From NCBI GenBank assembly GCA_029561305.1, contig JAKQJG010000005.1, positions 1 to 33,939 on the forward strand: a DNA stretch of 33,939 nucleotides, read 5' to 3'. Shown piece after piece: positions 1-33,939 of this stretch (position 1 is its first letter; each line of letters opens with the position of its first letter). The stretch is from Bacteroidota bacterium. GTDB lineage: Bacteria > Bacteroidota > Bacteroidia > Chitinophagales > Chitinophagaceae. A program made the position numbers and the translations under genes. The notes under the pieces were generated by a model, which saw nothing but the letters and a program-made list of their open reading frames with translations, did no database searches and had not been told where the DNA came from.

Positions 1-938
1 CCACTAAAACCTTCTGCTCCTAAAATATTTACGATCGCTGCCGGTAATATGGCGTCTGTATTTCCGGGCGGATACTCCAGCATGATCCGCCACAGCATAT
101 CAAACTGCGAAGAATAATTGGCTTCTATCGTGTGATGGCCACTGTTATGAACCCTGGGGGCGGTTTCATTTACATACACTTCCCCGCTTTTGTCAACAAA
201 TAATTCTACAGCAAAAATGCCAGGACTTTTTAATGCTTTTACCACGGCGATGGATATGGCTTCAACTTTCCAAAATATTTTTTCAGGGAGTTCAGCCGGG
301 CTTATCTGGTAACTTAATAGATTCAGATCCTGGTCAAATACCATATCAACCGGGGGATATAATACTGTTTCGCCTTTAGTATCTACAGCCACCATCATAG
401 CGATCTCTTGTTGTATGTTCACCATTTTTTCTAATACGGAGGGGGCGTTAAAAGCTTTGGCTATATCCTGTTTCGTTCTTATTACCTGCACCCCTTTTCC
501 GTCATAGCCGCCTTCGCCAATTTTATGTACGGCAGGTAAAAAATGCTCCTGTTCATTTACTTCACTTACATTGTTGGTGATAATAAAATCGCTTGTTGGT
601 ATTTGATGTGTCTTATAAAATTGTTTTTGCAGAATTTTATTCTTGATGGTTTTGAGGGCGGATGGTTTGGGATACACTTTTACACCTTCCATTTCTAATT
701 TCTCCAGCGCCTCCACGTTTACATTTTCTATTTCGATGGTGATGGCGTGCAGTCCTTTACCAAAATTGTATACATCATCAAAATCAGTGATGCTTCCCTT
801 TATAAAATGATGACAGAGATGTGCAGCAGGACATTCCGGATCATTTTCCATAACAAAGGTTTCAACCGGATAATTAACTGCTGCCTGCAATAACATGCGG
901 CCAAGTTGTCCACCACCAAGGATGCCTATTTTTTTCAT
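1..938 (-). CDS. purK: 5-(carboxyamino)imidazole ribonucleotide synthase, 3' end outside window
   Basis: PurK is the ATP-dependent enzyme that carboxylates AIR to N5-CAIR in de novo purine synthesis, in the cytoplasm. The minus-strand frame opens at the ATG at 938 with a dinucleotide-binding-like N-terminus (MKKIGILGGGQLGRM). It continues through the ATP-grasp glycine-rich loop (KIGEGGYDGKGVQV, about residues 135-150) to the family motif APRVHNSGHHT near residue 275. About 312 codons are visible and the frame is open at the window edge. Family members are about 380 residues, so roughly 65 residues are missing. The start was chosen because it sits directly on the conserved GILGGGQLG motif. A -7-like element lies on the minus strand at 993-987. 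PurE, its usual partner, would be expected to the left but is not visible. Confidence 0.96.
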   Translation of the reverse strand, partial: MKKIGILGGGQLGRMLLQAAVNYPVETFVMENDPECPAAHLCHHFIKGSITDFDDVYNFGKGLHAITIEIENVNVEALEKLEMEGVKVYPKPSALKTIKNKILQKQFYKTHQIPTSDFIITNNVSEVNEQEHFLPAVHKIGEGGYDGKGVQVIRTKQDIAKAFNAPSVLEKMVNIQQEIAMMVAVDTKGETVLYPPVDMVFDQDLNLLSYQISPAELPEKIFWKVEAISIAVVKALKSPGIFAVELFVDKSGEVYVNETAPRVHNSGHHTIEANYSSQFDMLWRIMLEYPPGNTDAILPAAIVNILGAEGFS

Positions 939-982
939 AGATGTTTTAATGTACCGGTCGGAGCCGGGTATTGTAAATCATA

Positions 983-1031
983 CCTGCAAAATACTTTAAA
1001 CAGTTAAATTCTTACTGTATTATTTTGCAGG
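983..1031. promoter_or_regulatory. inverted repeat with back-to-back -7-like elements
   Basis: CCTGCAAAATA (983-993) is the exact reverse complement of TATTTTGCAGG (1021-1031), with 27 bp between. Each arm read outward contains TATTTTG, one base short of the Bacteroidota -7 consensus TAnnTTTG. The left arm points at purK, 45-50 bp before its start codon. The right arm points toward 1284. Inference: a symmetric divergent promoter or a regulator site. The spacing deviates from consensus on both sides, so confidence is modest. Confidence 0.4.
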
Positions 1032-1235
1032 CAATTTATTTTGACTTGACCGTAATTCCCGGCTGCGCCAGCGTTCATGAGTATGCCCCCTTATACCTCC
1101 GCTCAGGGCGCCGTGTTGAGGGCAGACTGATGAATAACCTGCTAGGTTTGGGTAAAAAAGGCCACAAGCAGCATTTTAAAGCAGTCAATCTTCACTTAAA
1201 ATTTCGTGGTACAGTTTTCCTTTTAACAGGTGTAT

Positions 1236-1254
1236 GATCATATAACGATCATAT
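1236..1254 (+). promoter_or_regulatory. tandem 8-mer on an 11-bp period upstream of the beta-barrel gene
   Basis: GATCATAT occurs at 1236-1243 and again at 1247-1254, a period of 11 bp or one helical turn. The first copy lies inside the palindrome TATGATCATA (1233-1242). The pair ends 29 bp before the ATG at 1284, a position that suits an operator or core promoter. No binding protein can be named. Confidence 0.3.
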
Positions 1255-1283
1255 GTTCTATTATTAACGAAACCAAATTAAAG

Positions 1284-1880
1284 ATGAAAATGAAATTGTT
1301 TTTTTTAGCAGGAGGAATGTTTTTTTTAACAGCTGTTTCTACTGCACAGCATGGCGTGCGTTGGGGTGTAAAGGCAGGGGCTAATTTTGCCACTGTTAAT
1401 ACAGAAAGCAGTGCACCTGACTGGGGTTCCAGGATTGGCGTACATGCAGGATTATTGGCCCATATTCACTTAAGTAAAAACTGGGCGCTGCAACCTGAGC
1501 TGGTTTATTCGTTACAAGGTTCAAAAAATACGGTGGGTAGTGTAAAGCAGACCAATAATCTTCACTATGTAAATGTGCCGGTACTGGTGCAGTATATGTT
1601 CAATAACGGATTCCGGTTACAGACCGGTCCGCAAATAGGTTTCCTCGCCGGGGCAAATACAAAAATCAGCGGTGGAACGAGTACAAGCAATTCTGATCTT
1701 TATAACAAAACAGATTTCAGCTGGTCTTTTGGCGGCGGTTATTTGACCAACACGGGTCTTGGTATTGATGCAAGGTATAATATTGGTTTGAATGATGTGT
1801 ACAAACCAGGCGCAATGAAAGAAACCAATAGTGTAATTCAGTTAGGTTTATTTTACATGTTTAATCACAAGAGTAAGTAA
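1284..1880 (+). CDS. outer-membrane beta-barrel (PorT-like) protein
   Basis: This encodes 198 residues when read from the ATG at 1284. That start puts a clean signal peptide at the very N-terminus (MKMKLFFLAGG..., cleavage after about residue 22, VSTAQ). An upstream in-frame start at 1230 would add 18 residues with no signal-peptide character and was rejected. The mature part begins HGVRWGVKAGANFAT and alternates short aromatic beta-strands with turns (LQPELVYSLQGS, YVNVPVLVQYMF, LQTGPQIGFLAG). It ends in an aromatic strand, IQLGLFYMF. This pattern is typical of the Bacteroidota OMP_b-brl_2/PorT-like family of small eight-stranded barrels. The role is unknown and no ligand can be read. The gene is monocistronic, with a strong terminator right after it. 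Confidence 0.85.
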   Translation: MKMKLFFLAGGMFFLTAVSTAQHGVRWGVKAGANFATVNTESSAPDWGSRIGVHAGLLAHIHLSKNWALQPELVYSLQGSKNTVGSVKQTNNLHYVNVPVLVQYMFNNGFRLQTGPQIGFLAGANTKISGGTSTSNSDLYNKTDFSWSFGGGYLTNTGLGIDARYNIGLNDVYKPGAMKETNSVIQLGLFYMFNHKSK

Positions 1881-1896
1881 TTACGATCATCCTTTT

Positions 1897-1931
1897 AAAA
1901 AAGCTGTTTCAGTACCTGGAACAGCTTTTTT
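1897..1931 (+). terminator. intrinsic terminator of the beta-barrel gene
   Basis: The arms AAAAAAGCTGTTTC (1897-1910) and GGAACAGCTTTTTT (1918-1931) pair with one mismatch around a 7-nt loop, and the stem runs directly into a T tract. It begins 16 bp after the stop codon. The A tract on the 5' side means it could also stop transcription from the other direction. Confidence 0.85.
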
Positions 1932-1979
1932 ATTTATATAAGGCGACTGAAAGAAAAATAATACCTTTAGCCTCTCAAA

Positions 1980-2072
1980 GTGCAACCAGAATATCCACAT
2001 AAAATTTTTAGTGATAAGCGAAACAGCTATACCCTGCTGATGTTAGCGCTTGCCATGGATTCGTTTGCCTGA
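1980..2072 (+). CDS. possible 30-residue leader or remnant ORF before hpd
   Basis: A GTG-initiated frame of 30 codons ends in TGA 44 bp before the hpd start. It reads VQPEYPHKIFSDKRNSYTLL followed by MLALAMDSFA: a polar N-terminal half and a hydrophobic C-terminal half. A -7-like TACCTTTA at 1962-1969 lies 10 bp before the GTG, so the frame would sit at the 5' end of an hpd transcript. It could be a leader peptide, the stub of a decayed membrane-protein gene, or chance. I do not recognise it, and it lacks the run of tyrosine codons expected of an attenuation peptide. Confidence 0.22.
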   Translation: MQPEYPHKIFSDKRNSYTLLMLALAMDSFA

Positions 2073-2116
2073 TTCTTCCTGCCGGTTTATTTTATCATTT
2101 TTTCAATTTATTTTTT

Positions 2117-3250
2117 ATGGAAGCAATTACAGTGCAAACAAAAAATACAAATCCTGCTGCGGCAGATTTTTTACCACTACAGGGTACAGATTATGTAGAA
2201 TTTTATGTGGGGAATGCCAAACAGGCTGCCCATTTTTATAAAACCGCCTTCGGATTCCAGTCGCTGGCCTATGCCGGCCCCGAAACAGGCATGAAAGAAA
2301 AAGTGAGCTATGTTATCAGGCAAAACAAACTCACTTTTGTTTTAACAACACCATTAAGGATCAACAATCCCATTGCCGACCATATTTATAAACATGGTGA
2401 TGGAGTAAAAGTATTGGCTTTAAGAGTGGAGGATGCCCAAAAAGCCTGGGAAGAAACAATTTCAAGAGGTGGCAGGTCTTATTTGGAGCCAACAACAAAG
2501 CAGGATGAAAACGGTACCGTTGTAATGAGTGGCATACACACTTATGGTGACACAGTCCATTTATTTATTGAGAGAAATAATTACCAGGGTCTTTTTATGC
2601 CCGGATTCAGGGAGTGGAAATCTAATTATAATCCTACAGAAACGGGCTTATTGTATGTTGATCATTGTGTAGGGAATGTTGGATGGAACCAAATGAATCC
2701 CTGGGTGAATTTTTATGAAGAAGTGATGGGTTTCAGAAATATCCTGACTTTCGATGACAAAGACATTTCTACTGAATATTCTGCCTTGATGAGCAAGGTA
2801 ATGAGTAACGGAAATGGCTATGTTAAATTTCCTATTAATGAACCTGCAGAAGGAAAGAAAAAAAGCCAGGTGGAAGAGTACCTTGATTTTTATAATGGGG
2901 AAGGGGTGCAGCATGTGGCCATTGCAACCAACGATATTGTGCATACAGTTTCTGCACTGCAGAACAGGGGCGTGGAATTTTTAACAATACCAGACAGTTA
3001 TTACGCAGATGTGCTGGACAGGGTGGGTAAAATTGATGAAGACCTGGCGCCTTTGCAAAAACTCGGTATCCTCATTGACAGGGATGAAGAGGGTTACCTG
3101 CTGCAAATTTTCAGCAAACCATTAGAAGACAGGCCTACTTTGTTTTTCGAGATCATACAGCGGAAAGGAGCTAAAAGTTTTGGTAAAGGGAATTTTAAAG
3201 CATTGTTTGAGGCGTTGGAACGGGAACAGGATGCAAGGGGAAACTTATAG
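2117..3250 (+). CDS. hpd: 4-hydroxyphenylpyruvate dioxygenase
   Basis: HppD converts 4-hydroxyphenylpyruvate to homogentisate with O2, the second step of tyrosine catabolism, in the cytoplasm. The protein has 377 residues, a normal length. Two vicinal-oxygen-chelate domains are visible: the N-terminal one (about 22-155, GTDYVEFYVGNAKQAAHFY) and the catalytic one (about 178-350). The 2-His-1-Glu iron site is complete: H183 (YVDHCVGNV), H266 (GVQHVAIATND) and E345 (LFFEIIQR). The C-terminal helix, GKGNFKALFEALEREQ, closes the active site in this family. The ATG at 2117 is the first start that gives a normal N-terminus. The homogentisate 1,2-dioxygenase gene, often a neighbour, is not in the window, so this copy stands alone here. 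Confidence 0.97.
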   Translation: MEAITVQTKNTNPAAADFLPLQGTDYVEFYVGNAKQAAHFYKTAFGFQSLAYAGPETGMKEKVSYVIRQNKLTFVLTTPLRINNPIADHIYKHGDGVKVLALRVEDAQKAWEETISRGGRSYLEPTTKQDENGTVVMSGIHTYGDTVHLFIERNNYQGLFMPGFREWKSNYNPTETGLLYVDHCVGNVGWNQMNPWVNFYEEVMGFRNILTFDDKDISTEYSALMSKVMSNGNGYVKFPINEPAEGKKKSQVEEYLDFYNGEGVQHVAIATNDIVHTVSALQNRGVEFLTIPDSYYADVLDRVGKIDEDLAPLQKLGILIDRDEEGYLLQIFSKPLEDRPTLFFEIIQRKGAKSFGKGNFKALFEALEREQDARGNL

Positions 3251-3267
3251 GGTTTTGCTACCGCTCA

Positions 3268-3290
3268 GCCAGCACAGCTGGCAGGTTTTT
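3268..3290 (+). terminator. weak hairpin after hpd
   Basis: GCCAGC (3268-3273) and GCTGGC (3277-3282) form a 6-bp GC-rich stem with a 3-nt loop. A T5 run follows at 3286-3290 after AGG. It starts 18 bp beyond the hpd stop. The interrupted U-run makes it a weak terminator at best. Confidence 0.4.
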
Positions 3291-3323
3291 CAGGTGCAAC
3301 GTACAATAGAACTTATTATTGCA

Positions 3324-3361
3324 GGCTATTAAAGAAACTGTAAAACGTGGATTTAATAGCC
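3324..3361. repeat. perfect 10-bp inverted repeat before the ldt promoter
   Basis: GGCTATTAAA (3324-3333) and TTTAATAGCC (3352-3361) are exact reverse complements with 18 bp between. The second arm ends 9 bp before the -7 element of the next gene, in the region where the -33 element would fall. As RNA it could be an additional terminator for hpd (GTTTTAATTT follows). As DNA it could be an operator for the 3458 gene. Confidence 0.4.
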
Positions 3362-3370
3362 GTTTTAATT

Positions 3371-3378
3371 TATATTTG
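3371..3378 (+). promoter_or_regulatory. -7 promoter element (TATATTTG)
   Basis: A perfect TAnnTTTG match lies 79 bp before the ATG at 3458, with no gene between. By analogy with the rnpB promoter in this window, transcription would start about 5-6 nt downstream, giving a leader of about 75 nt. No clear TTG -33 element is present. Confidence 0.6.
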
Positions 3379-3457
3379 TCGCAACATACTAATTCACAAA
3401 TAACAATTCGTCTATAGAAAGCAAATTATACGTCACCCTCTGCAAATTTGTTATTGA

Positions 3458-4222
3458 ATGAAAAAGATTTTTTGGAACCTCTGTATTTCCGCAGTTATTG
3501 CCATGGCGCCCCTGTTGACCAGGGCACAAAATTCTTATGTAAGTCTTAAAGCAGCTTCCAATAAAGCTACTGGCCCTTATGCTAAAATAGAAGATACCTT
3601 ACGCAAACAATTTGAAGAGAAAAAACTCATTTGGCCACCTGAGCAGGTATACATCCGCAGCTTTAAGTTTGACAGGCAGGTGGAAGTATGGGTAAAAGGA
3701 AATGAAGAAGACCCATTTAAGTTATTTAAAACCTACCGTATGTGTATGCAGAGCGGTACCATCGGCCCTAAGCGCATGGAAGGTGATTACCAGATGCCCG
3801 AAGGATTTTATTACATTAATGAATTTAAACCCAACAGCAATTTTCATTTGGCGCTCGGTTTAAATTATCCCAATGCATCAGATAAAGTTTTAAGTGATGC
3901 TCATCGCCCCGGTGGCGATATTTATATTCACGGCGGTTGTGTTTCCACAGGTTGTATCGCTATAAGTGACAAACCAATTGAGGAACTGTATATTCTTACC
4001 TACCATGCAAAAGAAAAGGGGCATGAGTTTATACCGGTGCATGTATTTCCAGTAAAATACAGTATAAAAAAATCTTTTGAATATTTAGCACAGGCCACAA
4101 AGGAAAATCAATCACTGCAAAAATTCGCCATCAGTTTAAAAGCAGCGTTCGACAAGTTTGAAGAAAAAAAAGTGCTGCCAGTGATCCTGGTAAATAAAAA
4201 AGGCGAATATATTATAGAGTAG
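3458..4222 (+). CDS. YafK-type L,D-transpeptidase-fold protein
   Basis: This is a 254-residue exported protein with a signal peptide (residues 1-23, ending LLTRAQ). The YkuD catalytic motif is at 158-166: IYIHGGCVSTGCIAIS, with H158 and C166 as the likely catalytic pair and S163 between. Cys followed by Ile-Ala, rather than the usual Arg, is the YafK variant. In E. coli, YafK (LdtF/DpaA) removes Braun lipoprotein from peptidoglycan rather than forming 3-3 cross-links. Bacteroidota lack a standard Braun lipoprotein, so the natural substrate here is open: cross-linking, release of anchored proteins, or another amidase role. The C-terminal 60 residues are lysine-rich and helical. It acts in the periplasm. 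Start chosen by the signal peptide. Confidence 0.88.
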   Translation: MKKIFWNLCISAVIAMAPLLTRAQNSYVSLKAASNKATGPYAKIEDTLRKQFEEKKLIWPPEQVYIRSFKFDRQVEVWVKGNEEDPFKLFKTYRMCMQSGTIGPKRMEGDYQMPEGFYYINEFKPNSNFHLALGLNYPNASDKVLSDAHRPGGDIYIHGGCVSTGCIAISDKPIEELYILTYHAKEKGHEFIPVHVFPVKYSIKKSFEYLAQATKENQSLQKFAISLKAAFDKFEEKKVLPVILVNKKGEYIIE

Positions 4223-4319
4223 CCTGCGGCATTACCAATCTCGCTATTGGCTATCTATCAGCACGATCCTCAGTAGTGTATCAGTTTGAACCCAACAGCT
4301 ATCTGATTGCGAAGCAACT

Positions 4320-4417
4320 CTGCGACCTCTGCCTCTCAGCGTGCCAATAGTTCCACGCAGACCTGCCTGCCGAAGGCATGGGGTGAAGAGATCGCAGGGG
4401 AAAGACAACTTCGTTGT
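4320..4417. repeat. densely structured intergenic segment, repeat-like
   Basis: About 100 bp hold four nested or adjacent inverted repeats: CTGCGA (4320-4325) with TCGCAG (4392-4397) as an outer stem, GCGTG/CACGC (4339-4343/4354-4358), TGCC-gaa-GGCA (4368-4378), and ACAAC-ttc-GTTGT (4405-4417). The wording CTCTGCGACCTCTGCCTCTC resembles the GCAGAGACGCAGAG-type intergenic repeats common in Bacteroidota and cyanobacteria. That link rests on memory of the family, not a search. It fills most of the 290-bp gap between the YafK-like gene and rnpB. Open frames across it also run into rnpB and are not genes. Confidence 0.45.
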
Positions 4418-4501
4418 GATATTTTCAGAATGAAGCACTACCCGATTCTCATTTGTAGTACATTTAAAATTGAAAAGCCTGCTAAAGGCTTCAAACCTTA
4501 T

Positions 4502-4509
4502 TACATTTG
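4502..4509 (+). promoter_or_regulatory. -7 promoter element of rnpB (TACATTTG)
   Basis: A perfect TAnnTTTG match ends 4-6 nt before the first base of the RNase P RNA P1 helix. This fixes the -7 to start-site distance at about 5-6 nt and can be used to calibrate the other promoters in this window. Confidence 0.8.
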
Positions 4510-4512
4510 CAT

Positions 4513-4965
4513 ATCTATCAGCCAGGCTATCGCTCTCCGGTTTATTCGGGGGGAGGAAAGTCCGGACAGCACAGGGCAACACACCGGCTAACGGCCGGGT
4601 CTCCAACCTGGTTGGAGAACAGCAAGTGCCACAGAAAATTACCGCCCTGATTAACCATCGGGGTAAGGGTGAAAATGTGAGGTAAGAGCTCACAGTTTGT
4701 TACAGTAATGTATTGAGCGGGTAAACCTTGTGTGCTGTAATGCCACGTATATCCCGGTTTGCAGGCTGCTGAATTATTTCGGCAACCAGCAAGGTAAGTG
4801 GCCCGTTTACTATTCCCGAAGTTTCGGGATCCCGGGAAGGGTAGGCAGCAAGATCACAACAGTAATGTTGCGGCCAGATAAATGATAGCCACCCCTTTTT
4901 TGCCTTGTTTTGCTTACAAAGCAGGCAACAACGGGGTACAGAATCCGGCTTATGGCTGATAGATT
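4513..4965 (+). ncRNA. rnpB: RNase P RNA (catalytic subunit)
   Basis: This is the ribozyme that trims the 5' leader of pre-tRNAs. The conserved core GAGGAAAGTCCGGAC is at 4553-4567, followed by ACAGGGCA. Further hallmarks are AGTGCCACAGAAAATTACC (about 4625-4643), GGTGAAAATGTGAGGTAAGA (about 4668-4687), CCAGATAAATGATAGCC (4874-4890) and the 3' signature ACAGAATCCGGCTTAT (4938-4953). Helix P1 closes the molecule: CTATCAGCC (4515-4523) with GGCTGATAG (4954-4962). P2 pairs GGCTATC (4525-4531) with GATAGCC (4884-4890). An extra helix between P2 and the 3' core (ACCCC 4891-4895 with GGGGT 4933-4937, TTGCCT/AGGCAA inside) looks like P19. At about 450 nt it is longer than the E. coli RNA (377 nt), partly because of P19 and a CCCGAA-gt-TTCGGG hairpin near 4817. 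Open frames across this locus on both strands are artefacts. Confidence 0.96.
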
Positions 4966-4970
4966 TTTTT
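4954..4970 (+). terminator. U-run terminator at the end of rnpB
   Basis: The P1 3' strand (4954-4962) is followed after one base by T7 (4964-4970). The closing helix of the RNA may therefore serve as the terminator stem, or the run marks the processed 3' end. Confidence 0.5.
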
Positions 4971-5276
4971 ACAATTATTCCTTGTGTCCGGATATCTTTT
5001 TCTACTATAATTCCTGTTGCCAAGGTCTGAAAATACTTATACAGGTCCGTATTTTCCCATCATCTTTCGTGTTATGCGTATGTATAATCGGTTCACACCA
5101 AAATAATTACTTCAATTAAGCGTTTGAGATATGTTGCTCATGCAATTTTATCCATGCTGGCGGGTGAACGTGTATTCACGTCATCCTTTTATCCGTATTT
5201 ACTTTGCTCTACTGGCACTGCCCTATGTTGACTGCACTTGAATAAGATCGCAGTTTCAACTATCAAAATTCTATTC
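4971..5276. other. intergenic region before the first T9SS giant
   Basis: These 306 bp contain no supported gene. A TACTTTG element at 5200-5206, one base shorter than TAnnTTTG and about 70 bp before the ATG at 5277, is the best -7 candidate. GTGAACGTGTATTCAC (5164-5179) is a small hairpin-forming palindrome upstream of it. Confidence 0.4.
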
Positions 5277-8200
5277 ATGGAAATCAAAAGTTATTACCCG
5301 GCCACAGGCGTTTGCAGTGCTAAAAAAGTAAACTGGTTTTTTAAAACCGGGGTTTACAGCATTTTACTTTTGTGGATGACACTCCAGCCATTTTACAGCA
5401 TTGGTCAAAGCAGGACTTTCACTTCTAGTGGAACATTTTTGGTGCCTGCAGGTGTTACTTCAGTAAATGTGCAGTGTTGGGGTGCCGGAGGTGGTGGAAG
5501 CACAACATCCATTGTAGGCGGTGGTGGTGGCGGTGGAGCTTATGCCAGCGGTTCGGTGGCGGTTATACCGGGGTCAACTTATAATATTGTAATTGGCAGC
5601 AGGGGGGCATCGGGTACTAATGGTGGCAATACATCCTTTAATAATACATCTATTGTAGCTGCAGGTGGCACATCTGCCGGTAATAACGCAGCTGCAGCCG
5701 GTGTTGGTGGTTCTGTTGCTGCATCTGTTGGAACAGTAAGGTATGCGGGCGGCAATGGTGCTGCTGGTAGTGGATCGGTTGCTGGAGGTGGCGGTGGTGG
5801 GGCTGGTTCTACAGGAACAGGGAATAATGCCAATACCTATATCAGGGGAGCAGCTAAAACTCTCAACGGTGGTGCCGGAGGCAACGGCAGAAGGCAAACA
5901 AGAGGTAATGGATCCAACGGAGCTAATTATGGCGGTGGAGGGGGAGGCGCTTATGGCAACGGTACCAGTGCAAATGGTGGCCTGGGAGGAAGAGGCCTTG
6001 CAATAATTTCCTGGACCTGTCCTGTATATAGCTTAACATCGGTATCGGCACCTTTAACTGTCTGCCGGGGAAGTGCCGCCAGGATAACATTAAATGCTTC
6101 CGCAGCCAACTTGCCTGTTGGCACCTATACAGTTACGTATAATTTAAGTGCTCCTAACGCAGCTAATAACAGAACGGTAACCATGACCGTTAGTACGCCT
6201 GGTTCAGGATCTTTTAATACCAATAATTTGAATACAGCTGGCGCCACTACCATTACTATTACGAAGCTTACCTCAGGCGTAACAGGGAGAAACTGCAGCA
6301 GCGTGATCAGCAGCAACAACACTGCTGTTATTTCAATGAACAATGCATTGGCAGTCATTACAACGCAGCCAGCTTCGCAGTCAGTTTGTGTGGGTTCCGC
6401 TGTTACTTTATCCGTAACGGCCACGGATGCCATCCGCTATCAATGGCGAAAAAATGGTATCAGCATCAGCGGCGCCACAGCCTCCACCTACAATATTCCA
6501 TCTTATTGCTCCTGTGATGCAGGAACTTATAGTGTTGTTGTGGCCAATAGTTGTGGCAACCGGGCATCTGCCAACGCTTATATAAGCACCAAAGCCAGCC
6601 TGCCTGCAGTTACCGCATCTGCCAGTGCGATGGAAATATGTGCAGGAACACCCATTAATCTAAATGCAACCACACCATCCAATGCGGTAACCTTATTGTA
6701 CGAGAATTTTAACGGGCCTGTCAATAATTTCACCACGACCAATACAAGCACCGGTGGAACACCGGCCAATGCAGCATGGACACTTAGACCTGACGGTTAC
6801 AGCTATAACGCGGTGACTTTTAACAGTAATGACAATACCCAGTTTTATATTAGTAACAGTAACGCACAGGGTACCGGAGGGGCTGCCGCAACTATTTTGC
6901 AAACTGCTCCATTCAGTACTATTGGACTGAATGCTGCGAGCCTGAACTTTTATCAGTATTACAGGGTCAGCAATACCACAGAAAGAGCCAGGGTGGAAAT
7001 ATCTGTCAATGGTACTTCATGGACAGCACTGGCCACCTACTCAAGTACACAGGGAGCGCCTGATAATTTTGCGTTGGTTACTTTTAACCTTTCCGCTTAC
7101 CTGAACAGACCGTTGGTCATGATACGCTTCAGGTATACAGCTACAACAGCCTGGTATTGGGCAATTGATAATGTGAATGTGAGTGGAACATTGGCGGCGC
7201 CTGCAACTTTTCGTTGGACATCAGCCCCGGCAGGCTACAATTCATTCTTACAAAATCCAACAGGCATACTGCCTTTATCAACTACAGATTATACAGTTAC
7301 GGCTACTAACGCAGCCGGATGTACTAACAGTAGTAATGTTGCGATAACAGTGAACACCCCGCCATTCATAACCGCACAGCCTGTTGCATCTGCTCCTGTG
7401 TGCGCTGGTAATGGTATACAAACAATAACTGTTGGGGCAACCGGAACCGGGCTTTCTTACAACTGGCGAAAAGCCGGAGCAGCTGTTGTAAATGGCGGCA
7501 CTGTTAGCGGCCAGGGCACAGCTACACTTGTATTGACAAACCCCACAGCGGCAGATGAAGGAAGTTACGATGTGCTGATCAGCGGCACTTGTGCTCCAGC
7601 CGTTACTTCCGGTTCAGCAGTGGTTTCCCTTAACAGCAATACGATGATTACCACACCTGTTTCTCCCACCAGTCAAACGGTTCTTATAAATAACACTGCA
7701 GCAAACCTAACCTTTGCTGCTGAAGGAACATCCCTGGGTTACCAGTGGTATTCCAATAACCTGAACAGTAATTATGGCGGAACCAATGTGGGCACAGCCA
7801 ACGGAGGCCAAACAAATACTTATATGCCACCTGCAAATGCAGAAGGTACATTGTACTATTATTGTGTTGTAACCGGCGGCTGTGGTACTTTGAGTACAGA
7901 TCCGGTAGCGGTGACAGTTACCAATATTAACACCTGGGCAGGAGGTGGATCCAGCAACTGGAACAGCAGTGTAAACTGGACAAGGGGAATGGTACCCATT
8001 GGTACAAATGACGCAATAATACCCGCTGGTAATGTACCTTACCCGGTGCTGACATCCGCAACTACGGTAAGAAACCTTCAAATAGATGCAGGCGCTGCAT
8101 TAACCATCGGAACAAATCAATTAACTATAAATGGATCTGTAAGCGGAACAGGTACTATTACGGGTTCGGAAACCTCTGACCTGCTGATTGCCGGCAATGC

Positions 8201-10226
8201 AGGTACGCTATGGTTTACACCCGGCGGGAAAAATAATTATCTTAAAAATTTCACTATCGGTAATGGCGCTTCAGCCACATTGGGCAGCGAACTGAACATA
8301 ACAGGTGGTTCGGTTCCTGACAACGAGGGTACACTAACGGTAACAGGTACCGGTGTTTTAAATAGCATGGGATTTCTCCATATTAAATCAAATGAATTTG
8401 GAACGGCAAGGATAGCTCAGGGAAACAGTAATGGTGGATATATCACTGGCGACGTAACAGTAGAAAGGTACATTCCAAAAAATGCCAGCAAGGGCTGGAG
8501 ACTGCTGGCATCTAACACCAGCGGACAAACGATCAATGCAGCATGGCAGGAAGGGGTTTCCGGGTCGCTGCTGAATCCGAATCCAGGATTTGGTTTCAAT
8601 ATAACATCCAGTGGGGCTAATCTTGCGGCGGTGCAGGCCCAGGGGTTTGACACACTTAGCCTGGGTAAGTCAATATTCAAGTATATTCAGTCGGTTGATA
8701 TGCTTGATTATGTGCCCAACACAAACAGTACTCAATTAAGCTCGGAGCATGGCTATTTTGTTTTTATACGTGGCGACAGAAGTGCCGGCCAGTTTGGTGC
8801 AGGAGCGCCATCAACTTCAACCATCATAAGAAGCAAGGGTACATTATTCCAGGGTGACCAGGCAGCGGTAAATTTAGCTGCCGGCCAATATGCCCTGGTG
8901 CGTAATCCTTTTGCTTCAAGAATTGATGTGAGGAATATTGTAAGAACAGGTGGAGTGGTAGCTGCATTCCAGGTGTGGGATCCCAAGTTAACAGGGGCAT
9001 TTGGTGGTGGCGCTTTCCAAACTTTTACCAGGAACAACACAACAGGAAATTATGAGATATCTCCAGGTGGCGGCAGCTACGGAATAAATGGCTCAGTTCA
9101 AAATTATATAGAGAGCGGCGCAGCCTTTTATGTGCAGGCAAATGGTAGTGCTGGTACGGTGCACGTAACAGAAGCCTGTAAAACAGCAGGCAGCCTTGTT
9201 TCTTCATTCAGGCCTGTTTCGCCTTTAACGGCCCCTGCAAGGATACTGTTTAATGTATATGCCAATAATCCTTCCAGCACAGATATGGTAGATGGCGGCT
9301 TCATCGATTTTGACGAAGCATACAGTAACGAGGTGGATGTGTTTGATGTAAGGAAGAATCAAAACTTCAATGAGAATATTGCTCTGGAGCGGAATAATAC
9401 AGAACTGGTGGTGGAAAGAAGGCAGCCTGTTACGAATGCAGATACGATTTTATTTAAAATGTATAACCTGCGCCGCATTAATTATACAATCCAGATAGAC
9501 GCAACAGGATTTGATACGCTGTTGAATACAGCAGTACTAAAGGATAGTTATACCGGAGCAGAAACGGAGTTGAGTTTGTCATCAGTAAGTACTTACACAT
9601 TTACAGTAAATACAGATGCCGCATCGGCATCAACAAGCCGGTTTAAAATTCTGATGCGCAGGGCAGGGGTGGTGCCTGTTACATTTATTACTGCCAAAGC
9701 AACAGCGACAATAAGAAAAACAACTGTGCAATGGAAAGTGGCTGCCGAAATAAATATTGCCCGCTATATAATTGAAGTGTCTGCAGATGGAATTCGTTTT
9801 AATCCTGCGGCTGAAATTGCAGCCACCGGCGCAGGTATTTATAATTGGGTTGATGAAACACCACTTAATGGCAATCATTTTTACCGCATTAAAGCAGCAG
9901 GTACAAATGGCCATGTTGTTTACTCAAATATCTTAAAAGTTGCTGAACCGGACAGGCTGCCGGCACTAACAGTATCGCCTAACCCGGTACTGAATAACGA
10001 AATGAATATTTCATTTTTACATCAGCCAAAAGGTACTTACAATGTAACCCTTATCAATGCATACGGGCAGGCAGTATTTACAACTGTAATACGGCACCTT
10101 GGCGGAAAAAGTAATTATAAAGTGACATTACCGCCGCTTGTAAAAGCAGGGAGATTTGAATTGTTAGTAAATAACAGAGATGGACATTCACAAACAATAT
10201 CCATTATTAATATAGCGGCACAATAG
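5277..10226 (+). CDS. giant secreted T9SS cargo protein, glycine-rich and Ig-like domains
   Basis: This encodes 1649 residues from the ATG at 5277. A TTG at 5238 would add 13 residues. A signal/anchor segment lies at about 26-44 (VYSILLLWMTLQPFYSIGQ). Next comes a glycine-rich domain (about 45-248) that opens TFTSSGTFLVPAGVTSVNV, the style of tail-fibre and ALK-like Gly-rich domains. Then follow an Ig-like unit (about 360-431, ITTQPASQSVCVGSAVTL...YQWRKNG), a jelly-roll/MAM-like domain (about 472-637, YENFNG...WAIDNVNVSG), and two more Ig-like units (about 695-785 and 792-883). After these come the shared module (about 886-1460), a fibronectin-like strand set (VQWKVAAEINIARYIIEVS, about 1472) and a T9SS type A sorting domain (from about 1560, VSPNPVLNNEMNISF). 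Such proteins are exported across the outer membrane and anchored or released. Adhesion or matrix binding is likely but unproven; no enzyme motif was found. Confidence 0.9.
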   Translation: MEIKSYYPATGVCSAKKVNWFFKTGVYSILLLWMTLQPFYSIGQSRTFTSSGTFLVPAGVTSVNVQCWGAGGGGSTTSIVGGGGGGGAYASGSVAVIPGSTYNIVIGSRGASGTNGGNTSFNNTSIVAAGGTSAGNNAAAAGVGGSVAASVGTVRYAGGNGAAGSGSVAGGGGGGAGSTGTGNNANTYIRGAAKTLNGGAGGNGRRQTRGNGSNGANYGGGGGGAYGNGTSANGGLGGRGLAIISWTCPVYSLTSVSAPLTVCRGSAARITLNASAANLPVGTYTVTYNLSAPNAANNRTVTMTVSTPGSGSFNTNNLNTAGATTITITKLTSGVTGRNCSSVISSNNTAVISMNNALAVITTQPASQSVCVGSAVTLSVTATDAIRYQWRKNGISISGATASTYNIPSYCSCDAGTYSVVVANSCGNRASANAYISTKASLPAVTASASAMEICAGTPINLNATTPSNAVTLLYENFNGPVNNFTTTNTSTGGTPANAAWTLRPDGYSYNAVTFNSNDNTQFYISNSNAQGTGGAAATILQTAPFSTIGLNAASLNFYQYYRVSNTTERARVEISVNGTSWTALATYSSTQGAPDNFALVTFNLSAYLNRPLVMIRFRYTATTAWYWAIDNVNVSGTLAAPATFRWTSAPAGYNSFLQNPTGILPLSTTDYTVTATNAAGCTNSSNVAITVNTPPFITAQPVASAPVCAGNGIQTITVGATGTGLSYNWRKAGAAVVNGGTVSGQGTATLVLTNPTAADEGSYDVLISGTCAPAVTSGSAVVSLNSNTMITTPVSPTSQTVLINNTAANLTFAAEGTSLGYQWYSNNLNSNYGGTNVGTANGGQTNTYMPPANAEGTLYYYCVVTGGCGTLSTDPVAVTVTNINTWAGGGSSNWNSSVNWTRGMVPIGTNDAIIPAGNVPYPVLTSATTVRNLQIDAGAALTIGTNQLTINGSVSGTGTITGSETSDLLIAGNAGTLWFTPGGKNNYLKNFTIGNGASATLGSELNITGGSVPDNEGTLTVTGTGVLNSMGFLHIKSNEFGTARIAQGNSNGGYITGDVTVERYIPKNASKGWRLLASNTSGQTINAAWQEGVSGSLLNPNPGFGFNITSSGANLAAVQAQGFDTLSLGKSIFKYIQSVDMLDYVPNTNSTQLSSEHGYFVFIRGDRSAGQFGAGAPSTSTIIRSKGTLFQGDQAAVNLAAGQYALVRNPFASRIDVRNIVRTGGVVAAFQVWDPKLTGAFGGGAFQTFTRNNTTGNYEISPGGGSYGINGSVQNYIESGAAFYVQANGSAGTVHVTEACKTAGSLVSSFRPVSPLTAPARILFNVYANNPSSTDMVDGGFIDFDEAYSNEVDVFDVRKNQNFNENIALERNNTELVVERRQPVTNADTILFKMYNLRRINYTIQIDATGFDTLLNTAVLKDSYTGAETELSLSSVSTYTFTVNTDAASASTSRFKILMRRAGVVPVTFITAKATATIRKTTVQWKVAAEINIARYIIEVSADGIRFNPAAEIAATGAGIYNWVDETPLNGNHFYRIKAAGTNGHVVYSNILKVAEPDRLPALTVSPNPVLNNEMNISFLHQPKGTYNVTLINAYGQAVFTTVIRHLGGKSNYKVTLPPLVKAGRFELLVNNRDGHSQTISIINIAAQ
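7932..9656 (+). repeat. shared T9SS-giant module, copy 1
   Basis: This stretch of about 575 codons starts TWAGGGSSNWNSSVNW and ends RFKILMRRAG. Landmarks in order are VERYIPKNASKGWRLLAS, INAAWQEG, GYFVFIRGDRSAGQFGAG, LVRNPFASRIDVRNIV, FQVWDPKLTGAFGGG, ISPGGGSYG, IESGAAFYVQ, VTEACKTA, FNENIALERNN and a final FTVNTDAASASTSRF. The same landmarks recur in the same order in the next gene at 12270-13805 and, more diverged, at 13815-15299. I do not recognise a named domain for it. Confidence 0.8.
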
Positions 10227-10568
10227 TTTATTATGAAAAAACGATGACCAATAATAGGCATAGAATAATATGATTTTAAAAAAAATGTGAGTTGGGTTTG
10301 TGGCTGATTCTGATTTTACTGTATATTGCGGCCTTTAAAGGAAGTAATTGTATCCGTATCATCCTCTGAATCTTCCAGATACCCCTTCATTGAATCCCAA
10401 TTTCTATTATTCTCCGGCCATGTAACTGGAAGGAAGATAGTTTTTCGTAATCTTTCTTCTACTACAAATATGGTATTGCGCTTTTAAGTGATAATTAATT
10501 AATTACACTGTTTTACCAGCATTAAAAGTGCAGTTATAGAGATATGTTCAATAACAAAAACAAACAAT
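10227..10568. other. intergenic region between the two T9SS giants
   Basis: These 342 bp are AT-rich, with no supported gene and no convincing terminator after the first giant. TAATTAATTAATTA (10492-10505) is a 14-bp perfect palindrome within GTGATAATTAATTAATTACAC, 63 bp before the second giant. It is a candidate regulator site, though such AT palindromes also arise by chance. No TAnnTTTG element was found, so the promoter of the second giant is unresolved and read-through from the first is possible. Confidence 0.4.
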
Positions 10569-13500
10569 ATGGATACTACTTTACCCTACGCAAATGACTC
10601 TTTAATAAAGGGCAGCGTTCAAACCCATGCAGCAATCCTGCATAAAAATTTAGTGCCTTTGCAGGCTCACTCTAATTCGTCGGAAAATGGAAAGCAACAG
10701 GCTGCTAACCTCCGCGATATTCCAACAAAGTGGTTGAAAACAGTATGTATTTTACTGGTAGCCAACTTCTTTTTTATCGCTGGTGCTTTTGCACAGACGA
10801 ATTATTATTATGATGGGTCTGGCAATATTAACAGTAGGTTCAGCTGGGGTACCAATACAGATGGCAGTGGGTCAAATCCAAGTAATTTCACTAGCAATAA
10901 CAGGATATATAATATCAGGAATACAGCTGCTGTATCCTCCAATGGTAACTGGACGGTGAGTGGAACTAATTCCAGAATTGTTGTGGGTGATGGTACCAAT
11001 GCATGTAATTTTACAGTAACCAGTAACCATGTGTTGAATGCCCCTGTAAATGTATCGGCGAACGCAACCCTGACGTTGACGACCACAGGTTCTATTACTT
11101 CTATCAACTTTGGTACGCTTGCTGCCACCAGCACCGTCAATTTTGCATCTACTTCTTCACAAACAATTGCCAATGAAACCTGGGGTAACATCATAATAAG
11201 TGGTGCAAAAGGCAATAATGATGTAACGTTTGCTGCGGGCATGACAATAGCAGGAAACCTGACCATTACGGCTACAGGCAATAGTGGATCGGGGTATGTT
11301 TATTTCAATACAACCAATACAGATAGGAATTTTACCATTTCTGGAGACTATACCCAATCAGGTGCCATAGATGTGGAGTTCGGTTCGGGTAATGGGCATA
11401 GCTATATCGCTCTAGGTGGAGATCTGTCAAAGAGTGCCGGGTATATGGTTACGACCGGTAACACAGAGAACGGCAGGTTTACGATGAGCGGGTCAAACGT
11501 AACCATGCAGTCAAATGGTGGCACCGAGTCAAAATGGATGGATTTTATTATAGCAAGCGGAAGTGTTTGTACGCTGAATGGACAGTTCAATTATTTTGGC
11601 AGCTCTGGTACAAATGCAAATTTCACCATCAATAGCGGTGGCCGGTTAAACTGCGGCAGCTTCAATGTGGTTACTGCTGGTGGCTTTGCCAACTTTACCA
11701 ATAATGGCACTTTGGGAATAGGATCTTCTGCTGGCATTACCAGCGCTGGTGGTACAGGAAATATTCAAACCACGACAAGAACTTTCAGCACTGCAGGCTT
11801 TTATGTGTATAACGGCACCACACAAGCTACTGGTTCTGGTTTGCCAACAACTGCTATCACAGGCGGTGTAACAATTTCCAGTGGTGCAACCGTTACAACT
11901 ACAAATGCTATCATTGTCAATACTACGGGTGTTTTAGCCGTAGATGGTATATTAATACCCGGCGCAGCCACGCAGGTAATGAGTGGAACCGGAACTTTAA
12001 ATGGTTCAGGAACGGTGAGGGTGAACAGAACAGCAGCTACTGCAGATTTCTTATCTCAGTACACGCAAACAACAAAAACTTTAACCAGCCTTACAGTGGA
12101 GTACACAGTTACTACAGGTTCGCAGGTAGTATCCGCCACCACTTACAACAATCTTATACTTAATAATACCAGCGGCACCAATACATCCGGAGGCTCGGTT
12201 ACAGTAAACGGCACGTTAACATTGGCTGCTGGCGGTGCTTTCGCCATTGGATCCAATACACATACATTCAATGGTGCAGTATCAGGAACGGGTACACTAA
12301 CAGGTTCAAATACTTCCAACCTGGTAATAGGCGGAGCAGCCGGCACCCTGCGGTTCACTTCGGGAAGTACCAATAATTTTTTAAGAAATTTTACATTGAA
12401 TACCGGCGCTACCGCCACATTGGGTAACGCATTAAACATAACAGCATTTGATGGCACCAGCAGCGAGGGTGTTTTAACAGTAACGGGAACAGCTACCCTC
12501 ACAACGGGAGGCTTCCTCACCATTAAGTCAAATGCTAATGGAACAGCAAGGATTGCAGCTGGCAGAACATCCGGCGGTTATATCAGCGGCAATGTTTCTG
12601 TAGAAAGATTTATTCCGCAAAACAGCAGTAAAGGCTGGAGGCTATTAGCATCCACAACCAGCGGGCAAACTATCAATGCAGCGTGGCAGGAAGGACAGAA
12701 TAATTCAATGAATAACCCGAATCCCGGTTTTGGTACAAAGATCACTGCCGGTAATACGATCACTACAAATCTTGCAACGGCACGTGCAGCTGGTTTTGAT
12801 ACGCTTTCAGCTGGTGTGTCTTTATTCAAATACAATGCTGCAACAGATGTGCTTGAAACTGTAACGGCTACCAATACAGGCAATATCGCCAGTGAACAGG
12901 GTTACTTCCTCTTTATCCGTGGCGACAGGGCTCCCGGTCAGTTTGGAGCAGGGGCACCATCGTCTTCCACCGTATTAAGAAGCAACGGTAGCCTGTTTTT
13001 GGGTGACCAAACAGCAGTAGCCACCGGAACATCTAATTACGGCCTGGTACGTAATCCATATCCTTCACGGATTGATATGAGAAATATCGTTCGTGGCAGC
13101 AACCTTATTGATGCCTACCAGGTATGGGATGCCAAATTAGGTGGCACTTTCGGCGTGGGTGGTTTTCAAACCTTTTCAAAAAGCGGCGTTAATTATATTG
13201 TATCCCCTGGCGGTGGCAGCTATGGCGCCAATGGCAGCATACACAATTTTATAGAAAGCGGCGCTGCATTTTTTATCCAGTCCACTACCAATACAAATAA
13301 TACAGCACAGGTAACGGAAGCATGCAAAACATCTGCAAGCAATACCAACTCTTTCAGGCCAAATGATGTACAGGCTGATGAAAAGCGTATTACATTTACG
13401 TTGCGTGCGCTAAACCCGGGCAGTGCAGATGTAGTTGACGGTGGTCTTGTTTTCTTTGACAATAACTACAGCAACAGTGTAACGGTAGAGGATGTACGCA

Positions 13501-15587
13501 AGAGTGGAAACTTTAATGAAAATTTTGGAATCCTCCGTGATAATGTTGACCTGGTGGTGGAAAAAAGAAAAGACGTTGCAGCTGGCGACACGGTATTCTT
13601 TAAAATGTACCAGCTTCGCCAGATAAGCTACAGGATCGACTTTGAGTCCCTGAATTTTATTCCCGGCGTTAATACAGTGATTCTACAGGATAAATTTACC
13701 AATACCAATACAACCCTCGATCTTACTGCACTTACATCCTATACATTTACAGTAAGCGGAACAGCGGGCTCTTTTGCACAAAACCGTTTCAGGCTGGTGC
13801 TGGCCGCTTCAAGCAACACTTTTAGTGGTGCCGGCAATTGGTCCAGCAACGAAAGGTGGAGCCGCGGCGTGCCGCCTTCTGCAGGTGAAACAGTCATTAT
13901 TGCTGCGGGTGCAAATGCCACGCTGGATACAGACTATACAGTTGCCGGAAGTTTAACCATGGCTGCAACCAGCAGCCTGGAAGTGCTGCCAACAAAGACG
14001 CTTACAGTAAGCGGTTCAGCAGATTTTGCAGGACAGTCTGTAACCTTCCGCTCCGATGAAACTGGTTATGGTTCCCTGGGACAGGTAACCGGAACGTTGA
14101 ATGGTGCAACCAATGTAACAATTGAAAGATACATTCCAAACAATGGGTTCAGGTCGTGGAGGCTGTTAAGTGTACCAACTTACGGAAATGGACAAACGAT
14201 CAGGCAGGCATGGCAGGAAGGTATTGCCAATCCCCTGGCACTTGACAATAACCTGCCCAACCGTGGAACGCAGATAACAGGTGTATTTGCCACACAGGCG
14301 GCCGCTGCTGCAGCAGGCTTTGACGCCCCATCGGCACAAGGCAGCTTACTTACCTGGAATGGCGCAGGCTGGAGCAACGTTAACAGCACCAACAGTCCCA
14401 TTGCAAATAATAAAGCTTATTTCTTATACATCCGGGGTGAGAGGAGTAAGGGAGTAACCGGTGCCGTTACAAATGCTTCTGCCACCACCTTAAGAACTAA
14501 CGGAACAGCATACACCGGAAACCAGGTTGTTAGTGTGCCAACCGGCGGCTTATCGTTAGTATCAAATCTTTATCCATCTGCCATTAATTTTACCGCTCTT
14601 ACAAGAAACAATGTAAACAACGTGTTTTATATCTGGGATTCGAAGAAGCAAAATGGTAACAGCCTCGGTGTTTACCAGACATTCAGCGGGATTAACAGTT
14701 ATAATTGCCTTATTAGTGGCGGCAGCTATACATTGGGACAGCCCAATACCATCATTGAAAGCGGGCAGGCATTTTTTGTATCAGGAGGTGTAACCCCTGG
14801 CGGTGGTACTATCACATTGCTGGAATCTGCCAAAGTAAGTTCATCAGGAAACCTCGGCTTTCGTCCTGCTGCCATTCCTGCCAAAATTGAAAGCAGGTTG
14901 CTGGATGCCAACAACGAAGTACTGGATGCCAATGTGGTTATTTTTGACAATGCATACAGTAAAACAGTTGATACAGACGATGCTCCAAAATTTGGCAACC
15001 CCGGTGCTAACTTTGCAATTGAAAAGGCCAGCAAAATTCTGGCAATAGAAGGTACACGGCCGGTAGAAGAAAATGATGTGATCCAGTTCCGTACCTGGAA
15101 CCTGAAACAACAGGTTTATACATTAGAATTTACTGCATCTAAAATGAATGCTGTTGATTTGTATGCCATTCTGGAGGATACTTATTTGAAAGAAAGCACT
15201 GAGATTGATCTGAAAAAGGTGAGTGCCATAAGCTTTACAGTAAACAACGACCCCGCCTCAGCAGGAGCAAACAGGTTCAGGGTGCGGTTCAGCAAAGTTA
15301 AACCTGTAACTTCTTTGGATAAGCCAGCATACAGCATTGCACCAAATCCAGTAGAAGGGCATTTGATTAATCTCCTGTTTAAAAATCAGCCCGAAGGAAG
15401 ATACCATGTGAAGCTGACCGGGTTTGATGGAAAAACGCTTGCAGGAAGCACCATTACTCATGCTGCCGGAACAGCAAACCATGTGATGAGCATACCGGTT
15501 ACTATTGCGGCCGGTAATTACCAACTGGAGATCAATGGGCCAAACAACAAAAAATCTGTACAACAGGTGACTGTGAACGGACAATAA
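10569..15587 (+). CDS. giant secreted T9SS cargo protein with two copies of the shared module
   Basis: This encodes 1672 residues and is a paralogue of the preceding giant. The first about 55 residues are polar, followed by a hydrophobic segment (56-75, VCILLVANFFFIAGAFAQ), giving an unusually long signal peptide. A TTG at 10734 would instead give a textbook signal peptide, so the true start is uncertain. Residues about 77-565 are a Ser/Thr/Gly/Asn-rich beta-strand region with repeated TLTGSGTV- and NFTINSGG-like strands, probably a beta-solenoid. The shared module follows twice (about 568-1079 and 1083-1577). A T9SS type A sorting domain starts near 1588 (YSIAPNPVEGHLINLLF). No catalytic motif is visible, so a surface or matrix role is the best inference. 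A strong terminator follows. It lies 342 bp after, and on the same strand as, the first giant, probably by tandem duplication and divergence. Confidence 0.9.
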   Translation: MDTTLPYANDSLIKGSVQTHAAILHKNLVPLQAHSNSSENGKQQAANLRDIPTKWLKTVCILLVANFFFIAGAFAQTNYYYDGSGNINSRFSWGTNTDGSGSNPSNFTSNNRIYNIRNTAAVSSNGNWTVSGTNSRIVVGDGTNACNFTVTSNHVLNAPVNVSANATLTLTTTGSITSINFGTLAATSTVNFASTSSQTIANETWGNIIISGAKGNNDVTFAAGMTIAGNLTITATGNSGSGYVYFNTTNTDRNFTISGDYTQSGAIDVEFGSGNGHSYIALGGDLSKSAGYMVTTGNTENGRFTMSGSNVTMQSNGGTESKWMDFIIASGSVCTLNGQFNYFGSSGTNANFTINSGGRLNCGSFNVVTAGGFANFTNNGTLGIGSSAGITSAGGTGNIQTTTRTFSTAGFYVYNGTTQATGSGLPTTAITGGVTISSGATVTTTNAIIVNTTGVLAVDGILIPGAATQVMSGTGTLNGSGTVRVNRTAATADFLSQYTQTTKTLTSLTVEYTVTTGSQVVSATTYNNLILNNTSGTNTSGGSVTVNGTLTLAAGGAFAIGSNTHTFNGAVSGTGTLTGSNTSNLVIGGAAGTLRFTSGSTNNFLRNFTLNTGATATLGNALNITAFDGTSSEGVLTVTGTATLTTGGFLTIKSNANGTARIAAGRTSGGYISGNVSVERFIPQNSSKGWRLLASTTSGQTINAAWQEGQNNSMNNPNPGFGTKITAGNTITTNLATARAAGFDTLSAGVSLFKYNAATDVLETVTATNTGNIASEQGYFLFIRGDRAPGQFGAGAPSSSTVLRSNGSLFLGDQTAVATGTSNYGLVRNPYPSRIDMRNIVRGSNLIDAYQVWDAKLGGTFGVGGFQTFSKSGVNYIVSPGGGSYGANGSIHNFIESGAAFFIQSTTNTNNTAQVTEACKTSASNTNSFRPNDVQADEKRITFTLRALNPGSADVVDGGLVFFDNNYSNSVTVEDVRKSGNFNENFGILRDNVDLVVEKRKDVAAGDTVFFKMYQLRQISYRIDFESLNFIPGVNTVILQDKFTNTNTTLDLTALTSYTFTVSGTAGSFAQNRFRLVLAASSNTFSGAGNWSSNERWSRGVPPSAGETVIIAAGANATLDTDYTVAGSLTMAATSSLEVLPTKTLTVSGSADFAGQSVTFRSDETGYGSLGQVTGTLNGATNVTIERYIPNNGFRSWRLLSVPTYGNGQTIRQAWQEGIANPLALDNNLPNRGTQITGVFATQAAAAAAGFDAPSAQGSLLTWNGAGWSNVNSTNSPIANNKAYFLYIRGERSKGVTGAVTNASATTLRTNGTAYTGNQVVSVPTGGLSLVSNLYPSAINFTALTRNNVNNVFYIWDSKKQNGNSLGVYQTFSGINSYNCLISGGSYTLGQPNTIIESGQAFFVSGGVTPGGGTITLLESAKVSSSGNLGFRPAAIPAKIESRLLDANNEVLDANVVIFDNAYSKTVDTDDAPKFGNPGANFAIEKASKILAIEGTRPVEENDVIQFRTWNLKQQVYTLEFTASKMNAVDLYAILEDTYLKESTEIDLKKVSAISFTVNNDPASAGANRFRVRFSKVKPVTSLDKPAYSIAPNPVEGHLINLLFKNQPEGRYHVKLTGFDGKTLAGSTITHAAGTANHVMSIPVTIAAGNYQLEINGPNNKKSVQQVTVNGQ
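12270..13805 (+). repeat. shared T9SS-giant module, copy 2
   Basis: This is the closest relative of the copy at 7932-9656. It carries VERFIPQNSSKGWRLLAS, INAAWQEG, GYFLFIRGDRAPGQFGAG, LVRNPYPSRIDMRNIV, YQVWDAKLGGTFGVG, VSPGGGSYGANGS, IESGAAFFIQ and VTEACKTSA in the same order. Similarity is also clear at the nucleotide level around the GWRLL-AWQEG block. It lacks the Trp-rich entry segment of the other two copies and starts instead with SGTGTLTGSN. Confidence 0.8.
13815..15299 (+). repeat. shared T9SS-giant module, copy 3 (diverged)
   Basis: This copy starts with the entry segment NTFSGAGNWSSNERWSRGV, matching the TWAGGG entry of copy 1. It keeps IERYIPNNGFRSWRLLS, IRQAWQEG, AYFLYIRGERSKG, YIWDSKKQNG, GVYQTFSG, ISGGSYT, IESGQAFFVSGG, LLESAKVSS and FRPAAIP. 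LVRNP is reduced to LVSNLYPS, and the spacing differs. Its end, FTVNNDPASAGANRFRVRF, matches the FTVNTDAASASTSRF end of copy 1. Confidence 0.75.
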
Positions 15588-15607
15588 TTTTATAGTATGC
15601 TGTTTTC

Positions 15608-15632
15608 AAAAGCCCCCCGACCGGGGGCTTTT
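15608..15632 (+). terminator. intrinsic terminator of the second T9SS giant
   Basis: AAAAGCCCCC (15608-15617) and GGGGGCTTTT (15623-15632) pair perfectly around a 5-nt loop, and GCTTTTT follows. It lies 20 bp past the stop codon. Confidence 0.92.
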
Positions 15633-15779
15633 GCTTTTTGGAAACGCCAGGTGAAATCATAAAGAAAATATAAAAGAACGCTTTTCACCTGTTTAATTTT
15701 TCAGCGAATTAAACTTTGTTTACTTCAAGGCATCTATTAACCCGTAACACATTAAAAATCACAAACAAAAATAGAAACA

Positions 15780-16211
15780 ATGAAAAAAATTTTTGCAATA
15801 CTGGCGATCACCTTTATGGGCCAGTTGGCTATTGCCCAGGAAACTCCTTCAACTGAAACAAACAAGAATAAGACAGAAAGAAGAGAGCATCGAAAGAAAG
15901 GAAAACATCAAAAGGCTGAAATGATGAAACAGCTGAACCTGAGTGAAGATCAAAAGGCAAAGATGAAAGCGATGAGTGCTGCCAATAAGGAAAAAAAACA
16001 AGCGATTAAGAATGATGGTAATTTAACCGAAGAGCAAAAGAAGGAACAGATGAAGGCATTAAAAGACCAGCAAAAAAAAGGAATGGAATCGGTATTAAAT
16101 GATGAGCAAAAGGCAAAGATGAAAGAAATGAAAACAAAAATGAAAGCAGAAAAAAAGCACAGGAAAAAAATGAAAGGCGACAGGACGCAGGAAGTACCAG
16201 CACAGAGTTAA
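15780..16211 (+). CDS. small Lys/Glu-rich periplasmic protein, Spy/CpxP-like
   Basis: This is a 143-residue protein with a signal peptide (residues 1-20, MKKIFAILAITFMGQLAIAQ). The mature part is almost all charged helix, very rich in Lys, Glu, Gln and Met. It carries three LTxxQ-like motifs: LNLSEDQKAKMK (about 51-62), LTEEQKKEQMK (about 81-91) and LNDEQKAKMKEMK (about 105-117). That spacing and composition match Spy/CpxP-type periplasmic chaperones and their Bacteroidota relatives. Protein-folding protection under envelope stress is the family role; metal or adhesin chaperoning is possible but not shown. The gene is monocistronic, framed by terminators at 15608-15632 and 16246-16271. TTAAACTTTG at about 15709-15718 is a near-match to a -7 element. 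Confidence 0.75.
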   Translation: MKKIFAILAITFMGQLAIAQETPSTETNKNKTERREHRKKGKHQKAEMMKQLNLSEDQKAKMKAMSAANKEKKQAIKNDGNLTEEQKKEQMKALKDQQKKGMESVLNDEQKAKMKEMKTKMKAEKKHRKKMKGDRTQEVPAQS

Positions 16212-16245
16212 GAGTGGGTTTTCAGGTTTTAAGAATAAGCAAGCG

Positions 16246-16271
16246 GGCCCCCAATTTATTGGGGGCCTTTT
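16246..16271 (+). terminator. intrinsic terminator of the Spy-like gene
   Basis: GGCCCCCAAT (16246-16255) and ATTGGGGGCC (16258-16267) are perfect complements and are followed by TTTT. The stem is strong and GC-rich; the innermost pairs probably open to form the loop. Confidence 0.9.
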
Positions 16272-16310
16272 GATATGCAGATGTTTCGTATGATTTGATA
16301 TAAATTGCAA

Positions 16311-16318
16311 CACATTTG
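16311..16318 (+). promoter_or_regulatory. possible -7 element of lpxB (CACATTTG)
   Basis: This matches the TTTG half of TAnnTTTG but has CA instead of TA. It ends 6 nt before the lpxB ATG. If it works with the spacing seen at rnpB, the lpxB transcript would start at or within a base or two of the start codon. Confidence 0.35.
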
Positions 16319-16324
16319 TAGCAG

Positions 16325-17425
16325 ATGAAATATTATATAATAGCCGGAGAAGCAAGTGGGGATTTGCATGGCAGCAACCTTGTAAAGGAAATCAGTATGC
16401 TCGACAAGGCAGCTGAATTCCGTTGCTGGGGTGGAGATAAAATGCAGGAGGCCGGAGCCGTGATTGTGAAGCATTACAGGGACCTGGCCTTTATGGGCTT
16501 TTTGGAAGTATTAAAAAATCTGCGTACTATTTTTAAAAATCTTGATTTCTGTAAAAAAGATATTCTTGCATATCATCCCGATGTATTGATTTTAATTGAT
16601 TATCCAGGCTTTAATTTACGCATAGCCAAATGGGCAAAACAACAGGGATTAAAAATTATTTTTTATATCTCTCCACAGGTGTGGGCATGGAAGGAAGGAA
16701 GGGTAAAAGCCATTAAAAGGGATGTGGATAAAATGCTGGTGATATTGCCCTTTGAAAAAGCATTTTATAAAAACTGGAATTTTGAAGTGGTATATGTGGG
16801 TCATCCATTGGTGAATGTGATCAATAATTTTCTCCCTGCGGCCCCTTTGTTTAAAAATAAAAATGTGATTGCATTGCTGCCCGGCAGCCGTAAACAGGAG
16901 ATTTTAAAAAAGCTCCCCGTGATGCTGGAAGCTTCTGTGAATTTTCCACAGTATCATTTTGTTATCGCCAAAGCACCGGGTATAGAAGAAGTTTTTTATA
17001 ATGGGCTTCTCAAACCTTATGCGAATGTTTCCTTTGTATCAAATCAAACCTACCAGCTGCTGTCTGAATCAAAAGCTGCATTGGTTACCAGCGGAACTGC
17101 TACATTAGAAACAGCCTTGTTTGGAGTACCCGAAGTGGTTTGTTACAAAGGAAGCAGTATTTCGTACCAGATCGCAAAACGGCTTATCAAGATCAAATAC
17201 ATCTGCCTGGTGAACCTCATCATGGATAAGGAAGTGGTGAAAGAACTGATACAGGATGAAATGACTGCAGAAAATATAACCACCGAATTAAACGCAATAC
17301 TGTCAGATCCAGCACGGCAGCAGCGGCTGAAAGAAGACTATGCAGCGTTAAAAAAGCTTTTAAGTGAAGGTGGTAATGCTTCTGCAAATGCAGCAAAACA
17401 CATTCTTGAATTCCTGGGTAAATGA
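16325..17425 (+). CDS. lpxB: lipid-A-disaccharide synthase
   Basis: LpxB (glycosyltransferase family 19) joins UDP-2,3-diacylglucosamine and lipid X to give the lipid A disaccharide, at the inner face of the inner membrane. The protein has 366 residues, close to the usual 380. Family signatures are in order: IAGEASGDLHGSNLV (6-20), RCWGGDKMQEAG (33-44), FMGFLEVLKNL (56-66), IFYISPQVWAWKEGR (112-126), VGHPLV (157-162), ALLPGSRKQEI (about 181-191) and VTSGTATLETALFG (about 257-270). The start follows from the N-terminal YYIIAGEASGD block. In many Bacteroidota lpxB follows surE; here it is alone between terminators. Its presence shows a lipid-A-bearing outer membrane. Confidence 0.97.
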   Translation: MKYYIIAGEASGDLHGSNLVKEISMLDKAAEFRCWGGDKMQEAGAVIVKHYRDLAFMGFLEVLKNLRTIFKNLDFCKKDILAYHPDVLILIDYPGFNLRIAKWAKQQGLKIIFYISPQVWAWKEGRVKAIKRDVDKMLVILPFEKAFYKNWNFEVVYVGHPLVNVINNFLPAAPLFKNKNVIALLPGSRKQEILKKLPVMLEASVNFPQYHFVIAKAPGIEEVFYNGLLKPYANVSFVSNQTYQLLSESKAALVTSGTATLETALFGVPEVVCYKGSSISYQIAKRLIKIKYICLVNLIMDKEVVKELIQDEMTAENITTELNAILSDPARQQRLKEDYAALKKLLSEGGNASANAAKHILEFLGK

Positions 17426-17448
17426 ATCTCCATGATGTGGAACGATAT

Positions 17449-17478
17449 AAAAAAGCCGGGACAAAACTTGCCCCGGTT
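17449..17478 (-). terminator. terminator of the LVIVD lipoprotein gene
   Basis: The hairpin at 17455-17478 (AGCCGGG with CCCCGGTT) is followed, read on the minus strand, by TTTTTT at 17454-17449. It serves the leftward gene that ends at 17503. The rightward lpxB has no T-run after the same stem, although the stem may still slow polymerase. Confidence 0.75.
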
Positions 17479-17502
17479 GAATGATGTTGTACCTGTTGCT
17501 GC

Positions 17503-18759
17503 TTATTTCTTTTTCGCTGCTATAAAACTTAATTGGCGGATGCTGTTGATATTGCTGTAGTCATACTGGTACAGCCCGTTACTGCAAACAACAATCGCTT
17601 TACCGTTGTTGGTTATTACATCATAAGGCTGACTGCCCCTTATTCTGTTCAGTATCCTTAGATCACCCGGGTTATTGGCATTATACACTTTTACTTCTGT
17701 TTCGTCACATACAAAAAGCAAATTCCCTTCTTTACTAAGACCGGTGGGTTTTGTAAGCTGGTAGGTTTTTACCAGCTGGCTTTGTGGCAGATTCCTGATG
17801 TCGATCACATGCAACTCATTGGCTTCGCCGCCACACAATTCACCCGCATGAAGCGTAACGTAGGCATATTGCCCATCGGTGATCACTGGATCGCAAGCCC
17901 GGCCATGAGTAAATTCACCCAGTGATACGGGCAGCTGCGGATTACTTACATCGTACATAAACATTCCTACAGCTGAACCCAAAAATAACTTTCCTTCGAA
18001 AGGGAAAATAGTCTGCAGGTCGAACCCAGCAAAGAAACTATTCAGCAGTTGCGGATTACCGGCATTACGTATATCAACAATCCCAACGTTGTGGCTCTCA
18101 GTAATGGCATATAAATGGTCGTTCATTAATACCATACCCGCCATCGAACCTGCAGTGCCTGTCGATTTAATACCGGCTGCAGACAGGGTCAATATATCAC
18201 CGCCTGCACACAGTTGGCATCCGGGAAACAGGTTGTCATTTTCCTCTACAATCGTGTCTCTTTGCAACCATTGCACCACAATGTTTTCATTCATAATAGC
18301 GGGAAAACCATTCACATAAGAGCGGCCTGTAAAAAAGTTTTCGATTTTATTGGTAATTGCTGCCTGCCGGGGATTAGAGATGTCTATAGCCAGCAGGTCG
18401 CTGTACATGTCTGCATACAATGTATTGTCTTTAATGGCAATATCCAGGTTGCCGGGAATAGAGAGGAAGGCGATTTTTATTGGGTTTGATGGGTTGCTGT
18501 TATCATATACATGAATTCCTTTGTTCTGGTCGTTTAAATAAATGAAATTGTCCTTGATATAAATTTTACCCGTTTGTGAAACGGCTTCATTCGGATTGCC
18601 GTTTAAACCGTCCAGCGCCGCATTCTTTGGTCCATATACAGGTGTAAATAAGGTAATTGTTTTACCAGCTTTTTTTGAGCCGTTTTCTTTTTTACAGGAT
18701 GAAAACAATGTAAATAAAGAGATCATTGCACAAAAAAGCAAAGGGATATTTTTTTTCAT
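17503..18759 (-). CDS. LVIVD-repeat beta-propeller lipoprotein
   Basis: This is a 418-residue predicted lipoprotein. The signal peptide ends in the lipobox FSSC with C22 as the lipidated residue, followed by KKENGSKK. The rest repeats blade-like units marked by D-x-SNP/DIRN motifs: VYDNSNPSNPIKI, IDISNPRQAAI, VDIRNAGNPQLLN, YDVSNPQLPVSL, IDIRNLPQSQL and VYNANNPGDLRI. This is the pattern of LVIVD-repeat proteins, which fold as beta-propellers on the cell surface or in the periplasm. They have no known catalytic activity; a scaffold or binding role is the usual inference. The CQLCAGGD segment (about 181-188) and ELCGGEANE add cysteines that could pair. The gene is monocistronic with its own terminator. 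Start set by the signal peptide. Confidence 0.85.
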   Translation of the reverse strand: MKKNIPLLFCAMISLFTLFSSCKKENGSKKAGKTITLFTPVYGPKNAALDGLNGNPNEAVSQTGKIYIKDNFIYLNDQNKGIHVYDNSNPSNPIKIAFLSIPGNLDIAIKDNTLYADMYSDLLAIDISNPRQAAITNKIENFFTGRSYVNGFPAIMNENIVVQWLQRDTIVEENDNLFPGCQLCAGGDILTLSAAGIKSTGTAGSMAGMVLMNDHLYAITESHNVGIVDIRNAGNPQLLNSFFAGFDLQTIFPFEGKLFLGSAVGMFMYDVSNPQLPVSLGEFTHGRACDPVITDGQYAYVTLHAGELCGGEANELHVIDIRNLPQSQLVKTYQLTKPTGLSKEGNLLFVCDETEVKVYNANNPGDLRILNRIRGSQPYDVITNNGKAIVVCSNGLYQYDYSNINSIRQLSFIAAKKK

Positions 18760-19096
18760 ACAGTTAGTTTATAAATGTGACAATGGTTTCTCAGGCACAG
18801 TTGCATATGCCTGAAAAAAAATATCAGCTGTGCTGCTGTTATTAAGTTGCCAAAAAAAATTATCTGTTGAGTAAAGAAATCAGGTAACGCGGCATGGGAT
18901 ACAATGCAGGACAGCACCGGCATCCCTTTTTTAAAAACGGGCTGATGACTTGCCCTGGTACATCAGGATCCCGGTTTTCATTCATCTGTTTACTCCGGCA
19001 CGAAATCAAGTAGCGATAAAAATGCACGAATTGCCGGGATATAAAAAACGCAGGATAGTGTCGTTAACCCGAAAAAAATATTATGCTGACAATCTT
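18760..19096. other. intergenic region between the LVIVD gene and the desaturase
   Basis: These 337 bp have no supported gene. CAGGCA (18794-18799) and TGCCTG (18810-18815) form a 6-bp stem with a 10-nt loop. On the plus strand it is followed by an A8 run, so it is not a terminator for either leftward gene. It sits 35-56 bp upstream of the LVIVD start and could be regulatory. I found no TAnnTTTG element for the minus strand here. Confidence 0.4.
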
Positions 19097-20197
19097 TTAG
19101 CTGTGTAAAGTTTCCTTCACCTGCTCTATTTTTGCAGGCTCTTTTACAACAGTCATTTTTGCAGTGTCGTTTGACTTGTCAATATAGGGAAGGTGATAAT
19201 CCTTGTAGAAATCTTTTTTATTATCCTGGTAGGATGTAACCGCACCAAAGGAATGGAGCATTTTTATATAACACCATGCAAGGTCAAGTTGATAGGGTAA
19301 AAAGCCTGACCTGGCGCTCCTGGGATACAGGTGATGGTTATTATGCCATTCGCCGGCCACATACCCGGGCCATACCTGGTTTATCGACATATCTTTGCGG
19401 TTATGGTCAATGCCCTCCTGCCGTTTATCAGCACCTTTGCCATGACCTTCGTAATTAAATGTTCGTACACCAACGGCCCACACAAAAGCACCACCAAGCA
19501 ACGCACAAACGAGGCCCATACCGCCAATGAGGTAAAATACGGCAATCCAAAAACTCCAGTTAAGCAGCCAGCTGGCCACTGTTGCCGCAGGTTTGGCATA
19601 AGAGCCCCATTTTTGATATGCTGAATAACTATTTCCATCGATGCCTGTATGCTTCATCAGCGTGCGTACATGGTTGTAATCTTTTTCAGAAAGGTTTTTT
19701 GCAATGGGCTGATGATTTACATCTGCCAGGAAACAATACAGAAAACCGCCTTCAGCAAAATAGGGATCACCGGGTTCATCGCTCTTTGCATGATGCACAT
19801 GGTGTGATACAACATATATTTCTTCTGGTATGATACTCAACATCAAATTCTGTGTAAAAAACCTCCACCAGTTATTTTTAAAAGTAAACGCATGGTGTGT
19901 GCCATAACGATGATACCATACAGTGCCGTGCGTACCCAATAATATCATTCCATATACAAAGCCAGCAGCCAATAGTCCGAAGCTGAAATATTTGGTAATA
20001 AACAAAACCAAAAAGGGAAATAATAACAGCACTTTTAACCAGCTAAAAAAAGGCAGCCAGTTTTTTTTATCCTTGAATATATTAAGTCTTGAAAAAAATT
20101 CCTTTATAATGGCTGAAGCGGAAGGTTTACTGAATTCGCCAGTCGCAGTGCGCCATCCATAAGAAGGAGTTTGAAGTACATCGTCTAAGAAAGCCAT
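19097..20197 (-). CDS. membrane fatty acid desaturase (acyl-CoA/acyl-lipid type)
   Basis: This is a di-iron integral membrane desaturase that introduces double bonds into fatty acyl chains, which adjusts membrane fluidity. All three histidine boxes are present: HRYGTHH (96-102), HHVHH (132-136) and HNNHH (285-289). Hydrophobic segments flank them (about 54-90 and 195-225). Using the ATG at 20197 the protein has 366 residues and starts MAFLDDVLQTPSYGW, which looks like a natural N-terminus. A further 26 upstream codons, open to 20275, are possible but unlikely. The lysine-rich tail (KMTVVKEPAKIEQVKETLHS) is probably cytoplasmic. The box spacing suggests a delta-9-like enzyme, but regiospecificity cannot be read. 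It is divergent from the dehydrogenase gene at 20460. No electron-donor gene is adjacent. Confidence 0.92.
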   Translation of the reverse strand: MAFLDDVLQTPSYGWRTATGEFSKPSASAIIKEFFSRLNIFKDKKNWLPFFSWLKVLLLFPFLVLFITKYFSFGLLAAGFVYGMILLGTHGTVWYHRYGTHHAFTFKNNWWRFFTQNLMLSIIPEEIYVVSHHVHHAKSDEPGDPYFAEGGFLYCFLADVNHQPIAKNLSEKDYNHVRTLMKHTGIDGNSYSAYQKWGSYAKPAATVASWLLNWSFWIAVFYLIGGMGLVCALLGGAFVWAVGVRTFNYEGHGKGADKRQEGIDHNRKDMSINQVWPGYVAGEWHNNHHLYPRSARSGFLPYQLDLAWCYIKMLHSFGAVTSYQDNKKDFYKDYHLPYIDKSNDTAKMTVVKEPAKIEQVKETLHS

Positions 20198-20434
20198 TAA
20201 ATTGGATTTTAAAGTGAACACCTGGAATAATCGTTCCCAGGCCAATGACCGAATGTACGCAATTAAGCTGACCATTTACACGATGTCTAACATTATCGGT
20301 CATAATTTGCTCTTTCTGTCATCAATATCACTGAATAATGGTTAATGGCCAACGAAAGATGAAAACAGGTTGGTTGTATTTTGTGAACCGGGTTGCATAA
20401 ACATAGGCTTTACAAATATTATGCACCAGCACCT

Positions 20435-20442
20435 TATCTTTG
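20435..20442 (+). promoter_or_regulatory. -7 promoter element (TATCTTTG)
   Basis: A perfect TAnnTTTG match ends 17 nt before the ATG at 20460. With the rnpB calibration the leader would be only about 11-13 nt. It lies inside the 30-codon upstream extension of the same frame (from 20370), which argues that the extension is not translated. Confidence 0.7.
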
Positions 20443-20459
20443 AACAAAGAATTTTTGCT

Positions 20460-21431
20460 ATGCTTAAAATTGGCGTTTTTGGAACAGGCCACTTGGGAAA
20501 ATTTCACCTTAATAACTGGAAAGAAATTGAAGGAGCGGAATTGGTTGGTTTTTATGATCCCGATGATACTACGGCCAATGAAGTGAGCGCTACTTACAGC
20601 CTTAAACGATTTGACACGGTGGAGTCTTTGCTGGAGGCCTGCGATGCAGTGGACATTATTGCCCCCACATCTTTTCATTTTCAATTATGCAAAGCTGCCA
20701 TTACAAAAGGAAAGCATGTGTTCGTGGAAAAACCACTCGCCAATACAATGGACGAGGCAAGGGAACTGGTTAAACTGGCTAAAGAAGCTAATATAAAAAT
20801 GCAGGTGGGTCATGTGGAAAGATTTAACCCTGCTTTCTTAGCATTGAAAGATAATAAGCTGGAGCCCATGTTCATTGAAGTACACCGGCTGGCCCAGTTC
20901 AATCCAAGGGGTACAGATGTGAGTGTGATACTGGATTTGATGATACATGATATCGACATCATTTTAAGCCTGGTGAAGAGCAATGTAAAAAGTATTTCTG
21001 CTAATGGTGTGGCCGTATTAAGTGATACGCCTGATATTGCAAACGTGCGGATCGAATTTGACAACAGTTGTGTAGCCAACCTTACCAGCAGCCGCATTTC
21101 AATGAAGCGGATGCGCAAAATGCGTTTGTTTCAGAAAGATTCTTATATCGGTATTGATTTTTTAGAAAAGAAAACGGAAGTGATCAAGTTAAACGCACCG
21201 GGTGATAAGAATGTATTTACGTTTGATATCGAGACCAATCATGGTAAAAAAACAATAGCCATCAGTAACCCGGTAGTGGAAGAAGGCAATGCCATAAAAA
21301 TGGAACTCGAGGCTTTTTACAATGCTGTTGTAAATGACACAGACACACCCGTGAGCGAAATTGATGGCTTCCGGGCAATGGATGTGGCGCACCAGATCTT
21401 AGAAAAGATCGGGGTTGTACACGTTAGCTGA
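20460..21431 (+). CDS. Gfo/Idh/MocA-family NAD(P)-dependent sugar dehydrogenase
   Basis: This is a 323-residue cytoplasmic oxidoreductase. The Rossmann nucleotide-binding start is IGVFGTGHLGKFH (4-16), an acidic residue ends the second strand (GFYDPDD) as in NAD-preferring members, and the catalytic EKP is at 90-92 (VFVEKPLANT). GHVERFNP (117-124) and HDIDIIL (about 163-169) follow in the substrate domain. The GHVERFNP wording recalls nucleotide-sugar 3-dehydrogenases (UDP-GlcNAc 3-dehydrogenase/GnnA type). That is a memory-based inference and substrate remains open. The start was placed at 20460, not 20370, because the -7 element lies between. The sugar-transferase gene starts 65 bp downstream on the same strand, and lpxB is 3 kb away, suggesting a glycan or lipid A role. 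Confidence 0.88.
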   Translation: MLKIGVFGTGHLGKFHLNNWKEIEGAELVGFYDPDDTTANEVSATYSLKRFDTVESLLEACDAVDIIAPTSFHFQLCKAAITKGKHVFVEKPLANTMDEARELVKLAKEANIKMQVGHVERFNPAFLALKDNKLEPMFIEVHRLAQFNPRGTDVSVILDLMIHDIDIILSLVKSNVKSISANGVAVLSDTPDIANVRIEFDNSCVANLTSSRISMKRMRKMRLFQKDSYIGIDFLEKKTEVIKLNAPGDKNVFTFDIETNHGKKTIAISNPVVEEGNAIKMELEAFYNAVVNDTDTPVSEIDGFRAMDVAHQILEKIGVVHVS

Positions 21432-21489
21432 ATACTGAATGCCAAATAATGAATACCGAATAACTGCTCAACCCGCTCAACTGCTAAAC
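21429..21489 (+). repeat. degenerate heptad repeat upstream of the sugar transferase
   Basis: Five 7-bp units are in register: TGAATAC, TGAATGC, CAAATAA, TGAATAC, CGAATAA (21429-21463). Then comes a shorter motif, CTGCTCAAC / CCGCTCAAC / TGCTAAAC (21464-21489). The first unit contains the stop codon of the dehydrogenase gene, and the array fills almost all the 65-bp gap to the TTG start at 21497. Confidence 0.6.
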
Positions 21490-21496
21490 TATTTCA

Positions 21497-22894
21497 TTGA
21501 AACAACCCCGGATACATATTAGCTGGTACATTACAGCAGATATTATTGGCTCATTGTTTACATGGTGGCTTTTTTATTACTTGCGCACCATAATCTATCA
21601 CTATCCACTCACGGTACCTGCTGGTTTTTATCTCGGCGCTTTTTTATACACGGTTGGCTGGCTAAGCCTGCATTTGCTGAGTGGTGCTTATGAAGGGATA
21701 TACCAAAAAACAAAGATCACAGAATTCATCCGCACGTTGCTGGTGACATTGATTGGTTCCCTGGTGTTACTGTTCTTCTTTATTCTCAAAAATCCGCAGG
21801 AAAACAATATTTATTATTATAAAGAATTTTTCTGCCTGCTGGTGCCAGTATTTTTTGTGACGCTTTTCATACGATTTGTGCTGCTCAATATTGCATTAAA
21901 GCAGTTAGCGGCCAAAAAAGTTTCTTTCAATGCACTGTTAATTGGTACTGGTAAAACTGCCGGCAAATTTTGGAGGTCTTTTGATGAAACAAACAAGAAC
22001 AGCGGCTATGTCATCACCAGTTTTTTAAACACCAATGGTAATAAAGATTTGCAGCTGCCAGGTGAAATAAGGCGGTATAACAATTTGCCCGAACTGAAAA
22101 GTATTATCAGGAATGATACTATTGAAGAAGTAATTATCACTGTTGAAAAAAATGAACGGGAACTGCTGGTGAAAATATTGCAGCAATTAAGTGATACAGA
22201 TGTTAATATTAAAATAACACCGGATGCTGTTGATATCATTAGTGGTGCTGTGCAAACAAGTGATGTGATGGGCATTCCTTTAATTGATGTGCATAGCGGC
22301 CTGCTGCCCTCCTGGCAAAAAAACCTGAAGCGTTTTGTTGATCTGTTCATTTCTATTCTTGCAGCTGTTTTATTATCCCCTTTATTAATTTATACTGCCG
22401 TAAGAACGGCGCTGTCTTCAAAAGGCAGGATTCTTTTCAGGCAGGAGCGGATAGGGTACAAAGGCAAACCTTTTATTATTTATAAGTTTCGAAGCATGGT
22501 AGAGGATGCAGAGAAGAACGGCCCGATGCTAAGCAGCGAAGAAGATGAACGTATCACCAAATGGGGACGTGTAATGCGCAAATGGCGGTTGGATGAATTG
22601 CCACAATTGTGGAATATCATGAAAGGAGAAATGAGTTTGGTGGGTCCAAGGCCGGAAAGGAAGTTTTATGTAGACCAGATCGTAGAACAGCATTCAGAAT
22701 ACAAATATCTTTTTAAAGTAAAACCGGGACTTACCAGTTGGGGTATGGTAAAATTCGGCTATGCTTCATCGGTAGAAGAGATGATACAGCGTATGCCATT
22801 TGACCTGATGTATGTGGAGAATGTATCCTTGCTGCTTGACCTCAGAATAATGATCCTGACAATGGCAACTATTTTAAAGGGGAAAGGGAAATAA
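21497..22894 (+). CDS. polyprenyl-phosphate glycosyl-1-phosphate transferase (WcaJ/WbaP type)
   Basis: This is a 465-residue inner-membrane enzyme that loads the first sugar-1-phosphate onto undecaprenyl phosphate, priming exopolysaccharide or O-antigen synthesis. The N-terminal half has four to five membrane segments (about 8-28, 41-63, 79-97, 110-131) and then a Rossmann-like domain (about 140-260, FNALLIGTGKTAGKFW). A further membrane helix at about 277-300 opens the catalytic bacterial sugar-transferase domain. Its signatures are KFRSMVEDAEKNGP (about 330-343), KWRLDELPQLWNIMKGEMSL (about 362-381) and VGPRPERK. It begins with TTG; no in-frame ATG exists before the catalytic domain, so a TTG start is needed. 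It follows the dehydrogenase gene by 65 bp and may share its transcript. No other polysaccharide-cluster genes are near. Confidence 0.93.
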   Translation: MKQPRIHISWYITADIIGSLFTWWLFYYLRTIIYHYPLTVPAGFYLGAFLYTVGWLSLHLLSGAYEGIYQKTKITEFIRTLLVTLIGSLVLLFFFILKNPQENNIYYYKEFFCLLVPVFFVTLFIRFVLLNIALKQLAAKKVSFNALLIGTGKTAGKFWRSFDETNKNSGYVITSFLNTNGNKDLQLPGEIRRYNNLPELKSIIRNDTIEEVIITVEKNERELLVKILQQLSDTDVNIKITPDAVDIISGAVQTSDVMGIPLIDVHSGLLPSWQKNLKRFVDLFISILAAVLLSPLLIYTAVRTALSSKGRILFRQERIGYKGKPFIIYKFRSMVEDAEKNGPMLSSEEDERITKWGRVMRKWRLDELPQLWNIMKGEMSLVGPRPERKFYVDQIVEQHSEYKYLFKVKPGLTSWGMVKFGYASSVEEMIQRMPFDLMYVENVSLLLDLRIMILTMATILKGKGK

Positions 22895-22926
22895 GTTATT
22901 TAAGTTGGTATTTGCAAAGGGTAAGA

Positions 22927-22996
22927 GTTATTAGTTACGGGTTACGGGTTTTGGGTTTCGGGTTATGGTTTATTGGTTATGAGTTGCTGGTTTACC
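22927..22996 (+). repeat. heptad repeat array of GTTACGG type
   Basis: Ten consecutive 7-bp units can be laid out without a gap: GTTATTA, GTTACGG, GTTACGG, GTTTTGG, GTTTCGG, GTTATGG, TTTATTG, GTTATGA, GTTGCTG, GTTTACC. Nearly all begin GTT. It starts 33 bp after the sugar-transferase stop. The units are degenerate, so the array looks old or constrained only in period. Confidence 0.65.
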
Positions 22997-23051
22997 TTAG
23001 TTTAATCTGTGGCCTGCAATTTATATTTAGACTGCCGCTCTTTGCTACTTG

Positions 23052-23100
23052 ACTATTCACCATTGACCATTCACCATTCACCATTCACTATTCACTATTC
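23052..23100 (+). repeat. heptad repeat array of ACCATTC type at the M1 promoter
   Basis: Seven 7-bp units lie in register: ACTATTC, ACCATTG, ACCATTC, ACCATTC, ACCATTC, ACTATTC, ACTATTC. The array stops 2 bp before the -7 element TATCTTTG, and CCTATCT of the promoter looks like one more modified unit. The whole -33 region of the M1 peptidase promoter therefore lies inside the array. Confidence 0.75.
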
Positions 23101-23102
23101 CC

Positions 23103-23110
23103 TATCTTTG
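23103..23110 (+). promoter_or_regulatory. -7 promoter element of the M1 peptidase gene (TATCTTTG)
   Basis: A perfect TAnnTTTG match ends 15 nt before the ATG at 23126, identical to the element at 20435. The expected leader is about 9-11 nt. The upstream 50 bp are the heptad array. Confidence 0.7.
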
Positions 23111-23125
23111 AAAAAACACTGCATT

Positions 23126-26020
23126 ATGAAAGCAATCCGGTTGCTTTTTATTTTAAGTTTTGTCTCTTTTACGGCTGCAGCCCAGTCACCTTACTGGCAG
23201 CAACAGGTGAATTATAACATCTCGGTAAGCCTGAACGATACAGACCATACGCTGGATGGGCATGAAAGAATGGAGTATATCAACAATTCTTCCGATACAT
23301 TAAAATTTATCTGGATCCACCTGTGGATGAATGCCTATAAAAACGACCGCACTGCATTTACTAAACAGCAATTAGAGAATGGCAGCACCAGGTTTTATTT
23401 TAGCAATGAAGAAGACAAGGGTTATGTGAACAGGCTGGCTTTTAAAGTGAACGGCAGCATTGCTGTAAAAGAAGATCATCCGCAGCACCCCGATATTATT
23501 AAGTTGCTGTTGCCTGCACCTTTGCCACCCAAAAAAAGCTGTATAATAGAAACCGACTTTCATGTTAAGCTTCCCTATAATTTTTCAAGAGGCGGACATA
23601 TCGGGCAATCCTATCAAATAACACAGTGGTATCCCAAAGCGGCTGTGTATGACCGTAAGGGCTGGCACGAAATGCCTTACCTGGACCAGGGAGAATTCTA
23701 TAGTGATTTTGGTGACTATGAAGTGAAGATAGTATTGCCAGGAAATTATGCAGTTGCTGCAACTGGTGAATTAAAAAGGGACAGTGCTCATGCATCAATG
23801 GATGAAACCTGGCATGCTACTGAACCGGCAATGGAAAAAGAAAAGAAACCGTTTTTAGTAAACAAGAAAAGAGCGGCAGTTGCCTCTATTCAGTCATCCA
23901 AAACATTTAAAACCTTAGTCTATCAACAAAGTAATGTTATTGATTTTGCCTGGTTTGCTGATAAAAGATTTATAACAAACAGCGATACAATGGCCTTGCC
24001 TTCAGGAAGGGTGATCAAGGTAGCGGCATATTCACTGCCTTCAAAAGAGAAAACAGGTACCTGGAAAGACGCAGTAAAATATATCAAGAAATCTGTGTTG
24101 CTCAGGAGTAATTTGATTGGTGAGTACCCATACAATACCGTAACTGTAGTACAAGGTGACATGAAGTATGCAGGCGGAATGGAATATCCAACGATCACCA
24201 TTTTATCAGGGTTGGATGAAGAGAAAGACCTGGAAGCGGTGATCGATCATGAAGTGGGACATAACTGGTTTTATGGGATACTGGCTACCAATGAAAGAGA
24301 ACACCCCTGGATGGATGAAGGGATGAATACCTACTACGAAAATTTCCGTTATACACCGGAGTCAGCAGCGCCACTTGTAAATAAAAAAGGCGAATCCGAT
24401 TTTTTTGAGAAAAGAATACCGGCGGATATCAGTGATTTTTTACTTCGCTGGGCGGCTTCAGAAAAAAAAGATCAACCTATAGAAACGCCATCGGAGAAAT
24501 TTTCAATGGTAAATTACCAGACCTCCGCTTATTATAAAGCAAGCAAATGGATGCAATGGCTTGAAACAATGTTGGGAAGAGAAAGATTTGACAGCTGCAT
24601 GAGAGAGTATTACAGCCAATGGAAATTTAAACACCCGTATCCTGAAGATTTAATTGGAATAATAAAATCTTCCTCTCAATATGGCACTACAATGGAAGCG
24701 GCCATGTTGAACATGAAGGGATGGAACGGGGAAGCCATTAAAGCAAGAAAATCCCTGGATATTCATGATGAAAAAAATGATCAGTCCTTAAGGCGCCCGA
24801 TAAAACTCACCTCCTTTTTCAGCCTTAAAGACACAGACAAGTACAAATACATTTTTGCTTCACCTGCCATTGGCATCAATAGTTATGATAAACTTATGGT
24901 GGGTGTTCTCTTCCATAACTATACTTTACCCCAGGAGAAATTCTCTTTTTTGGTTTCGCCATTATACGCAACCGGTAGTAAACAATTAAATGGCATCGCC
25001 AGAATTGATTACAAATTGCACCAGGGAAACAATGGGGAAAAGCTGGTATTCTCCATTGCGGGAGCTTCATTCAATGGCGATGACTTCACAGACTCCACTG
25101 GTAAAAAGAACTTCCTGCGTTTTAGTAAAATAGTTCCGGGATTTAAATATGTTTTTGCCAATAACGACCCACGTAGCCTGCTTACCAAATACCTGCAGTG
25201 GAAAACATTTTTTATCAATGAAGAAGCATTACTGTTTTCAAGGGATACCATCAATGATGCAGACATTATCTCTTATCCAACTTTTAACCGTTATGTGAAC
25301 CAATTTAAATTTGTAGTAGAAAACAGCAGGGCATTATATCCTTACGCTGCAGAGCTGCAAGCCGACCAGGGAAAAGATTTCGTTCGCCTGGCATTTACCG
25401 GCAATTACTTTTTTAACTATGCAAAAGGCGGTGGCATGAATGTGCGGTTATTTGCGGGCAAGTTTTTTTATCTCGGGGAAAAAACATTTGCCAGGCAATT
25501 CCAGACAGACCCATATCATTTAAATATGACCGGCCCCAGGGGGTATGAAGATTATACCTACAGCAACTATTTTGCAGGCAGGAATGAATTTGACGGATTT
25601 GCATCCCAGCAGATCATGCAAAGAGATGGATTTTTTAAAGTACGGTCCGACCTGCTGAGCAGCAAGATCGGTAAAACTGATAACTGGCTGGCTGCTGCCA
25701 ACTTTACCAGCGATTTTCCAAAAGCATTCAATCCGTTGTCGGTGCTGCCCGTAAAAATTCCTCTAAAAGTATTTGTTGATATTGGCACTTATGCGGAAGC
25801 ATGGGAAAAAAACAGCAACCAGCAAAAGCTTATCTATGATGCAGGTCTGCAAATTTCTTTATTTAAAAACCTCATTAACGTATATGTTCCTGTTCTATAC
25901 AGCAAAGTTTTCAGGGATTATATTAAATCAACCAACCCTGGGTTTGTAAAAAATATTTCTTTCAGTATCGATATCCAGCATTTCACATTAAAGAAACTGG
26001 TCCCTCAATTTGCATTTTAA
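23126..26020 (+). CDS. secreted M1-family zinc metallopeptidase
   Basis: This encodes 964 residues with a signal peptide (1-20, MKAIRLLFILSFVSFTAAAQ). The ATG at 23126 was chosen over an open frame from 23009 because the latter would translate the heptad array and the promoter. Residues about 25-250 form the M1 N-terminal beta domain. The exopeptidase motif GGMEYPT is at 350-356 and the zinc site HEVGHNW...E is complete: H375, E376, H379 and E398 (HEXXH-x18-E, WMDEGMNTYYE). About 430 C-terminal residues (YNYFFNYAKGGGMNVRLFAG-like strands) lack the helical ERAP domain of classical aminopeptidases and look beta-rich. It probably cleaves N-terminal residues from peptides outside the cytoplasm. 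The next gene starts 2 bp downstream. Confidence 0.92.
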   Translation: MKAIRLLFILSFVSFTAAAQSPYWQQQVNYNISVSLNDTDHTLDGHERMEYINNSSDTLKFIWIHLWMNAYKNDRTAFTKQQLENGSTRFYFSNEEDKGYVNRLAFKVNGSIAVKEDHPQHPDIIKLLLPAPLPPKKSCIIETDFHVKLPYNFSRGGHIGQSYQITQWYPKAAVYDRKGWHEMPYLDQGEFYSDFGDYEVKIVLPGNYAVAATGELKRDSAHASMDETWHATEPAMEKEKKPFLVNKKRAAVASIQSSKTFKTLVYQQSNVIDFAWFADKRFITNSDTMALPSGRVIKVAAYSLPSKEKTGTWKDAVKYIKKSVLLRSNLIGEYPYNTVTVVQGDMKYAGGMEYPTITILSGLDEEKDLEAVIDHEVGHNWFYGILATNEREHPWMDEGMNTYYENFRYTPESAAPLVNKKGESDFFEKRIPADISDFLLRWAASEKKDQPIETPSEKFSMVNYQTSAYYKASKWMQWLETMLGRERFDSCMREYYSQWKFKHPYPEDLIGIIKSSSQYGTTMEAAMLNMKGWNGEAIKARKSLDIHDEKNDQSLRRPIKLTSFFSLKDTDKYKYIFASPAIGINSYDKLMVGVLFHNYTLPQEKFSFLVSPLYATGSKQLNGIARIDYKLHQGNNGEKLVFSIAGASFNGDDFTDSTGKKNFLRFSKIVPGFKYVFANNDPRSLLTKYLQWKTFFINEEALLFSRDTINDADIISYPTFNRYVNQFKFVVENSRALYPYAAELQADQGKDFVRLAFTGNYFFNYAKGGGMNVRLFAGKFFYLGEKTFARQFQTDPYHLNMTGPRGYEDYTYSNYFAGRNEFDGFASQQIMQRDGFFKVRSDLLSSKIGKTDNWLAAANFTSDFPKAFNPLSVLPVKIPLKVFVDIGTYAEAWEKNSNQQKLIYDAGLQISLFKNLINVYVPVLYSKVFRDYIKSTNPGFVKNISFSIDIQHFTLKKLVPQFAF

Positions 26021-26022
26021 CA

Positions 26023-26934
26023 GTGGCAATAGCGTATGTACCATACCACAGTATTGACAAACAAAAATGGGATGAATGTATAGGTTCCGCTGCTAACGGC
26101 CTGGTATATGCCACCAGTATCTACCTGGATATAATGAGCGACAACTGGGATGCACTGATCCTGGATGACTACATTGCAGTGATGCCGCTTACCTGGAGAA
26201 AAAAGTACAGTATACATTATTTATACCAGCCTTTTTTTACAGCCTGTTTGGGAGTGTTTGCACAAAATATCGATGCCCGGTTACTGCATGATTTTCTTAA
26301 AGCAGTTCCTCCCAAATTTAAGTACTGGGATATTTCTCTTAATCACGCCAACATTTTTCCGGTGCCGGGATTTGTTTTGTTCGAACGAATGAATTATGTG
26401 CTCCCGTTGAAAGAACCATACGAAAAGCTGCATGAAAATTTTCGTGACAACATAAAACGCAATATAAAAAAGGCAGCCAAACTGAACTGCGTTATAAAAA
26501 AAGATATACCATTAGATGATGTCATCATTTTGGCAAGGGAGCAATCCAGGGATTTTGTATCCTTAACAGATAAGGATTTCGACAGGTTTAAAAAACTATA
26601 CCACCAATTGCATGCAAAAAAGCAGGCTGTTACTTATGCAGTTTATAGTTCGTTAAATGTGCTGCTGGCTTCTTGTGTTTTTTTCTTTTACAAGAACAGG
26701 GCATATTATATTTTGGTGGGCAATCACCCTAACGGAAAAACCATTGGTGCATCACATGCTTTGATAAATGCTTTTATAAAAGATCATGCAGGACAAAACA
26801 TGCTGCTCGATTTTGAAGGCAGCGATATACATAGTCTCGCTTTTTTTTATAGCAGCTTTGGCGCAACGGAAGAAAAATATACAGGTTTGAAATACAATAT
26901 TCTTCCCCGCTTACTGAAATATTTTAAAAATTGA
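26023..26934 (+). CDS. GNAT/FemAB-like acyl- or aminoacyl-transferase
   Basis: This is a 303-residue cytoplasmic protein with no signal peptide. It starts with GTG 2 bp after the TAA of the M1 peptidase, so the two are almost certainly co-transcribed and translationally coupled. Its layout fits the FemAB/BioF2-like GNAT group: an N-terminal half with WDECIGSAANGLVYATSIYL and WDALILDDYIAVMPL, then the basic helix ENFRDNIKRNIKKAAKLN (about 139-156) typical of these proteins. A second GNAT half follows, with ASCVFFFYKNRAYYILVGNH and a C-terminal LLDFEGSDIHSLAFFYSSFG. Family members acylate or aminoacylate cell-wall precursors and small molecules; the substrate here is unknown. It ends 5 bp from the convergent lipoprotein gene with no visible terminator between. 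Confidence 0.65.
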   Translation: MAIAYVPYHSIDKQKWDECIGSAANGLVYATSIYLDIMSDNWDALILDDYIAVMPLTWRKKYSIHYLYQPFFTACLGVFAQNIDARLLHDFLKAVPPKFKYWDISLNHANIFPVPGFVLFERMNYVLPLKEPYEKLHENFRDNIKRNIKKAAKLNCVIKKDIPLDDVIILAREQSRDFVSLTDKDFDRFKKLYHQLHAKKQAVTYAVYSSLNVLLASCVFFFYKNRAYYILVGNHPNGKTIGASHALINAFIKDHAGQNMLLDFEGSDIHSLAFFYSSFGATEEKYTGLKYNILPRLLKYFKN

Positions 26935-26939
26935 TGGTC

Positions 26940-27482
26940 TTAGTTGTTAACCTGAACTACACTTATCCCCGAAAAGTGAATTTCCCCTGCATTTGAAGAA
27001 AAAGTTCCGTCTGCAAGTTTAACGGGGGCAAATTTCAATACAGCAAAAAGGGGAGTTGCTGACCCACCTGTTGACTGTAAATTTTTCACTTGCTGGGTAA
27101 TATCGATCTCAACCTGCTGTTTTGCGCCGGGGGCAGTAATCGAATAAAGATCAAGCAGGGAAACAAAACTTTGTTGTGAAGATGTCAGCTTATCAATGTC
27201 ATTTAGTAAATTGGTAAGGTAGATCTCGTACACTCCTTCGGGTGCGCTAATCACTGTAGGGTGATCAAGAACCAGCAGCAATCTGCCTTTTTTTGTAACC
27301 TCCAGCTTTTTCTCTTCCGGTAAATGCAATATTGTTTGTGTAACGTTAATACCTGCTACGAGTGCTGTATCTTTTTTATACAACAATACTGTGTCTGTTG
27401 CATTTGTAATTGTTGTGCTGTTATTGCCGGTTGAACAACCGGTCAACATGACCATCCACAATGTTATTGCAATCAATTGCAT
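26940..27482 (-). CDS. lipoprotein related to the tyrosinase C-terminal domain
   Basis: This is a 180-residue predicted lipoprotein: the lipobox LTGC has C16, followed by a Ser/Thr/Asn linker (about 17-45). The folded part (about 60-180) aligns by eye with residues 378-493 of the tyrosinase encoded just upstream. RLLLVLD (67-73) matches RLIMTFE, PEGVYEIYL (81-89) matches PEGVVEVYI, FVSLLDLYS (106-114) matches FVGLLDLFS, and VEIDITQQV matches VELDATKVA. In the tyrosinase this is the C-terminal domain that follows the copper domain and resembles the plant polyphenol-oxidase C-terminal (KFDV) domain. There is no copper-site histidine cluster, so it is not an enzyme by itself. The ATG is 4 bp after the tyrosinase stop, indicating one operon. 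Proposed role (inference): a membrane-tethered partner, cap or copper chaperone for the tyrosinase. Confidence 0.75.
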   Translation of the reverse strand: MQLIAITLWMVMLTGCSTGNNSTTITNATDTVLLYKKDTALVAGINVTQTILHLPEEKKLEVTKKGRLLLVLDHPTVISAPEGVYEIYLTNLLNDIDKLTSSQQSFVSLLDLYSITAPGAKQQVEIDITQQVKNLQSTGGSATPLFAVLKFAPVKLADGTFSSNAGEIHFSGISVVQVNN

Positions 27483-27486
27483 GGTA

Positions 27487-28983
27487 TCAATTTCCGGAAC
27501 GCTCTAAAGAAAATTTAATACGCCTGATAGAGAATTCAGCATCGGTACCTACTTCAATCCTGTTAAGCGTGGCACCCCTTACATAAAATGAAACTGAAGC
27601 ATTCCGTAGACTATTGAGATTAAGTCCCAGAGCCTCAGCCACCTTTGTTGCATCCAGTTCCACTTCATCAGCCGGGTTGTCGGTAAAATGGTGGTTGGTA
27701 TGGTGTTCGGCTGAAAATAGATCGAGTAAACCAACAAAATGTATACTTCTGAAATCAGGCGTTTGGCCATCAGGCTGGTTAATATATACTTCTACAACAC
27801 CTTCGGGCATCTGGCGAACAGCAAGACCTTCAAAAGTCATGATCAGTCTTTCGGAGGTACTGGCATCGGAGAAATTAAAGGCTTCCCGGTTATTTCTCCT
27901 TATAAAAGAATCAATTTGAGTTGAACTTTCCCGTGCGAAGTCTGCTTTTTGTCTTTTACCGTTAAGTTGCACTGCACTTTCTCTTGTTATTAATATATCT
28001 CTTCTCACAACAGCGGGTCTTGCCGGAGGACAGCCTGGAAAAGAGGGAAGATCATCATACCGATAGTTTAATTGGGCAGAAATTTCAACAACCTGGCTCC
28101 CGGTAAGCGATACCTGGTTGCCAAATTCATCAAAAAATACATAGCTTTTATTGAGCCAGGTGGCATCAACCGGGTTTGCCCTGCCATTACACATGGCTCT
28201 CCAAACTTCCCACAAGCGGTCAATTTCGGAATGGTGCAGCCAGAAAACGGGATCAACGGCTGCTGTGTTCACTATTGCCATTGCACCATTTACACTGGTA
28301 TGTACAGAACCATGCGGGCCGCTGTTCAAATTACTTTGAAAAGTATAATAAGGTACAATTGCCATAGAGTTATTAAATGCAGTTATTATACTGGCGGGTA
28401 AAGCACCACCCCCATTAATGGCTGCATTTCTTGTCATATATAAGGGGTTGCCAGGACTGTTCTCCCTGTAAGCTGCAGGTAAAACAGGATCTGTCAAATA
28501 ATCCCAATAAGGAAGGGTTAGATCAGCCCTGCCTGACTTATGTCTTAATATGCGCTCAAAAAAATAAAGGTACATGCGGTGCCATGCCAGGAAAAAAACA
28601 CCTTCGCCAGCACGGTGGCAGGTATTCCATGACTGTAAATTATCGGGTAGATTGGTGCCATGAATAGCAGTTTGATACCCAAAACTGGTTGGATTCGTAT
28701 AAGGCAAAGCTTTCATTTTTAATAAACCCACCTTTATAGCATTGATCTCAGCCTGTGTAAGTGCATTTACATTTTTGCGGGTCTTCATGGGCTCCAGGCC
28801 GAACCTGCGCTGAAATTCCTCATTCGAAATGGGCGGGGGGCTATAGAAAGCATTCGACTGGCACTCGATTATATCGGTTATGGGCCTTACAGAAGTGGCG
28901 GGTTTGTCTTTATTATCAGAGGTTCCCACAAAAATAATACTGCCACAAAGCAGCGTCACAAACAGGAAAACATAACTTTTCAT
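27487..28983 (-). CDS. secreted tyrosinase / polyphenol oxidase
   Basis: This is a 498-residue type 3 copper enzyme that oxidises phenols to quinones. An export signal lies at 1-21 (MKSYVFLFVTLLCGSIIFVG), and the start at 28983 was chosen for this; the frame stays open to 29043. CuA ligands are H108 (AIHGTN), H123 (TCHRAGEG) and H135 (FLAWHRMYLYFFE). CuB ligands are H224 and H228 (GPHGSVHTS) and H251 within DPVFWLHHSEIDRLW. C122, next to H123, may form the Cys-His thioether known in other tyrosinases. YRYDD (307-311) matches the tyrosine motif that closes the core in plant enzymes. Residues 378-493 form a C-terminal domain of plant PPO type, with a His cluster EHHTNHH (426-432). It is first gene of a two-gene unit. 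An unclear point is whether the C-terminal domain keeps the enzyme latent. Confidence 0.93.
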   Translation of the reverse strand: MKSYVFLFVTLLCGSIIFVGTSDNKDKPATSVRPITDIIECQSNAFYSPPPISNEEFQRRFGLEPMKTRKNVNALTQAEINAIKVGLLKMKALPYTNPTSFGYQTAIHGTNLPDNLQSWNTCHRAGEGVFFLAWHRMYLYFFERILRHKSGRADLTLPYWDYLTDPVLPAAYRENSPGNPLYMTRNAAINGGGALPASIITAFNNSMAIVPYYTFQSNLNSGPHGSVHTSVNGAMAIVNTAAVDPVFWLHHSEIDRLWEVWRAMCNGRANPVDATWLNKSYVFFDEFGNQVSLTGSQVVEISAQLNYRYDDLPSFPGCPPARPAVVRRDILITRESAVQLNGKRQKADFARESSTQIDSFIRRNNREAFNFSDASTSERLIMTFEGLAVRQMPEGVVEVYINQPDGQTPDFRSIHFVGLLDLFSAEHHTNHHFTDNPADEVELDATKVAEALGLNLNSLRNASVSFYVRGATLNRIEVGTDAEFSIRRIKFSLERSGN

Positions 28984-29023
28984 AATACTTTTTTTGGCTG
29001 CCGGATGTAAATAAACCTGCAGT

Positions 29024-29043
29024 TTGTTAATGCTTATTAACAA
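29024..29043. promoter_or_regulatory. 20-bp perfect inverted repeat upstream of tyrosinase
   Basis: TTGTTAAT (29024-29031) and ATTAACAA (29036-29043) are exact reverse complements around GCTT. The repeat lies 41-60 bp upstream of the tyrosinase ATG, where an operator or activator site would be expected. The half-site size and 4-bp centre suit a dimeric helix-turn-helix regulator. No regulator gene is nearby. Confidence 0.5.
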
Positions 29044-29511
29044 TGGATCTTATAAATCCAGTGTGAAAATGTTTACAGTATTTTTCTCGGAATTGGATAG
29101 AATGACAGGCTTTTCTACAGGGAAAAAATAAATATGTGGATATGTTTAAAATCATGCTAAACTAATAAAAAAATTAGATATTTTTACAACGAGTTTTAAA
29201 TCAGCAAATTTAATGCACTCCTTTTCCTAATATCCTACTGAGAACAATCTGAGTTTTTTATTCCATTGAAATCCCTGGACAACCTAAAATAGTTTTAATA
29301 TCCTTTCATTTACCTGCTGTTCTTTTTTAGAATGACATTACTCATTAATTATGTAATTAATCCAGGCGGTCCTTTTTTCGTCTGATGGTAACTGTTTTTA
29401 AAAAAGAAATCTTGTACCTGTTATGTTTCACCTGTCTGGCATTTCATCAATAGTGAAAAGCGCTGCTGTGATTCGTGGAAGCTAAATATAATTTCAACAT
29501 TTTAATTTGCA
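29044..29511. other. AT-rich divergent intergenic region
   Basis: This 468-bp region lies between the tyrosinase operon (leftward) and the last giant gene (rightward). It has no supported gene. ATTAATTA-tg-TAATTAAT (29344-29361) is an 18-bp inverted repeat 150 bp before the giant gene. TTTAATTTG (29501-29509) is a near-match to a -7 element but sits only 2 bp from the ATG at 29512, which would favour a start at the ATG at 29542. Confidence 0.5.
29344..29361. promoter_or_regulatory. 18-bp AT inverted repeat upstream of the last giant gene
   Basis: ATTAATTA and TAATTAAT pair exactly around a 2-bp centre. It resembles the palindrome TAATTAATTAATTA upstream of the second T9SS giant (10492-10505). 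In AT-rich intergenic DNA such sites can be accidental. Confidence 0.3.
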
Positions 29512-32500
29512 ATGATGAGCGGAACAGGATTTTTTAGAAGCATGAAAAAGCGCTTTGCAGTGCGTAAAAATATTTTCACATTAGTTGTATTGTTTTTTAC
29601 AGGGTTGCTTTTTTGCGGAAAGGTAAATGGACAAGCAACTTGTTTTGGTGTGATTGACGGCAGCACAACAGAATTTTGTGTGGTGTCTGGGTCTATTACT
29701 TTTTCCAATGCAGTAGCTGCTGGTGAAAATGTGCAATGGCTTACTTCCGGCGATGGCGTGTTCAATGATCCTTATGCCCAAAACCCGACGTACACACCCG
29801 GGCCTGTTGACATTGCAAATGGGTATGCTTTTATTTACCTGGATGTTTACAAAGACGACCCGGTAGATTTTTGCTCGGTTCTTCCTTTGGTGACATTGCA
29901 TATTGGTTCCATGAATGCAACAGCAACACCTGCCACCCAAACTATTTGTTCAGGTTCAGCTCTTACTAATATAGTTTTCTCCGGAGGATTAAGTTCCACC
30001 ACCTACAACTGGACAAGAGATAATACTGCCACCATTACCGGAACTGCAGGTACCAGTGGAACAGGTACTATCAGGGGCAACCTGGCTAATGCGACAGCGG
30101 ACCCGGTAAGTGTACGGTTTACCATAACGCCCACTACAGGCAGTTGCACAGGAACACCCATCAATGCGGTGGTGAACGTTAATCCAAGGGTGATTGCTTC
30201 AGCCAGTATTACTTCTCAAACAACCTGCTCTGGCTCTGCTATTACACCAATCGCAGTCAGCAGTTCTGCCAATAACACCACCTACACCTGGACAAGAAAT
30301 AATACAGGTTCAGTTACCGGTATTGCTTCCAGCGGAACTTCTGCAAATATTACCGGCACGTTAACCAATACCAGCGGTTCACCGGTTACTGTAACGTTTA
30401 CCATTACCCCAACAGCAAATGGCTGTGCAGGTACTGCAATTACCTCTACTGTTACTGTAAATCCGAATTCAAATGTAGTAACCAGCACGCCGGCATTGCA
30501 GTCAGTATGTTCCGGATCACCCATTAGTAATATTACTTTCAGCGGCGCTGGTGGCGGGGCCACTTATAACTGGACAAGAAATAATACAGCCGGGGTAACG
30601 GGCATTGCCAGCAGCGGTTCCGGAACCATCAGTGGCACATTGACCAATACCACCACTGCACCGGTTTATGTAACGTTTACCATTACCCCAACTACCAATA
30701 GTTGTTCCAACAGGGCATCCGTGCTGGTAAGTCCAAGGCCTGCAGCAACGGCAACACCAGCTTCTCAAACGATCTGTTCTGGTACAGCCATCTCACCTGT
30801 ATTGTTAACAAGCAATATCAGCAATACTACCTATGCCTGGACAAGAAATAATACCGCTTCAGTTACAGGCATTGCCAACAGCGGCACAGGTAACATAGCA
30901 GGTTCACTAACGAATACAACCAACTCACCTGTAACGGTTACATTTACTATCACACCTTCTGTTAATGGATGTACAGGCACGGCTATTACTGCTACAGTAA
31001 CTGTTACGCCTGCCCCGAATACAGCAACTGCAACCCCATCCAATCAGACTATTTGTTCCGGCGGTAATGTGAGCTCTATTACTATGAGTGGCAGTGGCGG
31101 TGGATCGGTGTATAACTGGAGCAGGGATAATATCGCACTTGCAACGGGCATAGGTTATTCAGGTACAGGTACAATCAATGGCCAGTTGATCAATACAACC
31201 GGAACCGCACTTACTGTAAGATTTACTATTACACCTACAAGAAATGGATGTGTGGGTACACCTGTTATTGCCAATGTTGTTGTGAATGCTGCTTCCAATT
31301 CAGCTTCCGCCACCCCCCTGGATCAAACGGTTTGTTCAGGTACGCCGGTAAGCCAAATTGTACTAAGCGGCGCCACATCTTATACCTGGACAAGGAATAA
31401 TACAGCAACAGTAACAGGCATTGCAGCCAGTGGTACAGGAAATATTTCGGGTACACTTGTAAATACTACAGGTGCCCCGGTTAATGTAACGTTCACGGTT
31501 ATCCCAACCATTGGTGGCTGTACAGGTCTTCCTGTTATAGCCTCTGTGCTGGTAAACCCAAGGCCAACAGCGGTTATTACAGGCAGCCAGGCCGTATGTA
31601 CAGGCGGTGCATCACCAAATCTTTCTATAGCATTTACAGGTGTGGCACCCTGGTCATTTACTTATACAGATGGATCAACACCGGTCTCGCTTTCTGGTAG
31701 TTATGCCAACTCTTATACATTCCCGGTTCCCGCATTACCTGCCGTATACACAGTGACTACAGTTAGCGATGCCAACTGTGTGGCACAAGCAGGCGATATC
31801 ACAGGCAGTGCAAACATTACACAGCAAACATATACTTTCAATGCAAGTGCCGGCTTAAATGGTAATATTAGTCCTGCAGGGGCCATTGCCATTAACTGTG
31901 GTACAAACCAGACCTATACGATTACTCCAAATAGTGGCTTTAGCGTGGCAGACGTACTTGTAAACGGGATATCAGTGGGAGCAGTAACAAGCTATACGTT
32001 TATAAACGTTTCAGCGCCGCATACAATCAGTGCAGTATTCAGTGCCAACGCACATACGATCACTGCAAGTGCTGGTGCCAACGGATCTATTTCGCCATCG
32101 GGTGCGGTAGCAATTTCTAATGGTGCCAGTCAAGCATTTACTATTGCAGCGGCTCCATGTTATCAAATATCAAATGTATTAGTGGACGGTGTTTCTATCG
32201 GCGCTGTATCAGGTTACACTTTCAATAATGTTACAGCTCCGCATACTATCAGCGCTTCGTTTACACAAACCAGTTATAACATCATTGCCATTGCCGGAGC
32301 CAATGGAAATATTACGCCTGCTGGTACAACCAATGTAAATTGTGGTGGCAGTCAAACTTATACGATCACAGCAAACAGTTGCTATCAAATTGCTGACGTG
32401 TTAGTAAACGGTGTTTCTGTAGGCGCGGTTTCTTCTTACACATTTAATAATGTAACGGCTGCAAATACTATCAGCGCTTCGTTTACTCAAAGCAGTTATG

Positions 32501-33939
32501 TCATTAACGCCAGTGCCGGAGACAATGGAAATATCACTCCTGCCGGCGCAACCAATGTTAATTGCGGTGGCAGTCAAACTTATACGATCACACCCAACAG
32601 TTGCTATCAAATTGCCGACGTATTAGTAAACGGTGTTTCTGTAGGTGCGGTTTCTTCATATACATTTAATAACGTAACGGCTGCAAATACTATTAGTGTG
32701 TTGTTCTCACCCATTACTTATGCAGTTACTGCTTCATCAGGTGAAAACGGAAGCATTAGTCCTTCCGGTGTAACCGATGTCAGTTGCGGCGGAAGTCAAA
32801 CCTATATCATCACGCCTAACAGTTGTTATCAGATTGCCGATGTTTTGGTAAACGGTGTTTCAGTTGGTGCTTTGTCGTCCTATACATTTCATAACATTCA
32901 AGGATTACAATCTATTAGTGTTTCGTTTTTACAAACAACATATAATATTACGGCGTCGTCCGGTGCAAATGGTATGATCAATCCGTTGGGAAATACCAAC
33001 ATTACTTGCGGCAGTAACCAGTCTTATGCTATTGTTGCCGATCCAGGTTATAATATCCAGGATGTGGTAGTTGATGGAGTATCGCAGGGAGCTATCACTA
33101 ATTATTCTTTTGATAATGTTATATCAGATCATAGCATCAGTGCAGTATTCAGTACCGGGTCCTTTACCATCACTGCCAGTGCCGGAGAACACGGAAACAT
33201 TACACCTTCAGGAGCCGTTGGGGTTTCTACCGGATCCAGTCAGTCCTTTGACATTACTGCCAATAGTTGTTATCAAATAGCAGATGTACTGGTGGATGGA
33301 ATTTCAGTTGGTGCAGTTTCTTCTTACACATTTAATAATGTTACAACCCCTCATACCATTGCTGCAAGTTTCTCACAGGTAGTATACGAAATTTCAGCCT
33401 CTGCATCAGGAGAAGGCAGTATTTCACCTGAAGCACTTACTAGTATTGCTTGTGGTGGTACACAGGTATATACTATTACACCCGAACCCTGTTATCAAAT
33501 AGAGGAAGTATTTGTTGATGGCATTTCCGTGGGTGCAGTATCTACTTTTACTTTTGAGAACATAACGGAAGCGCATACAATCAATGCCAGTTTTGTAAGA
33601 TCTGATTACGCTATCACTGCTACAGCAGCCACAGGTGGATCTATCAGTCCTGAGGGCCTTACAAACATTGATTGTGGTGATGAATTGGATTATTCCGTTT
33701 CGCCGGATGAAGGCTTCGTAATCCTGGATGTGCTGGTGGATGGGGTATCTGTTGGCGCTGTCACTTCCTACAACTTCGAAGATGTTTCAGCCAGCCATAC
33801 TATACATGCAGTATTTGCCCCGGTAGACGCTTTCGTCATCAATGCCACTGCTACCCCCAACGGAACCATCACACCTTCAGGGGCTGTTAGTGTTTTATCG
33901 GGAGGCAGCCAGACTTTCACTATCGCAGCCAACATTTGT
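29512..33939 (+). CDS. giant surface repeat protein, 3' end outside window
   Basis: The frame is open for 1476 codons from 29512 to the last base of the window; I translated it through without a stop. The start may be the ATG at 29512 or 29542 (MKKRFAVRKN). Either gives a signal peptide with hydrophobic core IFTLVVLFFTGLLFCG. After a short entry domain (about 42-135), seven PKD/Ig-like units follow. Six of them have QTICSG at the start, YxWTRNN in the middle and FTITPT..GCTGT at the end (about 136-690). From codon 774 (31831) there are nine complete InlB/Flg_new-type repeats of 74-75 residues and a tenth cut by the window edge. No enzyme domain is visible. A T9SS sorting domain would be expected beyond the window. 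Such stalk-like proteins act in adhesion or gliding; that role is inference. Confidence 0.9.
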   Translation, partial: MMSGTGFFRSMKKRFAVRKNIFTLVVLFFTGLLFCGKVNGQATCFGVIDGSTTEFCVVSGSITFSNAVAAGENVQWLTSGDGVFNDPYAQNPTYTPGPVDIANGYAFIYLDVYKDDPVDFCSVLPLVTLHIGSMNATATPATQTICSGSALTNIVFSGGLSSTTYNWTRDNTATITGTAGTSGTGTIRGNLANATADPVSVRFTITPTTGSCTGTPINAVVNVNPRVIASASITSQTTCSGSAITPIAVSSSANNTTYTWTRNNTGSVTGIASSGTSANITGTLTNTSGSPVTVTFTITPTANGCAGTAITSTVTVNPNSNVVTSTPALQSVCSGSPISNITFSGAGGGATYNWTRNNTAGVTGIASSGSGTISGTLTNTTTAPVYVTFTITPTTNSCSNRASVLVSPRPAATATPASQTICSGTAISPVLLTSNISNTTYAWTRNNTASVTGIANSGTGNIAGSLTNTTNSPVTVTFTITPSVNGCTGTAITATVTVTPAPNTATATPSNQTICSGGNVSSITMSGSGGGSVYNWSRDNIALATGIGYSGTGTINGQLINTTGTALTVRFTITPTRNGCVGTPVIANVVVNAASNSASATPLDQTVCSGTPVSQIVLSGATSYTWTRNNTATVTGIAASGTGNISGTLVNTTGAPVNVTFTVIPTIGGCTGLPVIASVLVNPRPTAVITGSQAVCTGGASPNLSIAFTGVAPWSFTYTDGSTPVSLSGSYANSYTFPVPALPAVYTVTTVSDANCVAQAGDITGSANITQQTYTFNASAGLNGNISPAGAIAINCGTNQTYTITPNSGFSVADVLVNGISVGAVTSYTFINVSAPHTISAVFSANAHTITASAGANGSISPSGAVAISNGASQAFTIAAAPCYQISNVLVDGVSIGAVSGYTFNNVTAPHTISASFTQTSYNIIAIAGANGNITPAGTTNVNCGGSQTYTITANSCYQIADVLVNGVSVGAVSSYTFNNVTAANTISASFTQSSYVINASAGDNGNITPAGATNVNCGGSQTYTITPNSCYQIADVLVNGVSVGAVSSYTFNNVTAANTISVLFSPITYAVTASSGENGSISPSGVTDVSCGGSQTYIITPNSCYQIADVLVNGVSVGALSSYTFHNIQGLQSISVSFLQTTYNITASSGANGMINPLGNTNITCGSNQSYAIVADPGYNIQDVVVDGVSQGAITNYSFDNVISDHSISAVFSTGSFTITASAGEHGNITPSGAVGVSTGSSQSFDITANSCYQIADVLVDGISVGAVSSYTFNNVTTPHTIAASFSQVVYEISASASGEGSISPEALTSIACGGTQVYTITPEPCYQIEEVFVDGISVGAVSTFTFENITEAHTINASFVRSDYAITATAATGGSISPEGLTNIDCGDELDYSVSPDEGFVILDVLVDGVSVGAVTSYNFEDVSASHTIHAVFAPVDAFVINATATPNGTITPSGAVSVLSGGSQTFTIAANIC
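29947..31599 (+). repeat. PKD/Ig-like tandem repeats (seven units, about 264-282 bp)
   Basis: The marker codon TGT/TGC of the QTxCSG motif recurs at 29947, 30226, 30508, 30775, 31054, 31333 and 31597. Spacings are 279, 282, 267, 279, 279 and 264 bp. Units share xxQTxCSG, YNWTRNNT, GIASSGTG, LxNTTxxPVxVxFTITPT and GCTGT. The seventh unit (from 31597) has diverged: it begins AVCTGGASPNLSI and lacks the WTR motif. Two cysteines per unit (in CSG and GCTG) could form one disulfide. Confidence 0.8.
31831..33939 (+). repeat. InlB-type tandem repeats, exact 222-bp period
   Basis: Units start at 31831, 32053, 32275, 32497, 32719, 32941, 33163, 33385 and 33607: eight successive steps of exactly 222 bp (74 codons). 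The ninth unit has one extra codon, and a tenth starts at 33832 and is cut by the window edge. The consensus runs YxITASAGxNGxITPxG, then CGGSQTYTITxNSCYQIADV, LVNGVSVGAVSSYTFNNV and TAxHTISAxF. This matches the divergent InlB B-repeat/Flg_new family of surface stalks. Confidence 0.9.

Follow-up and report, generated by a model that had tools for sequence, protein, structure and literature searches.

A Bacteroidota tyrosinase is encoded beside a putative detached copy of its own C-terminal lid domain

By sequence comparison, the small protein (P0001) encoded immediately downstream of a tyrosinase in a Chitinophagaceae contig (JAKQJG010000005.1; hereafter the window, meaning the whole analyzed stretch of 33,939 nucleotides) carries the same domain as the plant-type C-terminal lid of its neighboring enzyme. 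We put at about even the chance that it serves as a second, detached lid, caddie-like, for the same dicopper pocket of that tyrosinase. This reading draws on the shared domain, a resemblance in fold, the conserved pairing of the two genes, the repeated origin of such pairs, a Phe/Tyr pattern at the plug position, and a missing His-rich loop. For bacteria, fungi, and plants, two kinds of closure are described, a fused lid or, on a lidless enzyme, a separate caddie; here a fused and a separate one occur together and are homologous. Our literature search, largely of openly available papers, returned fused lids and separate caddies, and the accessible text of these papers held no trans-acting lid homolog beside a fused lid.

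Both genes lie on the minus strand, with the small gene downstream of the tyrosinase (Table 1), and the coordinates and 4-bp gap first reported for them were right. The tyrosinase starts with ATG and matches Pfam Tyrosinase (7.4e-32) and PPO1_DWL (4.3e-9), with a match below the cutoff to DUF7868 at residues 335-455. The candidate copper ligands in Table 1 carry the roles that we take them to have across the tyrosinase family. Because the neighbors are a convergent GNAT-domain gene on one side and a divergent gene for a large repeat protein on the other, the pair looks like a stand-alone unit. The repeat protein (29512-33939) is very large and runs off the contig end, and by eye it consists of many repeated units in two different halves. 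In the tyrosinase itself, the usual Cys-His thioether motif, C-x-H in 13 other tyrosinases with a readable motif, is altered, with Cys122 directly abutting His123 (28606-28623, residues 121-126).

Table 1. Features of the tyrosinase and small-protein gene pair in the window
Feature	Position	Strand	Basis
Putative detached-lid gene P0001, 180 aa, hydrophobic N-terminus, lipobox-like LTGC (Cys16)	26940..27482	-	ORF, homology
Tyrosinase gene, 498 aa	27487..28983	-	Pfam Tyrosinase, PPO1_DWL, DUF7868 (below cutoff)
Inter-gene spacer, 4 bp	27483..27486	.	Gene coordinates
Predicted lid domain in small protein (PPO C-terminal type), near residues 65-177	26952..27290	-	hhalign, AlphaFold model, Foldseek
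Cis lid domain of tyrosinase, about residues 377-495	27499..27855	-	Pfam, hhalign
Tyr113 of small protein, placeholder-aligned (LDLY)	27144..27146	-	Alignment, mapping to HcTyr1 Phe397 (PMC11609597, accessible part)
Phe423 of cis lid, placeholder-aligned	27715..27717	-	Alignment
His-rich loop of cis lid, residues 424-440 (SAEHHTNHHFTDNPADE), missing in detached lid	27664..27714	-	Alignment
Dicopper core, candidate ligands H108, H123, H135, H224, H228, H250 or H251	28231..28662	-	Conserved columns, motifs

The original prediction had aligned the small protein with the tyrosinase C-terminal domain by eye, and statistical comparison bears this out. BLASTP joined the two at E = 1e-5 with 20 of 50 positions identical, and none of 5,000 shuffles reached their local alignment score of 71 (shuffle mean 33.0, SD 4.9, maximum 62). 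Profile-profile alignment with hhalign paired residues 65-178 of the small protein with residues 377-494 of the tyrosinase over 111 columns (E = 2.6e-12). We also left the window out, building profiles from other species' sequences only and searching them against the 578 window ORFs. The cis-lid profile then ranked the small gene second (E = 1.2e-8; next, 0.12), and the detached-lid profile ranked the tyrosinase second (E = 1.4e-10; next, 1.4). In the small protein, the domain occupies a separate ORF with its own hydrophobic N-terminus and no covalently attached tyrosinase core.

Family models recognized the detached lids unevenly. The window protein matched neither PPO1_KFDV (PF12143), DUF7868 (PF25271), nor MelC1 (PF06236) at E up to 1, and the five other detached lids of its lineage (lineage 1, below) did not reach the Pfam gathering score of the lid models. 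Elsewhere, the detached lid of genome G369 scored 22.5 bits against PF12143, below the cutoff of 26, and that of G1324 passed the PF25271 cutoff of 25 with 83.3 bits. DUF7868 was absent from the papers that one of our literature searches listed. PDB sequence searches with P0001 or a mixed alignment as the query gave weak, chance-like matches only, and the cis-lid profile by itself found 7xio at E = 0.081.

An AlphaFold model of the small protein from a four-row alignment (mean pLDDT 73, pTM 0.71) has a predicted beta-sandwich lid fold. Its top four Foldseek matches in the PDB were the isolated C-terminal domain of apple MdPPO1 (6elt/6elv) and two Ralstonia TYR chains (7xio); Hahella HcTyr1 (8b74) and aurone synthase ranked lower. 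These lid matches had a Foldseek probability of 1.00 at E values of 1.1e-3 to 1.3e-2, none at 0.001 or better, and the MdPPO1 lid matched at E = 1.1e-3 with a TM-score of 0.42-0.45 by query. Interleaved among them at lower probability were other beta-sandwich proteins, namely plant virus coat proteins and Eph receptor domains. In a low-confidence model of the full-length tyrosinase (mean pLDDT 42), strands and helices follow one another in a similar order in the lid part. The comparison of folds proposed in the original prediction did not refute it. Because two of the four rows in the model's alignment were cis lids, this support is not independent of the sequence evidence. Homology and the Foldseek matches together uphold the earlier claim that a separate plant-type lid stands next to a tyrosinase whose own cis copy is intact.

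In its own genome, P0001 matched only itself; the 195 genomes of the family held one other clear relative (G175) and a weak match in G113. A three-row profile matched 9 of the 396 genomes of the order, strongly in G000, G175, and G350 and weakly in six, and a survey of genome contigs returned one relative, in Pseudarcicella hirudinis. As this is a named strain genome, the pair is hardly a binning artifact. We set the weak first-survey matches aside as not being detached lids: by eye, that in G113 (L004) looks PpiC-like and that in G461 (L009) looks like an unrelated lipoprotein, and those in G255, G368, G490, G241, and G039 were put down to chance without close reading.

The pairing was complete when we counted from the enzyme. 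We defined the tyrosinase subfamily by E below 1e-200 to a three-row enzyme profile, which gave six members (G000, G175, G350, G690, G892 [the P. hirudinis locus], and G953), and in all six the small gene lay immediately downstream, at 2-11 bp in five loci and 115 bp in G350. These pairs span three families (labels f1, f18, and f30). The adjacency, whose conservation had been in question, holds throughout the subfamily as surveyed. Four of the six had first been met through the small protein. The other two, G690 and G953, came from enzyme searches only, and each has the partner; wider enzyme surveys produced no subfamily member lacking the small gene. For tyrosinases at large, we ran lid profiles over every ORF of 60 aa or more in 59 loci (1,106 ORFs). 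The surveys gave 32 tyrosinases (one gene per place), and their scanned flanks, mostly about 1.5 kb on each side and less at contig ends, held a detached lid in nine cases and none in 23. Because 23 of the 32 had none in the scanned flanks, a detached lid is not generally needed. Two scans of viral contigs found no relatives; among plasmids, P0002 matched 15 records, all below 60% identity and none from Bacteroidota, and the G1324 lid had no match.

The nine detached lids fall into three lineages. Lineage 1 holds the six of the tyrosinase subfamily. In lineage 2 (G369 and G1143), the tyrosinase is followed by the small lid protein and then an M4 metallopeptidase, and in lineage 3 (G1324) by a PpoB2-type copper chaperone and then the free lid that passes the DUF7868 cutoff. 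The metallopeptidases of both lineage 2 loci (L061, 3273-4466; L065, 3698-4816) are candidate lid-cutting proteases.

We built the final lid alignment and trees from the nine detached lids and the cis lids of 20 of the 32 tyrosinases. The detached lids of lineage 1 grouped as a single clade (96/97) that shared a branch (89/83) with the six cis lids from the same loci, so this lid copy is old. A recent origin by duplication or gene conversion in each genome was not supported for this lineage, as its detached lids cluster with one another and not with their own cis lids. The G1324 detached lid grouped with the cis lid from its own locus (85/86). Those of G369 and G1143 fell within a set of five (96/96) that also holds their cis lids and the very long-branched C_G336. 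A single origin of all nine detached lids was rejected on the lid domain (p-AU 0.0208), and forcing the nine lid-paired enzymes together was rejected on the enzyme cores (p-AU 0.0131), with at least three changes on that enzyme tree. An earlier, smaller tree (24 rows) had not rejected a single origin (p-AU 0.116 for seven detached lids and 0.329 for six). Because many branches are weakly supported in both trees, the conclusion that detached lids arose more than once appears firmer than a count of exactly three origins. Twelve tyrosinases were left out of the alignment (G1053, G1042, G357, G1123, G1139, G496, G466, G1113, G1087, G1312, G031, and G1305); eleven gave no clear lid-profile match, and G1113 gave a clear one (4.4e-10) and was still not aligned. 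The C-terminal regions of G1053 and G1042 hold a comparable stretch by eye (GTFTILPIL), without the LF or FF seen elsewhere.

Within the aligned lids, one position separates cis from detached copies. The placeholder of HcTyr1 is Phe397 (PMC11609597). In an hmmsearch segment of 2.3 bits, it aligns with the F of the GLF lid motif, where the window enzyme has Phe423; the G1324 cis lid is near-identical to HcTyr1 around this position. In the lid alignment, Phe423 of the window cis lid corresponds to Tyr113 of the small protein, which on the 2.3-bit mapping would be a MelC1-like Tyr at the plug position. The column is Phe in 20 of 20 aligned cis lids, a rule that the 12 tyrosinases outside the alignment could break. 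In the detached lids, it is Tyr in seven of nine (6/6 in lineage 1 and 1/1 in lineage 3), Gly in G369, and Ala in G1143. Since both lineage 2 lids have Gly or Ala here, a ring plug is not universal. Published lids also vary, with Leu469 in HcTyr2 (PMC11609597) and an aliphatic residue at the corresponding position in plants (PMC10526336). The Tyr within lineage 1 is a single inherited change, not six events. Still, it has been kept regardless of divergence, as the window detached lid shares 20-28% identity with three of its lineage and at best 31-32% with any; the lid core is likewise kept, as is, in lineage 1, a P-E/D-G motif.

The loop that follows the placeholder also differs. At least two His occur there in 17 of the 20 cis lids, with one in G416 and G1324 and none, but three Met, in G336. 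By contrast, eight of the nine detached lids have zero or one His, and that of G1324 has two. In the window, the cis loop (SAEHHTNHH) has four His and the trans copy lacks the loop. The His loop beside the placeholder in cis lids is likely a metal-binding site, and most detached lids would thus keep an aromatic plug position without a metal-like loop. Among other cis lids, that of G369 (L027/L065 tyrosinases) has an extreme His-rich loop (HGGHEGHDGHQGHEGHE), and that of G875 (L020 tyrosinase) has a loop rich in His and Met.

The window protein resembles two known kinds of closure without coinciding with either. Its domain is homologous to the C-terminal lids of plant and bacterial polyphenol oxidases (MdPPO1, 6elt/6elv; HcTyr1, 8b74; Ralstonia TYR, 7xio), with a similar fold and the placeholder position in the same motif. 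However, it stands apart as a protein of its own although the neighboring enzyme retains a lid, and it has Tyr in the placeholder column and no His-rich loop. Like Streptomyces MelC1 (PF06236), it is encoded as a separate protein by a neighboring gene, and its Tyr113 aligns with the putative plug column (Tyr98 in MelC1). Unlike MelC1, it has no PF06236 match and no His-rich loop, its partner enzyme already has a cis lid, and its gene comes after the tyrosinase gene, whereas melC1 precedes melC2. In Streptomyces, where a separate caddie replaces the lid, caddie Tyr98 occupies the pocket. The enzyme, once loaded with copper, is believed to convert this Tyr to dopaquinone, whereupon the caddie aggregates and sets the enzyme free (PMC6312201, PMC11608171). 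In Verrucomicrobium, the pocket is blocked by Phe453 of the lid, and an Ala substitution at this residue gives higher activity and less complete copper filling (PMC10526336). For apple pro-PPO, Kampatsikas 2019 (PMC6563526) reports faster self-cleavage once the free C-terminal domain is added; a lid that is not fused is thus able to act in trans. That domain is of the same kind as the window lid and acts in trans in vitro, but it is a laboratory construct rather than a natural gene, and the plant plug position is aliphatic (PMC10526336).

If the small protein is a detached lid, the pair could work as follows. Both proteins would be exported, judging from their hydrophobic N-termini. The built-in lid, with its Phe423 plug and His-rich loop, would cover the pocket and probably aid copper loading. 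Once the cis lid has moved aside or been cleaved off, the detached one would take its seat with Tyr113 in the pocket, a step suggested by homology, fold, and the placeholder alignment. It might then speed opening of the cis lid, or it might keep the copper-loaded enzyme latent until Tyr113 is oxidized or displaced, by analogy with caddie Tyr98; the sequence seems to fit opening of the enzyme as well as shutting. The mechanism of lineage 2, whose plug residue is Gly or Ala, must differ at least in part, and from the gene order we would guess that the neighboring metallopeptidase cuts the cis lid. The original prediction had offered three roles, and of these an inhibitor exchanged with the cis domain appears to suit best, as the placeholder position is kept, as Tyr.

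The same conservation could instead reflect a structural subunit, in which the detached lid forms a stable heteromer with the cis lid or the core and leaves the pocket unplugged. The retained lid core and lineage 1 P-E/D-G motif agree with this, as does lineage 2, which kept the domain though the plug residue was lost; moreover, HcTyr2 requires its own lid for stability (PMC11609597). We nevertheless consider it improbable because it leaves unexplained the placeholder Tyr in all six lineage 1 lids and again in lineage 3.

Export features bear on the earlier suggestion of a membrane tether. We judged signal peptides from hydrophobic N-termini and scored lipoboxes with a PROSITE-like pattern. 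It matched four of the nine detached lids: the window protein (LTGC, Cys16), G175, G369, and G1143. Hence, the description of the small protein as a membrane-anchored lipoprotein agrees with its own sequence but does not extend to detached lids in general. The pattern was unmatched in P. hirudinis, G350, G690, G953, and G1324. The G690 and G350 lids have a Cys after the hydrophobic stretch and could be lipidated despite the mismatch, while those of G953 and G1324 have no Cys in their first 40 residues. No signal peptide is evident in the G1324 enzyme or in its detached lid (the lid start codon is GTG and uncertain). Retention of the tyrosinase at the outer membrane by binding to a lipid-anchored domain accords with the four lipobox matches, but not with these five mismatches, and a tether need not keep a placeholder Tyr. 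We therefore rejected the tether as a shared role and regard it as quite unlikely to be the main one.

Delivery of copper to the tyrosinase, as by MelC1, was the third role suggested. A separate partner gene with Tyr at the plug column recalls MelC1, copper-handling genes adjoin other Bacteroidota tyrosinases, and the G1324 lid loop does have two His. However, the His-rich loop is the very part missing from lineage 1, where this role is disfavored: the difference in loop His between most detached and most cis lids runs against it, and the window enzyme's cis lid already has its four. The G1324 operon has its own chaperone between tyrosinase and detached lid, of the type of Marinomonas PpoB2 (PF09948; PMC2855505), a tyrosinase operon partner that is transmembrane, belongs to another family, and is absent from the window pair. 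We thus hold copper loading by the detached lid to be very unlikely. Little probability also attaches to a glycan- or ligand-binding lipoprotein derived by lid duplication. Carbohydrate-binding modules do appear lower in the Foldseek list, and PMC10526336 makes the same remark on the vsTyr lid, but such a use predicts neither the persistent adjacency to tyrosinases (nine loci, three lineages) nor the placeholder pattern. Pairing that lasts across families and recurs speaks against a relic.

Should the detached-lid reading be true, the sequence would predict a natural protein activator or inhibitor of tyrosinases, and one system could separate the lid features for copper loading, blocking, and opening of the latent enzyme. 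The broadest form of this idea, in which Bacteroidota control type-3 copper enzymes by two lids in an arrangement that probably had three origins, is a speculation that we rate as rather unlikely. In it, the cis lid, with its Phe plug and copper-binding loop, would load and silence the enzyme, and the detached lid would replace it. In the two lineages with a Tyr plug, oxidation of that Tyr by the loaded enzyme itself would make release of the lid a one-time activation switch, and the Streptomyces caddie would have been independently reinvented from the enzyme's own domain.

The surveyed loci also showed recurring neighborhoods of tyrosinases. Flavobacterium-like and related tyrosinases without a detached lid (L021, L022, L023, and L029) share a three-gene row of a multicopper-oxidase-like protein (a Pfam Cu-oxidase_3 match in L022, judged by eye in the remaining loci), a small exported-looking WDCSMCQHG protein, and the tyrosinase. 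The WDCSMCQHG protein has no Pfam match in L022 and is a candidate new copper partner. In L044 and L045 (G1053 and G1042), the tyrosinase is followed by a SCO1/SenC-type copper protein (by Pfam in L045 and by eye in L044), and a DoxX-like protein is present as well by eye. In L031, L056, and L060, it is followed by a membrane protein, which is PpoB2-type in L060 (PF09948) and looks alike by eye in the other two.
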